Assembly: GCA_958296055.1 (NCBI GenBank)
Contig: CATQHS010000001.1
Span: 1,956,277-2,020,276 of the forward strand
Reading direction: 5' to 3'
Length of the DNA stretch: 64,000 nt
DNA from: an uncultured Acidimicrobiales bacterium
GTDB lineage: Bacteria; Actinomycetota; Acidimicrobiia; Acidimicrobiales; Aldehydirespiratoraceae
The notes under the pieces are model-generated. The model was not told the DNA's origin, ran no database searches, and saw only the letters and a list, made by a program, of their open reading frames with translations. This document shows, one piece after another, positions 1-64,000 of the stretch; positions within the stretch are counted from its first letter, which is position 1, and every line of letters starts with the position of its first letter. Both the position numbers and the translations under genes were made by a program.

Positions 1-739
1 GCAGCTTGGTGCCGGTGGCCTCGGCCATCTGCAGCAGCACGGCGATGGCGCTGTCCCAGATCAGGCCGTTGTGGGTGGCCAGGGTCTGGGCGTAAGCGGC
101 CGGGCTGCGGTCGCCCCGATCCCAGTGGGTCTGCTCGATCACGTCCATGATGGCCTGGTCATGGGGGTGGACCATGAACGGCCGCCCGGTGGGGCCGATG
201 GCCTCGAACATGCGCAGCAGGTGGCCGTGGTCGTGGATGCCGGTGCCGCTCGGGTGCGGGTAGTCCCGGCCGGTGTCCACCACCATGTAGATCTTGTAGG
301 CGGCCACCCCGGCCTCGGCCATGGGCGCCACCTGGTCCAGCTCGCTGGGCACCGGGTTGTGGTTCCAGTCGACGACGCTCTTGGCGTCGTAGAGGTCGAA
401 CAGCTCGTCGAGGATCGGGCGGGTTTTGGTGACCGGGTTCAGGTTGGGCATCCCGAACACGGTGGTGACCCCGCCCGCCGCCGCGGCCTGGGTGCAGGTG
501 CTGATGTCCTCCTTGTGGACGTAGCCGGGCTCGCGCAGATGGACGTGGACGTCCACCATCCCCGGCAGCACCCACTTGTCCCGGGCGTCGATCCGCTCGA
601 CCGCCTCGGGCAGTTCCAGTACCCCCGGCGCGGCTACGGCTGCGATCCGCTCGCCCGCGATCAGCACGTCGGCTTCTTCGGGGCCCGCGCCGGTTATCAC
701 CGTGCCCCCCGCGATCACCCGATCCACGCCGCCGATCAT
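1..739 (-). CDS. Dihydroorotase/hydantoinase-like amidohydrolase (partial)
   Basis: The gene runs off the left edge, so only about the first 246 residues are seen, from an ATG at 739. They show an N-terminal beta segment, then HVHLREPG at residues 65-72, the metal-binding HxH strand typical of dihydroorotases, hydantoinases and allantoinases. A lysine in AYKIYM fits the carboxylated metal-bridging lysine, and a later VHPHD fits a metal histidine. Members hydrolyse cyclic amide rings in the cytoplasm. The HLREPG form favours the dihydroorotase/allantoinase branch, but no pyrimidine genes are near, so a catabolic ring amidohydrolase is as likely. It lies 64 bases downstream of the alpha/beta hydrolase on the same strand and may share its promoter. 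Confidence 0.85.
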
Positions 740-803
740 GGCCGACCCCCGCCGGGACGGGACTCTGATCTGCGTGGTGGAGGAGTCGTCCGCCGGGCTG
801 TCG

Positions 804-1763
804 TCATGGCCGGGGGGATTCGACCAGGCGCCGCCGGTCCGGGGCGGGCGCGCCGGTGCGGACCTCCACCGCCCCGCCGTCGAAGTGGGCGCGGTACCAG
901 TCCACCATCTCGGGTATCACCGCGTCGCCGTACTGCTTGTAGGCCGCGTAGTGGGTGGTGTGGCGCTGCATGATGAGTTTCTTGGGCGACCGGGCCCGCT
1001 CGTAGAGCCTCTCGGCGTGGTCGGTGGGGGTCACCGCGTCGTCGGCCACGCCGATGATCATGAGCCCGGCCGGGGCCACCTGGTCGACCACGTCGATGGG
1101 CTTGTAGGCCATGATCGCCTCGGCGCTGCGCAGCGGCACCGACGACGGGATCCGGTCGTCCACGTCGGCTTTCACGTTGGAGGCCCGCCGCTCGGGGGTG
1201 GGGACCATGATCTCCTCCCGGGGATGCACCATTTCCCCCCGCCCGGTCAGCACCCGCTGGCGGCGGTCGGCTTCGAGCCGGTTGAGGAACTCGTACCACT
1301 CGTGCTCGCGGCGCATCCGCCGCAGCCAGTCGGTCCCGTCGGCCACCGGCACCTGCGACACCGCCGCCCTCACCCGGCGGTCGGCCGCGGCCAGCAGCAC
1401 CGCGTTGCCCCCGCCGGTGCCGCCGCTGCCGAAGACGCCGATGTTGTCGGAGTCCACGTCGTCGCGGGTGCACAGGTAGGTCACGGCGTTGATGAGGTCT
1501 TCGAGCTGGAGCTGGGGCGACAGCACCCCCCGGTCGCCGCCGCTGGCCCCGAAGCCCCGGTAGTCGAAGATCATCACGTGGTAGCCGGCGGCGGCGAGGG
1601 CCTCGTGGTAGGGCAGGTACAACTTGGCGTCCTTGAGCCCGAGCCAGCCCGGCCCTTGCACGATGGCCGGGGCGGGCCCGGCCTCGGCCCCGGCCGACGG
1701 CGAGCGCAGCAGCCCGCTCATCTGTGCCCCCTCGCTGAAGAAGGCGACCTCGCTCTCTTTCAC
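804..1763 (-). CDS. Alpha/beta hydrolase, atypical nucleophile elbow
   Basis: A 319-residue protein starting at GTG 1763, chosen because AGGAGGA sits about seven bases upstream; the open frame continues further up but through an untranslated hairpin. The fold is an alpha/beta hydrolase of the dienelactone hydrolase/X-Pro peptidase-like group: the [11 protein letters not shown] segment (about 67-76), an elbow [12 protein letters not shown] (about 108-119), an Asp in [12 protein letters not shown] and a His in [10 protein letters not shown]. The elbow has Gly where the group usually has Ser or Cys, although GGTGG could place a Thr there. Substrate is unknown; position upstream of a ring amidohydrolase and divergent from an oxygenase-like gene suggests a catabolic esterase, lactonase or amidase. 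Confidence 0.8.
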
Positions 1764-1784
1764 GACACTCTCCTCCTGCTTCTC

Positions 1785-1810
1785 AGCGGCTCGGTTTGAG
1801 CCGAGCCGCT
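1785..1810. promoter_or_regulatory. 10-bp perfect inverted repeat between promoter and RBS
   Basis: Arms AGCGGCTCGG and CCGAGCCGCT flank a 6-base loop. On the minus strand the repeat lies just downstream of a TATACA box and just upstream of the AGGAGGA site of the alpha/beta hydrolase gene, so it would be at the very start of the mRNA. It could be a repressor operator or a 5' UTR stem. The divergent diiron gene starts about 107 bases away. Confidence 0.6.
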
Positions 1811-1820
1811 GGCCGTCTAA

Positions 1821-1826
1821 TGTATA
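1821..1826 (-). promoter_or_regulatory. Putative -10 box TATACA for the alpha/beta hydrolase
   Basis: TATACA within GTATACATT, read on the minus strand, about 58 bases before the GTG start at 1763. The same TATACA hexamer stands upstream of the amidohydrolase at 17931 and the fused ETF gene at 38315. No clear -35 was identified. Confidence 0.4.
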
Positions 1827-1916
1827 CAGCCAGGGGAGGCGGCCTTCCCGCTCGGGCCCGGGCCCGAGCGGTTGTCGGCACCGAACCGCCGGCTTCAAAA
1901 CAGCAAGGGGAGCGAT

Positions 1917-2690
1917 ATGGCCGAGTTGATGTCACCGCAGGAGCTGAGGGTGGCCTTGGAGGAGGCCTTCTCGGGGACCATGGCCAAGGACGCCTCGTTC
2001 AGCCGGGCCTGGGCCACCGGCAAGCTCCACAAGCACCATTTCGTGCACTGGGCCACCAACCACTACCACTACGTGGGGCCTTTTGGCGACTACCTCGGCC
2101 TGATGTACGCCAACACCCCCGACCACGCCCGGGACGCCAAGGACTTCCTGCTCCAGAACATGTACGAGGAGGAGCTGAGCGACGACCGCCACACCGATCT
2201 GCTCATCCGCTTCGCCGAGGCTTGCGGCGGCACCCGCCAGTATGTGCAGGACCGGCGCAACGCCACCCCGTTCACCAAGGGCCTCCAGGGCTGGATGTAC
2301 CACGTGTCGGGCACTAAGAGCTTCGTGGTGTCCTCGGCCGCGCTGATCGTGGGCCTGGAGTCGCAGGTCCCGTCCATCTACCGGACCCAGTACCCCACCC
2401 TCATCAACAAATACGGGTTCTCCGAGTGGGAGGCCGAGTTCTTCGACCTGCACATCACCTCCGACGAGATCCACGGCGAGCGCGGCTACCAGATCGTGCT
2501 GAAGTACGCCGACACCCCCCAGCTCCAGCAGGAGTGCATCGACATCGTGCGGGAGGCGGCCGACATGCGCTTCGCCTACACCAAGGCCCTGTACGAGGCC
2601 TACGTCGAGCCCGACCTGGGGCCGTGGGTCGAGGAAGAGGCGCTGGCTGCGGCGTCGCTGGCCGAACCGGAGAAGGTTCTCGTCGGCTGA
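1917..2690 (+). CDS. Heme-oxygenase-like diiron oxidase (PqqC/TenA/CADD superfamily)
   Basis: A 257-residue all-helical protein. The ATG at 1917 follows AAGGGGAG at good spacing. Ligand positions match heme-oxygenase-like diiron oxidases: E85-x6-H92, E148, and H179-x3-D183-x2-H186, all present. Family members (CADD, UndA, SznF-type) bind two irons and use O2 to oxidise small substrates, while PqqC itself is cofactor-free. The intact metal set argues for a diiron oxygenase or oxidase. The next genes encode a [2Fe-2S] ferredoxin and, after an inserted gene, a Rieske protein, which could supply electrons. Substrate unknown; neighbouring hydrolases suggest catabolism. Confidence 0.8.
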   Translation: MAELMSPQELRVALEEAFSGTMAKDASFSRAWATGKLHKHHFVHWATNHYHYVGPFGDYLGLMYANTPDHARDAKDFLLQNMYEEELSDDRHTDLLIRFAEACGGTRQYVQDRRNATPFTKGLQGWMYHVSGTKSFVVSSAALIVGLESQVPSIYRTQYPTLINKYGFSEWEAEFFDLHITSDEIHGERGYQIVLKYADTPQLQQECIDIVREAADMRFAYTKALYEAYVEPDLGPWVEEEALAAASLAEPEKVLVG

Positions 2691-2773
2691 CTGGCGGCTC
2701 GCCGGGTCGCCACCGTCCAGCGGGCCGGCCCTAGCGCCCCGGCCAGTTCAGCCCGGTTCAGCGGCTTGGTCCC

Positions 2774-3136
2774 GTGCCCCGGATCCATTTCAAGACCACC
2801 GACCGGTACTACGAGTTCCCCGACGGCGACGAGGTCAACATCCTGCGGGTGTCGATCCGGGCCGACTGCGGCCTGCCTTGGAAGTGCGCCAGCGGCAACT
2901 GCGGCACCGACCGGATGGTGATCGAGCAGGGGGCCGAGAACCTCGACCCGCCCCGCCGCCGGGAGCGGGAGCGGTTGGGCGACCTGCTCGACCAGGGCTA
3001 CCGGCTGGCCTGCCAGACCTACGCCCGAGGCGACGTGACCGTGGCCTGGGACCCCGACCAGGTGGGCCTGGACGAGGAGTCTCGGGCCGGTCAGCGCCTC
3101 AAGGCCAAGTGGCTCGGCGCCGCCGACGGCGACTGA
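2774..3136 (+). CDS. [2Fe-2S] ferredoxin-like protein with Cys-to-Asp change
   Basis: A 120-residue protein starting at GTG 2774, 83 bases after the diiron gene. The plant/adrenodoxin-type motif LPxxC-x4-C-x2-C is present as C38, C43 and D46, with the distal cysteine at C80 in RLACQT. The third cysteine is therefore Asp (codon GAC), while an extra Cys sits at C32, six residues before C38. The cluster may use Asp or C32 as ligand, or may be absent. Context suggests an electron carrier to the preceding diiron protein. The last 38 bases overlap the convergent membrane-protein gene. Confidence 0.75.
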   Translation: MPRIHFKTTDRYYEFPDGDEVNILRVSIRADCGLPWKCASGNCGTDRMVIEQGAENLDPPRRRERERLGDLLDQGYRLACQTYARGDVTVAWDPDQVGLDEESRAGQRLKAKWLGAADGD

Positions 3137-3827
3137 TGCCCTTCCCAAGCAACCACAACGTATACGCTAGCATTAATAGTAGCTTCTTACATGGCAGTCT
3201 TAGTGGTTTTGCCCTTTTACCTTTTTTGCTTATCTCTTCCTGAAATATTAGATTGAATAGTCGAAATCCAATATGAAAAAGATGACAGATCATAAGTACC
3301 AAAATTACACACACAAATAGTGCATATATGCACCGAACAGGTATAGCAGGCGTGTACCATGGGTAGGACTGCTCCTTTATTACCCAATTTGCAGGTACTA
3401 TAGAAAAAAGTAGCCATGAAAGAAAGGCTAAAGAACCCATAGGTATAATATCTAGAATTCCTAGCATGGCCTTTGCCTGCTTTTTAAAGAATTTATAAGA
3501 CTTAGATTGGATATAAACAGCTAGATAAATAAAGAATGCTAAGCAAAGTATCAAAATTGTCGCGGGTATGATGATAACTACTGGTTGGGAATTTGTAAGA
3601 AACAAGATCGAAATAATAACACTAACCCACGATGCAAAATATAAGCTATTGAATCTTCGATATTTTCGGATCCAAGCCGGGTCAATTTGCAGGTCAGATC
3701 CGTGCATGTATAAAAGACTAAGAGCTACGATAGCAGAGCTAACTACAGCACCAACTATAATAAGTGGTCCAGTGTTATCCAGCGCTCCGGTTGCTGCTTC
3801 AGCCACTTGCAGTAGCAAATTTCCCAT
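3099..3827 (-). CDS. AT-rich hypothetical membrane protein, five predicted segments
   Basis: A 242-residue protein of unknown function. The ATG at 3827 follows AGGGAGCGAA, a good ribosome site. Hydrophobic segments lie near residues 21-41, 63-78, 83-107, 123-145 and 164-188, with a basic Lys-rich tail. Base composition is far lower in GC than both sides and changes sharply near 3140 and 3925, indicating acquired DNA. The final residues (GISRRRRRRATWP) are encoded by the antisense of the ferredoxin gene, so the natural C-terminus was probably lost on insertion. It sits inside what looks like a diiron-ferredoxin-Rieske operon, in the opposite direction. Confidence 0.65.
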   Translation of the reverse strand: MGNLLLQVAEAATGALDNTGPLIIVGAVVSSAIVALSLLYMHGSDLQIDPAWIRKYRRFNSLYFASWVSVIISILFLTNSQPVVIIIPATILILCLAFFIYLAVYIQSKSYKFFKKQAKAMLGILDIIPMGSLAFLSWLLFSIVPANWVIKEQSYPWYTPAIPVRCIYALFVCVILVLMICHLFHIGFRLFNLIFQEEISKKGKRAKPLRLPCKKLLLMLAYTLWLLGKGISRRRRRRATWP

Positions 3828-3932
3828 TTCGCTCCCTAAACTAGACCCGAGTCCTATTTTGCCATTCGTACTGTTATACTACACCTTCATGCTGATCATA
3901 GCAAATAATTTTCAATCGAAGGATGGGGCCTG

Positions 3933-4265
3933 ATGCCGCCGTTTCGAGGCTGGGCCGACTTGGTCGCCGAGGACGACTTGGCCCGGGCGGGCAAGCTGGT
4001 GGTCAGCCACGAGCGCCACGAGATCCTGCTGTTATGGAACGACGGCTCGCCGGTGGCGTTGTCCAACATCTGCATCCACCGGGGCCGCAAGCTGAACGAG
4101 GGGGTGATGCTTGGGTCCCGGCTGGTGTGCGCCGGCCACCAGTGGGCCTACGAGATCGCCACCGGCTACTGCGCAGCCCGGGACCGCTACCAGCCCCGCT
4201 ACAACTTGGAAGTGGCCGACGGCCGCATCCGAGTCGAGTTCCCCGCCCGCCGCGGCCCCGCCTGA
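3933..4265 (+). CDS. Rieske [2Fe-2S] domain protein
   Basis: A 110-residue single-domain Rieske protein with C47-x-H49 and C66-x2-H69, the two His and two Cys that hold a [2Fe-2S] cluster, set in NICIHRGRKL and LVCAGHQWAYE. The size fits a free Rieske ferredoxin, as in oxygenase electron-transfer chains, not a catalytic oxygenase subunit. GC content is back to the local norm immediately at this gene. It probably once followed the ferredoxin gene directly and serves the diiron protein, with the AT-rich gene inserted between. Confidence 0.88.
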   Translation: MPPFRGWADLVAEDDLARAGKLVVSHERHEILLLWNDGSPVALSNICIHRGRKLNEGVMLGSRLVCAGHQWAYEIATGYCAARDRYQPRYNLEVADGRIRVEFPARRGPA

Positions 4266-4316
4266 TCCGAGGCCGTCACCTCCACCGCCTCGCTTTCTGC
4301 CATGCGCGGCGGTCTG

Positions 4317-5474
4317 CTACTTCGATCCCGTTCTGAAGGCGTCCAACTCTGCTTGGTGCTCTCTGGCCGCTTCTTTGATCCGGTCGTTGGCGAAGTCCAC
4401 CAGTCCATAGCCGACGGCTGAGATGACCCCTTCGTCGATGAGCCGCCGCCGGTAGTTGTTGACCAGGTTGGGAGTGGCCCCCAGCCGGGCCGCTACGTCC
4501 GCCACTCGGGAAGGGCCGTCATCGGCGGACATGGCCGCCAGGAAATCACGGGACTTGGGGGTCAGCCGATCCCAGATCGGAACTAAGACGTTGGCGGTCA
4601 TGTCATCGTCCATGTGCTCTATGGCTTGATCCACACCGGCGGCATCTATTGCCGCGCCTTGATGCGTTGCTTCCCAGAGATGGAAACCGAACGACTGAAT
4701 CGCATAGGGGTACCCGTTGGTGGCCACCGCCGCCCTGCACAACAGGTCGTCATCAAGTCTCATGCCGCCATCGTCCAAAGGCACTGAGATCGCCTGCTTG
4801 GCCTCCAGGAGACTCAGATTCAGTATGCGGTGCCGTTTGCATCGCTGGAAGAAGGTGAATCCCTTGTGCGGCAACAGCGTGTGCTCCACATGGGCCAGGC
4901 CCGCCCCCAGCAGCGCCACGGGCTTGTCCTGGTCTTTGGCAAGCTGCTGGATGGCCGACGCTATAACGCTCGCGTCTTGGGCCCGCAGGTTGTGAAACTC
5001 GTCGACGACCGCCAGCACCCCGGCGCCGCCTTGGGCTGCCACCAAATCGGCCAGTTCCCCGAGCGCTCGCTGCAACCGCCGGCTGGATCGCTGTGGCGCA
5101 GGCAGGTTGTCCCAGGATGCCGACAGCGGCCCCGCCTGCAACCCGGAGACAGTGCGCTTGTCGGGGGGTTGTAGAGCGTCGATCTGGTCCAGCGTCACAT
5201 CCAGCAGCGCTTGATGCAGCGACGCGTCGGCGTTCGGGACCAGCGCATCCGCTTTGCAGGCGACCCATCCCGCCGCCTCGGCTTGTTCGCACGCCTCGAG
5301 CAGCAGTGTGGTTTTTCCGGTGCCTCTTGGACCCAGCAGCAGCGAAGCGAACCCGGGATGCTTCGGACCTGCTTGCAGTGCCTTCTGGATCTCGCCCAGG
5401 GTCCCATCCCGCCCCACCAAGAATGGCGGGCGGCTGCCGAACGACGGGGTAAACGGATTGGCAGTGTCGTCCAT
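4317..5474 (-). CDS. AAA ATPase of the archaeal/ORC-like (AAA_16) type
   Basis: A 385-residue ATPase. The open frame extends to 5576, but the ATG at 5474 is preferred because the upstream part crosses an AT-rich promoter-like stretch. Walker A GPRGTGKT lies at about 48-55 and Walker B at GVLAVVDEFHN; the C-terminal part (RVADVAARLGATPNLVNNYRRRL) reads as a winged-helix region. Such proteins are STAND/ORC-like ATPases of unclear role, sometimes in mobile or stress functions. It stands alone, downstream of a FAD oxidoreductase on the same strand but with its own promoter. Confidence 0.75.
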   Translation of the reverse strand: MDDTANPFTPSFGSRPPFLVGRDGTLGEIQKALQAGPKHPGFASLLLGPRGTGKTTLLLEACEQAEAAGWVACKADALVPNADASLHQALLDVTLDQIDALQPPDKRTVSGLQAGPLSASWDNLPAPQRSSRRLQRALGELADLVAAQGGAGVLAVVDEFHNLRAQDASVIASAIQQLAKDQDKPVALLGAGLAHVEHTLLPHKGFTFFQRCKRHRILNLSLLEAKQAISVPLDDGGMRLDDDLLCRAAVATNGYPYAIQSFGFHLWEATHQGAAIDAAGVDQAIEHMDDDMTANVLVPIWDRLTPKSRDFLAAMSADDGPSRVADVAARLGATPNLVNNYRRRLIDEGVISAVGYGLVDFANDRIKEAAREHQAELDAFRTGSK

Positions 5475-5496
5475 AAAGGCCACTTTACCAGGGAAA

Positions 5497-5502
5497 AGTA
5501 TA
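5497..5502 (-). promoter_or_regulatory. Putative -10 box TATACT for the AAA ATPase
   Basis: TATACT on the minus strand lies 22 bases before the ATG at 5474, inside the only AT-rich part of the 98-base gap between the AAA and FAD oxidoreductase genes. It implies a very short leader. Confidence 0.4.
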
Positions 5503-5572
5503 TTGTGGTGTATTTGGTATAGTTCGGACCCGGGTGGCGCGAAATGCACTGTATCCACGCTGACGCGGCGGG

Positions 5573-6724
5573 TCAATCAGCGTTTGCTCGGAACCTCTGC
5601 ACGCCCAACTTGGCCAGGTCGATGCGGTCCCGGCCCTCCGCTGGCTCGGGTGGGGCGGTCTCCCCGGTCACCAGGGCGGCGGTGAGCCGGCCCAGGGCTG
5701 GGGCCGTTTTGATGCCGTAGCCGCCCTGGCCGGCCAGCCAGAAGAAGCCGGGATGGTCCGGGTCGAACCCGGCCACGGGCACGCCGTCGGGGGTGAAGGT
5801 CCGCAGCCCGGCCCAGGTCCGGCGCACCCCCCGCACCCGCAGTTCGGTGGCCGCCTCGATCTCGCTCACCCCCCGGGCGATGTCTTCCACTTCGGGCCGG
5901 GCGTCGCCGGGCTCGTCGAGGGTCTCGTCGGCGGGCGAGGCCAGGATCAGCCCGCCGGAGGGCTCGAAGTAGAACCGGCCGGCCACGTCCGCTACCAGGG
6001 GCCAGACCGCGGTGTCGAGCCCCGACGGGGGCGGGAAGACGAACACCGACCGCCGCAGCGGCCGCAGCCCCAGTGGTGCCACCCCGGCCAGGGCCGCCAC
6101 CCGGTCGCACCAGGCTCCGGCCGCGTTCACCACCGTGGCGCAGTCCCAGCGCCGATCCCCGGCGGTTACCCGCCACCGGCCCCGGTGCCGTTCGATGGTT
6201 TCGACCGGCGCTTTGAGGTGCAGGGCCGCGCCCCGGTCCCGGCTCCCCCGCAGGTAGCCCTGTAGGAGGGCGTCCACGTCGATGGCCATGGCCCCGGGCT
6301 CGTGCAGGCCCGCGGCGATCAAGTCGTCTCTCAGCACGCTCACCAGGTGGCGGCACCCCCCGGCGTCAAGCCGGATTGCCTCGACGCCAGCGCGGGCCGC
6401 GTCCCGTTCCTTGGCGTCGAGCAGATCCAGGTCTTCGGAGCGGGCCACCCACAGCACCCCCCGGTCCGACAGCAGCGGCCCGCTGGCGAAGCCGTCTGGG
6501 GGCGACGCCAGAAAGGCCCGCCCAGCCGACGCCAGGGCCCGCACTGGTGCCGGTCCGAAAGTCTCGGTGAACAGAGCCGCTGACCGGCCGGTGGCATGAA
6601 GTCCCGGCTGGTCTTCCTGCTCCAGGATGACGACGTTGGCGTGTTCGGCCAGGTGCCAGGCCGTGGCCGCCCCGGCAATCCCCGCGCCGATCACCACCAC
6701 ATCGGCGGTCTCCGCCCTAGTCAC
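5573..6724 (-). CDS. FAD-dependent oxidoreductase (DAO family)
   Basis: A 383-residue protein starting at GTG 6724, the start that puts the FAD motif at the N-terminus. The dinucleotide fold GAGIAG is at residues 13-18, followed by the DAO-family LEQEDQPGLHATGRSAALF region and a C-terminal WAGLRTFTPDGVPVAGFDP...GLGIKTAPALG-like stretch (here GGYGIKTAPALG). Relatives oxidise glycine, sarcosine, D-amino acids or glycerol derivatives. It is divergent from the cupin gene with only 43 bases between, so the two may be co-regulated. Confidence 0.85.
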   Translation of the reverse strand: MTRAETADVVVIGAGIAGAATAWHLAEHANVVILEQEDQPGLHATGRSAALFTETFGPAPVRALASAGRAFLASPPDGFASGPLLSDRGVLWVARSEDLDLLDAKERDAARAGVEAIRLDAGGCRHLVSVLRDDLIAAGLHEPGAMAIDVDALLQGYLRGSRDRGAALHLKAPVETIERHRGRWRVTAGDRRWDCATVVNAAGAWCDRVAALAGVAPLGLRPLRRSVFVFPPPSGLDTAVWPLVADVAGRFYFEPSGGLILASPADETLDEPGDARPEVEDIARGVSEIEAATELRVRGVRRTWAGLRTFTPDGVPVAGFDPDHPGFFWLAGQGGYGIKTAPALGRLTAALVTGETAPPEPAEGRDRIDLAKLGVQRFRANAD

Positions 6725-6755
6725 AGCCGCACCGGCTGGCAGCAAGGCTGGCGGG

Positions 6756-6761
6756 TAGTCT
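6756..6761 (+). promoter_or_regulatory. -10 box TAGTCT, likely leaderless start of the cupin gene
   Basis: TAGTCT ends six bases before the GTG at 6768. This spacing places transcription initiation at or next to the start codon, and no Shine-Dalgarno sequence is visible. Confidence 0.5.
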
Positions 6762-6767
6762 GGCCGG

Positions 6768-7199
6768 GTGGCTCCGGCTCTGATCCCGTTCCGCTTGCGG
6801 ACCCCCTTGCTGGAGTCGGGACGGTCGCACGAGTACCTGGCCGAGGCCGATGGCCTGACCGTGGCCATCAAGTGCTACGCGTCGGGCGGCGAGAACGCCC
6901 TTCACGCCCATCCCCTCGAAGACCACACGTTCGTGATCTTGCAGGGTGAGGCGACCTACCGCAACGAGGCGGACGAAGAACTGGTCCTCAGCCGCCACGA
7001 AGGGGTGCTGGTCCCGGCTGGCGCGCTGTACTGCTTCGAGAGTTCGGGCGACGAGCCGCTGGTCATGCTGCGGGTGGGGGCGGCCAGCCGAGCCGACAGC
7101 TACGAGCGGATCAGCCCCGACGGCGAGCGCATTGAGGCTCGCTCCGCCGCCAACAACTACGAGCCCCCCGTCCCCATCCCCGACGCCTTCTTCGACTGA
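6768..7199 (+). CDS. Single-domain cupin protein
   Basis: A 143-residue protein with cupin motif 1 (HAHPLEDHTFVILQGEATY, about residues 45-63) and motif 2 (VPAGALYCFESSG). Metal-ligand candidates are His45, His47, Glu50-His52 in the first motif; the usual His of motif 2 is not obvious, so metal binding may be incomplete. Role unknown: it could be an isomerase, dioxygenase or sensor. It is divergent from the FAD oxidoreductase gene. The GC-rich segment ends at its stop codon, where the accessory island begins. Confidence 0.75.
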   Translation: MAPALIPFRLRTPLLESGRSHEYLAEADGLTVAIKCYASGGENALHAHPLEDHTFVILQGEATYRNEADEELVLSRHEGVLVPAGALYCFESSGDEPLVMLRVGAASRADSYERISPDGERIEARSAANNYEPPVPIPDAFFD

Positions 7200-7244
7200 G
7201 CCTTTACCTTGTTCTTTTTAACGACTATCCGATAGGTGAATACG

Positions 7245-8630
7245 ATGCGAAAAAAGGTTCCTGCACTTAAAGTATCTCAGTGGTTATCTGGATGGGAAAA
7301 GGCTGATTTCTCTCCTGATAAATTTCGAAGGAAACCACCTGAACAATTTTTCTTATTCTCTATGGAAGCATCTGAACTGAGGCGATTGATTGGGATTCAG
7401 CGCCGTTCGTCTAAAGCTGGAACACCACGAAATCAGGATCTTGGGATTCAACGTGCTCACGAAAGAACCAGATCAATTGAGATTGCCGATTATGTCAAAT
7501 ACGGATTTCCTTGGTCCAAACTGAGCCCACGAAAACGTGAAGCTAATGAATATGCGGATCTTATAAAGCCAGGCTGGTTACCGACAGCTATGGTTGTAAA
7601 TATCCTATTACCTGAAGATGACCGTAAAGGTAAATCAGTTAATACAAAAGACCTAGTAACAGTTGATCTCCAGAACTTTCTAGCTTATATTGAGATACCG
7701 GATACAACTGAGTATGGTTGGGAACTCTCTGGGGTTCCGCCAATTGAAATAATCGATGGACAGCATCGACTGTGGGCTTTTGATGAAGAAGTTGAGGGTT
7801 ATGAAGTTCCGGTTGTTGCGTTTCTAGGGCTAGATAGAAGTTGGCAAGCTTATCTCTTTTACACTATAAATATTTCCCCTAAGAAGATAAACCCTAGCCT
7901 AGCTTATGATTTGTATCCGTTGTTGCGTACTGAAGACTGGCTAGAAAAATTTGAAGGGCATTTTGTTTATCGTGAAACAAGAGCTCAGGAACTAACGGAA
8001 GCTTTGTGGTCACATGAAGCAAGTCCTTGGTTTAGACGCATAAATATGCTTGGTGAACGTGGTCGAAAGACGGTTACTCAAGCTTCATGGATTAGAAGTT
8101 TGTTGGCAACTTTTGTCAAAAGTTGGGAAGGTAAAAGAGTACAAATTGGCGGGCTTTTTGGTGCTCCAGTTGGCCAGGACGAGTTGGTTCTTCCTTGGTC
8201 TCGAGCACAACAAGCAGCGTTTCTTATCTATGCGTGGCGAGAGTTTGAGAAGGCAATAGATAAAGTTCAACCTGAGTGGGCAGATGCTTTAAATTCTTCA
8301 GAAGATCAAGCAACTAGTAATCCTGGTATGCGATCCGGTTATTCAATGCTAAATTCAGATATGGGAGTGCGAGGATTTCTATATACTTTAAATGATCTAT
8401 GCTATGTTAAGGTTGAGCAACTTGAATTGCGCTTATGGGAGCAAGAAATTGGTAACTCTGCGACTTCAAATTCAGATATAACTTTGGCACTTGAAAGCCT
8501 TAAAGAAATTGCTGTAGCTGAGTTCATTACAACACTTATGGAAACACTTGCCCAGTATGACTGGCGTTCTTCCAATGAACCTAATCTCACACTTGAGGAG
8601 CATCAGCTAAAAGGCGAGATTCAGGGGTAG
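7245..8630 (+). CDS. DGQHR-domain (DndB-like) protein, C-terminus frameshifted
   Basis: A 461-residue protein from ATG 7245, preceded by AGGTGA. The signature DGQHR is at about residues 171-175 in IEIIDGQHRLWAF. DGQHR proteins include DndB, the regulator of DNA phosphorothioation clusters, and members of other defence islands; the biochemical role outside dnd is unclear. No dndCDE genes are in view. Base composition is AT-rich, unlike the flanks, which indicates acquisition. The frame stops at TAG 8628-8630 after a run of four G (8624-8627); losing one G opens about 43 more residues to 8757 with protein-like composition (GYRELRQELLQFV...). The gene is either mutated, misread, or frameshifted in expression. 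Confidence 0.8.
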   Translation: MRKKVPALKVSQWLSGWEKADFSPDKFRRKPPEQFFLFSMEASELRRLIGIQRRSSKAGTPRNQDLGIQRAHERTRSIEIADYVKYGFPWSKLSPRKREANEYADLIKPGWLPTAMVVNILLPEDDRKGKSVNTKDLVTVDLQNFLAYIEIPDTTEYGWELSGVPPIEIIDGQHRLWAFDEEVEGYEVPVVAFLGLDRSWQAYLFYTINISPKKINPSLAYDLYPLLRTEDWLEKFEGHFVYRETRAQELTEALWSHEASPWFRRINMLGERGRKTVTQASWIRSLLATFVKSWEGKRVQIGGLFGAPVGQDELVLPWSRAQQAAFLIYAWREFEKAIDKVQPEWADALNSSEDQATSNPGMRSGYSMLNSDMGVRGFLYTLNDLCYVKVEQLELRLWEQEIGNSATSNSDITLALESLKEIAVAEFITTLMETLAQYDWRSSNEPNLTLEEHQLKGEIQG

Positions 8631-8757
8631 CGGTGGGTATCGTGAGTTGCGTCAGGAGCTTCTTCAGTTTGTTTCCGATTCGGCCGGAGGAAGCTTGGTT
8701 GGTGAAGCTGCGAATGAAGTGCTGCATCGACTTGGTATGTCACCGTATGCAACTTAG
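8628..8757 (+). other. Out-of-frame C-terminal extension of the DGQHR gene
   Basis: Reading from 8629 in the +1 frame gives about 43 residues (SGGYRELRQELL..., ...NEVLHRLGMSPYAT) with an ordinary helical composition and a stop at 8755-8757. Its stop overlaps the ATG at 8747 of the next gene, the arrangement expected of two adjacent coupled genes, which supports this being the original end of the DGQHR protein. Confidence 0.5.
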
Positions 8758-10087
8758 TAATTCTGACATAGATATATTAAAAGAGGCCTCAACTGAAGGT
8801 ATCGTTAACCAGTTTAGTAGGATTAAAGCATACAATACGAATGAGCAATGGTTGGATATTGGAAATGTTTATAAGTCTGACCCGGTAACGAGAATCAATT
8901 TAGAAAAAGATGGAGAAAAGACAAGAAAGTCTTTACAGCTAGCCGATTACATAGCTGTTTCATCTCCGACGCATCTCTGGGATGGATGGAATTATTTGGG
9001 TTTAGCACTTTATTCATATGTATGTGGATATACAGCTAACGCTAAACACCTTGCATATTATGCTGAATTGCGAGTTGCAATGTCACTTCTAGCATCACAG
9101 GGCGTCGGGATTTTCAATCGATGTCATTTCGTCGTTGATAAGAACAGCAATGTATATGAGCTAGCCCATATAAGTACGCATGATGCAACTTGGCTATATC
9201 TAGAGCAATGGGCTGATGGAGGTGGTTCGAAATATTTTTTGGATCGCGCGCTTCGGGTTCAATCTTACTCTTTTACTGATTGGCTTAGAGCCTTTCCACA
9301 CGGTGGTGCATTGGCACCGGTTGGCGCTGAACGATTGCTTTCAATGGCGTTTGATCTTCGGTGTATGAAGGAAGACCGTAAGGCTAGGAACGAGGCGAGT
9401 TATAGACCGACAGGAATTGTTGTATCCGAGGTTAGAGATCTTAAAGCAGATGTTGAATTTGTCGTTGAATCGATCCGTCTTCTCGAACCGGGAGGTTTGT
9501 TAGGAACCTTTGAAATGGATAAATTCATTCTTCGCCAAGTTATTGAGCGTGCCTTTGATAGCGGAAATGAAGATATTAGATCCAAAGTTCATGGGTTAGA
9601 AAAGTTTCGTAGTTCTGTCGTAGCTATGGTTGCGAATTTAATGGATAATCCTGATTTACAAAAGAATTTTAGAGAGTTCTTTACTCGTGAGTTGGATGCT
9701 GAGGAACCTCGGTTATTAAGGGAGGCAGAAAAACGAAATAATCATAACGATGAAGGCTATCATTTTCAAGTGATTAGTCGCGCAATACTCCTCCTAAGGG
9801 TTGCTACCAGCATAGTTCGTGAGATGCTTAAGGATTCAGGTGTAAATCTTGACTCATTAGAATTTTGGTGGCGTGATATTGGGCGTACTCAAGGATTTTG
9901 GAAAGCTCCTTTTGAATCAGTAGATAGCTTTCAATTATGGGATGATTTTAGTAGCTATTTGGATGATATTGATCGCTGGATTGATGGTGATCATTGCTCG
10001 AGACAGAGCTTACTTATAGATTGTGCTGTCCCATTGACCCAGATAACAGGGTTGGCTAAATTTGCTCTTATAGGACTTGCCCTATAA
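8747..10087 (+). CDS. Unknown protein, partner of the DGQHR gene
   Basis: A 446-residue protein from ATG 8747. The open frame begins at 8633, but the first 38 codons overlap the restored end of the DGQHR gene and look like a shadow; ATG 8747 overlaps that gene's stop by 11 bases. No domain was recognised. Features seen: a helical AYYAELRVAMSLLASQG region followed by FNRCHFVVD (about residues 100-125), a conserved-looking DATWLYLEQWADGGG, an acidic and basic central helical part (EKRNNHNDEGYH) and a Trp-rich end. No transmembrane segment except a weakly hydrophobic last 15 residues. AT-rich like its neighbour, so transferred with it. A defence or modification role is suggested only by context. 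Confidence 0.65.
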   Translation: MQLSNSDIDILKEASTEGIVNQFSRIKAYNTNEQWLDIGNVYKSDPVTRINLEKDGEKTRKSLQLADYIAVSSPTHLWDGWNYLGLALYSYVCGYTANAKHLAYYAELRVAMSLLASQGVGIFNRCHFVVDKNSNVYELAHISTHDATWLYLEQWADGGGSKYFLDRALRVQSYSFTDWLRAFPHGGALAPVGAERLLSMAFDLRCMKEDRKARNEASYRPTGIVVSEVRDLKADVEFVVESIRLLEPGGLLGTFEMDKFILRQVIERAFDSGNEDIRSKVHGLEKFRSSVVAMVANLMDNPDLQKNFREFFTRELDAEEPRLLREAEKRNNHNDEGYHFQVISRAILLLRVATSIVREMLKDSGVNLDSLEFWWRDIGRTQGFWKAPFESVDSFQLWDDFSSYLDDIDRWIDGDHCSRQSLLIDCAVPLTQITGLAKFALIGLAL

Positions 10088-10183
10088 TTATCTTAAAATT
10101 TACCGCAGATCACAATCTTCCGCAATTCACATGGACGACGGCTCCTATGGTGGTGGATCCAACAGCTACTCAAAAGCCATAGC

Positions 10184-10882
10184 TTATGAGGTACTGCCAG
10201 TCTTTGCTTCAGGCAAGTTGATCAATGAGAATTGTTTTGGAGCTGAACCATTATCTGAGCTTTGATACATCGGATGTTGTTGGCCACGTGGCATGACATT
10301 TGGGTCGGATTCGTGACCCCAGACGGCCCAGTTTCTTTGAGGGTAGCGAGCGAAAATCTCTAAATATGGTCCAGGTGAACATGCTTCAATGATGGCATAT
10401 TGCTCATCCGGCTTCCTAGAATGTTCGCGCTTGCGAGATTCGATTAGGTTCACTTGGCGGCGACCTGGATCTAAAGTCCGCAGTTTACCGCGAACTCCAA
10501 AGAGGATGGCTTCGGTGACATTCCGAAAATAGAAGCCGACCCCCCGTCCGTCTGGTCTGCCGTCCTTCCTGCGCTTTGTCCACACAATCATAGCTTTGTA
10601 TGTGAAGCCCCAAGCTTCCACTACATGGAGTCCTTCATTGAGGAGCGCGTTAGGAACCCACAAATAACAGTGAGACTTATCCGCCATAAGATCGGTTATG
10701 GGAAGCTCTGCAATGTCCTTTAAAGTCATGGTATCGTACCGGGACAGCCGCCGGTGCTCTGGAGCGACCTTGCCCGTGCGGTTCTGGAAGCGCCACGGCG
10801 GGTCGGCGAGCAGCGTGCGGAAGGGTTGGCCGCCGAGCGATTCGAGATCGAGGCCGTCGGAGCATTTCGGATGGCTGCTCAC
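10184..10882 (-). CDS. MT-A70 family N6-adenine methyltransferase
   Basis: A 232-residue enzyme with the catalytic DPPW motif at about residues 26-30 (LLADPPWRF) and the family's C-terminal GPYLEIFARYPQRNWAVWGHE, a SAM-binding Asn/Glu region. MT-A70 proteins transfer methyl from SAM to N6 of adenine in DNA or RNA; bacterial copies in islands are usually DNA methylases. The start ATG overlaps the stop of the RAMA-like gene upstream by four bases, so the two are translated together. It converges on the unknown protein gene. GC is intermediate, between the island core and the genome. Confidence 0.88.
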   Translation of the reverse strand: MSSHPKCSDGLDLESLGGQPFRTLLADPPWRFQNRTGKVAPEHRRLSRYDTMTLKDIAELPITDLMADKSHCYLWVPNALLNEGLHVVEAWGFTYKAMIVWTKRRKDGRPDGRGVGFYFRNVTEAILFGVRGKLRTLDPGRRQVNLIESRKREHSRKPDEQYAIIEACSPGPYLEIFARYPQRNWAVWGHESDPNVMPRGQQHPMYQSSDNGSAPKQFSLINLPEAKTGSTS

Positions 10883-11154
10883 GAACCCCTCCTGATCTCG
10901 TCAAGCGTTTTGCCGCCGAGTCGCGGAACGCGCCAACGAATCCACCCATCGGCAGACTTGGCGTTCAGCGCCGCCTTGGCTGCACCGGAAGGCGTCGCGT
11001 ACGGCTTGCCGTCCACGACCACGTTGCCGTGATTGTCCAAAATCCCGTCGATCGGTGCTGCCGATCGACGGTTGATCACAAGTTTCTCGTTCGGGTTGAG
11101 GCGTCCGTCAGCGATCAACTCGCGAACGGACTCGGTGCCTGTAGTGCGTGCCAC
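10879..11154 (-). CDS. RAMA-like small protein coupled to the methyltransferase
   Basis: A 91-residue protein starting at GTG 11154 with AGGAGG about seven bases upstream. Its second half (GKPYATPSGAAKAALNAKSADGWIRWRVP) matches the pattern of RAMA/DUF4357 domains: a Tyr-Ala-(T/S)-Pro-Ser-Ala-Ala helix and a Gly-Trp-x-x-Trp strand. RAMA domains are found attached to or beside restriction enzymes and adenine methylases and are thought to read modified DNA. Here it is a separate protein in an ATGA overlap with the methyltransferase, probably giving target selection or sensing of methylation. Confidence 0.7.
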   Translation of the reverse strand: MARTTGTESVRELIADGRLNPNEKLVINRRSAAPIDGILDNHGNVVVDGKPYATPSGAAKAALNAKSADGWIRWRVPRLGGKTLDEIRRGS

Positions 11155-11174
11155 GCTTTCCTCCTTCTTGGTCG

Positions 11175-11206
11175 GATCTTCGGATCTTCAGATCTAGAGA
11201 TCTATA
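11175..11206. repeat. Four tandem 8-bp repeats, each beginning GATCT
   Basis: Units GATCTTCG, GATCTTCA, GATCTAGA and GATCTATA follow each other without gaps, 20 bases upstream of the GTG of the RAMA-like gene. Every unit carries a GATC tetranucleotide, so four possible adenine-methylation sites are spaced exactly eight bases apart in the likely promoter of a methyltransferase operon. They could be a methylation-sensitive operator. Confidence 0.7.
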
Positions 11207-11587
11207 GTTCTACTCCAATCGCAGTCGAATCAGGTGGACCCTCGGCCGGGAGGAGAGTCAAGTCAAGGGGTATGACACTCGGTCCGGCGAGAACCGAGAA
11301 GGCTGACGCCTGAGTCGAGTGAGAGCGCAGGCCGGATCGGACGGGAAGGGTCACGGCGGCGGAACCGAGCGTGTCCTCGGGGCGAGACGGGCGAGTTCGG
11401 CGGCCTTGCCCGTCGTCAGACTGCGGGCGGCGCTTCGGGGACGGGGTGAACCTGACGACTGCCGTGGTGGGCGAGAAGAGGGCTACAGCGGCGGAGGAAC
11501 CTGGTCACGTCAGGGCTGTTCTGGTGTGACGACCGGGGACGTTGTCTCTGGCGCGTTGAGTTCGGGCGCGGGGCGGTGCCGAGTGGG
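11207..11587. other. Gap with no supported gene
   Basis: About 380 bases between the GATC repeats and the promoter of the antitoxin-like gene. Open frames exist on both strands, but none has a ribosome site or a recognisable protein pattern. Composition is GC-rich. Confidence 0.5.
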
Positions 11588-11593
11588 TACGAT
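11588..11593 (+). promoter_or_regulatory. -10 box TACGAT, likely leaderless start of antitoxin-like gene
   Basis: TACGAT ends seven bases before the ATG at 11601. The ATG has no Shine-Dalgarno sequence. Confidence 0.45.
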
Positions 11594-11600
11594 CAGGCAC

Positions 11601-11840
11601 ATGACTGAACTGGAGGCCGCCCCCGCTATCGCTGAAGAGCAGAAATCGGCGATTCAGATGCCACCCGCGCCGGAGTCTGGCAATCGAAGCCGGTATCAGG
11701 CAAATGCTGACGCAGAAGACTACACAGATGGAAGTGAGGAAGACCCTGCTCCAGATCCCGATGGGGATTTTGCCGCAGGTAGATACATACGATATGAAAG
11801 TTCGGAAGAGTTCTTGGCGGCATTGAGGGCTCGTATTTAA
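11601..11840 (+). CDS. Small acidic antitoxin-like protein
   Basis: A 79-residue acidic protein with a low-complexity, probably disordered first two thirds (Ala, Glu, Asp, Pro-rich) and a conserved-looking end, GRYIRYESSEEFLAALRARI. It lies eight bases upstream of a disrupted RelE/HigB-like toxin gene, the usual order and spacing of a toxin-antitoxin pair. No DNA-binding domain is visible. Identification as antitoxin is by position and size only. The partner is now broken by an insertion, so the pair is probably inactive. Confidence 0.5.
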   Translation: MTELEAAPAIAEEQKSAIQMPPAPESGNRSRYQANADAEDYTDGSEEDPAPDPDGDFAAGRYIRYESSEEFLAALRARI

Positions 11841-11957
11841 TTGGCAATGTGCCTACACATGATGAGGCGGACGCCTTTATCCGCGATTTCAATAAGCTAA
11901 CTAAGTCACAGCGTGACCGTTTCTTGTCAGCACTTGAAAACTTCATAGTAGATCTGC

Positions 11958-13092
11958 TAGTGGTCCGTCGCTGAAATGGTTGGGTCGTGTAGTGTTGTGG
12001 GATGACTCGTGTTGTGGAGATGTCGGCTGGGGATCGGGAGGAGTTGGGGCGTCTGGCCCGGTCCGGGGTTGAGCCTCATCGGCGGGTGGCGCCGGCCCGG
12101 GCGTTGTTGGCGTTGGCCGACGGGGCTTCGGTGCGGGCGACGGCCAGGGCGCTGGGCTCGCATCAGGACACGGTGCGGCGCTGGCGGGACCGGTTCGCGG
12201 TGTCGGGGGTGGCCGGTATTGGGGCGGTGGCGCCGGGGCGGGGTCGCAAGCCCCAGATCCCCGCGGCGACCGTGGAGGCGATCGTGGCCGACACGCTGCA
12301 CACCGTGCCCGAGGACGGCTCCGCGGCGTGGTCGACGCGGACGATGGCCGCCCGCCACGGCGTGGGCAAAGACACCGTGGCGCGCATCTGGAGGGCGCGG
12401 GGCCTGCGGCCCTGGCGCACCGAGACGTTCAAGCTGTCGGGCGACCCCGACTTCGAGGCCAAACTCGTCGACGTGGTGGGCCTGTATATGAACCCGCCCG
12501 AGCGGGCCGCGGTGTTCAGCTTCGACGAGAAAACCCAGTGCCAGGCCATAGACCGCACCCAGCCGTCGCTGCCGATGCGCCCGGGCCGAGCCCGCACGAT
12601 GACCCATGACTACAAACGCCACGGCACCACGGACCTGTTCGCCGCGCTCGACGTCGCCATCGGAGAGGTCCTGCACCAGACCCGACGCCGCCACACCGGA
12701 CGCGACGTGCTGGCCTTCTTCAAATGGATCGACCTGCACACCCCGCGGCGCCTCGACGTCCACATCGTTTTAGACAACCTCTCAGCCCACAAATCCGAGC
12801 CCGTGCGAACCTGGCTCGCGCACCCGAGGCGAAAGCGCTGGCACCTGCACTTCACCCCCACGTCCGCGTCGTGGCTCAACCTCGTCGAAGCCTGGTTCTC
12901 GGTGCTCACCCGCAAAGCCCTCGCCGACAACAGCTTCAGTTCCGTAGCCGACCTGACCGAAACCATCGACGCCTGGGCCCACAACTGGAACCACGACCCC
13001 AAACCCCTCACCTGGACCCGAACCGCCGACGACATCATCGCCAAAGTCAAACGAGGAAGAGCCGCCCTCACCAAAACCACGACATACCACTA
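11958..13092 (+). mobile_element. IS630-family insertion sequence with TA target duplication
   Basis: The element is bounded by TA dinucleotides at 11958-11959 and 13091-13092. Its ends are imperfect inverted repeats: TAGTGGTCCGTCG at the left and TAGTGGTATGTCG at the right (read inward), with a further shared TGGT. IS630 elements insert into TA and duplicate it. The element carries one transposase gene and interrupts a toxin gene, whose reading frame is restored when the element is removed. Confidence 0.85.
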
Positions 13093-13093
13093 G
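12002..13093 (+). CDS. IS630-family transposase
   Basis: A 363-residue DDE transposase. An N-terminal helix-turn-helix region (ATARALGSHQDTVRRWRDRF, about 40-60) is followed by a winged-helix linker and the catalytic core with Asp in VFSFDEKT, Asp in IVLDNLSAHKS and Glu in SWLNLVEAWFSVL. The frame is intact, so the element may still be active. The stop codon TAG uses the TA of the target duplication and the next flanking G. GC content and codon use are close to the host's, so the element may have come from a related genome. Confidence 0.92.
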   Translation: MTRVVEMSAGDREELGRLARSGVEPHRRVAPARALLALADGASVRATARALGSHQDTVRRWRDRFAVSGVAGIGAVAPGRGRKPQIPAATVEAIVADTLHTVPEDGSAAWSTRTMAARHGVGKDTVARIWRARGLRPWRTETFKLSGDPDFEAKLVDVVGLYMNPPERAAVFSFDEKTQCQAIDRTQPSLPMRPGRARTMTHDYKRHGTTDLFAALDVAIGEVLHQTRRRHTGRDVLAFFKWIDLHTPRRLDVHIVLDNLSAHKSEPVRTWLAHPRRKRWHLHFTPTSASWLNLVEAWFSVLTRKALADNSFSSVADLTETIDAWAHNWNHDPKPLTWTRTADDIIAKVKRGRAALTKTTTYH

Positions 13094-13266
13094 CTATAGA
13101 AACAGGCCAGCGCCAATCCTTTCGTTCAAGCCTGCGAGTGCGCAAAGTACAGGGTTTGAGTGGCGTGTTTGAAATGACTTGGGCCCGTGATGGAAGAGCA
13201 ACCTTTTCATGGGGCGATGAAGTTATAAAAAGGTTGCCGACATGTGGAATGGCGACGTTGCGGGAC

Positions 13267-14106
13267 TCATGACATCTTCAATCGTCCTTGATCTTGTCGT
13301 TTTGGCTGCTCGGGGAAGAGGGAGCGGCGGCGAAGGAAGTTGATCATGGCCTCGTCGAAGCGCCGGGGCTGCTCTAGGGCGCAGGTGTGGCCGGCGTCGT
13401 CGATGGTGACGATCTCAACATCGGGAATATGGTCCTTCAACTCCAGGGCCCGGCGGTGGGCGTTGTCGAGGCTGCCGGTGACGATCAGGGTCGGCGCGCT
13501 CAAGCCGGTCCAGAAGTCATCGGGGTCCGGCTCTCCCAGGGCTCGGAACATCTCGATGATGGTGGCCACATCGGCGGTGTCGTCGCGCTCCAAGATCGTT
13601 TCGATCAGGTAACGGCCCCGCTCGGTGGCACCGAACGCCTCGCTCACCACCTCATAGGCGTGGGTCCGCCGGTAGGCCAGGCCGCTCTCTGAGTAGCCGG
13701 CGATCCGCTTGGGGGCGAACTCCTTGCCAGGCGTGTACCCCACCCCCGACAGCACTGTCGCCGCCACCTCTTGGGGCCGGGTCCGGGCCATGTGGACCGC
13801 CGTCCAGGCCCCCACCGAGCAACCCACGATGACGACTGGCTCCGGCTCGGCCAACGGCCCCGAACGGCGGTCGAGCGCGGCCCAGCAGGCGTCGGCCACG
13901 TCGGTCATGGTCAGCCCGGGCCCCGCCCCCGGCGATCGGCCGTAGCCGGGCAGATCCACGGCGACGGTTCGGTACCAAGTGGAGAAATGGGCCATCTGAT
14001 ACAGCCAGCACGACCAGTCGAGCGGGTTGGGGTGCAGGAACAGCATGGGCGGCCCGGCCGCGCCCACGGCCACCGCGTGCAGGTCCCCGACCGGTTTTCT
14101 GAGCAA
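13267..14106 (-). CDS. Alpha/beta hydrolase fold protein
   Basis: A 279-residue hydrolase from TTG 14106, with AGGA six bases upstream. HPNPLDWSCW forms the oxyanion loop region, the nucleophile elbow is GCSVG (about residues 94-98), Asp is in VTGSLDNAHR and His in DDAGHTCALEQP: a full catalytic triad. Such enzymes include meta-cleavage product hydrolases, esterases and lactonases; the substrate cannot be told. It stands alone, convergent with the broken toxin gene, and its start codon lies inside a long inverted repeat, suggesting specific regulation. Confidence 0.85.
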   Translation of the reverse strand: MLRKPVGDLHAVAVGAAGPPMLFLHPNPLDWSCWLYQMAHFSTWYRTVAVDLPGYGRSPGAGPGLTMTDVADACWAALDRRSGPLAEPEPVVIVGCSVGAWTAVHMARTRPQEVAATVLSGVGYTPGKEFAPKRIAGYSESGLAYRRTHAYEVVSEAFGATERGRYLIETILERDDTADVATIIEMFRALGEPDPDDFWTGLSAPTLIVTGSLDNAHRRALELKDHIPDVEIVTIDDAGHTCALEQPRRFDEAMINFLRRRSLFPEQPKRQDQGRLKMS

Positions 14107-14142
14107 GCGTTGTCCTATGGCGACAATCTTTGCTCAGAAAAC
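14094..14142. promoter_or_regulatory. 13-bp perfect inverted repeat over the hydrolase start
   Basis: GTTTTCTGAGCAA at 14094-14106 and its exact reverse complement at 14130-14142 flank a 23-base spacer that itself contains a smaller pair (TTGTC/GACAA). The TTG start codon of the alpha/beta hydrolase lies in one arm. It could be an operator for a dimeric repressor or an mRNA structure that controls translation. Confidence 0.6.
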
Positions 14143-14188
14143 AGAGGCTCGTTGACCAGGCGGGACGAGACCGGACCACAGTGCGATC

Positions 14189-14194
14189 TACGCT
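14189..14194 (+). promoter_or_regulatory. -10 box TACGCT, likely leaderless start of RDD gene
   Basis: TACGCT ends six bases before the ATG at 14201; no Shine-Dalgarno sequence lies between. Confidence 0.45.
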
Positions 14195-14200
14195 GCGGTC

Positions 14201-14695
14201 ATGGAGAACCTTCCACCACCGCCGCCACCACCGCCAGGTTCGCCGCCTGCACGGCCGTTCGGGTCACAGCCCGGGCCCGCGGCGTCGGGCGCACCGCTCG
14301 CCGGCTGGGGCCAACGGCTCGGCGCTTGGCTGATCGACTGGGTGATCCTGGCGCTCGGCGGCCTGTTGGTGCTGATGGCGTTGAGTCAGGTCATCAACGC
14401 GCTGCTGGTTATGTTGTCCATGCTCGTCTTCGTGCTGCTCTACTGGGGCGGGCACCTGACCGGCCGGGTCGGGCGAACCCCCGGCAAAGCGGTGCTGAGG
14501 TTGAGGGTGGCGTCGGTATCGGACCGTGCGTCCGCCATCGGGTTCGGACGCGGCGTCGGACGCTTCGTTGTCGACGCTGCGATCTCGATAGTGCCGTTCG
14601 GGTTTGTGATCGACCACCTGTGGCCGCTGTGGGACGACCAGAACCAGACCCTTCACGACAAGGCGGTCCGCAGCGTCGTCATCTCCGAGAGGTGA
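14201..14695 (+). CDS. RDD-family membrane protein
   Basis: A 164-residue protein. A Pro-rich cytoplasmic tail (about 1-30) precedes an RDD domain: GWGQRLGAWLIDWVI with the family's Arg and Asp in the first membrane segment, a second hydrophobic stretch to about residue 85, RTPGKAVLRLRV, and a third segment near 115-130. RDD proteins sit in the cytoplasmic membrane; some have been linked to Na+/H+ antiport, most have no known role. It is a single-gene unit convergent with the M20 peptidase. Confidence 0.88.
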   Translation: MENLPPPPPPPPGSPPARPFGSQPGPAASGAPLAGWGQRLGAWLIDWVILALGGLLVLMALSQVINALLVMLSMLVFVLLYWGGHLTGRVGRTPGKAVLRLRVASVSDRASAIGFGRGVGRFVVDAAISIVPFGFVIDHLWPLWDDQNQTLHDKAVRSVVISER

Positions 14696-14726
14696 GCGAC
14701 ATCCCCGTGACTTGAGCCGACCAGGG

Positions 14727-16004
14727 TCAGGCGCAGATGCCGATGGCCACAGCGGCGTACACCTTGGCTGCGGCCACTAGGTCGTCCAGCTCGAAATGGC
14801 CGGTCCCCTGCACCGCGGCCGAGCCCCGGGGCGGGCCGAAGGTGAGCGAGGGGATTCCCACCGCGTTGAAGATGTTGGTGTCTCGCCACATGGAGGTGTG
14901 GGCCACCTGCGGGGGCGGGGTCCGGCCCCCCACCACCTCGCCGTAGGCCCCTTCCACCGCGGCGGCCAGCGGCTCCACCCCGGTGCCTTGCAGACCCGCC
15001 TTGGCCATGTAGCACTCCACCTCGGCGGCCGGGTCCACCGAGCGGGCCACTTCCCGAACCTCGGCCACCACCGCGTCCTGGGAGGCGCCGGGCGGGGTGC
15101 GCACGTCCATGTACAGCTTGCACACCGGGGAGGACCGGTTGGGCCGGTACGGAACTCCGCCCCGGATGGCGCCCACCTGGGCCTTGGGCCGCACCTCGCC
15201 CAGCTCGGACACGTAGGAGTTGCGCTCCTCGTAGTCGATCCCCCACGCCTCCAAGGCGGTGGCCACCGCCGCGCCCTTGACGATGGCGTTGGGGTGATCG
15301 GCCAGTTCGGCCGCCCGGATCAGCCGGGGCGTGTACATGTTGCGACCCCGCAGGGTGATCTTGAGGTACACGGCGCCGCACTCGATCCACGACATCGACC
15401 AGGCCGTGGTCTCGGCCACCAGGGCGTAGTCGGCCCGCACCCCGTGGTCCACCAGGTGGCGGGTGCCGAAGCCCTTGCCCTCGTAGCTGAGGCCCTGGTA
15501 CTCGTCCACCGGGGCCATGCCCGTCTCGCCCGCCACCGAGGTGAGGATCACGTCGCCGGCCAGCTCCGCCCCCGCGGAGCGCAGCGCCTTGGCCATCACC
15601 ATGAACACCGACATGCAGCCCCGGTCGTTGAGCACGGTGTGGCCGAAGAGCCGGTCGCCCTCCCGCCAGGCTCCCACCCGGTTGGGGTCGCTGGACTCCA
15701 TGAGGTTGTCGTGGTCGGGCCCGCTGATCTCGGTGTCGAGGTGGGCGTTGAAGATCAGGCTGCGGCCGCCCCCGGCGCCGGCCAGGGTGGCCACCACGTT
15801 GGAGCGGTCGGGCAAGATCGGCTGCTGGCGGGCCGGCACCCCGTGGCGCTCGTACCAGGCGCTCACCGCGTCGGCCACCGGCTGCTCGTGCCCGCAGGGC
15901 CCGTAGGTGTTGCCCAGCTCCAGGCAGGTCTCGGCCAACAGCTCCCGGTCGGCGTCGATGCGCTCGAACACCTGACGGCGAAGATCGGTTCCGGCTGTGG
16001 TCAT
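14727..16004 (-). CDS. M20-family metallopeptidase/deacylase
   Basis: A 425-residue enzyme of the M20 peptidase family, which includes ArgE, DapE and N-acyl-amino-acid hydrolases. First metal site: H88-x-D90 in FNAHLDTE; bridging Asp127 in LNDRG; a catalytic Glu in SVAGETG, although the usual Glu-Glu pair is Glu-Thr here. The central dimerisation domain contains EVREVARSVD, and the last His is probably in GTGHFELDDL. Members remove acyl groups or cut dipeptides with Zn or Co. It is followed 36 bases upstream by a ThDP enzyme gene on the same strand, likely one operon. Confidence 0.85.
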   Translation of the reverse strand: MTTAGTDLRRQVFERIDADRELLAETCLELGNTYGPCGHEQPVADAVSAWYERHGVPARQQPILPDRSNVVATLAGAGGGRSLIFNAHLDTEISGPDHDNLMESSDPNRVGAWREGDRLFGHTVLNDRGCMSVFMVMAKALRSAGAELAGDVILTSVAGETGMAPVDEYQGLSYEGKGFGTRHLVDHGVRADYALVAETTAWSMSWIECGAVYLKITLRGRNMYTPRLIRAAELADHPNAIVKGAAVATALEAWGIDYEERNSYVSELGEVRPKAQVGAIRGGVPYRPNRSSPVCKLYMDVRTPPGASQDAVVAEVREVARSVDPAAEVECYMAKAGLQGTGVEPLAAAVEGAYGEVVGGRTPPPQVAHTSMWRDTNIFNAVGIPSLTFGPPRGSAAVQGTGHFELDDLVAAAKVYAAVAIGICA

Positions 16005-16040
16005 GGGCTGCTCCTGTTTCTGGTTGTTTCTGCTGCGGTT

Positions 16041-17753
16041 CTAGCCGTCGCGGGCCACCACCACGTCCACGACGGCCGAGCGGCGCTCGTGGCGGACGAT
16101 CCTCGCCGCCCGGGCCAGCCCCTCGGCCAGCTTGCCCGGCGCGGTGATGGGCCCGATGCCTTCCACCCCTTGAGCCTCGGCCAGGGCGGCGAAGTCGATG
16201 CCGGGGTCGTCGAGGTCGATCCCCGGCGAGGGCTCTGGAACCGGACGGCCCCGCAGTCGGGCTACCACCGACTGGTGGAGGCGGTCCTTGCCGTAGGTGC
16301 GGTTGTTGACTACCACGAACAGGGCGGCCAGCCGGTGGTGAGCCGCTGTCCACAGCGCGGAGGCGGTGTACAAGAAGTCGCCGTCGGGCTGGAGGTCGAT
16401 CACCAGAGTGTCGTCGCCGCGGTGGGCCAGGGCCGCCCCGATCGTCGCACCCGGCCCGTAGCCGAGGCCCCCGCCGCCGGAGTAGCCGAGATAGCAGTTG
16501 TATTCGGCGAAGGTCCAGGCCCGGCGGGCCCAGCCGCCCAGGGTCCCGTGGGCGAGCTGCCACGGGCCCTCGGCCGTCAGCGGGGCCAGGGCCGCGGCCA
16601 GTCCGGCCCGGGTGATCGGCCCGGCCCCTCCGTCGGCGGCCGGCGGTGCCGGGGCGGCCCGGGCCAGATCGGCCTCGATCGCCCGGCGGCGGTCGGCCCG
16701 ATCACCGGCCCGCTCGGCCACCAGGTCGGCTAGGTCCGGCAGGGCCGCGGCGGTGTCGGCCACCAGCATGAGGTCGCTACCGTCGGGTCCCTCCCGGTCG
16801 TTGAAGCCCCGGTGCATGAGCTGGTTGAGGCTCATGCCCACGATGGGCGTCCCCGGCGCCAGCAGGGATCGGGAACCGTGGTGTTCGATGTCGATCTCCG
16901 AGACGGCCCACCGCACGTCGCGGAGGTCCAAGGCCACGGCCAGATCGCATCCGGCCAGCAGCTTGCGGTGGCAGTCGGTGCCGTCGAGGGGGTGGTCGGA
17001 GGGGAAGTTGTGCCGAGAGCCCAAGTCCACCACCGGGACGGCCAGCGCCTCGGCCAGCCGGATCAGGGCCTCGTACCCGGCCCGGCTGCGGCCTACGAAG
17101 TCGGCCAGGATCACCGGCCGCTCGGCAGCCACCAAGCGGTCGGCCAGCTCGGCCAAATCGCCGGGCGGGGCGGTGATCACACCGGGCTCGACCCTCCGTA
17201 GCCGGGCCAGGCCGTCGCTGACCGCATCGCTCACCGGCTGCTCCTGCAACAACGCGTCGAGGCCCACGAAAACCGGCCCCTGAGGCGACGTGAGGGCGAT
17301 CCGGGCCGCTCGCATCAGCGAATCCGCCAGGGCCTCGGCGCTGGTCGGCTCGTCGTCCCACTTGACGTAGTCCCGCACCACCAGGCCGTGGCTGCGGGTG
17401 GCGTGCAGCCAGTCGATCCAGGGCCGCCGGCGGGCCGCGTCGCCCGGCCCGGCGCCGCCCAGCACCAGCATGGGCACTAAGTCGGCCCAGGCGTTGAAGA
17501 TTCCCATCGACCCGTTCTGCAAGCCCACCAGGTCGTGCAGCGCCGCCGCCATCGGCCGGCCCGCGGCCTTGGCGTAGCCGTGGGCGACGGCCACCGCCAC
17601 CGCCTCGTCGGCGGCCAGGATCAGCTCAGGCCCGTCGAGCTGCACCAAGGAGTCGTGCAGCCCCCTCAGGGTTGCGCCCGGGTTGAGGGCGGCGTACTTG
17701 ATGCCGAGACGGTCCAAGAGCCGGACCACGATGTCGCTGCCGTAGGTGTTCAC
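16041..17753 (-). CDS. Thiamine diphosphate-dependent enzyme (acetolactate synthase/benzoylformate decarboxylase type)
   Basis: A 570-residue enzyme from GTG 17753; the open frame runs on to 19007 but that part is antisense to the amidohydrolase. An N-terminal Pyr domain (LDRLGIKYAALNPGATLRGLHDSL, with catalytic-type Glu region AADEAVAVAVAHGYAKAAGRP), a central domain and a C-terminal PP domain with the ThDP motif, PDGDFLYT to VVVNN at about 455-481. Such enzymes decarboxylate or condense 2-oxo acids. The nearest-type role could be a benzoylformate-, oxalyl- or sulfopyruvate-like decarboxylase; the exact one is not clear. Likely co-transcribed with the M20 enzyme. Confidence 0.85.
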   Translation of the reverse strand: MNTYGSDIVVRLLDRLGIKYAALNPGATLRGLHDSLVQLDGPELILAADEAVAVAVAHGYAKAAGRPMAAALHDLVGLQNGSMGIFNAWADLVPMLVLGGAGPGDAARRRPWIDWLHATRSHGLVVRDYVKWDDEPTSAEALADSLMRAARIALTSPQGPVFVGLDALLQEQPVSDAVSDGLARLRRVEPGVITAPPGDLAELADRLVAAERPVILADFVGRSRAGYEALIRLAEALAVPVVDLGSRHNFPSDHPLDGTDCHRKLLAGCDLAVALDLRDVRWAVSEIDIEHHGSRSLLAPGTPIVGMSLNQLMHRGFNDREGPDGSDLMLVADTAAALPDLADLVAERAGDRADRRRAIEADLARAAPAPPAADGGAGPITRAGLAAALAPLTAEGPWQLAHGTLGGWARRAWTFAEYNCYLGYSGGGGLGYGPGATIGAALAHRGDDTLVIDLQPDGDFLYTASALWTAAHHRLAALFVVVNNRTYGKDRLHQSVVARLRGRPVPEPSPGIDLDDPGIDFAALAEAQGVEGIGPITAPGKLAEGLARAARIVRHERRSAVVDVVVARDG

Positions 17754-17930
17754 TGCGCTCGGCCCCCGATGCCGCGGCAGGCGCTTGTCGCCCGCAGTGG
17801 CGCCCGCGGAATTGCCCGCCAACCGCCGAAACGGTATACAGAGCACAGAAGACCGGGCCAGCGAGTCCGGACGCGCCCGGACGAACAGAGCCCGCTCCGG
17901 CGCGTCGAGTTCCATCAGGAAGGAGCGGGT
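17754..17930. promoter_or_regulatory. Divergent promoter region, ThDP enzyme / amidohydrolase
   Basis: Contains a TATACA box at 17835-17840 reading toward the amidohydrolase, a 10-base palindrome TGCCGCGGCA near 17770-17779, and an inverted repeat GTCCGG/CCGGAC around 17865-17882 that could be an operator. GGAG at 17922-17925 serves the GTG at 17931. Confidence 0.4.
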
Positions 17931-19124
17931 GTGCGCGATCAGATGACGATCATCGACACCGATACCCACGTCTGGCCGTCGGTGGAGGTGCTGAAGCGCT
18001 ACGCCGACGACAAGCTGCTCGGCCGCTGGGACGATGAGCTGGCCCGCTACGAGCGCCGGGTGGAGCTGCCCCTCACCTACGGCGACCCCGACGGGCCCTG
18101 GACCAACCTGAGCATCGAGCCCCGGGGCTACCTGCGGGAGATCGGCGAGAAATCCCACCTCGACGAGGAGCTGGGGGCGGGGGGCCGGGCCGCCCTGGAG
18201 GGCAAGATCCGGGGCTTGGTCATCACCGAGGACTCGCCCACCGCCAGCGTCGGCCACGACAACGCCACCGGCCGACTGGCCGACATGGACCGCGAAGGGG
18301 TGGACGTCCACCTGCTCATCCCCGGAACCTGGCCCCAGTCGGTCACCGTCTGTCCGGTGGACGTGGCCGCCGGGCTGTACGAGGCCTACGCCCGCTACAT
18401 GACCGACTTCTGCTCCGTCGCCCCCGACCGGCTCAAGAGCCTGCTGCAGGTCACCGGCTGCGACGTGGAGTGGTCGGTGCGCCACATCGCCGCCAACGCC
18501 GACGGCCCTTCGGTGTCGGGGGTCATGCTGTCGCTGGCCGAGGGCATGCCCATCGACGACCCCGATCTGGAGCCGATCTGGGCAGCCATGGCCGACGCCG
18601 ACCTGCCCCTGCTGCACCACTCCTTCTTCTATGAGCCGCCCTACTTCCCCGGTTACCGGGACGTGTGGGACAACATCGTGGTGGCCCGCACCGCCGCCCA
18701 CCCGTGGGGGGCTCAGCTCCGCTTGGCCTACCTGCTGCTCAGCGGAGTGTTCGACCGCTATCCCAACCTGCGGGTCGGGTTCTCCGAGACCGGGTGCGGC
18801 TGGCTCCCGGAGTGGCTGCTGCGCCTCGACGGCCAGTCCAAGCACCTCAAGAGCAAGGGACCGAGGCTGGCCATGGCCCCCTCCGACTACGCCCGGGCCG
18901 GCCACGTGTTCTGCGGCATCGAGTTCTACGAGGGCGAGAAGATCTTCGACCACGTCACCAACGTGCTTGGCGACGAGGTGCTCATGTACCAGTCCGACTT
19001 CCCCCACGCCCAGTGCCGCTTCCCCGACTCGCCCGGCGTGGCCCTGGGCTGGGACATACCCGACCGCGGCCAGCGGGAGAAGCTGTTCTCGGGCAACGCC
19101 TCCCGCTTCCTGCGGATGAACTGA
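17931..19124 (+). CDS. Amidohydrolase 2 family metal-dependent hydrolase/decarboxylase
   Basis: A 397-residue protein. GTG 17931 has GGAG at the right distance; ATG 17943 is the alternative. The TIM barrel begins with DTDTHVWPS (metal-binding DxH), continues with a His in LPLLHHSFF, a SETGCGWLPEWL strand-7/8 motif and the final metal Asp in YQSDFPHAQCRFPD. This is the ACMSD/o-pyrocatechuate decarboxylase group (Amidohydro_2), which decarboxylates or hydrolyses aromatic and heterocyclic acids. It leads a plus-strand series with two cupins and an AAA ATPase, in keeping with an aromatic or amide catabolic role. Confidence 0.85.
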   Translation: MRDQMTIIDTDTHVWPSVEVLKRYADDKLLGRWDDELARYERRVELPLTYGDPDGPWTNLSIEPRGYLREIGEKSHLDEELGAGGRAALEGKIRGLVITEDSPTASVGHDNATGRLADMDREGVDVHLLIPGTWPQSVTVCPVDVAAGLYEAYARYMTDFCSVAPDRLKSLLQVTGCDVEWSVRHIAANADGPSVSGVMLSLAEGMPIDDPDLEPIWAAMADADLPLLHHSFFYEPPYFPGYRDVWDNIVVARTAAHPWGAQLRLAYLLLSGVFDRYPNLRVGFSETGCGWLPEWLLRLDGQSKHLKSKGPRLAMAPSDYARAGHVFCGIEFYEGEKIFDHVTNVLGDEVLMYQSDFPHAQCRFPDSPGVALGWDIPDRGQREKLFSGNASRFLRMN

Positions 19125-19226
19125 CCGACCATCCGAAACCCGGCGGCGGTCCTCGCCCGGCCCCGCCGAACCAGACTAAAGATCGGAACCGACCGAAACC
19201 GAACGAGAGCGAGGACGGAACAACGA

Positions 19227-19865
19227 ATGGCTGAACGGGAGCAAGTGCGGCTCCGGGAACGGGACCGCACCGAGGAGGACCGACACCCCTACGAGGTGTT
19301 CTTCTCCACCTTCAAAGAGCGCCGGGACCTGGCCAACAACGGCCAAGTGGTGATCAAGGGCAAAGACCTGCCCTGGCAGCAGTCCCGCCAGGGCCGCAGC
19401 AAGTACTTCCTGCACATGAAGGCCAAAAACCGGGCCGTGCAGGACTGGATGCTGTTCCAAAAGGACATCCAGACCGAGTCTGGGGCCCACACCCACCAGG
19501 GCGGGCTGGTGATCTACGTCACCCGGGGCGCGGGCTACAGCGTCTTCGACGGGGTCGAATACCACTGGAAGCCCGGCGACCTGCTCATTCTGCCGGTCAA
19601 GCCCGGCGGCGTCGAGCACCAGCACTTCAACTACGACGACACCCAGAGTTCGCAGTGGATCGCCTTCATCTACATCCCGTTCCTGTTCCAGACCGGCTCG
19701 ATGCTGGCCCAGGTGAAAGAGCAGTCCAACTGGCGGGAGATGGCGGCCAAAGACCCCGGCGACGACGGTGCCGGCGCTGAGGCTGGCGGCGACGGGGCCG
19801 AGGAGGACCCGATCGCCGCCGTCACCCGGATCATCGGCGAGCGGGCGGGGGGCGACGGTGGCTGA
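19227..19865 (+). CDS. Cupin-domain protein, first of a pair
   Basis: A 212-residue protein. The cupin core lies at about 85-135: SGAHTHQGGLVIYVTRGAGYSVFDG then YHWKPGDLLILPVKPGGVEHQHFN, giving metal-ligand candidates in HTHQ and in GGVEHQHF. It is followed by an acidic, Gly/Ala-rich linker. This is like gentisate dioxygenase-type or other single-cupin Fe/Mn enzymes, but the reaction is not known. Its stop overlaps the GTG of the second cupin by eight bases (GTGGCTGA), so the two are probably made in a fixed ratio and may form a heteromer. Confidence 0.78.
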   Translation: MAEREQVRLRERDRTEEDRHPYEVFFSTFKERRDLANNGQVVIKGKDLPWQQSRQGRSKYFLHMKAKNRAVQDWMLFQKDIQTESGAHTHQGGLVIYVTRGAGYSVFDGVEYHWKPGDLLILPVKPGGVEHQHFNYDDTQSSQWIAFIYIPFLFQTGSMLAQVKEQSNWREMAAKDPGDDGAGAEAGGDGAEEDPIAAVTRIIGERAGGDGG

Positions 19866-20355
19866 GCAGACCCTGTACGACCTCACCTTCGAGGAGGCCC
19901 GAGCCGAGCGGGACCGCCGCATCGAGGCCAAGAACCTCATCGGCCGGGAGGAGTGCGAGCCCGAGCTCAACCGGATGGGCACCATGCGGTGGTACCTGCA
20001 CCCCGGCCTGGAGACGCCCAGCACCCGGGCCCTCTACTTCCACGAGCTGGAGATCCCCCAGGGCTCCAACAGCGGCAAGCTCTACTGCCAGGGCGGCGTC
20101 TTGCACTTCGTGCTGGCCGGCCGGGGCCACACCGTGCTCGACGGCAAGGCCCACGAATGGGAGGACGGCGACGCCATCGTCGTCCCCATCAGGGAGTCCG
20201 GGGTGACCTACCAGCACTTCAACACCGGGGTGGGGGACGTCCGCATGCTGGTGAGCTGGGCCAACCTCGACTCGGCCATCAGCGCCGAGGGCGGGGTGGC
20301 CATGGAGATCCTCGAACCCTGCCCCGAATGGCAGGCCGCCAACCCGGAGGGCTGA
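19858..20355 (+). CDS. Cupin-domain protein, second of a pair
   Basis: A 165-residue cupin starting at GTG 19858 inside the end of the first cupin gene. Core: SGKLYCQGGVLHFVLAGRGHTVLDGKAHEWEDGDAIVVP and GVTYQHFNTG. Compared with its neighbour, the first-motif His pair is changed to Tyr-Cys-Gln (KLYCQGG), while the second motif keeps QHF; this suggests one subunit of the pair has lost part of its metal site. The domain plan and lengths are alike, so the two arose by duplication. Followed nine bases later by the Cdc48-like ATPase. Confidence 0.75.
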   Translation: MAEQTLYDLTFEEARAERDRRIEAKNLIGREECEPELNRMGTMRWYLHPGLETPSTRALYFHELEIPQGSNSGKLYCQGGVLHFVLAGRGHTVLDGKAHEWEDGDAIVVPIRESGVTYQHFNTGVGDVRMLVSWANLDSAISAEGGVAMEILEPCPEWQAANPEG

Positions 20356-20363
20356 ATCGCTCC

Positions 20364-22535
20364 ATGGCGGCTGAGGAGGCGGTGGCCGACGACTCACCCG
20401 CCCCCGCCGCGGCCGCGGTCGCGGCTGAGGAGGCGGTGGCGGTGGCGGTGGCGGCCCGGCCGGCCCCGTCGGTTGAGCTGGGGTCCTCGGAGGTCAGCCT
20501 GGCCGACGGGGTGATGGACCGGCTCGGGATTGCCCCCGGCCAGGCCGTCGCCCTGCGCACCCCCGACCACCAAGCCTGGGCCCGGGTCCGGCCCCACCCC
20601 GGCGCCGACGCCCGGCTGGTCCGGCTGGGGCGGATGCTGTGGCCCCAGCTCGGGGTCCGGCCCGGCCAGAGCGTCGCCCTGGCGGCGGCGGGCGACCTGC
20701 CCCCGGCCTCCTCGGTGCGGATCACGCCCCCCTACACCCTCACCTTCAACCTCCAGCAGCGGCTCCTGGAGCGGCTGCGCGACGACGGCACCCCGCTGTA
20801 CCCCGGCAACCGGGTGCTGGCCGAGATCCACCCCGGCGGGGCCGGGATGCTGGTGCGGATCGACCTGGCCGACCCGAACCCGGCCCGCATGGCCGACGAC
20901 ACCGAGGTGGAGCTGCACCGGGCCGACGTGAGCGTCTCCGAGCGGGTCATCACCCTGGCTGACGTGGGCGGCGCCGACGCCATCGTCCGACGGCTGAGAG
21001 AGCTGGTGGAGCTGCCCCTGCTGCGGCCCGCCTTCTACCGCCGGCTCGGGGTGCGCCCCCCCAAGGGGGTGCTGCTCCACGGCCCGCCCGGCACCGGCAA
21101 GACCCTGATCTGCAAGGCCCTGGGCCACGAGCTGGGGGTCACCGCCTACCGGATGTCGGCCACCGAGCTGGTGGGCAGCGTCCAAGGCGAGACCGAGGCC
21201 AACCTGCGCCTGCTGTTCTCCCGGGCCTTGGCCCACGCCCCGGCGCTGGTGATGCTCGACGAGTTCGATGTGATCTCCACCCACCGGGAGCGCCTGGCCT
21301 CCCAGAGCGACGTGCGGGCCGCCAGCCAGTTGCTCACCCTGATGGACGGACTGGAGGAGGTGGACGGCCTGATCCTGATGGCCACCACCAACCGCATCCA
21401 GGCCATCGACCCCGCCTTCCGCCGGCCCGGCCGGTTCGAGGAAGAGATCTTCGTGGGGCCCCCCGGCGAAGCCGCCCGGGCCGAGATCCTGGCCATCCAC
21501 ACCCGGGAGATGCCCCTGAGCGCCGCCGCGGGCGCCGCCATCGACGACGTGGCCGGCCAGACCGGCGGGTTCGTGGGCGCCGATTTGATGCACCTGGCCC
21601 GCTCGGCCGGGCTGGAGGCGGCCGACCGCCTGGCTCGGGGCCGGGAGGGCTTCGAGCTGGCCGACTCGCTGGCCGACGCCGACATCTCCGTGGAGACCGA
21701 GGACTTCGAGTCGGCTCTGCGCACCGTGCGGCCCAGCGTGCTGCGCGACGTGGTGACCCGGACCGAGCGGATCACCTGGGACCGCATCGCCGGGCTGGAC
21801 GACCTCAAGGCCCGCCTGGCCGAGCTGGGCCGGCGGGCGGTGATCGGGGCCGCTGGCCCTGTCGACGGGGGCGACGATGCCGGGGCCGCTGGTGCTCAGG
21901 GTGTGCTGGTGTATGGGCCGCCCGGGTCGGGCAAGAGCGCTCTGGTCCACGCCCTAGCCGCTGAGCTGGGGGTGAACTTCGTGGCCATCGAGGGCAGCAA
22001 GGTCTACAACCAGTGGTTGGGCGAATCCGAGGAGGCGGTCCGGACCCTGTTCCGCCGGGCGGCCGAGGCCCGGCCGTCGCTGGTGATGCTCGACCATCTT
22101 GACGCCCTGGCCCCGGTGCGGGCCACCGACAGCAGCGAGCGGACCGACGAGCGGGTGGTGTCGGCCCTGCTGGCCGCGCTGGACGACGTGATGGCGACCG
22201 GGGAGGTCTTCGTGGTCGGCGTGTCCAACCGGCCCGAGCTGATCGACCCGGCCGTGCTGCGCTCGGGTCGGCTCGGGGTCCACTTGGAGGTGCCTGACCC
22301 CGATGGGCGCCGCCGGGCCGCGTTGGTGTCGATGCTGGCCGCCGACGGCGGGCTCGGGCTCGATCCCGACCTGGCCGCCGAGCTGGCCGAGGCGACCCGG
22401 GGCTGGAGCGCGGCCGATCTGGTGATGATGGTCGGCGAAGCCGTCGCCCGAGCCGGGCTGGAGAACCGGTCCCTGAGCTTCGACGACCTGGCCTCGGCCC
22501 TCCCGGCCCTGGCCCGGCTGCCGGCGCGTCCGTGA
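20364..22535 (+). CDS. Cdc48/VCP-like ATPase with two AAA domains
   Basis: A 723-residue protein. After a low-complexity Ala/Val head, residues about 40-190 form a Cdc48-type N-domain. AAA domain 1 has Walker A GPPGTGKT (about 240-247) and Walker B VMLDEFD (about 297-303); domain 2 has Walker A GPPGSGKS (about 518-525) and Walker B LVMLDHLD (about 573-580), where the catalytic Glu is replaced by His, so the second ring probably binds but does not hydrolyse ATP well. Cdc48-like ATPases unfold or remodel proteins. Here the gene is in an operon with two cupins, suggesting a dedicated chaperone or activase for them. ATG 20364 is preferred; upstream is the cupin gene. Confidence 0.85.
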   Translation: MAAEEAVADDSPAPAAAAVAAEEAVAVAVAARPAPSVELGSSEVSLADGVMDRLGIAPGQAVALRTPDHQAWARVRPHPGADARLVRLGRMLWPQLGVRPGQSVALAAAGDLPPASSVRITPPYTLTFNLQQRLLERLRDDGTPLYPGNRVLAEIHPGGAGMLVRIDLADPNPARMADDTEVELHRADVSVSERVITLADVGGADAIVRRLRELVELPLLRPAFYRRLGVRPPKGVLLHGPPGTGKTLICKALGHELGVTAYRMSATELVGSVQGETEANLRLLFSRALAHAPALVMLDEFDVISTHRERLASQSDVRAASQLLTLMDGLEEVDGLILMATTNRIQAIDPAFRRPGRFEEEIFVGPPGEAARAEILAIHTREMPLSAAAGAAIDDVAGQTGGFVGADLMHLARSAGLEAADRLARGREGFELADSLADADISVETEDFESALRTVRPSVLRDVVTRTERITWDRIAGLDDLKARLAELGRRAVIGAAGPVDGGDDAGAAGAQGVLVYGPPGSGKSALVHALAAELGVNFVAIEGSKVYNQWLGESEEAVRTLFRRAAEARPSLVMLDHLDALAPVRATDSSERTDERVVSALLAALDDVMATGEVFVVGVSNRPELIDPAVLRSGRLGVHLEVPDPDGRRRAALVSMLAADGGLGLDPDLAAELAEATRGWSAADLVMMVGEAVARAGLENRSLSFDDLASALPALARLPARP

Positions 22536-22546
22536 GCGTCGCCGAC

Positions 22547-22700
22547 CGATCGCCGGTGCCGCGGTGGTGAGGACGGTGGCCCGATCGCTGGTGCCGCGGT
22601 GGTGAGGACGGTGGCCCGATCGCTGGTGCCGCGGTGGTGAGGACGGTGGCCCGATCGCTGGTGCCGCGGTGGTGAGGGCCGTGGCCGGGCTGCCGGTGCC
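22547..22700. repeat. 35-bp tandem repeats, four copies plus a degenerate fifth
   Basis: Units start at 22547, 22582, 22617 and 22652, each beginning CGATCG(C/C)TGGTGCCGCGG-like sequence and ending GAGGACGGTGGCC; a diverged copy follows near 22687. The first copy differs by one base and the array fills the whole gap between the ATPase and the gamma-glutamyltransferase-like gene. The unit is not a multiple of three and no spacers occur. Each unit contains GTGGTGAGG, a possible start/ribosome-site-like string. Confidence 0.8.
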
Positions 22701-22706
22701 GCGGCG

Positions 22707-24251
22707 GTGAGACCCGCCGGGTCGGGGGAGGTGGCGGCGGGCGCGGCCGGGGTGGCCAGCGGTCATCCGGTGGCGGCCGAAGCCGGGATGGAGGCCCTGG
22801 CCGCCGGGGGCAGCGCGGTGGACGCGGCCCTGGCCGCCGCTTTCACCCAGTGGGTGGTCAACGCCCCGCAGTGCGGACCGGGCGGCGAGCTGCTGGCCCT
22901 AGTGGCCGGCGCTGGTGCCGTCACCGCCTACGGGGGCTGGTCCCGGATCCCGGCGGCCATCGACCCCGCCGCGCCGCTCACCGACCGGGGGCCTCGGTCG
23001 GCGGCGGTGCCGGGGGCGCTGCGGGGGGCCGAGGCGGTGTGGGAGGCCCATGGCCGCCTGAGCTGGCCCGACCTGTTCGCCGCCGCCCTAGCCGCGGCCG
23101 ACGGCCACGAGATGACCCCTCGCATGAGCGAGGTTTACGCCTTGGTGGTGGCCAAGGGCTTCGGTGAGGCTCTGGACCGGATGCTCGGATCGTCCGAGCC
23201 CCCCCGGCCTGGTCAGGCGATCCGGCTGGCCGCTCTGGGCGAGAGCCTGGCCGAGGTGGCGGCTGGCGGGGCCGACGCCTTCTACCTCGGTGCCCTGGGC
23301 GACCGGGTGGCTGCCGCCGCCGTCGCCGACGGGGCCTGGCTCCGGCCCCAGGACCTGCCCGGGGTGGAGGCCGTCGTCGCCCCGGCCATTCGCTACGAGT
23401 TCGACGACATCGAGGTGTGGGTGTCGCCGCCGCCGAGCTACGCCCCCATCACCCCGGCGCTGCTGGCTGCGGTGGGCCCTGATGACGACCCGGCCGGGAG
23501 GGCCTTCGCCGCCGTCCAGGTTCCGCTGATCGAGGAGCGTCTGACCGCCCTGTGCGTCCAGGGCCGAGCCGGCACCACGGTGACGGCCGCGGTCGACGGC
23601 GACGGTCTGTCGGTCGTCGTGGTCCACAGTCTGGCCGGCATCCAGTTCGGCTCGGGCTGGGTGGCGGGCGACACCGGCATCGCCCTGTCCAACCGGGTCG
23701 GCGCCTCCCGGTCGAACCGGCCCGACCTGCCCGGCGCCCATCCCCGGGGGGGCGAGATCCTGCCCCACACCCTCAGCGCCGCCCACGTGCGCCGCACCGA
23801 GCCGGCCCGGGCCCGGTGGATGACCCTGGCCACCTCTGGCGGCGACCGGCAGGTCCAGTGGCTGGCCCAGGCCGTGCAGCGGTTCCGCCGAGGCGAGCCC
23901 ACCGCCGAGATCGTGTCAGGCTCCCGCTGGTTCGTGTGCCCCGAAGGCGACCGGTTCGGCGTCCCGGACGGGATCGGGCTGCCCTGGTACGCCTACGCCG
24001 AGCCCGGCGTCGTGTGGCGCGACGACGCCCGAGTCGCCGGCTACGAGGTGAAGCGGTCCGGCAACGTGGGCGGCGGCATGCAGGTTGTGATCGGCCTCGA
24101 CGACGGCGCCGTCGAGCTGGGCAGCGACCCCAGAGCGGCCGGCGGCGCCCGAGCCGTGGAGGCGGTCAGAGCGGCCGGGTCGCGGCCTGGCGCGGGGGCG
24201 GGTTCGGCCGGAGCCGTCGGCGAGGAGGCTGATTCGTGTATCTCGAGTTGA
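22707..24251 (+). CDS. Gamma-glutamyltransferase-family protein
   Basis: A 514-residue Ntn-hydrolase of the gamma-glutamyltransferase family. The start has ASGHPVAAEAGMEALAAGGSAVDAALAAA, typical of this family's first helices; the autoprocessing/nucleophile Thr is probably T290 in RAGTTVTAAVDGDG, followed by FGSG (here QFGSGWV), ending with VGGGMQVVIGLDDG. No signal peptide is evident, unlike classic periplasmic GGT, so it may be a cytoplasmic amidase or acylase of this fold. The stop overlaps the acyl-CoA dehydrogenase start by 16 bases. A low-complexity Ala/Gly tail ends the protein. Confidence 0.8.
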   Translation: MRPAGSGEVAAGAAGVASGHPVAAEAGMEALAAGGSAVDAALAAAFTQWVVNAPQCGPGGELLALVAGAGAVTAYGGWSRIPAAIDPAAPLTDRGPRSAAVPGALRGAEAVWEAHGRLSWPDLFAAALAAADGHEMTPRMSEVYALVVAKGFGEALDRMLGSSEPPRPGQAIRLAALGESLAEVAAGGADAFYLGALGDRVAAAAVADGAWLRPQDLPGVEAVVAPAIRYEFDDIEVWVSPPPSYAPITPALLAAVGPDDDPAGRAFAAVQVPLIEERLTALCVQGRAGTTVTAAVDGDGLSVVVVHSLAGIQFGSGWVAGDTGIALSNRVGASRSNRPDLPGAHPRGGEILPHTLSAAHVRRTEPARARWMTLATSGGDRQVQWLAQAVQRFRRGEPTAEIVSGSRWFVCPEGDRFGVPDGIGLPWYAYAEPGVVWRDDARVAGYEVKRSGNVGGGMQVVIGLDDGAVELGSDPRAAGGARAVEAVRAAGSRPGAGAGSAGAVGEEADSCISS

Positions 24252-25378
24252 AGTTCGCCGCCGAGGACTGGGCTGCGGCCACCGTGGAGGCCATGTCCGC
24301 CTTCGCGGCCGAGCACCGGGCCGAGCTGCGGGACTGCCAGCGGGCCGCCCGGTTCCCGGCCGAGCTGTACGCCGAGATGGGCCGTCGGGGCTGGGTCGGC
24401 CCGTTCACCCCGACTGACGAGGGCGGCAGCGGCTTGGGGGTGGCCGAGTACTGCCTCATCGAGGAGGAGGTGGGCCGGTGCGGGCTGGTCTCGCCCCAGA
24501 TCTCCATCCAGGGCCAGCGCTGGCTGATCGACTGGGGCACCCCCGAGCAGCGCCGCCGCTACCTGCCGGGGATGGCCCGGGGCGACCTGATTTTCTCGGA
24601 GTCGATATCGGAGCCCGGCGTGGGGTCGTCCATGAAGCTCATGGAGTCCACCGCCCGCCGAGACGGCGACGATTGGGTCCTCAACGGGGCCAAGACCCAC
24701 GTCAACCTGGGACACCAGAGCCACGTGACCCTGGTGTACGCCATCGCCCCCGAGGGCATCACCGCCTTCTTGGTGGACACCGACCTCGACGGCGTGGAGA
24801 CCCGGCCCACCGACCCCATCGGCCTGCGGCTGATCCCCACCGCCGACGTGGTCCTCACCGATGTGCGGGTGCCGGGCTCGGCGGTTCTGGGCGAAGCGGG
24901 CCGGGGCATGGACACCTTCTTCTCCACCTTCAACATGAGCCGGCTGGGCAACGCGTCGGAGCTGATCGGGTTCGGCCGCCGGGCCCTGGCCGACGCCATC
25001 GCCTACGGCCGGGACCGCCAGGTCGGCGCTTCGATGGTCACCGACTTCCAGGGGATTCAGTGGACGGTGGCCGACTGCTACGGCGACCTGTACGGGGCGT
25101 CGCTGGCCCGGGACCGGGCCGCCAATCTCCACGCCGCCGGGGCCGACGTGGCCCTGGCCACCTCGCTGGCCAAGAAGATGGCCATCGACGCCTCCGAGCA
25201 CGCGGTCAACGAGGCCTTCGCCCTCACCGGCGGGCACGGTCTGTACACCGACACCGACTACGGCCAACTCCTGCACGACATGAAAGTGCTGCGGGTGGCC
25301 GGGGGGTCCTTAGAGGTGTTGCGCAACTACGTCGCCCGCCGGGTGCTGCGCTCCGACGACTACGAGGGCCTCGGGTGA
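24236..25378 (+). CDS. Acyl-CoA dehydrogenase
   Basis: A 380-residue flavoenzyme of the acyl-CoA dehydrogenase family, from GTG 24236. Seen: the N-terminal helical domain (PAELYAEMGRRGWVGPFTPTDEGGSGLGVAEYCLIEEEV), the middle beta domain (FSESISEPGVGSSMKLMESTARRDGDDWVLNGAKTHVNLG) and the C-terminal helices with FALTGGHGLYTDTDYGQLLHDMKVLRVAGGSLEVLRNYVARRVL. The catalytic Glu position near the end (GGSLEVLRN) fits. It would pass electrons to an ETF, and a fused ETF lies at 36.4-38.3 kb. The gene is inside a tight operon with the acyl-CoA ligase that follows. Confidence 0.9.
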   Translation: MYLELKFAAEDWAAATVEAMSAFAAEHRAELRDCQRAARFPAELYAEMGRRGWVGPFTPTDEGGSGLGVAEYCLIEEEVGRCGLVSPQISIQGQRWLIDWGTPEQRRRYLPGMARGDLIFSESISEPGVGSSMKLMESTARRDGDDWVLNGAKTHVNLGHQSHVTLVYAIAPEGITAFLVDTDLDGVETRPTDPIGLRLIPTADVVLTDVRVPGSAVLGEAGRGMDTFFSTFNMSRLGNASELIGFGRRALADAIAYGRDRQVGASMVTDFQGIQWTVADCYGDLYGASLARDRAANLHAAGADVALATSLAKKMAIDASEHAVNEAFALTGGHGLYTDTDYGQLLHDMKVLRVAGGSLEVLRNYVARRVLRSDDYEGLG

Positions 25379-25430
25379 GCGGCCCCGGCTTGGCGTTAGA
25401 GGGGGCCGACTCCGACGGCTGGAGGCAGGC

Positions 25431-26930
25431 GTGAGGAACCTGGCCCAGCTCGTTTTGGACCGGGCCGAGCGGCGGCCCGGCGCCGCCTTCGGCATGGCCG
25501 GAACCGGGTTCACCCTCGGTGAGGCCACCGAGCAAGCCGCGGGCGCGGTCGGGGCCCTGGCCGCGGCCGGGGTGGGGGCCGGCAGCCGGGTGGCTGTGGT
25601 CGGCGCCACCTCCAACAGCTTCCTGACCGGCTGGCTGGGTTTGGTGCTGGCCGGGGCCGAGCCGGCCCTGATCAACCCGGCCTACCCGGCCGACCTGATC
25701 GCCGAGATGCTGGCCCGGCTGGCGCCCGACGCCGTGCTGTGGATCGGCCTCGACCCGGCCCCGGCCGCCGCGTCCGCAGCCGTCCACCTCGACGGCGGCC
25801 GCCTCGACCAGGGCGTGTTGCTGGCGTCCGGCGGGCGGGCGGTGAGCGGCCCCGTCCCCGATCCGCTGCCCGGCCTGGGCCGAGACCGCTTGGACGTGGC
25901 CGGGTACATGCACACCTCGGGCACCACCGGGGTGCCCAAGTTCTGCGAGCAGACCCACGAGTACTACCTGCGGCTGGGCCGGTTCATCGCCGACTCGATG
26001 TGCCTTTCGGACGCCGACACCGTCCTGGCCCCCTTGCCCATGTTCCACATCAACCCCTTGGGCTACGGGGTGGTGGGCGGCCTGACCGGCGGCAGCGGCG
26101 TGTTGGGAATGGAGGGGTTCTCGGCTCGGCGGTTCTGGCCCGCGGTGAAGGACTGCGGCGCCACCGTGCTGATCCTGCACGCCCCGCCGGTGGAGATCCT
26201 CAAGCGGGCCACCACCGCCGCCGACGCGGCCGGCCACCGGGTGACCCGCATGTTCTACGCCGACCCGGAGTTCCTGGAGACCTTCTCGGTCCCCTTGGGG
26301 TTCTCGGCCTACGGCTCCACCGAGGCCGGGGGGCTGTGCCACATCTGGGCCTGGCGGCGGGGCGACCCCTGCGATTCGAGTCGCCTGCCCGAGGGCGCCG
26401 CCCGCTACGGCGGCCGGTCCCGCCACGATGTGGAGTGGAGGGTCGACGCCGAGGGGGAGATCGGCGTGCGGGGCGCCGCCCCCGGCGTGCTGTTCAACGG
26501 CTATCGGCGGGGCTCGAAGTTGGAGTGCCCCTTCGACCCCGACGGCTGGTTCGCCACTGGCGACCTGGGCCGGACCGACGAGGCCGGGAACCTGGTGTTC
26601 ATCGAGCGCCGAGCCGAGTCGATCCGGGTCAAGGGCGAGTTCGTGCCCATCGGCTACGTCGAGCAGCGCCTGACCGCAGTCGAGGGCCTCGGCGACCTGG
26701 CCGTATGGCGCCGTCGCAGCGAACTGGTGGACGACGAGATCGTCTTGTACGTGACGGCCGCCGCCCCTCTCCCGATGGACCGCATCCGCTCGGCCGCGGC
26801 CGAGCTGCCGCCGTTCATGCGGCCGTCGTCGGTGGTGCGGGTGGCGGAGATCCCCCGCGACTCGGGGGTGGGCAAGGTGCGCCGCCGGTTGTTGGCCGAC
26901 GCTCAGGCCCTGGAGGTGGCCGAGCTGTGA
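25431..26930 (+). CDS. AMP-forming acyl-CoA synthetase-like ligase
   Basis: A 499-residue ANL-family ligase from GTG 25431. The P-loop-like motif is YMHTSGTTGVPKF (about residues 157-169), the A5 motif is FSAYGSTEAGG, and GWFATGDLGRTDEAGNLVFIERRAESIRVKGEFV carries the A7-A8 Asp/Arg and hinge. It activates a carboxylic acid with ATP and CoA. The A10 lysine is expected near DSGVGKVRRRLL at the end. It probably makes the substrate of the acyl-CoA dehydrogenase upstream. Its stop overlaps the next gene's GTG (GTGA). Confidence 0.9.
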   Translation: MRNLAQLVLDRAERRPGAAFGMAGTGFTLGEATEQAAGAVGALAAAGVGAGSRVAVVGATSNSFLTGWLGLVLAGAEPALINPAYPADLIAEMLARLAPDAVLWIGLDPAPAAASAAVHLDGGRLDQGVLLASGGRAVSGPVPDPLPGLGRDRLDVAGYMHTSGTTGVPKFCEQTHEYYLRLGRFIADSMCLSDADTVLAPLPMFHINPLGYGVVGGLTGGSGVLGMEGFSARRFWPAVKDCGATVLILHAPPVEILKRATTAADAAGHRVTRMFYADPEFLETFSVPLGFSAYGSTEAGGLCHIWAWRRGDPCDSSRLPEGAARYGGRSRHDVEWRVDAEGEIGVRGAAPGVLFNGYRRGSKLECPFDPDGWFATGDLGRTDEAGNLVFIERRAESIRVKGEFVPIGYVEQRLTAVEGLGDLAVWRRRSELVDDEIVLYVTAAAPLPMDRIRSAAAELPPFMRPSSVVRVAEIPRDSGVGKVRRRLLADAQALEVAEL

Positions 26931-27781
26931 TCGACGGGGATGACCTTGGCGGGGGCGGAGCGGTGATCGACGGGATGGTCGACTTCCATGTCCATTCGGC
27001 GCCCAGCCTGTCGCCCCGCCACACGCACGATCCCGACACGCTGGAAGAGGCCCGGGCCGCCGGGATCGCCACCTTCGTGCTGAAGGCCCACGAGGGCTCC
27101 TCGGCCGAACGGGCTGAGCTGCTGGGGGCCGAGGCGGTGGGCGGTGTGGTGCTGAACTCGCCGGTGGGCGGGGCCAACCCCGACGCGGTGGCGGTGGCCG
27201 CCCGGCTCGGGGCCCGGGTGGTGTGGCTGCCCACCATCTCCTCGCCCACCCACGTGGCCGCCTGCGAGCAGCCCGAGCTGGCCGCCCACCGGGGGATCTC
27301 GTTTAGAACGGTGCCGGTGGTGGAAGACGGGGCGGTGCGCCGCGAGTGGCTGGAGGTGTTCGACGAAGCGGCCCGCCATCAGATGGTGCTGGCCTCGGGG
27401 CATCTGTCCATGGACGAGGCGGTGACCGCCCTGGGCGCGGCCCGGGCTCGGGGGGTGGAGCGCTTGATTGTGAACCATCCGGGCTTGAACTTCCTGGGCT
27501 GGCGGGACGAGCACGCCGAGCTTTTCCGGGGGCTGGGGGCCTGCCTGGAGATCGGGGTGTTGGCCGACCTGCTGGCCGGCCCCACCGGCCCGACCACCGA
27601 GGACCTGGTGGCGGGCTACCCCCACGAGCTGCTGGTGTTCGGCAGCGACCTTGGCCACCGGGACTATCCGCCCCTCGCCGAAGGCGTCCGGTCTTGGGTC
27701 GAGCGTCTCGACCCCATCCTGGGCGACGCTGGCCTGGAGAAGGTGGCCCGCGCCTCAGCCCTGGAGCTCCTAACCCCATGA
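26927..27781 (+). CDS. DUF6282-like metal-dependent hydrolase
   Basis: A 284-residue amidohydrolase-like protein. GTG 26927 overlaps the ligase stop and has GGAGG at 26912-26916; a second GTG at 26963 is possible. VDFHVHSAPSLSPR supplies a DxHxH metal site near the N-terminus; LKAHEGSS, ASGHLS and VNHPG carry further His, and FGSDLGHRDYPP a final Asp. This pattern fits the DUF6282/PHP-like hydrolases, whose substrates are mostly unknown. In this operon it may open or hydrolyse an amide or lactone intermediate. Confidence 0.75.
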   Translation: MIDGDDLGGGGAVIDGMVDFHVHSAPSLSPRHTHDPDTLEEARAAGIATFVLKAHEGSSAERAELLGAEAVGGVVLNSPVGGANPDAVAVAARLGARVVWLPTISSPTHVAACEQPELAAHRGISFRTVPVVEDGAVRREWLEVFDEAARHQMVLASGHLSMDEAVTALGAARARGVERLIVNHPGLNFLGWRDEHAELFRGLGACLEIGVLADLLAGPTGPTTEDLVAGYPHELLVFGSDLGHRDYPPLAEGVRSWVERLDPILGDAGLEKVARASALELLTP

Positions 27782-27837
27782 GGCTGCCCGCCGGTGAATG
27801 CCTATCGGAGGGGAACCGGGTGGCCGGAGGAGGCGCG

Positions 27838-28932
27838 GTGAGCATGGCGGCGGGCCGCGGGGTGAGGCGGGTGGCGGTTCTGCCGGGGGACGGGGTGGGG
27901 GCCGAGGTGACGGCCGGGCCCCTGGAGCTGCTAGAGGCCATCGCCGCGGCGGGGCGGATCGAGCTCACCGGGCCCTGGCCGGTCGGGGCCTCGGCCTTCG
28001 GCGCCCACGGAACGGGGCTGCCCTCCGAAACCCTCGACGCTTGCGACGCGGCCGACGCCCTGTTCCTGGGGGCCATCGGCGAGCACCCCGGCGTCTCGCT
28101 GGAGGACTACCGGCCCGAGAAGGCCATCATCGGACTGCGGGAGCTATACGACCTGCGGGTCAGCATCCGCCCGGTCCGCCGGGTCGAGCACTCCGCCCGT
28201 CCGCCGCTGATCGTGTTGCGCAACCTGCTGGGCGGGGCCTATGGAACCGCCGACACCCACGCCGAGAGCGACGGGCAGGCGCCGGCCGCCGACCGGCTGA
28301 TCCTGACCCCGGACCAGATCGTCGAGCTGGCCGAGTTGGCCTGCGACATGGTGGAGCGGGGCCTGGCCTCCCGGATCATCTCGGTGGACAAGGCCAACCT
28401 GCTGGCCACCAGCCGACTGTGGCGCCGGACTACCGGGGCGGTGGCGGCCCGGCGAGGGGCGCCGATTGCCCACACCTACGTGGACCGCATGGCCTACGAG
28501 CTGGCCCACGACGACGTGGTGGGCGATGCCGTGATCCTCACCGAGGGCCTCTTCGGCGACATCCTCAGCGACTTGGCCGCGGGCCGGGCCGGGACCATCG
28601 CCCTGGTCGGGTCAGCCAGCGTCAACCCCAGTTCGCCGGTGCGGGGCCGCTGCGTCGGGCTGTTCGAGCCCAGCCACGGCTCTGCCCCCCGCCACGCCGG
28701 TGCCGGGCGGGTCAACCCCTCCGGGGCCTACATGGCCCTGGTGTCGATGCTGGAGTGGTTCCCCGAGACCGCCGACCTGGCCCCGGCCGTCTCCGACGCC
28801 CTGAGCGAGGCACTGCGGGCCGGCCCCTGGACTTACGATCTAGCCCCGGCCGGGTCCGAACCGGCCAGCACCGAGGCCTTCGCGGCCGCGGTCAACCGTC
28901 GGGCCCGGCCTCGGCTGGCCGAGCGGCTGTGA
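27838..28932 (+). CDS. Isocitrate/isopropylmalate dehydrogenase-family enzyme
   Basis: A 364-residue enzyme. GTG 27838 follows GGAGGAGG by four bases; ATG 27844 is the alternative. The family pattern is clear: VAVLPGDGVGAEVT at the start, LYDLRVSIRPVRR (substrate arginines), SVDKANLLATSRLWR, and ILTEGLFGDILSDLAAGRAG with the metal Asp residues, then FEPSHGSAPRHAGAGRVNPSG for NAD binding. These enzymes oxidise and decarboxylate 2-hydroxy acids with NAD: isopropylmalate, tartrate or homologues. No leuCD is near, so leucine synthesis is unlikely and a tartrate- or malate-like substrate is the better guess. Confidence 0.85.
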   Translation: MSMAAGRGVRRVAVLPGDGVGAEVTAGPLELLEAIAAAGRIELTGPWPVGASAFGAHGTGLPSETLDACDAADALFLGAIGEHPGVSLEDYRPEKAIIGLRELYDLRVSIRPVRRVEHSARPPLIVLRNLLGGAYGTADTHAESDGQAPAADRLILTPDQIVELAELACDMVERGLASRIISVDKANLLATSRLWRRTTGAVAARRGAPIAHTYVDRMAYELAHDDVVGDAVILTEGLFGDILSDLAAGRAGTIALVGSASVNPSSPVRGRCVGLFEPSHGSAPRHAGAGRVNPSGAYMALVSMLEWFPETADLAPAVSDALSEALRAGPWTYDLAPAGSEPASTEAFAAAVNRRARPRLAERL

Positions 28933-28940
28933 GGTCAGCG

Positions 28941-29003
28941 ATGGCGAGCGAGGCGGTTCCGACGAGCGAGACGCTGCGCTTCGACTGGGGAGGTTCCCGA
29001 TGA
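28941..29003 (+). CDS. Possible 20-residue leader peptide before the cyclodeaminase gene
   Basis: A short frame from ATG 28941 (MASEAVPTSETLRFDWGGSR) whose stop overlaps the ATG at 29000 (ATGA). The part SETLRFD resembles the beginning SEVLHFD of the next protein, and the DNA is also alike, so this looks like a partial duplication of the gene start. It may be translated as a coupler, or it may be a remnant. Confidence 0.3.
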   Translation: MASEAVPTSETLRFDWGGSR

Positions 29004-29926
29004 GCGAGGTCCTGCATTTCGACGAGCGGCGGATCGCCGAGCTGTGCGACCTGGCCACCGTCACCGACTGGCTGGAGCAGGCCTGGGAGGACCTCGGGCA
29101 GGGCCGGGCCGACACCACGCTGCGGGTCCGCGCCGGCACCAAGGAGCTCATGGCCAGCGCCATGTCGGCCACCTGGCCTCGCCACCGGGTGGGCGGGGGC
29201 AAGCTGTACCTCACCCATCCCGGCGGGTTCGCCTTCCTGGTGGCGCTGTTCAGCCCGGACGGCGGTCTGCTGGCCACCTTCGACGGGGCCGGGCTGACGG
29301 CCACTCGCACCGCGGCCGCCACCGCGGTGGCCCTGCGGCGGCTCAAGCCGCCCCACGCCGGCGTCTGCGCCCTGTTCGGCACCGGCGCCCAGGCCAAGCC
29401 CCATGTGCTGGCCTTGGCCCAGGAGTTGGATGTCGTCGACCTGCGGATCTGGGGCCGCAACCAGGCCAAGGCCGAAGCCCTGGCCGCTTGGGCCAACCGC
29501 CAGGGCGTCCCGGCCCGGTCCGCCTCCGCCGACGAGGCTGTGGATGGTGCCGGGGTGGTGGTGACGGTGACCGCCAGCTACGAGCCGGTGTTCGACGGCG
29601 CCCGGCTGGATGCGGGAGCGCTGGTGTGCGCGGTCGGGTCCACCAAGGCCGACCGCCGGGAGCTGGACGCGACCGCGGTGCGGCGGGCCGGTTTCGTGGT
29701 CAGCGACAGCGCTGAGGGGGCCCGCACCGAGGCCGGGGACCTGATCGGGGCCGCGGCTGACGGCGCGTTCGACTGGGACGACTTGGTCGACCTAGCCGAT
29801 GTGGCCGCGGGCCGGGCCGTCCCGCCCGAGCCGGGCTCGTGCATCGTGTTGTTCGAGTCCCAGGGGGTCGCCCTGCAAGACGTGGTGGCCGCCACCCTCG
29901 CCTACCAGCGCGAAGGCCCGGGTTAG
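29000..29926 (+). CDS. Ornithine cyclodeaminase/mu-crystallin family protein
   Basis: A 308-residue protein from ATG 29000, preceded by GGGGAGG. The NAD(P)-binding region is GVCALFGTGAQAKPHVLAL (about 114-132) with a Rossmann continuation RIWGRNQAKAEALA, and the C-terminal SDSAEGARTEAGDLIGA is the family signature. Members include ornithine cyclodeaminase, alanine dehydrogenase-type and ketimine reductases. The Lys of the catalytic region (KLYLTHPGG) is present in the first domain. A role as a ketimine reductase or amino-acid dehydrogenase would fit the neighbouring catabolic genes, but it is not proven. It converges on the coiled-coil gene, overlapping by four bases. Confidence 0.85.
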   Translation: MSEVLHFDERRIAELCDLATVTDWLEQAWEDLGQGRADTTLRVRAGTKELMASAMSATWPRHRVGGGKLYLTHPGGFAFLVALFSPDGGLLATFDGAGLTATRTAAATAVALRRLKPPHAGVCALFGTGAQAKPHVLALAQELDVVDLRIWGRNQAKAEALAAWANRQGVPARSASADEAVDGAGVVVTVTASYEPVFDGARLDAGALVCAVGSTKADRRELDATAVRRAGFVVSDSAEGARTEAGDLIGAAADGAFDWDDLVDLADVAAGRAVPPEPGSCIVLFESQGVALQDVVAATLAYQREGPG

Positions 29927-30324
29927 CCGCCAGCCGGGACGGGGGCCTCAGGCAGGCGGGATTCGATCCGGCCAATCCGCTCACTCAGCCAGGCCACGTC
30001 CTTGCCGAGCGCAGCGACGTCTTTACCGAGCGCTTCCACATCTTTACCGACCGCCTCAATCTGGGCCGTCAGCTCACTCCGCTGCTTGTCGATCATGGCG
30101 GTGAGTTCGAGCCGCTGCTTGTCGATCATGGCGGTGAGCTCGAGCCGCTGCTTGTCGATCATGGCGGTGAGTTCGAGCCGCTGTTGGTCGATGCGGTCGT
30201 TGGTGGCGTCGATCTTCAAGGACAGGCTGTCGCGGAGAGAGTTCATCGACCTGGTGATCCACCACGGCATGGCCAGCAGCGCGGCGATGCACACGCTCAG
30301 CAGGGACACGATGGTGGTCTCCAC
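29923..30324 (-). CDS. Membrane-anchored coiled-coil protein of unknown function
   Basis: A 133-residue protein from GTG 30324, directly after the stop of the NTF2-like gene. One hydrophobic segment (about residues 5-23) is followed by a long coiled coil: four near-identical 11-residue repeats (MIDKQRLELTA type, about 47-87) and then VGKDVEALGKDVAALGKDVAWL heptads. The tail is Pro-rich. No enzyme motif is visible. The 33-base DNA repeats that encode it could expand or contract. Confidence 0.6.
   Translation of the reverse strand: METTIVSLLSVCIAALLAMPWWITRSMNSLRDSLSLKIDATNDRIDQQRLELTAMIDKQRLELTAMIDKQRLELTAMIDKQRSELTAQIEAVGKDVEALGKDVAALGKDVAWLSERIGRIESRLPEAPVPAGG
30081..30179. repeat. 33-bp tandem repeats inside the coiled-coil gene
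   Basis: Units start at 30081, 30114 and 30147, with a diverged fourth at 30180. They read GCTGCTTGTCGATCATGGCG... and differ by one or two bases. Each encodes one 11-residue coiled-coil repeat on the minus strand, so repeat changes keep the frame. Confidence 0.75.
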
Positions 30325-30783
30325 TCAGCCCTCGGGGATTGGGCGGCGGCCGAAGGACTGCTGGGGCACGCCCCGATAGAGCGAGAAGTGACCCTGGACG
30401 CCCCGCCAGGGCCCGCCGAGGCCGTCGCGGATCAGCACGAAGGTGCACCGGCCGGGCCGGTCGAAGGGCTCCTGGTCCTCGGTGAACCCGGTGGAGGCCC
30501 AGGTCACCGCCACCGCGGCCATGAGCCGGTCCGGGGAGACGGTGGTCCGCATCCCGGCGCTGTCCAGCCGGAAGTCCTCGATGGTGGGCCACACCCGCCG
30601 CCACTGGGCGTCCACGAACTGCTCCACCCCCTCCACCACGTCGCGGAAGGTGCTGAAGCTGATCACGCCGGGGTCCATCATGGCCGCGGCCGCGGCGAAC
30701 TCGAGGCGGGCCACATGGCCGGAGAAGCGGTCCACCCACTCCCGCAGGGAGCGCTCGTCGCCGGTTTCGGGGATTCCGGGCAC
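30325..30783 (-). CDS. NTF2/SnoaL-like domain protein
   Basis: A 152-residue protein from GTG 30783. A helical start (REWVDRFSGHVARLEFAAAAAMM), then VISFSTFRDVVEGVEQFVDAQWRRVWPTIEDF and a beta sheet (MAAVAVTWASTGF... GRCTFVLIRDG... GQGHFSLYRG-like, here VQGHFSLYRG) form the cone-shaped NTF2 fold used by SnoaL cyclases, dehydratases and isomerases, or by DUF4440-type binding proteins. Catalytic residues cannot be assigned. The next gene on this strand, the coiled-coil protein, starts at the stop with no gap. A TACGAT box lies seven bases before the start, suggesting leaderless expression. Confidence 0.7.
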   Translation of the reverse strand: MPGIPETGDERSLREWVDRFSGHVARLEFAAAAAMMDPGVISFSTFRDVVEGVEQFVDAQWRRVWPTIEDFRLDSAGMRTTVSPDRLMAAVAVTWASTGFTEDQEPFDRPGRCTFVLIRDGLGGPWRGVQGHFSLYRGVPQQSFGRRPIPEG

Positions 30784-30790
30784 GGGCAAT

Positions 30791-30796
30791 ATCGTA
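30791..30796 (-). promoter_or_regulatory. -10 box TACGAT, likely leaderless start of NTF2-like gene
   Basis: TACGAT read on the minus strand ends seven bases before GTG 30783; no Shine-Dalgarno sequence is present. Confidence 0.45.
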
Positions 30797-30858
30797 GGCA
30801 GGTTCGGGCCGGCCCCCGGTTCGGGCGCCAGACCGAGCCGGAGAAGGACGCCACGCCC

Positions 30859-31845
30859 ATGACCCTCACCCGATTCGGGTTCCAGATCCCCAGCTTCACC
30901 TACCCCGGCGTCGCCGATGCCGACCTCTTCGACACCGTCGCGGCCGCGGCCGCAACCGCCGAGGAGAGCGGGTTCGACTCGCTGTGGGTCATGGACCACT
31001 TCCACCAGATCCCGGCCGTGGGTGCCGCCGACGAGCCCATGCTGGAGGCCTACACCCTGCTGGGCGGGCTGGCCGCCCGCACCCGCTCAGCCCGCCTCGG
31101 GGCCCTGGTCACCGGGGTGACCTACCGCAACCCGGCCCTGCTGGCCAAGATGGTGACCACCCTCGACGTCGTCTCGGGCGGCCGGGCCGTCTGCGGCTTG
31201 GGCGCGGCCTGGTTCGAGGCCGAGCACGCCGCCTACGGCTACCGATTCCCTCCAGTGGCCGAGCGCATGGACCGCTTGGCCGAGGCGGCGCAGATCTGCC
31301 GGGCCATGTTCACCGACGGCGAGGCCTCCTTCGAGGGCGGCCGCCACCGAGCCGACGGGGCCCTGAACCGACCCCGGCCCGTCACCCCGGGCGGGCCCCC
31401 TATCCTGATCGGCGGCGGGGGCGAGCGCCGGACCCTGAAGGTGGTGGCCGAGCACGCCGACGCCTGCAACGTTTTCGGCGACCCCGAAATCGTGCGCCAC
31501 AAGATGGCCGTGCTGGACGAGCACTGCCGTCGGGCGGGCCGGGACCCGGCCGAGATCGCCCGGACCCGGCTGGGGGCGCTGGTGCTGGGCGACACCGCGG
31601 CCTCCGCCGCCCGGATCGGCGCCGACCTGCGGGCCGCCCGGGGGATGGACATGGCCAAGTACCGGGGCTACGCGGTGGAGGGCGACGCCGACGGGGTGGT
31701 GGCCCAGATCCGGGCCCTGTTCGACGCCGGGCTCGACGGGCTGATCTTCAACATGCACGACTCGGCCGACTTGGCCGCCATCGCCGCCGCCGGGTCTTTG
31801 CTGACCGACGCCTTCGGCCCCGCCGCCTCCGAAAGCCGGCGGTGA
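30859..31845 (+). CDS. LLM-class flavin/F420-dependent oxidoreductase
   Basis: A 328-residue TIM-barrel oxidoreductase of the luciferase-like monooxygenase superfamily from ATG 30859, after GGAGAAGGA. Signature parts: FGFQIPSFTYPG, AEESGFDSLWVMDHFHQIPAVG, ARTRSARLGALVTGVTYRNPALLAKMVTTLDVVSGGRAVCGLGAAWFEAEHAAYG. The pattern (GLGAGW-like followed by E-H-x-A-Y-G) is common in F420-dependent actinobacterial members. The redox substrate is unknown. The stop overlaps the MFS transporter start (GTGA). Confidence 0.88.
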   Translation: MTLTRFGFQIPSFTYPGVADADLFDTVAAAAATAEESGFDSLWVMDHFHQIPAVGAADEPMLEAYTLLGGLAARTRSARLGALVTGVTYRNPALLAKMVTTLDVVSGGRAVCGLGAAWFEAEHAAYGYRFPPVAERMDRLAEAAQICRAMFTDGEASFEGGRHRADGALNRPRPVTPGGPPILIGGGGERRTLKVVAEHADACNVFGDPEIVRHKMAVLDEHCRRAGRDPAEIARTRLGALVLGDTAASAARIGADLRAARGMDMAKYRGYAVEGDADGVVAQIRALFDAGLDGLIFNMHDSADLAAIAAAGSLLTDAFGPAASESRR

Positions 31846-33083
31846 CCAAGCCCGAGTCGGAGCCCGGTCAGACCCGAGGCGCCGAGCCGGCCGGAGGCGC
31901 CGGCCGCGGAACCGAAGAGCGGCTGCGCCCGGTCCAGTCCATGGTCTCGGCCGTCTCGGCGCAGACGGCGGCCATGATGCCCGCCTTCGCTCTGGGCGCG
32001 CTGACGGTGACCATGCGCGACGACCTCGGCATCAGCGAGACCCGCCTCGGCGACGCCGTGGCCTTCTTCTTCCTGCTGGCTGCGGTCACTTCCCCCCACG
32101 CCGGCGCCCTCACCGATCGGCTCGGCCCCCGGCGGTCCTTGCACGCGGCCACCGTGCTGAGCGCAGCGTCGGTGCTGGTCATCGCCGCCGTCAGGTCCTA
32201 CTGGCTGTTGCTGGTCGCCTTGGCCGTCGGCGCCATTGGGCTGACCATCGCCGGACCCGGCACCAAGATCATGGTGGCCCAGGGGGTTCCCGTACACCGC
32301 CACGGGCTGGCCTTCGGCATCCAGACCGCGGCCATACCCAGCTCGGTGCTCCTGGCCGGGCTGGCCGTGCCGACCATCGGCCTCACCTTCGGGTGGCGGT
32401 GGGCCTTCGCCGCGGCGGCGCTGGTCCCCTTGGTCGGGTTCGCGCTGGCCCCTCCCTATGCGGCCCGCCCCGGTCAGACGATGCGCTCCGAGGGGGCCAC
32501 CAGGGGGCTCAGCGACATCGACTACGGGCCGCTGAACCTGATCGGGCTGGCCGCGGCGCTGGGATCGGCGGCCTGCACGGTGATGGCCGCCTTCTTCGTC
32601 TTAGCCGTCACCGAGGTCGGGATCGACGCGGGCTTGGCCGGATATCTGCTGGCGGCGGGCAGCGGCCTGGTGATCGCCACCCGCATCGGGGCCGGGTGGC
32701 TGGCCGACCGCCTGGCCCGCGGCCACCTGAAGGTCGTCTCGGCCATGCTGGCCTTCAGCACCGCCGGCTACCTGGTGGTGGCCACCGGGGCTCCGCTGCT
32801 GGTGTCGCTGGGGGGCATCCTCACCCTGGGCTTGGGCTGGGCTTGGACCGGCTTGACCTTCCACACCGTGGTCCGCGCTTACAGCGACTCTCCGGGGGCC
32901 GCCACCGGGATGGTCTCGGGCGGCCTCAACGTCGGCGGGGTGGTGGGGCCGTTCGTGTTCGGCCGACTGGCCGACGGCGTCTCTTACGGGTCCGGGTTTG
33001 TGGTCATGGCCGGCTTCGCCCTGCTGGCGGCGGTGGCCGCCGACATCGGCCGTCGCCGCTTAGAGCGCATGATTTCGGGGTGA
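31842..33083 (+). CDS. MFS transporter
   Basis: A 413-residue transporter from GTG 31842, overlapping the LLM gene stop. About twelve hydrophobic segments are seen in two halves, with the MFS loop motif between segments 2 and 3 (GALTDRLGPRRSL) and a shorter version in the second half (GWLADRLARGHLK). The first 30 residues are a charged, low-complexity cytoplasmic tail. Substrate unknown; position suggests uptake of the compound degraded by the cluster. Confidence 0.88.
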   Translation: MTKPESEPGQTRGAEPAGGAGRGTEERLRPVQSMVSAVSAQTAAMMPAFALGALTVTMRDDLGISETRLGDAVAFFFLLAAVTSPHAGALTDRLGPRRSLHAATVLSAASVLVIAAVRSYWLLLVALAVGAIGLTIAGPGTKIMVAQGVPVHRHGLAFGIQTAAIPSSVLLAGLAVPTIGLTFGWRWAFAAAALVPLVGFALAPPYAARPGQTMRSEGATRGLSDIDYGPLNLIGLAAALGSAACTVMAAFFVLAVTEVGIDAGLAGYLLAAGSGLVIATRIGAGWLADRLARGHLKVVSAMLAFSTAGYLVVATGAPLLVSLGGILTLGLGWAWTGLTFHTVVRAYSDSPGAATGMVSGGLNVGGVVGPFVFGRLADGVSYGSGFVVMAGFALLAAVAADIGRRRLERMISG

Positions 33084-33155
33084 ACAGCTCGTGAGCGGGC
33101 GGCAGTTGCGGCGACTGCGCCGCGCCGCGCTCCCGGCGCCGGTTGGCGGCCCCGC

Positions 33156-34403
33156 GTGACCGGTTCGCTGACTTGGTGGCAACTGCGGCGGGCCTGGCTG
33201 GCCGGCGGCTACGGCCTGGGCCTCAACATCATGATCAACTTCCTGGCCCCGCTGCGGGCCAGCGAGTTGGGTGCCTCGCTGTTTTGGATCGGGATCATCG
33301 TGGGGGTGCCCGCGGTGGGCCCCGCCGTGTTCGGGTTCGCCATCGGGGCGCTGTCGGACCGGCTCGGGGCCCGCCGCACCTTCCAGTTGGCCACGGCCGG
33401 GACGGTGGCCACCACCGGGGCCATGGCCCTGGCCGGCCACTGGCAGGTTTTGCTGGTGCTGCAGGTGCTCCACGGGCCGCTGCGGGCCGCGGGCTGGGTG
33501 TCGTCGCAGTCCTACATCACCGCCCTTGACGACGACCCGGCCAACCGCATCCGCAACACCAGCCGGTTCGCCTTCGTCACCGCCAGCTCCCGCACGGCGA
33601 TGCCGCTGGTCGTGGCGGCGGTGGCCGACTGGCTCGGCCTGAGGTTCGCCTTCGTGGCCGTGGCCGCCTACAGCGCGCTGTATTTCCTGCTGGCCCTGTC
33701 GCTGGCCGACCGGGGACCAGCGGCCCCGGCTGAGGCGCCAGAGGGGGAGGCCGCGGCCAGGACGGCCGGGTCTGGAACCGCGGCCGATCCGGCCCGCGGC
33801 GGGTCGGGTCGAGGCCGGCGCGACGCCATGGACCTGCTCCGCACCCCCGGCATCCAGGTGGTGTTCTTGTTGAGCTTCGCCCGAGTCTGGGCCTCGTCGG
33901 TGTTGGTTGCCTTCTATTCGCTGCTGCTGGTGGACCGGGGGCTGTCCAAGACCGTGGCCGGGCTGGTGGTGTCGGCCAACGCGGGCACGGCCATGGTGAT
34001 GACGCTGCTGGTGACCGGGCTGGCCCGCGCCATGTCCAAGCAGACCCTCACCGCGCTGGGGCTGGCCGCGGGCGCGGTCGGGTTCGCGCTGGTCCCGGCC
34101 ACGGCTGGCTCGGCGCTGGCTTTCGTCCCGGCCGTGTTGGTCGGGATCGGGGAGGGGTTCAGCCTGCCCCTGCTCATCGCCATCGTGGGCGAGGTGGCCC
34201 CGGCCCGGCTCCAGGGCATGGCCATCGGCATGAGGATCGGCGTCAACCAGGGGGCCCAGTTCACCGCGTCCACCCTGATGGGCGTGGTCGCCGGGGCCCT
34301 GGGCCTGGCCGCCGGCTTCCCTGTGGCCGGCGCGGTCACCGCCGCCGTGCTGGCCGCGGCCATGGCCCGCCACGCCCTCTCCCGCCCCGGCCGTTCGGGC
34401 TAG
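33156..34403 (+). CDS. MFS transporter, second copy
   Basis: A 415-residue transporter from GTG 33156. Two six-segment halves, the MFS loop motif GALSDRLGARRTF, and a long Ala/Pro/Glu-rich cytoplasmic loop (about 190-225) between halves. It is only distantly similar to the preceding transporter, so it is not a recent duplicate. Substrate unknown. It ends the plus-strand run of the catabolic cluster. Confidence 0.88.
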   Translation: MTGSLTWWQLRRAWLAGGYGLGLNIMINFLAPLRASELGASLFWIGIIVGVPAVGPAVFGFAIGALSDRLGARRTFQLATAGTVATTGAMALAGHWQVLLVLQVLHGPLRAAGWVSSQSYITALDDDPANRIRNTSRFAFVTASSRTAMPLVVAAVADWLGLRFAFVAVAAYSALYFLLALSLADRGPAAPAEAPEGEAAARTAGSGTAADPARGGSGRGRRDAMDLLRTPGIQVVFLLSFARVWASSVLVAFYSLLLVDRGLSKTVAGLVVSANAGTAMVMTLLVTGLARAMSKQTLTALGLAAGAVGFALVPATAGSALAFVPAVLVGIGEGFSLPLLIAIVGEVAPARLQGMAIGMRIGVNQGAQFTASTLMGVVAGALGLAAGFPVAGAVTAAVLAAAMARHALSRPGRSG

Positions 34404-34457
34404 CCGGGTTCGGGTGCCAGTGCTCGGGATTAGAGTGACCGAAGATGAGCCCGACTC

Positions 34458-34760
34458 TTGACGAGAGCGCATATCGGGCACGGATATTACACTGTCATAT
34501 ATTCCGACCGTCTTGAGATTCAAAGCCCGGGCAGACTGCCGAATACGGTGACGATAGATAAGATGAAATCAGGAGTGCGGTACGCCCGGAATCAAACGTT
34601 GGTCAACGTCATGCGCGACTATGGCTATGTCGAAGCACGGGGGATGGGAATACGCACGAAGGCCATCCCCAGTATGCGGGCCCACAACGGCACTGAGCCG
34701 GAGTTCATAGAGGAGGAGAACAGCTTCACCGTGCGGCTCTGGAAGGAGCCGCCCCCTTAG
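34458..34760 (+). pseudogene. C-terminal fragment of an AlbA-like/HATPase_c_4 ATP-binding protein
   Basis: About 100 residues with YTVIYSDRLEIQSPGRLPNT, SGVRYARNQTLVNVMRDYGYVEARGMGIRTK and a final FTVRLWK. This matches the end of ATP-binding putative regulators (COG2865 type, AlbA_2 plus HATPase_c_4), which are normally 400-500 residues. The front of the protein is absent, there is no ribosome site, and GC is lower than that of the neighbours, so this is a remnant of acquired DNA. Its end adjoins the convergent dehydrogenase gene. Confidence 0.7.
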
Positions 34761-35561
34761 TCACGGGAAGGTCATGGCTGCGGTGCCGGAGCGGAGCGCG
34801 GCGATGACGCTGTAGGCGGTCACCATCGACGTCTTGGGGTTCTCGGGCATGGCCCGCCCGGCCATGGTGACGGTCAGCTCCCCGAGCCGTCCGACGGCTT
34901 CGATCCGGCCGACGTTGCCGGTCAGGCCCGGATCGGCCACCAGCTCCACCCGGGTCTCATTGAGCCCGAGTCCGGCCAGGGCGACGGTCACGGCCAGGTT
35001 GGCGTTCTTGGGGAACCGCCGGGCCGCCTCGGCCGCAGGGCCCGAGTAGATCACCGTCGGCCCGGTCAGCGAGTCGAGGTCGTGGGTCTCTTGGGCCGGG
35101 GTGCCCAGCCAGGCTCGGGGCGGCTTCGACGAGGTGTAGAGAACCGAGTCGAGGCCCCTCTCCCTCAGCGCCAGCAGCCCGTCCAGCCCGGCCGTGGCCC
35201 CGGCCGGCACCAGCATCCGAGACCCGGCCCGGCCCGCCGTCTCGCACAGGCGGTCGAACAGGGCCCGGTCGGCGAACGCCCCGGTGGAGATCACCATCAG
35301 ATCCATGCCCCGGGCCAGCACCGCCTCCCCGTGCTCGGCGACCGCCCCCTGCCCGGCGCACTCCACCACCGTCTCGAGCCCGATCTCGCCCAGTTCCGCA
35401 ACTGACGCCACCACCGCCACCCCGGGCAACGCCGCCCTCGCGGACTCGGCCCGGCCCGGCCGCACCAGCACGGCTCCCACCGGCGTCTCGGCGGCCACAA
35501 TCCGCCCGATGGCGCCGTACCCGATGAGCGCTACCGGTCCCATCTCGGCAGTCGCGGTCAT
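34761..35561 (-). CDS. L-aspartate dehydrogenase-like (NadX/DUF108) protein
   Basis: A 266-residue protein. GYGAIGR (about residues 14-20) forms the NAD(P)-binding start, VVECAGQGAVAEHG follows, and KNANLAVTVALAGLG plus TRVELVADPG match the aspartate dehydrogenase/DUF108 family's C-terminal part, with the catalytic His region less clear. Members reversibly make iminoaspartate or oxaloacetate plus ammonia from aspartate, or serve in NAD synthesis. No nadA or nadC is near, so a catabolic amino-acid or imine role is as likely. It overlaps none of its neighbours; the LLM gene lies ten bases upstream. Confidence 0.85.
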   Translation of the reverse strand: MTATAEMGPVALIGYGAIGRIVAAETPVGAVLVRPGRAESARAALPGVAVVASVAELGEIGLETVVECAGQGAVAEHGEAVLARGMDLMVISTGAFADRALFDRLCETAGRAGSRMLVPAGATAGLDGLLALRERGLDSVLYTSSKPPRAWLGTPAQETHDLDSLTGPTVIYSGPAAEAARRFPKNANLAVTVALAGLGLNETRVELVADPGLTGNVGRIEAVGRLGELTVTMAGRAMPENPKTSMVTAYSVIAALRSGTAAMTFP

Positions 35562-35571
35562 GGGCGCTTGC

Positions 35572-36429
35572 TCAGGGGCGGACGGCTTCGGCCAGTCGCT
35601 CTAGCTGGTCGGCCTCGGCCATGGTGGGCACGAACGTGTACTCGTCCACCCCGATGGCGGCGAAGTCCCGCACCGCGGCCCGGGCCTGGGCCGCGCTCCG
35701 GCAGGCGCCCTCGGCGAACATGCGGGACCGCTCGCCCTGGTAGCCGTAGTAGTCGTACAGGTAGTCCACATCGGACCCCTCGCCTAGGGCGAAGTAGTTC
35801 ATCACCATCACGTAGGCCTCCCCCTCCCGGCCCGCCTCGGCCCAGGCGGCCCGGACCCGGCCAGCCATCTCGGCCGTCTCGGCTGGCTGGCGGGCCGAGA
35901 CGCTCCAGCCCACCCCGTGGCGCAGCATCCGGGGTATGGCCACCTCGAGGCTGCCGCCGAAGAAGACGGGGATCCCGCCGGGGTCGGCAGTGGGCAGCGT
36001 CGCCGCCCGGTCCCGGCCCTCGGCCGGGCGGCCGGTCCACTCGGAGCGCATGACTTCCAGATCGGCGTCAAGGCGGCGGCCCCTGGTGGTGAATTCGTGG
36101 CCGGTGGCCTCATAGTCGTCGGGCCGGCGGCCCACCCCGATGCCCAGCATGAACCGGCCCCCACTGATCCGGTCGATGGAAGCGGCCTGTTTGGCCACCA
36201 GCACCGCCCCCCGGGCCGGGGCCAGCAACACATTGGTCCGCAGGCCGATCCGGGTTGTGACGGCCGCGGCCGCGGCCAAGGCGGTGAGCGAGTCGAAGCC
36301 GGGCCACACCACCCGGTCGATGGCGGCGAGCGAGTCGAACCCGGCTTCCTCGGCCCGCCGGGCCCAGTCCAGCAGCAGCTCGCCGCTGGTCCCTTTGGTG
36401 GTGACGGGCAGACCGATCCCGACCTTCAT
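35572..36429 (-). CDS. LLM-class flavin/F420-dependent oxidoreductase, second copy
   Basis: A 285-residue enzyme from ATG 36429; the open frame extends to 37260 but only as a shadow of the ETF gene. It begins VGIGLPVTTKG and contains RAEEAGFDSLAAIDR, TTRIGLRTNVLLAPARGAVLVAKQAASIDRISGGRFMLGIGVGRRPDDYEATG, the usual LLM barrel signature. The start overlaps the end of the fused ETF gene (ATGA), so translation is coupled. This suggests electrons pass between the LLM enzyme and the ETF or that both serve one pathway. Confidence 0.87.
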   Translation of the reverse strand: MKVGIGLPVTTKGTSGELLLDWARRAEEAGFDSLAAIDRVVWPGFDSLTALAAAAAVTTRIGLRTNVLLAPARGAVLVAKQAASIDRISGGRFMLGIGVGRRPDDYEATGHEFTTRGRRLDADLEVMRSEWTGRPAEGRDRAATLPTADPGGIPVFFGGSLEVAIPRMLRHGVGWSVSARQPAETAEMAGRVRAAWAEAGREGEAYVMVMNYFALGEGSDVDYLYDYYGYQGERSRMFAEGACRSAAQARAAVRDFAAIGVDEYTFVPTMAEADQLERLAEAVRP

Positions 36430-38315
36430 CGGGCCCCCGCCCCCGCTGCGGTTTCCATGACTTTTCCTTCTCCGGTCGGCCCAGCCGCCGCTTGGCCCGG
36501 CGCCTCCGGTGCCGCCAGCCCTCGGGCGGCCAGCTCGGCGGTTAGCTCGGGCACGAACTGCTGCCATTCGCCGATCAGGCCGACGTCGACTTGGTCGAAG
36601 ATCTCGGCGCCGGGATCGGAGTTGATCGCCATCAGCACCCCGGCGTTGCGGATGCCCACGGTGTGGTTGAACCGACCGCTGGAGCCCACCGCGATCAACA
36701 GCCGGGGAGCCACCGAGTGGCCGGTCACCCCGATCTGGCGGCTCCGGGGCACCCACCCCCGGTCGGTGACCCGGCGGGTGGCGCCGATGGCCGCCCCGCC
36801 CAGCGCGGCCCGCAGCTCGTCGATCACCGGGTAGCCGTCCGGCTCCACGCCCACGCCCACCGCCACCACCGCCCGGGCCCGGCGCAGCTCGCCGGGGTCG
36901 GCGTCGGACCGGGTCGCCGACTCGGTCCGCAGCCGGGCCGGGGCGGGCGGCTCTATCACCGCCGGGCGGGGGTCGGGGGCGGACCGGGGCTGGCGGCGGG
37001 CCAGCACTCCCGGCCTCACCGTGGCCATCTGCACCGGCGAGTCCGAATGGATGGGGGCTTCGAGCTGGCCCCCGAAAGCCGGCTTCCAGGCCACCAGCCG
37101 CTGATCGGCGTCCACCTCCAGCCCGATGGCGTCGCCGGTGAGGCCCCAGCCTCGGCGGGCGGCGATGATCGAGGCCACCACCCGCCCGGTCCGGGTCCCC
37201 TCCACCAGCAGGGCCCAGGGCCGGGCGTGGTCGGCGGCGGCGTCGAGGGCGCTGGCCCACTCCTCGGGCTCGGCCGCGCCGGCTATGGCCAAGGCCCGGT
37301 CGGCGCCGAGCGCTCCCAGGCCGGTCGGGGCCGGGTCGGGGGTGACCGCGGTGACGGTCCCCGAGATCCGCCGGGCCAGCTCAGCCGCTTCGCCCAGCAG
37401 CTCGGCTCCCGCGCCCGCCTCGGTGAAGAAGCACCAGACCTGCGGCGCCTCCGATCCGTCGTCGTTGGTGGCTGGCGAGGCCGTGTCGCTGGCGCCGCCG
37501 ACGCTGCTGGCGGTCGGCGGGGAGGCCACTGCGGGGCCGTCGCCTTCGGCGTCGTCGGCGAACGCGCCCAGCTCGGCCAGCCGGTCGATCGCTTCGGCAG
37601 CCGTCTCGGCCCTGAGCCCCAGGCGGGCCGCAGATCGGTGGCGCACTGTCCCCACCCGGGTGGGCGACCCGGCCGCTCCCACCTGGTCGGCCCGCAAGCC
37701 CAGATCGGCCGCCGCCACCCGGCGGATGCGCTCGGCTGGCACCTGCTCCCGCTGCTCGGGCGGGGCTTTGGACGGGTCGCACAGCCTCTCCGCGGTGGAC
37801 AGCATCGCCGGGAGTCGCCCGGAGACGATGCGGTAGCCGTCGTCGGTTTCGAGCCGGGCGGTGAAGTCCCGCCCGTCCAGTTCGAAGTGGTGGATGCCGG
37901 CCTCGAAGGGCAGGCCCAGCAGCTCGGCCGTCTCGGCCGGGACCTGGCCGGTGTCGGCGTCGAGCGAGTTGAGCCCGGCCAGCACCAAGTCGAAAGGGCC
38001 TTCGGCGGCCACCGCCGCGGCCAGGGCCCGGGCGGTGGCCAGGGTGTCGCTGCCGGCGAAGGCCGGGTCGCACAGGTGGACGCCCCGGTGGGCGCCGCAG
38101 GCGATCATCTCCCGGAGGGCATCCTCGGCCGCCGGCGGCCCCATGGTGAAGACCACCGCCTCGCCGTCAAGCCCGGCCAGCTCCACCGCCTTGGCGTTGG
38201 CCCGTCGGCAGTAGGCGTTGACCTCCAAGGCCACCCCGGTGCGCACCGCCCGCCCGTCCTCCATGCGGAGCTGGGCCGGCGCCGGAATCTGCTTGACCAG
38301 CACGGCGATTCTCAA
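36426..38315 (-). CDS. Fused electron transfer flavoprotein (EtfB-EtfA)
   Basis: A 629-residue protein from TTG 38315, with GGAGGAGA six bases upstream. The ATG at 38345 lies in the promoter box. Residues about 1-260 are an EtfB domain (IAVLVKQIPAP, VFTMGPPAAEDALREMIACGAHRGVHLCDPAFAGSDTLATARAL, LAGLNSLDADTGQVPAETAELLGLPF). A Ser/Ala-rich linker leads to EtfA: two Rossmann-like parts and the FAD-binding end with IGVTGHSVAPRLLIAVGSSGRFNHTVGIRNAGVLMAINSDPGAEIF. ETF carries electrons from acyl-CoA and other dehydrogenases to the quinone pool. Beta-alpha fusions are uncommon; it is probably specialised for enzymes of this cluster. Confidence 0.85.
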   Translation of the reverse strand: MRIAVLVKQIPAPAQLRMEDGRAVRTGVALEVNAYCRRANAKAVELAGLDGEAVVFTMGPPAAEDALREMIACGAHRGVHLCDPAFAGSDTLATARALAAAVAAEGPFDLVLAGLNSLDADTGQVPAETAELLGLPFEAGIHHFELDGRDFTARLETDDGYRIVSGRLPAMLSTAERLCDPSKAPPEQREQVPAERIRRVAAADLGLRADQVGAAGSPTRVGTVRHRSAARLGLRAETAAEAIDRLAELGAFADDAEGDGPAVASPPTASSVGGASDTASPATNDDGSEAPQVWCFFTEAGAGAELLGEAAELARRISGTVTAVTPDPAPTGLGALGADRALAIAGAAEPEEWASALDAAADHARPWALLVEGTRTGRVVASIIAARRGWGLTGDAIGLEVDADQRLVAWKPAFGGQLEAPIHSDSPVQMATVRPGVLARRQPRSAPDPRPAVIEPPAPARLRTESATRSDADPGELRRARAVVAVGVGVEPDGYPVIDELRAALGGAAIGATRRVTDRGWVPRSRQIGVTGHSVAPRLLIAVGSSGRFNHTVGIRNAGVLMAINSDPGAEIFDQVDVGLIGEWQQFVPELTAELAARGLAAPEAPGQAAAGPTGEGKVMETAAGAGAR

Positions 38316-38344
38316 GACGCTCTCCTCCGTTGGCGCGCCGTCCA

Positions 38345-38395
38345 TGTATACCGCGACGGTCGGGTCCGGGTGGCACCGGGCAACCCGCCCGGACC
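38345..38395. promoter_or_regulatory. Promoter and inverted repeat upstream of the fused ETF gene
   Basis: TATACA at 38345-38350 reads toward the ETF gene, 30 bases before TTG 38315. Next to it GGTCCGGGTGG (38363-38373) and CCGCCCGGACC (38385-38395) form an 11-base inverted repeat with one mismatch, a possible operator between the divergent ETF and methyltransferase genes. Confidence 0.4.
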
Positions 38396-38448
38396 AGGCG
38401 GCCGACGCGGAAGCGGGCGATGTCTGGACTCCGGGTAGCGCCGGTGGC

Positions 38449-38454
38449 TAGGTT
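38449..38454 (+). promoter_or_regulatory. -10 box TAGGTT, likely leaderless start of methyltransferase gene
   Basis: TAGGTT ends eight bases before GTG 38463, with no Shine-Dalgarno sequence between. Confidence 0.4.
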
Positions 38455-38462
38455 GGCCGAGC

Positions 38463-39152
38463 GTGAGTTCTTCAGACCCCCTCGGCGCCCACGACTGGCA
38501 TGACGAGGGCTACATCGAGCGCTGGGTCACCGACCAGGCCGCTACCGACGACGAGCGCCGGGCCCACATGCGGCTGTTGGCTGCGGCCATCGCGGCCGAC
38601 CGCAACGCCCCGATCCGGGTGCTCGACATCGGCGTCGGGTACGGGGCCCTCACCGAGGAGCTGCTGGGCGTGTTCGGCTCGGCCCAAGTAGTAGGGATCG
38701 ACTTCTCCGAGCCCATGCTGACTCGGGCCCGAGCCGCGCTGGAGCGCTTCGGCGACCAAGTAACCCTGCGGAGCGCCGACCTCCAAGACCCAACCTGGGC
38801 CGATGGCCTTGAGCCGGGGTTCGACGCGGCGGTGTCGTCCCAGGCCATCCACAACGTGCGCTACCCCGACCGAATCCGGGCCATCTACGCCGAGATCCTC
38901 CCGCTGCTGCGCCCGGGCGGGTGCTTCATGAACCTCGACATTTTCAGCCCGCCGGGCGACCGGTCCTATGCCGCCTACGCCGCGGCCCGGGCCGGCCTCT
39001 ACCGACCGCCGCCGATCCACCATTTGGGCCACGCCCCGCCCATGCCGCTGCGGGATCACCTCGACTGGCTCGATGAGGCCGGATTCGCCGAGGCCGACGT
39101 GCTGATGAAAGACCTGCGCCAAGCTCTCATCGTCGGCTACCGCCCCGACTGA
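38463..39152 (+). CDS. Class I SAM-dependent methyltransferase
   Basis: A 229-residue enzyme. Motif I is VLDIGVGYGALTEELL (about 52-67), the acidic end of strand 2 is VVGIDFSEPML, motif III is near FDAAVSSQAIHNV and motif post-III at LLRPGGCFMNLDIFSP. Methyl acceptor unknown; the fold is like small-molecule methyltransferases of the UbiE group. It is divergent from the fused ETF gene. Confidence 0.87.
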   Translation: MSSSDPLGAHDWHDEGYIERWVTDQAATDDERRAHMRLLAAAIAADRNAPIRVLDIGVGYGALTEELLGVFGSAQVVGIDFSEPMLTRARAALERFGDQVTLRSADLQDPTWADGLEPGFDAAVSSQAIHNVRYPDRIRAIYAEILPLLRPGGCFMNLDIFSPPGDRSYAAYAAARAGLYRPPPIHHLGHAPPMPLRDHLDWLDEAGFAEADVLMKDLRQALIVGYRPD

Positions 39153-39265
39153 GGCGAACGCCTCGCCATTGTCACGCGCTGGCCTGATTCGACCGGTCTT
39201 CAGGCCGAGAAGGTCGCTGACGGCATTGCCCGCGGGTGAATTGTCCGGTCTAGCGCGGCCTCGGG

Positions 39266-40036
39266 TCAGTAGCCGCGGACGGCGCCGCCGTCGACTCGGA
39301 TCACCGAGCCGGTGACGAAGCTGGCTCGGGCGCTGCACAAGAAGGCCACCACCGCGGCCAGCTCGTCGGGCTGGCCGAAGCGGCCCAGGGGGATGGAAGC
39401 GGCCTGGCGGTCGCGCACCTTGGCCAGCGCAGACCCCTCAGACCGGGCCAGCGCGGTCTGGAACCGCTCTAGGGCCGGAGTCTCGAACTGGCCCGGCACC
39501 ACCACGTTGACCAGCACCTCCGGGGCCAGTTCGACGGCCAGCGACCGGGCCGCGGCCGCCACCCCGCTGCGGAACACCCCCGACAGGGCCAGCTCGGGGG
39601 AGGTCTCCACCACCGACCGGGCGGTGATGAACACCAGCCGCCCGTTGCCCGAGGCCCGCAGGTATCCCGCTGCCGCCCTCGAGATGGCCAGGGCCGGTTT
39701 GAGCATGGCCTCGTAGGCCGTCTGCTCGTCGGCGGCGGTCACCTCGGTCATGCCTCCCGGCGTCCCGCCCCCGGTGTTCACCAGGGCGATGTCGAGGCCC
39801 CCGAGCTGGTCGGCCGCCTCGTGCACCATGAACTCGGCCCGGCCCGGCTCGGTGATGTCGCCGGTCACGGTCACGGCCCCGGGCAGCGCGGCCGCGGTCT
39901 TGGCCGCCGCGTCTTCCCGCCGCCCGACCACCGCCACTCGGGCGCCTTCGGCGGCTAGGGCCTCGGCGATGCTGCGGCCCAGCCCTGAGGTGGAACCGAA
40001 CACGACCGCCCTCCGATTTTGCAGTCCCAAGTCCAT
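39266..40036 (-). CDS. Short-chain dehydrogenase/reductase-like protein
   Basis: A 256-residue SDR from ATG 40036; the frame extends to 40117 but this start places GSTSGLG (cofactor glycines) at residues 14-20. NTGGG is the NNAG-like motif, and the end VTGSVIRVDGGAVRGY is typical of the family. The catalytic Ser region is ITARSVVE, but the Tyr-x3-Lys pair is replaced by SGVFRSGVAAAAR, so the usual proton donor is missing. Some SDR groups share this change, and it may act with a different mechanism or bind without catalysis. TATTCT lies ten bases before the start. Confidence 0.83.
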   Translation of the reverse strand: MDLGLQNRRAVVFGSTSGLGRSIAEALAAEGARVAVVGRREDAAAKTAAALPGAVTVTGDITEPGRAEFMVHEAADQLGGLDIALVNTGGGTPGGMTEVTAADEQTAYEAMLKPALAISRAAAGYLRASGNGRLVFITARSVVETSPELALSGVFRSGVAAAARSLAVELAPEVLVNVVVPGQFETPALERFQTALARSEGSALAKVRDRQAASIPLGRFGQPDELAAVVAFLCSARASFVTGSVIRVDGGAVRGY

Positions 40037-40139
40037 TTCAGGACACAGAATACCGGCGCTTGACGCCCCGGGCAGCAAAGCTGCGACCTCCGCTGCTATC
40101 TCCCCCCGCTCGCCCACCAGCCACTCTGTGACTTGGTTC

Positions 40140-40475
40140 GCTGAAGTGGACGCTAGTTGGAAATTTTTTTAGTGGGCTATAATAGCGTGTTGTCTTTCAT
40201 AATGAGATGACTTTCATCCTGGGCTTTTTTGTACCGCGACTGATGGTAATAACAATATCGGGTACGGCGATTTGCCGGAGTTCAGACGCCAGTATGGGTT
40301 TGATAGTTGGGGTTTCTATTTGAATTCTATTTAAAACGGACGGTGTGTTGACTGATGGCAGGTGTGTGACTAAGGTTGCGGCCCGGCGACTGGGTATCAT
40401 GTGCTTCGGGATGGCAATCACGGCGCGCTGGGCGTAACATTGGCCGGAGCGCTCCACCGACTTGGGAGGTCGAAC
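40140..40475. other. AT-rich patch without a convincing gene
   Basis: Composition drops sharply between the SDR and RidA genes, as in the other acquired pieces. TATAAT at 40178-40183 with TTGGAA 15 bases upstream resembles a promoter, but no gene follows it. On the minus strand a 67-residue frame (40197-40400, starting MIPSRRAATL and ending KKPRMKVISL) is open but has no ribosome site and no known pattern. Probably a decayed insert. Confidence 0.45.
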
Positions 40476-40946
40476 ATGGGATACGAGCAGGCCGCACGCG
40501 ACGCCGGAGTGGACTTGGACGTGCCGCTGCTGCGGGCCGGTAACTTCGACACCGTTGCCCAAGTGGGCGACATCCTGTACGTGTCGGGCTCGATCGCCTT
40601 GGCTGAAGGCGGCGGCGGGATCACCCATGTCGGCCACCTCGGCGGCGACTTGGGCCTGGAGGCCGGCCAGGCCAGCGCCCGGGGCGCGGCCGCCGCCATC
40701 TTGGCCTCGGTCCACCAGCACCTCGGTGGCCTCGACCGGGTGAAGCGGGTGGTGCGCCTCACCGGCTACGTGGCCAGCGACCCCGGCTTCAACGACCAGC
40801 CCAAGGTGATCAACGGAGCCAGCGACCTGATGATCAAGGTGTTCGGCCCGGCTGGCCGCCACGCCCGCTCCGCCATCGGGGTGGCCGAACTGCCCCTGGG
40901 CGCGTCGGTGGAGGTGGAGGCTATCTTCGAGATCGCCTCAGACTGA
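40476..40946 (+). CDS. RidA/YjgF-family protein
   Basis: A 156-residue protein. ATG 40476 follows GGGAGG. The family core is visible: FDTVAQVGDILYVSGSIALAEGGG near the start, ILASVHQHLGGLDRVKRVVRLTGYVASDPGF in the middle and ARSAIGVAELPLGASVEVEAIFEIA at the end, with the conserved Arg in ARSAIG and Glu in VEVEAI. RidA hydrolyses reactive enamine/imine intermediates; longer relatives act in catabolism. It is the first of a plus-strand group with GlcG-like and ABM-like proteins. Confidence 0.88.
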   Translation: MGYEQAARDAGVDLDVPLLRAGNFDTVAQVGDILYVSGSIALAEGGGGITHVGHLGGDLGLEAGQASARGAAAAILASVHQHLGGLDRVKRVVRLTGYVASDPGFNDQPKVINGASDLMIKVFGPAGRHARSAIGVAELPLGASVEVEAIFEIASD

Positions 40947-41025
40947 GACGGCGCACTGAACCCGACAACTGACCGCAACCAAGACAACCAACCGTCATCC
41001 GACAACGAAAGGTACAACCACCGAA

Positions 41026-41460
41026 ATGGCCGATCATGTGACCAGCGTCTCCACCATCACCCTCGACGGGGCCAAGCTCGTCGCCGACACCGCCCTGGAC
41101 ACCGCCCGGGACCACGGCTTGGCCGTGTGCGTCGCCGTGGTCAACGCCACCGGCAACCTGGTGCTGGTCCACCGCATGGACGGCGTGGTGGAGATCGCCT
41201 TGGAGAACGCCATCGCCAAGGCCAACGCGGCCATCACCTTCAAGCGCGACACCGGCGCCCTGTCCGACTACTTCCAGCAGGACAACTCGCTCGGGCCGCC
41301 CATGACCTCCCGGCCCCACATCCTGGCTGTCGAGGGCGGCGAGCCGCTCAAGACCTCCGCCGGGACCGTGGTGGGAGCGCTGGGCATCTCCGGGGCCAAG
41401 CACGCCGAAGACGTGGTGTGCTCGAAGGCCGCGGCCGAGGCCTTTGCCGCCGCGAGCTGA
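41026..41460 (+). CDS. GlcG/HbpS family protein
   Basis: A 144-residue protein with no signal peptide. The family pattern is clear: ITLDGAKLVADTALDTARDHGLAVCVAVVNATGNLVLVHRMDG, ENAIAKANAAITFKRDTGAL, and PLKTSAGTVVGALGISGAKHAEDVVCSKAAAEAF. HbpS binds haem and senses redox in Streptomyces; most relatives with GlcG are of unknown role beside oxidative catabolic operons. Downstream of RidA by 79 bases. Confidence 0.88.
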   Translation: MADHVTSVSTITLDGAKLVADTALDTARDHGLAVCVAVVNATGNLVLVHRMDGVVEIALENAIAKANAAITFKRDTGALSDYFQQDNSLGPPMTSRPHILAVEGGEPLKTSAGTVVGALGISGAKHAEDVVCSKAAAEAFAAAS

Positions 41461-41513
41461 CGCCGCCCGCCCGAGACCCCGCAGCCGCTCAGCCGATTCG
41501 ACCAGGGAGCCCC

Positions 41514-41867
41514 ATGACCGAGAACCACGACGATCACGCCAACCCGATCCTGGCCGACCTGCCCGAGGGCTCGTTCGCCTTCCACTACACCCTGCAGGCC
41601 AAGCCGGGCCGGGCCGAAGAGTTCAAGGAAGCCTTCGAGCAGTGGGACCACAGCGACCAGAACATCGTGCACACCACGCCCGGCATCGTGCACGAGGGGG
41701 TCCTCTACCAGAGCGAAGACGACCCGCACCGCTTCTATCTGATCGGCGTCTGGAACCACCGGGAGAACCACCGCAACGTGGTGGCCCGGCTCCTGGAGAT
41801 GCGCCCGGCCTGGATGGACCTGCTCACCGCCGACATCGTCCCCGAGTACTGCCGGATCATCGGCTGA
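41514..41867 (+). CDS. Antibiotic-biosynthesis-monooxygenase (ABM)-like protein
   Basis: A 117-residue protein from ATG 41514 after AGGGAG. Pattern: FAFHYTLQAKPGRAEEFKEAFEQWDHSDQ, IVHEGVLYQSEDDPHRFYLIGVWNHRENHRNVVARL, a ferredoxin-like dimeric alpha/beta fold as in ABM, EthD and haem-degrading proteins. No cofactor residue is sure. It sits between the GlcG-like gene and the large oxidoreductase gene, in line with a small accessory enzyme. Confidence 0.7.
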   Translation: MTENHDDHANPILADLPEGSFAFHYTLQAKPGRAEEFKEAFEQWDHSDQNIVHTTPGIVHEGVLYQSEDDPHRFYLIGVWNHRENHRNVVARLLEMRPAWMDLLTADIVPEYCRIIG

Positions 41868-41924
41868 CCGGCTGACCCCAAGCCGACCGCCGACCCGCAG
41901 GGCGATATAGAGAAGAGCCCCCAG

Positions 41925-44900
41925 ATGCCCGCCCCCGCTCCCGTCCCCGCTGACTTCGACCTCGACCAGAAGTACACGCGGGAGCGGGGCCGGATCCTGC
42001 TGACCGGCATCCAGGCCCTGGTCCGGCTCCCGCTCGATCAGCACCGGGCCGACCGGGCCCGGGGTCTGCGCACCGCCACCTTCATCTCCGGTTACCAGGG
42101 ATCGCCGCTGGGCACGTTCGACATGACCATCGAGCGGAACCTGAAGCTGATGAGCGACCACGACGTGGTGTGGGTGCCGGGCGTGAACGAGGACTTGGCC
42201 GCCACCGCGGTGTGGGGCAGCCAGGAGCCGCTGCTGGGCCCGCTGGACCGCCACGACGGCGTGCTGGGCATGTGGTACGGCAAAGGCCCCGGGGTCGACC
42301 GCTGCGGCGACGCCTTCAAGCACGCCAACTTCAAGGGCGTCGCCCCCAACGGCGGGGTGCTGGCCCTGGCCGGCGACGACCCCATGGCCAAGTCGTCCAC
42401 CCTGCCCACCCACACCGAGCCGACCTTCTACGACGCCCAGATGCCGATCCTGTACCCCGGCTCGGTGCAGGAGATACTCGACCTCGGGCTCCACGGCTTC
42501 GCCCTGTCCCGCTACTCGGGCTTGTGGGTCGGCTTCAAGGTGGTCACCACCATGGCCGACGCCTTGGCCACCGCCGAGGTCGCCCCCGACCGGGTGGTCC
42601 CGGCCGAGCCCGAGCTGGTCATCGGCGGCCAGCGGTGGCGCCACGTCCAGCAGCCCGGTCTGGTCACCCCCATCAGCTTGGGCTTGGAGGCCGAGATCGC
42701 CTACGGGCGCCTGGAGGCGGCCAAGGCCTACGCCGCCGCCAATCGGCTCAACCGCATCAGCGGGGCCCGCTCCGACGCCTGGCTCGGCATCGTGGCCGCC
42801 GGCCGCACTTTCCACGAGCTGAAGCAGGCCCTGGCCGACCTCGGCCTCGACGACGGCGAGCTGAACCGCCGCGGCGTCCGGCTGCTGCAGGTGGGGATGG
42901 TGTGGCCCCTGGAGCCCGAAATCGTGGCCGAGCTGGCCCGGGGCCTCGACGAGATTTTGGTGGTGGACGAGAAGCGGGCCTTCATGGAGCTGTTCGTGCG
43001 GGACGTCCTCTACGGCCGCCCCGACGCCCCTCGCATCGTGGGCAAGCACGACGAGAGCGGCCGCCGCCTGGTCCCCGCCGACGGCGAGCTCACCGCCGAC
43101 CGGATCGCCCCCGTGGTGGCCGCCCGGCTCCGCAACCGGCTGACGCTGCCGGTGATGGAGGCCCGGCTGGCCCTCATCGAGGAGGCCTCCAAAGCGGCCG
43201 GGGCCGAGGTGGATCGCACCCCCTACTTCTGTAGCGGCTGCCCCCACAGCCGCTCCACCGTCGTGCCCGAAGGCTCGATCGCCACCGGGGGAGTGGGCTG
43301 CCACGCCATGGCCCTGTGGATCGACGACCGGGCCCTCACCATCCACCAGATGGGCGGCGAGGGGGCCACCTGGATCGGCCGGGCCCCCTTCACCGACCGG
43401 TCCCACCTGTTCCAGAACCTGGGCGACGGCACCCTGTTCCACTCCGGCAGCCTGGCCGTGCGGGCCGCGGTGGCCGCCGGCGTCAACCTCACCTACAAGA
43501 TCCTCTACAACGGGGCGGTGGCCATGACCGGGGGCCAGCCCGTGGCCGGGGCCATGGGCGTGCCCGAGCTGGCCGCGGCGATGGCCGCCGAGGGCGCGTC
43601 CCGGATCATCGTGTGCAGCGACGACCCCGACCGGTTCGACGGCGCTGGCGCTGGCGCCGGGTCGGGCTCGGGCCTCCCCGCCGGCGCCGACATCTGGTCC
43701 CGGGACCGGCTGGAGGAGGCCCAGCTCGCCCTGCGCGACACCCCGGGCGTGACCGTCCTCATCTACGACCAGCGCTGCGCGGCCGAGAAGCGAAGGGACC
43801 GCAAGCGGGGCGTGATCCCCACTCCCGCCAAGCGGATCTTCATCAACGAGGCGGTCTGCGAGGGCTGCGGCGACTGCGGGGTCAAGAGCCACTGCCTGTC
43901 GGTCCAGCCCGTGGACACCGAGTTCGGCCCCAAGACCCGGATACATCAGTCGTCGTGCAACTTCGACTACACCTGCGTGGAGGGCGACTGCCCGTCGTTC
44001 ATCGAAGTCACCACCGAGCCCCGGGCCGAGCCCCGGCTCCGCCCGGCCCCCCCGCCGCCGCCCGCCGAGATCCCCGAGCCGGTCCGCCCGGCCGTGCCCG
44101 CCTCCGGGTTCTCCGTGTTCATGGCCGGGATGGGCGGCACCGGCGTGGTCACCGCCAGCCAGGTGCTGGCCACTGCCGCCCTGTTGGAAGGGCTCGAGAT
44201 CTCGGGACTGGACCAGACCGGGCTAAGCCAGAAGGGCGGCCCTGTGGTCTCGCACCTGCGCTTGTTCGACGGCCCCGCCGGAGGGTCCAACTACATCGGC
44301 GCCGGGCTGGCCGACTGCTATGTGGGCTTCGACCTGTTGGTGGCGGCCAACCCCCGCAACCTGGCCCGGGCCGCCCCCGAGCGCACCCTGGCCGCGGTGT
44401 CCACCAGCCGGGTGCCCACCGGCGAGATGGTGGCCCACCCCGACGAGGCCTACCCCGACGCCGACGACCTGCTCTTGGCCATCGACCGGGTCACCCGCAA
44501 GGACGACAACGTCCGCCTCGATGCGGTCGGGCTGGCCGAGAGCCTGTTCGGCGATCACATGCAGGCCAACTTCTTGACCCTGGGGGCCGCCTATCAGGCC
44601 GGGGGTGTGCCCGTGCCCGCCGAGGCCATCGGGCGGGCTATCGAGATCAACGGCGTGGCCGTTGCCGCTAACCGGGCCGCTTTCGACTGGGGCCGCGCCT
44701 TGGTGGCTGCCCCTGAGGCGGTGCGGGCCTCGGCGCCCGTCGAAGCGGCCGGGGCCTCGGCGGCGGTCTCGTCCCGTCGGGCCGCAGCCAAGGCCCGGCG
44801 CCTGATCGGGCGGTCGGGCTTGGTCGGTCCCACCGCCGACCTGGCCGAGCGCCGGGCCGCCGATCTGGTCGACTACCAGTCACCCGCGCTGGCCGCCCGC

Positions 44901-45485
44901 TACGTCGAGTTCGTGGCCCGGGTCGCTCGACGCGAGCAGGAGGCGATGGGCCCGGGCGCCGCCGATCTGACCGAGGCGGTGGCCTTCTACCTGTACAAGC
45001 TGATGGCCTACAAGGACGAGTACGAGGTGGCCCGGCTCCATCTCCGGCCCGAGACCGACGCGGCGATAAGGGCCGCCTTCGGCGACGACGCGGCCGGATA
45101 CCGCTTGCTGCTGCACCCGCCGTTCCTGCGGGCTCTGGGACTGAAGCGCAAGCTGGGGTTCGGCCCCCGCTGGCGGCCGGCGCTGAAGCTGCTGCGGGCC
45201 GGGCGGCGGCTGCGCGGCACCCGGCTCGACCCGTTCGGCGCCGCTGCTGTGCGCCGCCTGGAGCGGGCCCTGGTGGACGAGTACCGGGCCATCGTCGAAG
45301 CCGAACTGGACGGCCTGGACCCCGCCGGCTACGACCGGGCTATCAGCTTGGCCCGCACCCCCGACCTGATCCGGGGCTACGAGGAGATCAAGCTGGCCAA
45401 CGTCGAGCGGTTCCGGGAGGCGGTGCGGGCCATCCGCAGCCCGGCGGCCGTGCCGGTGGAGTTGAGCCCCAAGCCAACCGAGTGA
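41925..45485 (+). CDS. Indolepyruvate ferredoxin oxidoreductase-family protein, fused A and B
   Basis: A 1186-residue enzyme. It has, in order, a ThDP pyrimidine-binding domain (TFISGYQGSPLGTFDMTIE), a Cys-rich part CSGCPHSRSTVVPEGSIATGGVGCHAMA with the ThDP phosphate domain (about 435-560), an iron-sulfur region (CEGCGDCGVKSHC about 645, then QSSCNFDYTCVEGDC), and from about 725 the gamma-type domain (MAGMGGTGVVTASQVLATAA). It oxidatively decarboxylates aryl or branched 2-oxo acids to acyl-CoA with ferredoxin as acceptor. A helical C-terminal domain ends the protein. Size fits the single-chain form known in aerobes. Substrate not defined by context. Confidence 0.9.
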   Translation: MPAPAPVPADFDLDQKYTRERGRILLTGIQALVRLPLDQHRADRARGLRTATFISGYQGSPLGTFDMTIERNLKLMSDHDVVWVPGVNEDLAATAVWGSQEPLLGPLDRHDGVLGMWYGKGPGVDRCGDAFKHANFKGVAPNGGVLALAGDDPMAKSSTLPTHTEPTFYDAQMPILYPGSVQEILDLGLHGFALSRYSGLWVGFKVVTTMADALATAEVAPDRVVPAEPELVIGGQRWRHVQQPGLVTPISLGLEAEIAYGRLEAAKAYAAANRLNRISGARSDAWLGIVAAGRTFHELKQALADLGLDDGELNRRGVRLLQVGMVWPLEPEIVAELARGLDEILVVDEKRAFMELFVRDVLYGRPDAPRIVGKHDESGRRLVPADGELTADRIAPVVAARLRNRLTLPVMEARLALIEEASKAAGAEVDRTPYFCSGCPHSRSTVVPEGSIATGGVGCHAMALWIDDRALTIHQMGGEGATWIGRAPFTDRSHLFQNLGDGTLFHSGSLAVRAAVAAGVNLTYKILYNGAVAMTGGQPVAGAMGVPELAAAMAAEGASRIIVCSDDPDRFDGAGAGAGSGSGLPAGADIWSRDRLEEAQLALRDTPGVTVLIYDQRCAAEKRRDRKRGVIPTPAKRIFINEAVCEGCGDCGVKSHCLSVQPVDTEFGPKTRIHQSSCNFDYTCVEGDCPSFIEVTTEPRAEPRLRPAPPPPPAEIPEPVRPAVPASGFSVFMAGMGGTGVVTASQVLATAALLEGLEISGLDQTGLSQKGGPVVSHLRLFDGPAGGSNYIGAGLADCYVGFDLLVAANPRNLARAAPERTLAAVSTSRVPTGEMVAHPDEAYPDADDLLLAIDRVTRKDDNVRLDAVGLAESLFGDHMQANFLTLGAAYQAGGVPVPAEAIGRAIEINGVAVAANRAAFDWGRALVAAPEAVRASAPVEAAGASAAVSSRRAAAKARRLIGRSGLVGPTADLAERRAADLVDYQSPALAARYVEFVARVARREQEAMGPGAADLTEAVAFYLYKLMAYKDEYEVARLHLRPETDAAIRAAFGDDAAGYRLLLHPPFLRALGLKRKLGFGPRWRPALKLLRAGRRLRGTRLDPFGAAAVRRLERALVDEYRAIVEAELDGLDPAGYDRAISLARTPDLIRGYEEIKLANVERFREAVRAIRSPAAVPVELSPKPTE

Positions 45486-45500
45486 CCGCCCGCCGCCGGG

Positions 45501-46061
45501 TCAGTCGGCCTCGGTGATGGTCACTGATTGGATGGTCACGGCTTTGGCGGGGCGGTCGTTGCGGCCGGTCTTCACCTTCTGCATGGCGTCCACCACGTCT
45601 AGGCCGGCCACCACCTGGCCGAACAGCGAGTACTGCGGCGGCAGCCTCGTCCCCGCCGGGCCGCTGACGATGAAGAACTGGCTGCCGTTGGTGTCGGGCC
45701 CGGCGTTGGCCATGGCCACAGACCCGATCTCGTAGCGGCCCGGCTTGGGCAGCTCGTCGGCGAAGCGGTAGCCGGGCCCGCCCCGCCCGGTGCCGTCCGG
45801 GTCGCCGCCCTGGCACATGAAGTCCTTGATGATCCGGTGGAAGATCACCCCGTCGTAGTAGTGGTACCGGGCCAGCACCACGAAGTTGTTGACAGTTCGG
45901 GGCGCGGCGATCGGGTCCAGGGCGATGGCAAGCGACCCCATGGAGGTCTCCATGGCCGCGGTGTAGCGCCGAGCCGGGTCGATGCACATGGGCGGCGGCT
46001 CGCCGAACTTGCGGCGGGCGGGGCTGGACCCGTCGGCGGCGGGGCAGGGGGTGGGGGCCAC
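45501..46061 (-). CDS. Cyclophilin-type peptidyl-prolyl isomerase
   Basis: A 186-residue protein from GTG 46061, with AAGGAGCG upstream. The cyclophilin core is complete: FHRIIKDFMCQGGDPDGTGRGGPGYRF, AMANAGPDTNGSQFFI and FGQVVAGLDVVDAM, with the catalytic Arg in FHRIIKDF. No signal peptide is apparent, so it is a cytoplasmic isomerase that catalyses proline bond rotation in proteins. It converges on the large oxidoreductase gene. Confidence 0.92.
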   Translation of the reverse strand: MAPTPCPAADGSSPARRKFGEPPPMCIDPARRYTAAMETSMGSLAIALDPIAAPRTVNNFVVLARYHYYDGVIFHRIIKDFMCQGGDPDGTGRGGPGYRFADELPKPGRYEIGSVAMANAGPDTNGSQFFIVSGPAGTRLPPQYSLFGQVVAGLDVVDAMQKVKTGRNDRPAKAVTIQSVTITEAD

Positions 46062-46132
46062 GGTGGCGCTCCTTCGCGGCAGCAGGCAGGGACCGGGCGA
46101 CCCTAACCGGGCCGCCGACCGGAGCCGGTGAA

Positions 46133-46138
46133 TATCAT
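46133..46138 (+). promoter_or_regulatory. -10 box TATCAT, likely leaderless start of the carboxylase operon
   Basis: TATCAT ends six bases before GTG 46145, the first gene of the ketone-carboxylase-like group. No ribosome site is seen between. Confidence 0.5.
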
Positions 46139-46144
46139 CGCCGG

Positions 46145-46528
46145 GTGCCCAACGATTCCGCCGCGGGGGAGGACCCCGCCAGCCAGCCCGCCGCTTCCGC
46201 CGGCCCCGACCCCGGGCGGCGGCGGATCACCGAGGCCCTCGACCTCGACGTCGCTGCCCGGCGCTGGGTCTGCAACCGGTGCGGCCGCGACCTGGGCCCG
46301 GCCGACCGCAGCTACAAGGAGGGGTGCCTGCTGTACGACCGGGACCCCCAACAGATCCACGTCCCCTTCGACCCCCCCACCGAGTTCGGGTTCAGCCCCC
46401 ACCCGGACTGGTGCCGGATCGTCGAGGTCTACTGCCCGGGCTGCGCGGTGATGTTCGATGTCGAGTACCTGCCGCCCGGCCATCCCGTCACCCGCGACAT
46501 AGAGCTGGACCTCGATGCCATCGGCTGA
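46145..46528 (+). CDS. Acetone/acetophenone carboxylase gamma-like subunit
   Basis: A 127-residue protein with two cysteine pairs, CNRCG (about 43-47) and CPGC (about 98-101), and the family features YKEGCLLYDRDP, a His-x5-Asp-like region and a final LDLDAIG. This small zinc-binding protein is the gamma subunit of the carboxylase in acetone and acetophenone degradation. It opens the operon and its stop overlaps the A subunit start by 14 bases. The first 30 residues are Pro/Ala-rich and vary. Confidence 0.78.
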   Translation: MPNDSAAGEDPASQPAASAGPDPGRRRITEALDLDVAARRWVCNRCGRDLGPADRSYKEGCLLYDRDPQQIHVPFDPPTEFGFSPHPDWCRIVEVYCPGCAVMFDVEYLPPGHPVTRDIELDLDAIG

Positions 46529-48713
46529 CCTCCCGCCCCCGCACGCCTCACCCGCCCCATCCGGCCCGGCTACCCCGAACCTGCTCGACGTGGACATCGG
46601 GGGCACCTTCACCGACGCCTTCGTGGTGCTGGGAGGCCGTCAGGCCACCGGCAAGTCGCCCACCACCCACGCCGACCTCTCCGACGGCATGTTCGCGGCC
46701 ATCGGCGAAGCGGCCCGCCGGCTCGGCCGCCAGCCCGCCGACGCCTTCGCCGCCGCCGATGTGGTCAAGTACTCCACCACGGTGGGCACCAACGCCCTGA
46801 TCGAGCGCACCGGCCCCAAAGTGGGGCTCATCACCACCGCGGGCCAAGAGGACACCATCCACGTGGCCCGGTCCCGGTCCTGGGCCGACGGGATGCCCTT
46901 GGAGGTGCAGATCGACCGCACCCGGGCCCGCCGCCCCGACGACTTGGTGCCCCGCTCGTTGCGGGTCGGGGTCCGCGAGCGGGTCGACTGCTTCGGGACG
47001 GTGCTGATGCCACTGAGCGCCGACGACGTGCTGGCCGCGGTCGATCACCTGGTTCGCCAGGGGGTGCGGGCCATCGCCGTCTGCCTCACCTGGTCGTTCA
47101 TGAACCCCGCCCACGAGCAGCAGATACGGGAGATCGTCCGGGACGAGTACCCCGACTCCGTCCTGGGCCGGTGCCCGGTGCTGCTGTCCTCGGAGGTGGC
47201 CCCCAAGCTCGACGAGTACCGGCGCAGCATCACCACCATCCTCAGCGCCTTTTTGGCCCCCGACACCGAGGAGCACGTGATCGACCTCGGCCACCGGCTC
47301 CGCTCGGCCGGCTGCCGCAAGCCGCTGCTGGTGGCCCGCAACATCGGGGGAGTGGCCTCGGCCAGCCGGACCACCGCCCTGCACCTGCTGGGCAGCGGCC
47401 CGGTGGCCGGCCTGGCTGGCGCGGCCCGCATGGCCTCCGACTACGGGCTGGACCGGGTGATAACCGCCGACATGGGCGGCACCAGCTTCGACGTGGGCCT
47501 GGTGCTCGACGGCCAGGACCGCAACTACGAGTTCGACCCGGTGATCGACCGGTGGCGGGTCCACCTGCCCGTCATCGCCAACTACTCCATCGGGGCCGGC
47601 GGGGGCTCCGTCGCCTTCGTCACCGACGCGGGCGAGCTGCGGGTGGGGCCCCGCAGCGCCGGGTCGATGCCCGGCCCGGCCTGCTACGCCCAGGGGGGGA
47701 CCGAGCCCACCGTGACCGACGCCGACGTGGTGCTGGGCTACATCGACCCCGACTATTTCTTGGGCGGGGCCATGCCGCTGAGCCGGCGGCTGGCCGAGCG
47801 GGCCCTGCGCCGCCGGATCGCCGACCCGCTCGGCATTGACGCCACCGAGGCCGCCCTGCGGGTCCGCCGGCTGATCGACGGGGTCATGGGCCAGGAGATC
47901 TACCGCCAGACCGCCTTGGAGGGCCACGACCCCCGAGACTTCACCATGTTCGCCTTCGGCGGGGCTGGCCCGGTCCACGCCGCCGACGTGGCCGCTTACA
48001 GCGATGTGGAGACGGTGGCCACCTTCCCCCACGGCAGCGAGCTCAACGCCTACGGCGTGGCCACCATGCCGGTGATGCAGACCTACGAGCGCACCCGGAT
48101 GATCGAGCTGTTCGACGGCGAGGCCCACACCGACGCGGCCGGCGCCTTCAACGAGATGGTGGACGGGCTGGTGGAGCTGGCCGAGCGGGACATGGCCGAG
48201 GAGGGGTTCGGCGCCGGCTCGGTGGCGCTGCGCCTGGAGCTAGACATGAGCTACGGCGGCCAGCACCACACGGTCCGACTCGAGTCGCCCCGGATGCGCT
48301 TGGGCGGCCTCGCGGATGTCGCCGCGGTGTGCGACGCCTTCAACGCCGTCTTCGCCGACGCCTACGGGGCCGGCTCCATCCACCCCTACGGCGGGATACT
48401 GGTGCAGTTGTTCCGGCTGGTGGCCTCGGCGTCGGGCTCGCAGCTCACCGACCGGCCCCGGCTGGCGGCCGCGCCAGCAGCGGCGGCGGCTGGCGGGGAG
48501 AACCGGCCCGAGGCCCGGGAAGTGTGCTGGCCCGGCTCAGGCCCGGCCCTCACCCCGGTGTACGAGCGGGGCCGTCTGCCGGTCGGGTTCTCGACCGAGG
48601 GCCCGGCCCTAGTGTCCGACGTCGACACCACCGTGGCCGTGCCCGGCGGCTGGCACTACGAACTGGACGACCACCGCACCGGCTGGCTGACCCGCACCGG
48701 AGCCCGCCCGTGA
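46515..48713 (+). CDS. Hydantoinase/oxoprolinase A-type subunit of a ketone carboxylase
   Basis: A 732-residue protein from ATG 46515. The N-terminal ASKHA ATPase fold starts DVDIGGTFTDAFVV (about 18-31), then VKYSTTVGTNALIERTGPKVGLITTAG, and the second phosphate motif DMGGTSFDVGLV, with YSIGAGGGSVAF and a C-terminal FGGAGPVHAAD. HyuA/AcxA-type subunits bind ATP and phosphorylate the substrate or activate bicarbonate. Full length for the family. It works with the B-type subunit downstream. Confidence 0.9.
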   Translation: MPSADLPPPHASPAPSGPATPNLLDVDIGGTFTDAFVVLGGRQATGKSPTTHADLSDGMFAAIGEAARRLGRQPADAFAAADVVKYSTTVGTNALIERTGPKVGLITTAGQEDTIHVARSRSWADGMPLEVQIDRTRARRPDDLVPRSLRVGVRERVDCFGTVLMPLSADDVLAAVDHLVRQGVRAIAVCLTWSFMNPAHEQQIREIVRDEYPDSVLGRCPVLLSSEVAPKLDEYRRSITTILSAFLAPDTEEHVIDLGHRLRSAGCRKPLLVARNIGGVASASRTTALHLLGSGPVAGLAGAARMASDYGLDRVITADMGGTSFDVGLVLDGQDRNYEFDPVIDRWRVHLPVIANYSIGAGGGSVAFVTDAGELRVGPRSAGSMPGPACYAQGGTEPTVTDADVVLGYIDPDYFLGGAMPLSRRLAERALRRRIADPLGIDATEAALRVRRLIDGVMGQEIYRQTALEGHDPRDFTMFAFGGAGPVHAADVAAYSDVETVATFPHGSELNAYGVATMPVMQTYERTRMIELFDGEAHTDAAGAFNEMVDGLVELAERDMAEEGFGAGSVALRLELDMSYGGQHHTVRLESPRMRLGGLADVAAVCDAFNAVFADAYGAGSIHPYGGILVQLFRLVASASGSQLTDRPRLAAAPAAAAAGGENRPEAREVCWPGSGPALTPVYERGRLPVGFSTEGPALVSDVDTTVAVPGGWHYELDDHRTGWLTRTGARP

Positions 48714-48774
48714 CCGGGCCGGGAGCCCGGGCCGTCGGCGGCCGGGCCCGTGACCGGATCGCCGGGGGCCGGCT

Positions 48775-50946
48775 GTGACTGCGGTCCGGACACCGAACCT
48801 GCTCGACGTGGCCGGCATGGGCCTAGCCGAGCGGGTGGCCCGGTTCGGGCGGCCGCTGATGAAGCCCGGGCCCGGCCTCGATCCCGAGGTGCTGCACCGG
48901 GAGGTGCTGGAGACCCCCACCGAGCTGGAGCTGGCCGGCGCCGACCGGCTCGACCCGGTCGACCTGGAGATCTTCCTCCACAAGCTCGACTCGATGATCG
49001 ACGACGGCCGCGACGTGTGCAAGTACCTGAGCATGGCCGAGATGCTCCAGGCCGGCGACCTGGGCGTGGGCGTGTTCACCGCCAAAGGCGACCTGGCTGG
49101 CATGTCCACCGGGGTGCTTTTGCACGCCCTGCTGCACTACGGCCCGGTCAAGTACGTGCTCAAGCACTACGTGGACGACCCGACGGTGGGGCTGGCCGAC
49201 GGCGACATCTTCTTCTTCAACGACCCCGACGCGGGCGGGGTCCACACCTACGACCACTTCCTGATGATGCCGGTGTTCTGGGAGTCGGAGCTGCTGGCCT
49301 GGGTGGCCTGCGGCGGCCACCAGGGCGAGACCGGGTCCCGGTCGCCGGGGGGCTGGTCGCCTGAGATCGGCAGCCGCTACGAGGAGGGCCTCCACATCAC
49401 CCCGCTGCGGGTGGGCCGCAACTTCGAGTTCCAGACCGACCACCTGGAGTTCCTGCTGAACTCGGTGCGCACCCCCCGGCAGAACTCGCTGGACATGAAG
49501 GCCCGGCTGGCGGTGTGCGTGAGGCTGCGCCAGCAGTTGCTGCGGGAGACGGAGCGCCGGGGAGCCGATTTCGTGGCCGCCGGGCTCCGCCAGTCGATCA
49601 AAATCTCGGCCGGGCTGGCCCGCCGCCGCATCGCCAGCCTCAACGACGGCGTCTATCGGTCGGTGGTGTTCCTGGACACCATCGGCATCGACGACGGGCT
49701 CATCCGCCTGCCGGTCGAGATCCACAAGCGGGGCGAGGAGCTGGTCATCGACTTGGCCGGGGCCTCGCCCGAGCCGGGCATCGGCCCGTTCCATCTGCGC
49801 TGGCATCTGGCCCGGGCGGCCAGCGCCGCCGCTTTGTTCCCCACCGTGTTCCGGGGCCTGCGCTGGTCGATCGGGCTGTTCGACCCGGTGAAGCTGACCG
49901 CCCCGCCCAGCATCGTGAACGCCCCCAGCCGGGACTCCGGAACCGGCTCGGGCAGCCACACCGGCCGGGTGGTGGTGCAGGGCCTGCTGCTGGCGGCCAT
50001 GCGGATGCTGCACGACAGCCCCCACCGGGCCGGGGTGGTGGCCCCGTTCGCCGAGAACCTTCTGCTCATCGGGTTCGGCGGCACCGGCCAGTACGGCAAC
50101 CCCATCGCCGGGGGCCCGGCCAACGGCAACGCCACCGGCCAGGGGGCCCGCTTCGACCTCGACGGCGAGCACAGCGCCGGCTTCTTCTGGGCCATGGTGG
50201 TGGACTGCCCCGGCCCCGAGGAGCAGGAGCGGAAGTTCCCGTGGGTGTACCTGTTCCGCAACCGCTTCGACCGGGACGTGTGCGGCCTGGGTCGGCACCG
50301 GGGCGGGGTGGGCCTCACCGACTGCTTCGTGATCCACGGCACCGAGGGCCTGCGCTTCAACTCGGTGGGCACCGGCAGCCGGTTCACCAAGAACTACGGC
50401 CTGTTCGGGGGCTACTCGGGGGCGTCGCAGCCCCGCATCGTGGTCCGGGGCTCCGACGCCAAGGCTCTCATGGCCGCCGGGGCCGCCGACCTGCCCATGA
50501 GCGTGCGGGAGCTGGCCGACCGGCGCCGGATATCGGGCCGCTACGAGTTCGGCCACCCCAACATCGAGGGGGAGAGCTGCTCCGACGGCGACGTGTTCGT
50601 GCTGGCCCGGGGCTCCGGCGGCGGCTACGGCGACGTGTTGGAGCGAGACCCCGCCGCGGTGCTCGACGACATCGCCGCCGGCGTGACCTCCACCGAGTTG
50701 GCCGTCCGGCTCTACGGGGTGGTGCTGACCGAGGGCCGTGACCGGGTGGACGAGGCCGCCACCGCGGCCCGGCGGGCCGAGATCCGAGCCGAGCGGCTGC
50801 GCCTGGGCCGGCCCTATGACGAGTTCGTGGCCGACTGGTCTCAGCGGCGGCCCCCGCCCGAGGCGCTGCGCCACTACGGCGACTACCCGATCCCGACCCA
50901 GCTCATCGACGACCGCGACTGCCCCGACCCCCGGGAACAGGGCTGA
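48775..50946 (+). CDS. Hydantoinase/oxoprolinase B-type subunit of a ketone carboxylase
   Basis: A 723-residue protein from GTG 48775. Seen: DPVDLEIFLHKLDSMIDDGRDVCKYLSMAEM, the metal-binding FFFNDPDAGGVHTYDHFLMMPVFW (His pair and Asp-type ligands), and HRGGVGLTDCFVIHGTEGLRFNS; the family's long HyuB fold is complete. In acetone and acetophenone carboxylases this subunit holds the metal and joins substrate with carboxyl. Only one B gene occurs for two A genes in the operon, as in acetophenone carboxylase. Confidence 0.9.
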   Translation: MTAVRTPNLLDVAGMGLAERVARFGRPLMKPGPGLDPEVLHREVLETPTELELAGADRLDPVDLEIFLHKLDSMIDDGRDVCKYLSMAEMLQAGDLGVGVFTAKGDLAGMSTGVLLHALLHYGPVKYVLKHYVDDPTVGLADGDIFFFNDPDAGGVHTYDHFLMMPVFWESELLAWVACGGHQGETGSRSPGGWSPEIGSRYEEGLHITPLRVGRNFEFQTDHLEFLLNSVRTPRQNSLDMKARLAVCVRLRQQLLRETERRGADFVAAGLRQSIKISAGLARRRIASLNDGVYRSVVFLDTIGIDDGLIRLPVEIHKRGEELVIDLAGASPEPGIGPFHLRWHLARAASAAALFPTVFRGLRWSIGLFDPVKLTAPPSIVNAPSRDSGTGSGSHTGRVVVQGLLLAAMRMLHDSPHRAGVVAPFAENLLLIGFGGTGQYGNPIAGGPANGNATGQGARFDLDGEHSAGFFWAMVVDCPGPEEQERKFPWVYLFRNRFDRDVCGLGRHRGGVGLTDCFVIHGTEGLRFNSVGTGSRFTKNYGLFGGYSGASQPRIVVRGSDAKALMAAGAADLPMSVRELADRRRISGRYEFGHPNIEGESCSDGDVFVLARGSGGGYGDVLERDPAAVLDDIAAGVTSTELAVRLYGVVLTEGRDRVDEAATAARRAEIRAERLRLGRPYDEFVADWSQRRPPPEALRHYGDYPIPTQLIDDRDCPDPREQG

Positions 50947-50995
50947 TGGCCCGGCGGTCGGCGGCCGGGGCCCGGTGGCGAGGGGCCGGGGCCGG

Positions 50996-51904
50996 ATGAG
51001 CCCGACGGCAGCGCCGGTCGGCCGGGATTTCCGGCCGGGATTTCGGGGCTCTGGCCCCGTGAGGCTGGTGGCGGTGGCGGCCCCGGAGGTGTTCGCCGCG
51101 GCCCTCAACCGGCAGTGGCCCGACGACCTCGACGGCCGGGTTCGCTGCCTCGACGAGGGGGCCCGGGCCCTGGGCTTGGCCCTGAGCTGCGCTCCGTGGT
51201 CGCCAGCCGCCGAAGATGAGGCCCTGGCCGCCGAGCTCGGTCTTGGCTCGGCCTCGGCGGCGGTGCCGGGGTTGGCCTCGGACGCCCTCGCCGCTGGCGG
51301 CGGCCGGGCTGGCCCTACTCCGGTCGCGGCCCCGGCGCTCGACCAACTCGACGCGGCGGCGGCCGGGCTGGCCGGCACTCCGGCCGCCCTTCCGGTGCTG
51401 GGTGCAGTCTCGGGCCCGGTGGCCTGGGGTGCCCGGATCGGCGGCGACCCCGAAGAGTCCCTTGACGCCGCCTCGGACCTGGCTGCGGCCCGCATCCGGG
51501 CTATGCACGCCTGTGGGGCCGAGCGGGTGATCGTGGTCGAGGCCGGGCCTTTTGATCTCGATCCCGACCTAGCCGCCGAAGTTCACCGGCCGATCCTGCG
51601 AGCCGCCGACCATCTCCGCATGAGCGTTTCATTGGTCATGGCCTCCGCCGCGGGCGGCGATCCGGCCCGGCTCGGGTATGAGCGCTGGGTCTCTCCCAAA
51701 GGGTGCTCCGAGGGTCTGGCCTTCCTGCCCGCGGGCGTCTTCGAGTCGCCCGCCGCCTTGAGCCGCGGCCTCGACGAGCGCCGGGGCGAGCTGGCCGGGG
51801 CGGCCGAAGCGATCACCGCCCCTCTCGGGCCGGCCGCCGACCCCGCCGCGGTGCGGGCCGCGGCCGCCCGGCTGGCCGATGTCTGTTGGGAGGGGCCGGG
51901 ATGA
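50996..51904 (+). CDS. Unassigned 302-residue protein between B and A' subunits
   Basis: Start uncertain: ATG 50996 or GTG 51059, both in frame and both without a strong ribosome site. The mature part has a TIM-barrel-like order of strands, with the patterns LGAVSGPVAWGARIGGDPEESLDAASDLAAARIRAMHACGAERVIVVEAG and ILRAADHLRMSVSLVM, which recall the uroporphyrinogen decarboxylase/cobalamin methyltransferase fold. The match is loose. The stop overlaps the next ATG (ATGA), so it is part of the operon. By position it could correspond to the fifth (epsilon) subunit of acetophenone carboxylase; that is inference. Confidence 0.6.
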   Translation: MSPTAAPVGRDFRPGFRGSGPVRLVAVAAPEVFAAALNRQWPDDLDGRVRCLDEGARALGLALSCAPWSPAAEDEALAAELGLGSASAAVPGLASDALAAGGGRAGPTPVAAPALDQLDAAAAGLAGTPAALPVLGAVSGPVAWGARIGGDPEESLDAASDLAAARIRAMHACGAERVIVVEAGPFDLDPDLAAEVHRPILRAADHLRMSVSLVMASAAGGDPARLGYERWVSPKGCSEGLAFLPAGVFESPAALSRGLDERRGELAGAAEAITAPLGPAADPAAVRAAAARLADVCWEGPG

Positions 51905-53814
51905 CCTGGTCGGTGGGCATGGACATGGGCGGCACCTTCACCGACGGGTACTTCTCCGACGGCCGCCGGGCGGCCATGGCCAAGGTCCCCACCTCCCACT
52001 TCGACCTGACCCGGTCGGTGATGGCCTGTCTGGGCGAGGGCGCCCGCCGCTTCGACCTGGACTTGGAGGACTTCCTGGCCTCGGTCGGGGTGCTGCGGCT
52101 GGCCACCACCATCGGCACCAACTCCGTGGTCACCGGCGCCGGCGACCTGGTGGGGCTGATGGTGGAGGCCGGGGCGGAGTCGTCGTTGTACGGCCCGGTC
52201 GAGTTGGCCCCGGCCCTGGGCGTCTTTGTCCGCCCCGACCAGGTGGCGGCCGTGCCCGCCTCCGGCCGATATGAGGGAGAGAGCGAGGGCGAGGGCGAGG
52301 CGCCAGCCGTCGGGGCGGCCTCGGCGCCCGACGAGGCGGTGCTGGGGCTGTGCCGCGACTTGGTGCAGCAGGGCGTGCGCCAAGTGGTGGTTAGCCTGCG
52401 CCGCGAGCGCCGGGCCGACGAGGAGCGGCTGCGGGAGCTGGTCCGGGACCGCTACCCGGCCCACTATCTGAGGTCGATACCGCTCACCCTGGGCTCGGAG
52501 GTGGCCGACGTCGACGACGACGAACTGCGCACCGCCACCGCCGTCCTCAACGCCTACCTGAGCCGGTCGATGGCCAAGCTGCTGTACCGCACCGAGGGGC
52601 TGCTTCAGCAGGCCGGGCTGACCGTCCCGCTGCTGGCCGTCCACTCCGACGGGTCGTGCGCCCGGACGGCCCGGACCACCGCCATCAGCACCTACAGCTC
52701 GGGCCCGGCCGCCGGTCTGGGCTTGGTGGCCGCGGAGGCCTCCGTCCGGGGCGACGAGACCGCGGTCGGGTTCGACATGGGCGGCACCACCCTGGACTTG
52801 GGGCTGGTCCGCGGCGGCGCCTACGCGGTGGCCGAGACTCCCGAGATCCGGGGCGTGAGGGTCTCGCTGCCCGTGCCCGGGGTGGTGTCGGTCGGCTTGG
52901 GCGGGTCCTCCATCGCCGCGGTGGACTCGGCGGGGGCGGTGACGGTGGGACCGGCCAGCGCCGGGGCCGTGCCCGGGCCGGCCGCCTTCGCCCGGGGCGG
53001 CGCCGAAGCGACCCTCACCGACGCCGACGCTGCGCTGGGCTTCTTGGCCGATGGGGCGACCCTGGTCGGCGACATCGTCTTAGACGCGGGGCTAGCCCGG
53101 TCCGCCCTGGCCGCCTTGGATGGCGGAGACCCGGTGGAGGCGGCCCGGCGAGTCCGCTCGGCTGCTCACCGGCAGGCCGCGGCGGCGCTCGAAGATCTGC
53201 TGGCCTCGGCCGGCGTCGACCCGGCCGAGGCCGTCCTCTACGCCTTCGGCGGCGCAGGCGGGCTGCACGCCGGGCCTGTCGCCGACCTGGCCGGGATCAC
53301 CAGGGTGCGGTCGTTCGTCCACGGCGGGGTCTTCAGCGCCCGGGGGGTGGCCGGCGCGCCCCTGCGGCAGGTCTACCGGGCCTCGGTCGGGCCCGGCGAA
53401 ACCCCCGGGGATGTGGCCGACCGACTGACGGCCCGGGCCCGGCTCGACCTCGAAGCCGAGCGCCTGCCCGCCGACGAGGCCCGGATCGCCGTCGTTTCCG
53501 GCAACGGCCGGGTAGAGGTGTCATCGCACCTCGACCCGCCTTCCGCTCCGCCCGGGGCCGCCGGGCCGGGCCAAGTCGAGCCTCCCGCCCCGCCGGCCAG
53601 CCCGGAGTCGTCTTCGTCGGTGCAGCGGCGGGAGGTGTGGTGGGGCGCCGAGCCCGAGCCCACCGCGGTGGTCGATCTGGCCGCCCTGGCGCCCGGCCAG
53701 GCGATCGACGGGCCGGCGCTGATCGAGGGGTGGGGGGCCGTCCACGCCGTCCCGCCCGGCTGGACCGCCCGCCGCCAAGACGACGACAGCCTCCTGTGGG
53801 AGCGGTTGCCGTGA
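51901..53814 (+). CDS. Second hydantoinase/oxoprolinase A-type subunit (A')
   Basis: A 637-residue protein from ATG 51901. It has the ASKHA start SVGMDMGGTFTDGYF, RLATTIGTNSVVTGAGDLVGLMVEAG, the second motif FDMGGTTLDLGLV and FGGAGGLHAGPV near the end. It is shorter than the first A subunit (732) and has an acidic and Pro-rich insertion near residue 120 and another near 545. Two different A-type subunits with one B-type in an operon match the alpha and alpha-prime of acetophenone carboxylase. It probably pairs with the B subunit. Confidence 0.88.
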   Translation: MTWSVGMDMGGTFTDGYFSDGRRAAMAKVPTSHFDLTRSVMACLGEGARRFDLDLEDFLASVGVLRLATTIGTNSVVTGAGDLVGLMVEAGAESSLYGPVELAPALGVFVRPDQVAAVPASGRYEGESEGEGEAPAVGAASAPDEAVLGLCRDLVQQGVRQVVVSLRRERRADEERLRELVRDRYPAHYLRSIPLTLGSEVADVDDDELRTATAVLNAYLSRSMAKLLYRTEGLLQQAGLTVPLLAVHSDGSCARTARTTAISTYSSGPAAGLGLVAAEASVRGDETAVGFDMGGTTLDLGLVRGGAYAVAETPEIRGVRVSLPVPGVVSVGLGGSSIAAVDSAGAVTVGPASAGAVPGPAAFARGGAEATLTDADAALGFLADGATLVGDIVLDAGLARSALAALDGGDPVEAARRVRSAAHRQAAAALEDLLASAGVDPAEAVLYAFGGAGGLHAGPVADLAGITRVRSFVHGGVFSARGVAGAPLRQVYRASVGPGETPGDVADRLTARARLDLEAERLPADEARIAVVSGNGRVEVSSHLDPPSAPPGAAGPGQVEPPAPPASPESSSSVQRREVWWGAEPEPTAVVDLAALAPGQAIDGPALIEGWGAVHAVPPGWTARRQDDDSLLWERLP

Positions 53815-53863
53815 CCGGCGAGTCCAACCCCAGCCCCAATTCCCGGCGGCGGGAGCGACCCCG

Positions 53864-55027
53864 GTGAGCGTGCTCGACGACATCGCCGTCGTCGGGGTGG
53901 CCGAGACCGAGATCGGCAAGCTGCCGGGCCGCAGCGCCATCCAACTCCAAGCCGAAGCGGCCGTGGCCGCGGTGGCCGACGCCGGCCTGGCCAAAGCCGA
54001 CATCGACGCCGTCTTCTCATTCTCCGGCTACTCCCAGGCCATGATGCTGCACGCCGCCCGAGTGGCGGAGTACCTGGGGCTGCGGCCCGAGCTGGCCGTG
54101 GTCACCGACGTGGGCGGCCCCGGCACCCACCACGCCGCCCTGTTGAACGCGGCCGCCGCCATTGACGCTGGCATGTGTACCGCCGCCCTGTGCGCCTACG
54201 GCGAGAACGGCATCTCCATCCGGCGGGCGGGCCGGGGCCGGGCCCCCGGCACCCTCACCGGGGGCGAGGACTTCGAAGCCCCCTACGGGCAGATCGCCAT
54301 GATCACCGGCTACGCCCTGTTCGCCCAGCGCCACATGCACCTTTACGGCACCACCAGCGAGCAGCTCGGCGCGGTGGCGGTGGCCTCCCGCCATCACGCC
54401 TCCCTCAACGACAACGCCCACAAGCGTCACCCCATCACCCTGGCCGACCACCAGGCCTCGCCCATGATCTCCTCGCCTCTGCGCCGCCTCGACTGCTCGC
54501 TGATCTCCGACGCGGGCGGTGCCTTCGTGGTCACCTCGGTTGATCGGGCCCGCGCCCTGGGCCGGCCCTTCGCCCGGGTGCTCGGCTACGGCGCGGCCGT
54601 CACCCACCACATCCCGTCCCAGGCCCCCGACCTCGATTCCCTCGGCGGCCCGACCGCGGCGGCCCGGGCCTTCGAGCGGGCCGGGCTGCGCGGGGCCGAC
54701 GCCGACGCCGTCTACATCCACGACGCCTGCACCTTCAGCGTGGTGGCCGGGGTGGAGGCCCTGGGCCTGTGCGGCCCCGGCGAGGGCGGCCCCTACGCCG
54801 CCTCGGGCGCCCTGGGGTTGGGCTCGGCCCACCCGGTGAACCTGCACGGCGGGATGCTCTCCCACGGCCACGCCGGCGGGGTGTTCCACCTCCTCGACGC
54901 CGTCCGCCAGCTCCGGGGCGCGGCCGGCCGCCGCCAGGTGGAGGGGGCCGAGGTGGCGGTGGTCCACGGCAACGGCGGCGTCTTCTCCGCCTTCTCCACC
55001 ATGGTCCTGGGCCGGGAGGACCCGTGA
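53864..55027 (+). CDS. Thiolase-like protein without the usual active-site Cys
   Basis: A 387-residue thiolase-fold protein from GTG 53864. It begins DIAVVGVAETEIGKLPGRSAIQLQAEAAVAAVADAGL and ends with VHGNGGVFSAFSTMVL. At the position of the nucleophilic Cys the sequence is DVGGPGTHHAALLNAAAAIDAG, with no Cys; the C-terminal HGG region is NLHGGMLSHGHAGG. This resembles the SCP2/Ltp2-type thiolases that work with a DUF35 partner as retro-aldolases. In this operon it would act on the CoA ester made by the ligase. The stop overlaps the DUF35 gene start. Confidence 0.82.
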   Translation: MSVLDDIAVVGVAETEIGKLPGRSAIQLQAEAAVAAVADAGLAKADIDAVFSFSGYSQAMMLHAARVAEYLGLRPELAVVTDVGGPGTHHAALLNAAAAIDAGMCTAALCAYGENGISIRRAGRGRAPGTLTGGEDFEAPYGQIAMITGYALFAQRHMHLYGTTSEQLGAVAVASRHHASLNDNAHKRHPITLADHQASPMISSPLRRLDCSLISDAGGAFVVTSVDRARALGRPFARVLGYGAAVTHHIPSQAPDLDSLGGPTAAARAFERAGLRGADADAVYIHDACTFSVVAGVEALGLCGPGEGGPYAASGALGLGSAHPVNLHGGMLSHGHAGGVFHLLDAVRQLRGAAGRRQVEGAEVAVVHGNGGVFSAFSTMVLGREDP

Positions 55028-55446
55028 GCCCGGCGGAATCTGGCAAGCCCAGGCCGGACCTCGGCGACGCGGTGGCTGCTCCCTACTGGGAGGCGGCCCG
55101 CCGGGGCGAGCTGGCCCTGCCCCGCTGCGACGCCTGCGGTTTGGTCTTCGCCTACCCCCGGCGGTTCTGCCCCGGCTGCTGGTGCGGCGAGCGCACCTGG
55201 CAGACGATGGGCGGCGGGGGCCGTCTGTGGTCCTTCACCGAGGTGCACGTCGCCTTCTACGACGACACCTGGGCCGGCGACGTCCCCTACGTGGTGGCCG
55301 TGGTCGAGCTGGACGAGGGCCCTCGCCTGCTGGCCAACCTGATCGACTCCGACCCGGCCCGGCTGCGCATCGGCGCCCGGGTCCGGGTGACCTTCGTCGA
55401 CCGGGACGAGAACCTGACTCTGCCCGCCTTCAAGCTGGCGCCGTGA
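55024..55446 (+). CDS. Zn-ribbon OB-fold (DUF35) protein
   Basis: A 140-residue protein from GTG 55024, overlapping the thiolase stop (GTGA). The rubredoxin-like zinc ribbon is CDACGLVFAYPRRFCPGC (about 36-53), followed by the OB fold (GRLWSFTEVHVAFYDD... VVAVVELDEGPRLLANL... IGARVRVTFVDRDENLTLPAF). DUF35 proteins bind thiolases and guide CoA substrates, as in Ltp2-ChsH2 and archaeal thiolase/HMG-CoA synthase complexes. It is clearly the thiolase partner. Its stop overlaps the ligase start. Confidence 0.9.
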   Translation: MSPAESGKPRPDLGDAVAAPYWEAARRGELALPRCDACGLVFAYPRRFCPGCWCGERTWQTMGGGGRLWSFTEVHVAFYDDTWAGDVPYVVAVVELDEGPRLLANLIDSDPARLRIGARVRVTFVDRDENLTLPAFKLAP

Positions 55447-57005
55447 CCGGCGGCCGGTTCGAGGATCTGTGGTCGCTGTGTCGGCGACGGGCTGAGGAGC
55501 ACCCCGATCGGGTTGTGCTCGACTTCGACGGCCGCCTGTTCACTTGGGCCGAGCTGACGGCCGCGGCCGAGGCCTGCGCCGGGGGCTTGGCCGCGGCCGG
55601 GGTCGGCCCCGGAGACGTGGTCTGCCACATGTCGCCCAACCACGAAGAGGTGCCGGTGACCATGCTGGCGCTGCTGCGCCTCGGGGCGGTGGAGTGCCCG
55701 GTCAACGCCGGGCTCAAAGGACCCCAGCTCGCCCACGTGCTCGGCCACTCCGGGGCCCGGGTCCTGATCGTCGACGGTTCGCTGGCCGATCGGGCCGCCG
55801 AGCAACTCCCGGCGGTCAGCGGACTGGAGACGGTGGTGCGGCGGGGTCCGGGCCCGTCGCCGCCGGGGGTGGCCGTCTTGGACTACGACGAGTTGCGCCG
55901 CCGCGGTGGCCCGGTCCCGCCGTTCGCCCCGCCCCGGCCCGGCGACCCGATGAACATCGTCTACACCTCCGGCACCACCGGCCCGGCCAAAGGGGCGGTG
56001 CTGCCCCAGGCTTTCCCCGTCGAGCAGGCCCGCATCAAGATCGAGCAGTGGGGCCTGACCGCGGATGACGTCATGTTCTCGGCCCTGCCCCTGTACCACG
56101 TGAACGCCCGCTTCTCCACCCTGGGCACGGCCCTGGTCGTGGACGGCCGGGCCGCCTTGTTGTCCCGGTTCTCGGCTCGGGCCTTCTGGGGCGAGGCGAA
56201 GCGCTCGGGTGCCACCGAGGTCGGGGTGGTGGGGGCTATGTCGTCGATGCTGTTGAACCAGCCCCCGGCGCCGGGCGACCGCGATCACCGGGTGCGGATG
56301 ATGCACGGCGCGGCCGGGATTCCCATGGACCGCCGGGCCGAGTTCGAGGACCGGTTCGGGCTGCGGCTGGTCACCGGGTTCGCCATGACCGAGACCGGGC
56401 ACTTCTCCACCACCGGACCCTCCGACCCCATGCGCTACCGGGCCTCGGGCCGGCCGGTGCCCCAGTTCGAGGTGGCGGTGGTGGACGCCGACGGCCACGA
56501 GGTGCCCGCCGGAGAGGTGGGCGAGTTGGTGGTGCGGCCCCGAGTGTCGGGGGTGATGATGACCGGCTATCACCGCCAGCCCGAAGCCACCCTGGCCGCC
56601 TTCCGGAACCTGTGGTTCCACACCGGCGATCTGGCCGCCATCGCCGACGACGGCTACATCCGCTGGGTGGACCGGCTAAAGGACGCCATCCGCCGCCGAG
56701 GGGAGATGATCTCCTCCACCGAGGTGGAGCGAGCCGTGTCCGGCTTCGCCGGGGTGGCCGATTGCGCTGCGGTAGGGGTTCCCTCCGAGCTGGGCGAAGA
56801 AGACGTGAAGATAGCGGTGGTCCTCGAGCCGGGCTGCGTCATTGACCCGGCCGAATTGGCCCGTTTCTGCCGGGAGATACTGCCCGATTTCAGCGTCCCC
56901 CGCTACCTAGAAATCCTCGACGAACTCCCCCGAGGCCCCACCCACAAAGTCCTCAAACACCTCCTCCGCCACGCCACTGGCCCAACCGTGGTCGATCTGC
57001 TATAA
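55443..57005 (+). CDS. AMP-forming acyl-CoA ligase of the carboxylase operon
   Basis: A 520-residue ANL ligase from GTG 55443 in a 4-base overlap with the DUF35 gene. P-loop-like motif YTSGTTGPAKGAV (about 174-186), A5 motif GFAMTETGHFS, A7-A8 WFHTGDLAAIADDGYIRWVDRLKDAIRRRGE and A10 Lys in PRGPTHKVLKHLL. It forms a CoA ester with ATP; after a ketone carboxylase the expected substrate is a beta-keto acid. Homologues of the CaiC group have similar patterns. It ends the operon; the LRR gene begins 30 bases later. Confidence 0.9.
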   Translation: MTGGRFEDLWSLCRRRAEEHPDRVVLDFDGRLFTWAELTAAAEACAGGLAAAGVGPGDVVCHMSPNHEEVPVTMLALLRLGAVECPVNAGLKGPQLAHVLGHSGARVLIVDGSLADRAAEQLPAVSGLETVVRRGPGPSPPGVAVLDYDELRRRGGPVPPFAPPRPGDPMNIVYTSGTTGPAKGAVLPQAFPVEQARIKIEQWGLTADDVMFSALPLYHVNARFSTLGTALVVDGRAALLSRFSARAFWGEAKRSGATEVGVVGAMSSMLLNQPPAPGDRDHRVRMMHGAAGIPMDRRAEFEDRFGLRLVTGFAMTETGHFSTTGPSDPMRYRASGRPVPQFEVAVVDADGHEVPAGEVGELVVRPRVSGVMMTGYHRQPEATLAAFRNLWFHTGDLAAIADDGYIRWVDRLKDAIRRRGEMISSTEVERAVSGFAGVADCAAVGVPSELGEEDVKIAVVLEPGCVIDPAELARFCREILPDFSVPRYLEILDELPRGPTHKVLKHLLRHATGPTVVDLL

Positions 57006-57006
57006 C
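57001..57006 (+). promoter_or_regulatory. Putative -10 box TATAAC for the LRR protein gene
   Basis: TATAAC overlaps the end of the ligase gene, 29 bases before GTG 57036. GGGAGG lies seven bases before the GTG. Confidence 0.4.
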
Positions 57007-57035
57007 ACCGGTATTCGGCTGATGGGAGGCTGACA

Positions 57036-60000
57036 GTGGGATTCTCTGCGAAGATGGCTGGGTTGTCAGCGGTGCTGGCCGCCCCGGCGTTTGTCCTGCT
57101 TCTATCTGCTGTGCCCGCCCAAGCTCAGACCGGCTCGCCGTGTGACTCCGAGGCGGTTGTTCCCGCTGGCCAGGATGCCCTGAGAGCTGACTGCGAAGCT
57201 TTGTGGGATTTCTACACCCAACTCGATGACCCCGGCACCCTAGATGACGCGGGCGATGGCCAATGGGGACCGAACAACCCCCTTTCATCCTGGCAGGGCG
57301 TGACGGTCAATCCAAAGTCCGGGCTTGTAAGCGCATTGGATCTCAAGCGCAGCGATTTAGCCGGGCCGATCTCGCCCGCACTGGGTCAACTCACCGGGCT
57401 CACCTTGTTGGATCTGCGTGAGAATGGTTTGTCTGGTCCTATTCCGTCTGAGTTGGGTCAGCTCACCGGGCTCACTGTTTTGTATTTGTGGGATAACGAT
57501 TTGTCTGGTCCTATTCCGTCTGAGTTGGGTCAACTCACCGAGCTAACTTATTTGAGTTTGTCGCGTAATGGTTTGTCTGGTTCTATTCCGTCTGAGTTGG
57601 GTCGGATTTCTGGGCTGATTTGGTTGGCTTTGTCGCGTAATGGTTTGTCTGGTTCTATTCCGTCTGAGTTGGGTCAACTCACTGAACTCACTCAATTGTA
57701 TTTGTGGGATAATGGTTTGTCTGGTTCTATTCCGTCTGAGTTGGGTCAACTCACTGAACTGACTCATTTAGATCTGGCGGTTAATGGTTTGTCTGGTTCT
57801 ATTCCGTCTGAGTTGGGTCGGCTCACTGCGCTGACATCTCTGTATCTCAACGGTAATCAGTTGTCTGGTTCTATCCCGTCTGAGTTGGGACAGATGACCG
57901 CGCTGACATCCCTGAGTCTTAGAGATAATCAGTTGTCTGGTTCTATTCCGTCTGAGTTGGGTCGGCTCACTGCGCTGACAGAGCTGCGTCTCTACGGTAA
58001 TCGGTTGACTGGTTCTATTCCGTCTGAGTTGGGACAGATGACCGCGCTAAAAGTTCTTCGCCTTGAGCGTAATGGTTTGTCTGGTTCTATTCCGTCTGAG
58101 TTGGGTCGGCTCACTGCGCTGACATCTCTGAGTCTTAGAGATAATCAGTTGTCTGGTTCTATTCCGTCTGAGTTGGGTCGGCTCACTGCGCTGACATCTC
58201 TGTATCTCAACGGTAATCAGTTGTCTGGTTCTATCCCGTCTGAGTTGGGACAGATGACCGCGCTGACATCCCTGAGTCTTAGAGATAATCAGTTGTCTGG
58301 TTCTATTCCGTCTGAGTTGGGTCGGCTCACTGCGCTGACAGAGCTGCGTCTCTACGGTAATCAGTTGTCTGGTTCTATTCCGTCTGAGTTGGGACAGATG
58401 ACCGCGCTAAAAGTTCTTCGCCTTGAGCGTAATGGTTTGTCTGGTTCTATTCCGTCTGAGTTGGGTCGGCTCACTGCGCTGACATCTCTGTATCTCAACG
58501 GTAATCAGTTGTCTGGTTCTATCCCGTCTGAGTTGGGGCAGATGACCGCGCTGACATCTCTGAGTCTTAGAGATAATCAGTTGTCTGGTTTTATTCCGTC
58601 TGAGTTGGGTCGGCTCACTGCGCTGACAGAGCTGCGTCTCTACGGTAATCAGTTGTCTGGTTTTATTCCGTCTGAGTTGGGGCAGTTGACCGCGCTAAAA
58701 GTTCTTCGCCTTGAGCGTAATGCTTTGTCTGGTTCTATTCCGTCTGAGTTGGGTCGGCTCACTGCACTGACAGAGTTGCGTCTCTACGGTAATGCTTTGT
58801 CGGGGCGTTTGCCGTCTGGGTTGAGCCGGTTTGATCCCTATAGTCGGGGTCCGATGGGCCTCATTGACGGTACCGAGTCGCATCGGGAGTTCACGTTGAG
58901 CAGCGAGGTTTGGGATGTGTGGCTTTGCGACACGCCCGACGGGGATATTATCCGGGATTCGGATGAGGCGGTGGTGTTGCTGAACCGGGAGGTCACTCCG
59001 TATTATCGTTGGCTGTCCAGTGATCGCTACCAGCCCGGGTTCCGTTACGTCGGCAGAATTGACGGGCCTCACCTGGTTGGATGTGCCGAGGCGGTCAGAG
59101 CAGAACGCAAAGCGGTGTCGTCGGACAATCGGTTTGTGGTCATAGACGACACCGATGGTCGCGCTGGCTGGGCTAGCTCAGGTAAGGAAGGATCCGTTCA
59201 AATTGTTGGGCTGCATTTACCGATTATTATTCATGAGATCGGGCATGCTCTAGGGTTTCCACATTCTTATGGAGGCCTCATAAACTGGGAGTTAGATCGT
59301 TCCTTCGGAGGGCGCATATCGCGCATGGCCGGAGACGTGTACGAATATGATAACCCGATGGATCAGATGAGCGGAAATCGCGAATATAATGCGGCGACTA
59401 TCGCGGTGAATCGTTACGCGGCCGGGTGGATTGATCCGGTCAATGTTGCCATTCACCCTCAGGGCAAGGCCCACACGTATGTGCTGCGGCCCCCGGGGTT
59501 CGGGGGCACTCAGATGTTGGTTTTGCGGGATCCGCGGTTCGGGGTGATGATCACGCTGGGGGCACGGGTCGCCAAAGGCTACGATTCAGACATCCCCAAA
59601 GAAGGAGTAGAAGCATACAAAGTGGATCAGTTCACCCGGCGGACCCAGCAGACCCCGCCCCCTGAGCTGATTGGCATCACCGGCGAGAACCTCGACGATG
59701 AGACGAAGGCCGGGTTGACGCAGCATGTTCATTCGGTTGGCGATGTGTTCGAGGTGGGCACGGCGACGGTTGAGGTGCTGGAGCGGACTGGTGACAGGTT
59801 CAGGGTTCGGGTGGTCGATTCGGCGGAGTCGGTCTTCGCCGGGCGGTTCTCCGACGAGGACGGCAGCGCTCATGAGAGCAACATCGAGGCCGTCGCCGCT
59901 CGGGGTGTCACGGTGGGCTGCAGCCCGACCTATCCGGATCGGTTCTGCCCGGATCGGGTGGTGACCCGAGCCCAGATGATGGCTTTTCTGGCCCGGGCCT

Positions 60001-60392
60001 TGGGGGTGGAGGGCGCCGCGAGCTTGACGAGCCGTTTTGGCGATGTGTCCGGCGGGGCCTGGTACTCGCCTTACCTTGAGCGGTTGGCTGATTTGGGGGT
60101 GGCCGAGCCCTACGAGGACGGCACCTTCCGGCCCTCCGAACCCCTCACCCGCCGTGACATGGCCGTGTTCCTCGCCCGCGCTTTCTCGCACATCTCGGCG
60201 GCGGCCGAGCCGGCCGGGGCGTTCGAAGATGTGCCCGCCGCCGCTCCCGGCGCGGCCGAGGTGGAGGCCGTCCTCGCCGCCGGGGTCACCCGGGGGTGCT
60301 CGGCCGAGCCCATGCGCTACTGCCCCGACCGCTCGGTCACCCGAGCCCAGATGGCCTCCTTCCTGGCCCGAGCCCTCCAGGGCGCCCCATAG
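57036..60392 (+). CDS. Secreted LRR / metallopeptidase / SLH protein
   Basis: A 1118-residue exported protein from GTG 57036. A signal peptide (about 1-31, cut near AQA-QT) precedes a Cys-capped N-terminal region. Then about 20 plant-type leucine-rich repeats of 24 residues (LSGSIPSELGQLTALTSLYL type, about 115-590). Next is a domain with HEIGHALGFPH (about 733-743), the HExxHxxGxxH zinc motif of metzincins, then three SLH-like repeats (about 945-1115) with the GCSP...FCPDRVVTRAQM signature. It is probably a cell-surface peptidase held by SLH repeats, with the LRR part for binding. The LRR DNA has lower GC and different codon use than the rest, suggesting separate origin or repeat expansion. 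Confidence 0.85.
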   Translation: MGFSAKMAGLSAVLAAPAFVLLLSAVPAQAQTGSPCDSEAVVPAGQDALRADCEALWDFYTQLDDPGTLDDAGDGQWGPNNPLSSWQGVTVNPKSGLVSALDLKRSDLAGPISPALGQLTGLTLLDLRENGLSGPIPSELGQLTGLTVLYLWDNDLSGPIPSELGQLTELTYLSLSRNGLSGSIPSELGRISGLIWLALSRNGLSGSIPSELGQLTELTQLYLWDNGLSGSIPSELGQLTELTHLDLAVNGLSGSIPSELGRLTALTSLYLNGNQLSGSIPSELGQMTALTSLSLRDNQLSGSIPSELGRLTALTELRLYGNRLTGSIPSELGQMTALKVLRLERNGLSGSIPSELGRLTALTSLSLRDNQLSGSIPSELGRLTALTSLYLNGNQLSGSIPSELGQMTALTSLSLRDNQLSGSIPSELGRLTALTELRLYGNQLSGSIPSELGQMTALKVLRLERNGLSGSIPSELGRLTALTSLYLNGNQLSGSIPSELGQMTALTSLSLRDNQLSGFIPSELGRLTALTELRLYGNQLSGFIPSELGQLTALKVLRLERNALSGSIPSELGRLTALTELRLYGNALSGRLPSGLSRFDPYSRGPMGLIDGTESHREFTLSSEVWDVWLCDTPDGDIIRDSDEAVVLLNREVTPYYRWLSSDRYQPGFRYVGRIDGPHLVGCAEAVRAERKAVSSDNRFVVIDDTDGRAGWASSGKEGSVQIVGLHLPIIIHEIGHALGFPHSYGGLINWELDRSFGGRISRMAGDVYEYDNPMDQMSGNREYNAATIAVNRYAAGWIDPVNVAIHPQGKAHTYVLRPPGFGGTQMLVLRDPRFGVMITLGARVAKGYDSDIPKEGVEAYKVDQFTRRTQQTPPPELIGITGENLDDETKAGLTQHVHSVGDVFEVGTATVEVLERTGDRFRVRVVDSAESVFAGRFSDEDGSAHESNIEAVAARGVTVGCSPTYPDRFCPDRVVTRAQMMAFLARALGVEGAASLTSRFGDVSGGAWYSPYLERLADLGVAEPYEDGTFRPSEPLTRRDMAVFLARAFSHISAAAEPAGAFEDVPAAAPGAAEVEAVLAAGVTRGCSAEPMRYCPDRSVTRAQMASFLARALQGAP
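57822..58757. repeat. Higher-order 288-bp DNA repeats in the LRR region
   Basis: A block of four 24-residue repeats (288 bp) starts at 57822, 58182 and 58470. The second is 360 bases from the first because one extra 72-bp unit stands between them; the third is exactly 288 bases from the second. Blocks differ by few bases, so they arose by recent unequal exchange or slippage. All changes are multiples of 72 bases, keeping the frame. Confidence 0.75.
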
Positions 60393-60454
60393 CCGGGCTG
60401 AGGCCCGCACCCTCGCCCGGTGGCGGCCTTGGCATGGCGGCGGCGGGGCTGTTG

Positions 60455-60460
60455 TAGTAT
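60455..60460 (+). promoter_or_regulatory. Putative -10 box TAGTAT for the ABC transporter operon
   Basis: TAGTAT lies 44 bases before the TTG start at 60504, in the gap after the LRR gene. AGGGGG lies just upstream of the TTG. Confidence 0.35.
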
Positions 60461-60503
60461 CCGGCGTTCGCAGGACATGGGCGATTCCCGCTAGGGGGCT
60501 GCG

Positions 60504-61424
60504 TTGCTTCGATGGCTGATCCGGCGCGTCATCGCCGCTGCCTTGGTCGTTTTCGTGGTCACCTCGCTGGTGTTCGTGCTGACCCACGTGTTCACCGACC
60601 CGGCCGCGGTGTCGCTGCCCCTGGAGGCGTCTGAGGAGCTGCGGGAGGCCCGCCGGGAGCAGCTCGGGCTCAAGCGCCCGCTGATCGAACAGTACGGCGA
60701 GTTCGCCTTCGGGCTGGTCACCGGCGACCTGGGCGAGTCGTTCTGGCAGCAGCGGCCCGCCTCGGAGATAGTGCGCGAGCGCCTGCCCGCCACGCTCAAG
60801 CTGGTGGGCGGATCGGTGGTGGTCACCGTGATCTTGGCCGTGCCCCTGGGAATGCTGGCCGCCTGGCGGGAGAGAAAGTTCCCCGACCACGCTGTGCTGG
60901 GCTTCTCCATGGCCTTCATCAGCGCTCCGCCCTTCTGGATCGGCTATCTGCTGATCATCGTCTTCGCCGTCCAGCTCGACTGGGTGCCCACCTTCGGTTC
61001 CCGGGGTTGGACGTCGATCATCCTGCCGTCGGTGGCGGTCGGGCTGGCCAGCGCCGGTCGGCTGGCCCAGATGATACGCCGGGCCATCGTCGAGGAGCTG
61101 CGCCAGCCCTACGCGGTGACCGCCCAATCCCGGGGGTTCTCCCGCTCCTACACCATCACCCACCACGTCTTCCGCAACGTGGCCTCCAACTTCGTGACCT
61201 TCACCGGCTGGGAGATGACCCGCATGTTCACCGGCTACACGGTGGTGATCGAGGTGGTGTTCTCCTGGCCCGGCGTGGGCCTGATGGCCTTCAATGCCAT
61301 CGAGCAGAAGGACCTGATCCTGCTCCAGGCCGGGGTGGTGGTGCTGGCCGGGCTGGTGGTGTTCACCAACCTGGCCATCGACGTCCTCCGCCGGACCATC
61401 GATCCCAGGGTGGAGCTGCGGTGA
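60504..61424 (+). CDS. Peptide/nickel-type ABC transporter permease (DppB-like)
   Basis: A 306-residue permease from TTG 60504, six membrane segments. It begins MLRWLIRRVIAAALVVFVVTSLVFVLTHVFTDPA and has the EAA loop region RAIVEELRQPYAVTAQSRGFSRSYTITHHVFRN, the contact site for the ATPase. These proteins form one half of the pore for importing peptides or similar solutes. Stop overlaps the next permease start. No substrate-binding protein gene is in the window. Confidence 0.9.
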   Translation: MLRWLIRRVIAAALVVFVVTSLVFVLTHVFTDPAAVSLPLEASEELREARREQLGLKRPLIEQYGEFAFGLVTGDLGESFWQQRPASEIVRERLPATLKLVGGSVVVTVILAVPLGMLAAWRERKFPDHAVLGFSMAFISAPPFWIGYLLIIVFAVQLDWVPTFGSRGWTSIILPSVAVGLASAGRLAQMIRRAIVEELRQPYAVTAQSRGFSRSYTITHHVFRNVASNFVTFTGWEMTRMFTGYTVVIEVVFSWPGVGLMAFNAIEQKDLILLQAGVVVLAGLVVFTNLAIDVLRRTIDPRVELR

Positions 61425-62413
61425 GTCCCCCGACCGGGAAGACTCCCGCCGTGAACCCCCCGACCGTGACCGATCCCGCCGCCCCTGCCACCCACTCCGG
61501 CCTCGATCCCGGCGCCGACTCAGGAGAGGCCCGGACCCTGGCCGACCTACGCCGGCACCTGCTCAAGTCCAAAGCGGGCATGGCCGGGGTGGCCATCACC
61601 GGGCTCTTCGCCCTGACGGCCATCGTCGGGCCGTGGATCCCGTTCATCGCCGACCCGGCCCAGCAGAGCCTGCCCGACCGCCTCAAGCCGCCGGTGGGCT
61701 GGGGGGGCACCTGGGCCCACCCCCTCGGCACCGACCAGCTCGGCCGAGACCTGCTGGCCCGGCTCATCGACGGGGCCCGCATCTCGCTGCTGGTCGGCCT
61801 GGCCGCGGTGGGCCTGGCCGCGCTGATCGGAACGCTGCTGGGCTTGGTGGCCGGCTACTTCGGGGGCTGGGCCGACACCGTCATCAGCTCGGTGGCCGAC
61901 GTCCAGATGGCCTTTCCGGGGGTGCTGGCCGGGCTGATATTCGTTCTCGCCTTCGGTCCCAGCGTCTGGATCGTCATCGCCGTCATCGCCATGTCGGGGT
62001 GGATGGTGTTCACCCGGGTCACCCGGAGTCTGGTGTTCACGCTGCGGACGTCGCTGTTCGTGGAGGCGTCGGAGATGAGCGGCGCCGGATCGCCCCGGAT
62101 CATGCGCCGGCACCTGCTGCCCAACCTGGTGAGCTCGCTCATCACCCTGATCGTGCTGGAGCTGGCCGCCGCCATCCTGTCGGAGTCGGCCTTCTCGTTC
62201 CTCGGCTTCGGGGTCCAGCCCCCCCAATCCTCGTGGGGCCTGATGATCGAGCAGGGCAGGGACTACATCACCCATGCCTGGTGGGTGGTGACCTTCGCCG
62301 GGATGGCCATAGCCGTGGCCGTTCTCGGGGTCAACCTGCTGTCGCTGTGGCTCCAGTCCTTCAACGACGTGGCCGAGCGCGAGCAGATCATCCTCGACCG
62401 GCCCGGCATGTGA
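61421..62413 (+). CDS. Peptide/nickel-type ABC transporter permease (DppC-like)
   Basis: A 330-residue permease from GTG 61421. A 45-residue Pro/Thr-rich cytoplasmic tail precedes the typical first segment (KSKAGMAGVAITGLFALTAIVGPW), WAHPLGTDQLGRDLLARLIDGARISLLVG and the EAA loop (EASEMSGAGSPRIMRRHLLPNL). It pairs with the DppB-like protein. The next ATG is two bases after the stop. Confidence 0.92.
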   Translation: MSPPTGKTPAVNPPTVTDPAAPATHSGLDPGADSGEARTLADLRRHLLKSKAGMAGVAITGLFALTAIVGPWIPFIADPAQQSLPDRLKPPVGWGGTWAHPLGTDQLGRDLLARLIDGARISLLVGLAAVGLAALIGTLLGLVAGYFGGWADTVISSVADVQMAFPGVLAGLIFVLAFGPSVWIVIAVIAMSGWMVFTRVTRSLVFTLRTSLFVEASEMSGAGSPRIMRRHLLPNLVSSLITLIVLELAAAILSESAFSFLGFGVQPPQSSWGLMIEQGRDYITHAWWVVTFAGMAIAVAVLGVNLLSLWLQSFNDVAEREQIILDRPGM

Positions 62414-62414
62414 C

Positions 62415-63458
62415 ATGACCGCCGCCGCTCCCGCCCCCACCCCCGCCCCGGAAACCGTCGCCGCCAGTGCCGGCCCCGCCGACGACGCTTCGAACCGGCT
62501 GCTGGAGATAGCCGACCTCACCGTCGGGTTCCCCACCCGGGACGGGACCGTCCACGGGGTCGACCGCCTGACCCTCAACGTCGGCTCCCACGAGCGCCTG
62601 GGCGTGGTCGGCGAGTCGGGCTCGGGCAAGAGCGTGATGGGGCTGGCCATCTTGGGCATGGTGCTGCCGCCCGGGCGGTTCATGGGCGGCTCGGTGCGCT
62701 GGAAGGGCCAGAACATGCTCGACCCGGCCGTGGCCGAGCGGGTCCGGGGCCGCGAGGTGGCCATGATCTTCCAAGACCCGATGGTGTCGCTCAACCCGCT
62801 CAAGACGGTGGGGGCCCAGTTGCGGGAGCTGCTCCGCCGCCGGGCCGGGCTCCGGGGCCGGGCGGTGCGGGCCCGCTGCATAGAGCTGCTCGACATGGTG
62901 GGCATCGCCAACCCGGCCGAGCGGCTCCGGGCCTATGCCTTTGAGCTGTCCGGCGGCATGCGCCAGCGGGTGATGATCGCCACCGCCCTGGCCTGCAACC
63001 CGGAGCTGCTGATCGCCGACGAGCCCACCACCGGGCTGGACGTCACCATCCAGGACCAGGTGCTCACCCTGCTGCACGACCTGTCCACCGAGCTGGGGGT
63101 GTCGGTGCTGATGATCACCCACGACCTGGGGGTGGTGGCCCAGTTCTGCGACCGGGTGCAGGTGATGTACGCGGGCCGCATCGTCGAGCGGGCCCCCATC
63201 GCCGACGTGTTCGCCGAGCCCCAGCACCCGTACTCGCTGGGGCTGCTGCGGTCGGTGCCCCGGGTGGACCGCGACGACGAGGAGCTGGAGGGGATACCAG
63301 GCGAGCCTCTGGACCGGGCCCGGCTCCCGTCCGGCTGCGCCTTCGAGCCCCGCTGCCCCGAGTCCGGCGACCGCTGCGGGCAGGCCCCGCCGGATCTGGC
63401 GAAGATCACCGACCGCCGGTGGGTGGCCTGCTTCAACCGCTCCGCTCCCCCCAGCTAG
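62415..63458 (+). CDS. Peptide/nickel-type ABC transporter ATP-binding protein (DppD-like)
   Basis: A 347-residue ATPase. Walker A is GESGSGKS (about 71-78), the signature LSGGMRQRV (about 178-186), Walker B LLIADEPT (about 197-204), and the switch His in MITHDLGVV. The C-terminal extension [15 protein letters not shown] is the oligopeptide-type Cys motif that can hold an iron-sulfur cluster. No second ATPase (DppF) follows before the LRR gene, so either one ATPase forms the homodimer or its partner lies elsewhere. Confidence 0.93.
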
Positions 63459-63480
63459 GCCGGATGGAAGGCGTGGCCCG

Positions 63481-64000
63481 ATGCCCCGTTGTCGGGCGGC
63501 CGCGCCCGCGGCCCTTCTCGCCGCCGTGGCCGTGATCCCGCTGCTGGCGGCCTCCCCCTCCCGGGCCCAGACCGGCTCGCCGTGTGATTCCGAGACGATG
63601 GGTCCCGCCGGCCAACCCGGCCTGCGAGCCGACTGCGAGGCCCTGTGGGACTTCTACACCGGCCTCGACGACGTCGGCGCCTTAGACGACCCCGGCCCCG
63701 GCGCATGGGGTGTCGGCGCGGCTCTCGATTCCTGGCGGGGCGTGACCGTCGGCCCGATCTCGGGCCGGGTGATCGCTCTGGACCTATACGGCCAGGACTT
63801 GGCCGGGGCCGTCTCGCCCGGACTGGGCCGGTTGACCGAGCTGGTCAGCCTGGGCCTCGGCGACAACGCCCTGTCAGGGCCCATCCCGGCCGAGCTGGGC
63901 AAGCTGACCGATCTGGTCGTCTTGAACCTCGGCGGCAACCGCTTGTCCGGGGCCATCCCGGCCGAGTTGGGCCGGCTCGTCGATCTCGTCCGGTTGAGTC
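63481..64000 (+). CDS. Secreted leucine-rich-repeat protein (partial)
   Basis: The gene runs off the right edge. A signal peptide (about 1-30, ending SRAQ) is followed by TGSPCDSETMGPAGQPGLRADCEALWDFYTGLDD, almost the same as the cap of the large LRR protein at 57036, and then the first plant-type repeats (LSGPIPAELGKLTDLVVLNLGGN). It belongs to the same family, with genome-like codon use in place of the AT-richer repeats of the first gene. GGAAGG lies about ten bases upstream of ATG 63481. Confidence 0.8.
   Translation, partial: MPRCRAAAPAALLAAVAVIPLLAASPSRAQTGSPCDSETMGPAGQPGLRADCEALWDFYTGLDDVGALDDPGPGAWGVGAALDSWRGVTVGPISGRVIALDLYGQDLAGAVSPGLGRLTELVSLGLGDNALSGPIPAELGKLTDLVVLNLGGNRLSGAIPAELGRLVDLVRLS

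Follow-up and report, generated by a model that had tools for sequence, protein, structure and literature searches.

The question raised by this locus is whether a DGQHR-domain gene, an adjoining gene without a described family, an MT-A70 adenine methyltransferase gene and a gene for a RAMA-like protein form one undescribed defence or modification system, as the original prediction proposed for a stretch of 64,000 nucleotides from an uncultured Acidimicrobiales bacterium (the window). The first two genes proved to be a real and widespread two-gene module, tied to DNA modification and apparently undescribed, whose core includes a protein family not yet characterised.

The DGQHR-domain protein (ParB-fold NTPase-like) is encoded on the forward strand at positions 7236-8630, giving 464 amino acids for the open reading frame as sequenced, which starts with GTG at 7236 and has a possible in-frame ATG at 7245. 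The DGQHR motif, residues 174-178, lies at 7755-7769 (+) and the pentapeptide is invariant in 88 sequences. When tested against family models, the protein scores 78.2 bits with TIGR03187 (cut-off 58.85), 26.9 with PF14072 (DndB), under the gathering cut-off of 29.1, and 60.3 bits with TIGR04172 (DNA phosphorothioation-associated DGQHR protein 1), below the equivalog cut-off of 450. The DpdB model of PADLOC is matched weakly by 68 of 88 DGQHR members, with 1.5e-9 as the best value. The gene of the window carries a frame break, consisting of one surplus base in the run at ~8609-8614. Comparison of the frame translations with the C-termini of the family located a displaced C-terminal tail in another frame at 8609-8757 (+), which reads 'KARFRGSGGYRELRQELLQF...SPYAT*' (also given as 'ARFRGSGGYRELRQELLQF...SPYAT*'), has its stop at 8757 and matches in alignment 'K-AFRGSGGYKELR-QLL', the conserved C-terminus of the family. 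The repaired gene would share 11 bases with the start of the following gene (8747-10087, +; ATG at 8747), which encodes a protein of 446 amino acids from an undescribed family, the obligate neighbour of DGQHR and hereafter called the partner. The predicted overlap of an AT-rich DGQHR gene with the 446-residue gene after correction of one base was thus found, at a GC content of 41-42%.

Convergent with this pair, the MT-A70 adenine methyltransferase (232 amino acids, DPPW motif) is encoded at 10184-10882 on the reverse strand (PF05063, 94.7 bits, cut-off 23.9), next to a RAMA-domain protein of 91 amino acids at 10879-11154 (-; PF18755, 53.6 bits, cut-off 35.2). Both pass the Pfam cut-offs and their genes share four bases, exactly as had been described. 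The RAMA protein is likely a reader of modified DNA in an operon with MT-A70. An IS630-family transposase gene (12002-13093, +; NF033545, 239.8 bits) adjoins the island. MT-A70 has a GC content of 53% and RAMA one of 62%, against 69% in the window, and the pair with its 41-42% was therefore horizontally acquired. A search of related genomes for an empty site gave no island edges, since the cupin at the island flanks is absent there and the hydrolase is only ~30% alike.

Co-occurrence of the genes was analyzed with a DGQHR profile, which detected 80 loci in 84,980 species genomes and 9 in viral contigs. With a profile of the partner, the partner gene was located directly downstream on the same strand in 90 of the 91 loci from other sources than this genome, where the DGQHR profile was built from three partner-positive loci and distant partner-less DGQHR relatives lie outside the sample. 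The sole exception is L020, in which the contig stops 68 nt past DGQHR. The reverse search starting from the partner gave eight loci on viral contigs (four contigs already known via DGQHR and four new), and in all eight the partner lies between an upstream DGQHR and a downstream methylase. The distance from the DGQHR stop to the partner start has a median of -1 nt and is typically between -4 and +3 nt. Among plasmids, tblastn matches to the partner were confined to Rhizobium tumorigenes pRt932 and records of Zymomonas plasmids; in two plasmid loci, one from each genus, DGQHR lies directly upstream of the partner and an adenine methylase directly downstream. No partner was found in the phage records searched. 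Counting named phyla, the pair is present in at least 17, archaeal ones among them, and its carriers include plasmids and viral contigs. Distances within the DGQHR and partner families correlate with r 0.83, in part as a result of shared descent. Integrases and type I restriction-modification genes occur near pair loci in a simple tally made with no control set.

DGQHR and the partner are an obligate pair, with a linkage far beyond chance. That DGQHR, the partner and their neighbours are random and functionally unlinked genes has practically no probability left: nothing speaks for it except the single-case MT-A70 and RAMA genes of the window, and for DGQHR and the partner it is refuted by the linkage in 90/91 and 8/8 loci across phyla.

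The next gene after the pair encodes an adenine methyltransferase in 79 of the 91 loci. The methylases belong to D12-type (56 loci), Dam-type D12 (18) and N6_N4 families (6); in one N6_N4 case, L020, the methylase is three genes away. The methylase and partner genes usually overlap (median -19 nt), and in three cases (L083, L086, L087) Dam is convergent with the pair. In four further loci Dnd-type phosphorothioation genes are found in place of the methylase. L023 encodes a DndC-like PAPS-reductase domain, a DndD-like ATPase and DndE (PF08870, 1.4e-42), and similar genes are present in L036; in L053 the neighbours are an ABC ATPase, a PLD/SF2 helicase and a cysteine desulfurase, and in L046 a cut-off desulfurase only. 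Two loci (L028, L064) are cut or almost cut by contig ends, and near the pair in five others (L011, L034, L037, L040, L074) no recognised modification gene was detected. Mapped on the DGQHR tree, the type of modification has switched at least 13 times, and the starred branches force seven changes for D12 and six for Dam. Since the modification type changes while the pair persists, the modification module is exchangeable, and the three methylase families are interchangeable beside the pair. With the obligate pairing, the adjoining adenine methylase in 79/91 loci and no match to a known-defence model except the weak one to DpdB, the idea of an undescribed modification-linked system is supported.

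The same loci do not support a system of four genes. Relatives of the MT-A70 or RAMA protein of the window were found in 0 of the 91 other loci. MT-A70 relatives with 65-73% identity are present in five related genomes, in one of which, G447, RAMA and MT-A70 overlap as they do here, and a search made without a positive control found no DGQHR in these five. Because MT-A70 and RAMA are missing from the 91 loci and present elsewhere without the pair, the four-gene unit is not conserved and the MT-A70/RAMA cassette is in general independent of the pair. The proposed co-occurrence across genomes therefore holds for DGQHR and the partner and fails for MT-A70 and RAMA.

For the window itself we slightly favour the view that the island is a mosaic in which MT-A70 and RAMA lie beside the pair without being related to it, and that the pair no longer has its own methylase and is possibly in decay. 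This agrees with the 0/91 loci, with the cassette in relatives lacking a detected DGQHR and with the GC step from 41 via 53 to 62%. Against it, methylase families are freely swapped elsewhere and Dam is convergent in three loci, as MT-A70 is here, so that the MT-A70 of the window is a possible stand-in for the usual methylase of the pair. No remnant of a D12, Dam or N6_N4 methylase was detected in six frames between the partner and MT-A70. Concerning decay, the window partner carries W243I and W442I at two nearly invariant tryptophans and the branch of the window copy on the DGQHR tree has a length of 1.14 compared to a median of 0.37; together with the frameshift these changes hint at a decaying copy. 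However, the DGQHR core shows 0 deviations at 77 strongly conserved positions, and the frameshift may therefore have arisen recently or reflect an error of sequencing at 8609-8614. The view of unrelated neighbours and decay does not compete with the mechanism of sensing and attacking discussed below.

The AlphaFold2 model of DGQHR (pLDDT 87.3) was compared with known structures. In VIA-align, rows 1-10 are all ParB-family chains with Z scores of 4.4-6.6, the top one being PadC (Z 6.6, 99 aligned residues, rmsd 2.8), and SspE (Z 3.1) and BrxU (Z 2.7) follow in lower rows; Foldseek gave no significant match with this model. The modelled fold is thus that of a ParB-type NTPase, in common with SspE and BrxU. 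SspE and DndI have been shown experimentally to be NTPases of the ParB fold which recognise phosphorothioation and set a nuclease in action (PMC9646914; PMC11662687).

For the partner, AlphaFold2 predicts a nearly all-helical protein (pLDDT 92.5, pTM 0.93). No family match was obtained in Pfam, NCBIfam, PADLOC or PDB sequences, the PADLOC-DB 2.0 models gave stray weak matches only, and Foldseek against the PDB and viral structures returned no significant match. Seven residues (H101, Y104, Y105, H145, R214, Y219 and R345) are invariant in 87 sequences, with H101 encoded at 9047-9049 (+) and H145 at 9179-9181 (+), and this invariant set suggests that the partner is an enzyme. The motif R-N-x-x-S-Y, residues 214-219 (9386-9403, +), closes the predicted helix 204-219 as R214-N215-x-x-S218-Y219.

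The best VIA-align rows of the partner are HEPN-containing Csm6 (Z 5.4 and 5.0), and HepS reaches 4.2, values that are within noise for helical models; HNH, REase or PLD-type chains were not prominent among the rows. In HEPN RNases the motif Rx4-6H ends helix 3 and the residue after R is polar, and in AbiV-type HEPN proteins the motif H is lost and another H, located in an insert between helices 2 and 3, is used (PMC3710099). The partner departs from Rx4-6H, having Y at the position of the motif H in 87/87 sequences, and its H145 would fit the AbiV-type insert position. Pfam HEPN families gave 0 matches in 87 partner members, and hhalign showed no signal against four AbiV proteins and a PF05168 set. 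These two comparisons thus gave no sequence support for a HEPN identity. PF18739 matched nothing, controls included, and is uninformative. The HEPN likeness of the predicted structure is a weak lead and not a finding.

On balance we lean towards a mechanism in which DGQHR and the partner would form that half of a modification-based system against invaders which senses and attacks. The linked enzyme, usually an adenine methylase, sometimes the Dnd phosphorothioation proteins and possibly MT-A70 in the window, would mark the DNA of the host. DGQHR would read DNA for this mark as a ParB-fold, NTP-binding switch, and upon a wrong modification state it would activate the partner. The all-helical partner is probably an enzyme, perhaps a HEPN-like RNase whose action would halt the infected cell, perhaps a nuclease of another kind; that it is an RNase we regard as a tentative assignment, somewhat short of an even chance, and the role of the pair in defence is likewise presumed. 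What the analysis shows is the obligate pairing, the tight operon and the modification exchange, along with the modelled ParB fold of DGQHR and the enzyme-like invariant residues of the partner. The plasmids and viral contigs among the carriers, the integrases and type I restriction-modification genes close by, and the precedent of SspE and DndI agree with this mechanism. Counting against the mechanism are the weak Z scores, the empty profile comparisons, the Y in place of the motif H in all 87 partners, the five loci without a recognised modification gene, the broken frame of the window DGQHR, the two tryptophans lost from the window partner and the selection of the loci with a profile from partner-positive loci. 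The further idea of an immune module of a wholly new kind, in which a universal reader-effector pair of a ParB-fold NTPase switch and a novel all-helical enzyme plugs into chemically unrelated self-marks (D12, Dam, N6_N4 and MT-A70 adenine methylation, or phosphorothioation) and responds to unmarked DNA with an attack on RNA or a different component of the cell and not on DNA, is doubtful. Of the proposal that the 446-residue protein is the effector or a core part, the latter is supported by the obligate pairing, whereas the effector role is plausible only.

The same arrangement could belong to a restriction system that cuts DNA by the logic of type II or IV, in which DGQHR or the partner is a DNA nuclease, the methylase protects the sites and no RNA is attacked. 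The tight operon with D12/Dam methylases would fit, nuclease activity has been reported for ParB/Srx proteins (PMC4619093) and the effectors SspE and DndI nick DNA (PMC11662687). However, family-profile searches detected no known nuclease family in DGQHR or the partner, with neither DUF262 nor the DUF1524 HNH domain reported by Pfam, and a mark that ranges from D12, Dam and N6_N4 to phosphorothioation is unusual for a site-specific enzyme, so that we consider DNA cutting unlikely. It is quite improbable that the pair instead assists or controls the modification, with DGQHR acting like the repressor DndB or like DpdB, an ATPase for base insertion, and the partner as an accessory. The DpdB-like members, the Dnd genes adjoining four pairs and the function of DndB as an ATP-dependent negative regulator (PMC10853773) speak for such a role, but D12, Dam and N6_N4 methylases require no ATPase, the invariant H/R/Y set of the partner is enzyme-like, and for modifiers without chemical relation to each other a shared reader/effector is more natural than a shared accessory.

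The pair is inseparable over at least 17 phyla, yet one of its proteins lacks a described family and the cassette was in none of the searched libraries. If DGQHR and the partner do sense and attack as proposed, the repeated swaps of the marking enzyme, including the one from base methylation to backbone phosphorothioation, would be a natural test of one effector relying on chemically different self-marks. The small cassette of DGQHR, partner and Dam on plasmid pZZM405 of Zymomonas mobilis, a non-pathogen, makes the system directly testable.

Neither DGQHR nor the partner has a strong match in PADLOC-DB 2.0, where DGQHR shows its weak DpdB likeness only, and no description of the cassette of DGQHR, partner and methylase was found in the literature covered, with few subscription papers and preprints in it. 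As in restriction-modification systems a DNA methylase is found in the operon, adjacent in 79/91 loci; in the window the methylase is the convergent MT-A70. DndB and DndBCDE share with the pair a DGQHR protein beside Dnd genes, here in four loci; unlike DndB, the DGQHR protein described here has about 510 amino acids, is always accompanied by the partner and lies mostly beside methylases, and its PF14072 score is below the cut-off. The 7-deazaguanine Dpd systems are resembled through the DpdB model, but no DpdA-type gene was recognised among the neighbour clusters inspected, and the partner family and methylases are found instead. With AbiV-type HEPN RNases the partner has in common the polar residue after the motif R, the missing motif H and a conserved H upstream in an insert, whereas it is much larger and without detectable sequence-profile similarity. 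SspE, DndI, GmrSD and BrxU resemble the pair in having a ParB/Srx-fold NTPase with a DGQ[HQ]R motif, in working, as is presumed for the pair, from DNA modification and in occurring with modification genes. In these systems a DUF1524 HNH domain is fused, whereas here a separate gene encodes the partner with its predicted all-helical, undescribed fold, and the mark beside the pair is mostly adenine methylation by three families. On paper the same cast, a ParB-type protein, a helical protein and a DNA methylase, is found for the MAE_28990 family of the 2013 HEPN survey, which is encoded in an operon with ParB nuclease and DNA methylase genes (PMC3710099, Table 1). This family (PF18737) keeps Rx4-6H, in difference to the R-N-x-x-S-Y of the partner, and PF18737 matches 0/87 partners; with the MAE_28990 operon, the combination of genes therefore has a precedent.

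In five of the loci from other genomes (L066, L073, L076, L080 and L081) the DGQHR protein reaches a length of ~720-740 amino acids and carries an additional N-terminal domain of ~220 amino acids. The D12 methylase gene lies upstream, not downstream, in all five. At a further locus, L091 (6626-11517), the DGQHR gene is present in two pieces and the partner gene is displaced by ~2 kb, for which what looks like an IS66-type insertion would be the cause.

In a related genome the overlapping genes for RAMA and MT-A70 form a stand-alone cassette (L165, G447:C191). In other relatives (L096-L098) MT-A70 is found with an N-terminal extension, which looks like an HTH domain.

Elsewhere in the window, an ORF of 1118 amino acids (57036-60392, plus strand) encodes a leucine-rich repeat protein, and its strong PDB matches are plant LRR receptor kinases (GSO1, 1e-153). 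Its GC content is 57%, compared to 69% for the window. Such an ORF is unusual in this bacterial contig, which is rich in GC. A second patch of low GC (48.5%) is located at 2900-4000 and contains an ORF of 242 amino acids (3099-3827, minus strand), for which the PDB search gave no match. ARAGORN also called a selenocysteine tRNA at 61260-61338 on the plus strand.

The Zymomonas plasmid pZZM405 (L170), whose record, according to PMC5930841, derives from strain CP4 and not ZM4, carries in addition to the DGQHR-partner-Dam cassette a type I R-M system, two toxin-antitoxin pairs and a DUF4433/macro-domain pair, the latter being DarTG-like.
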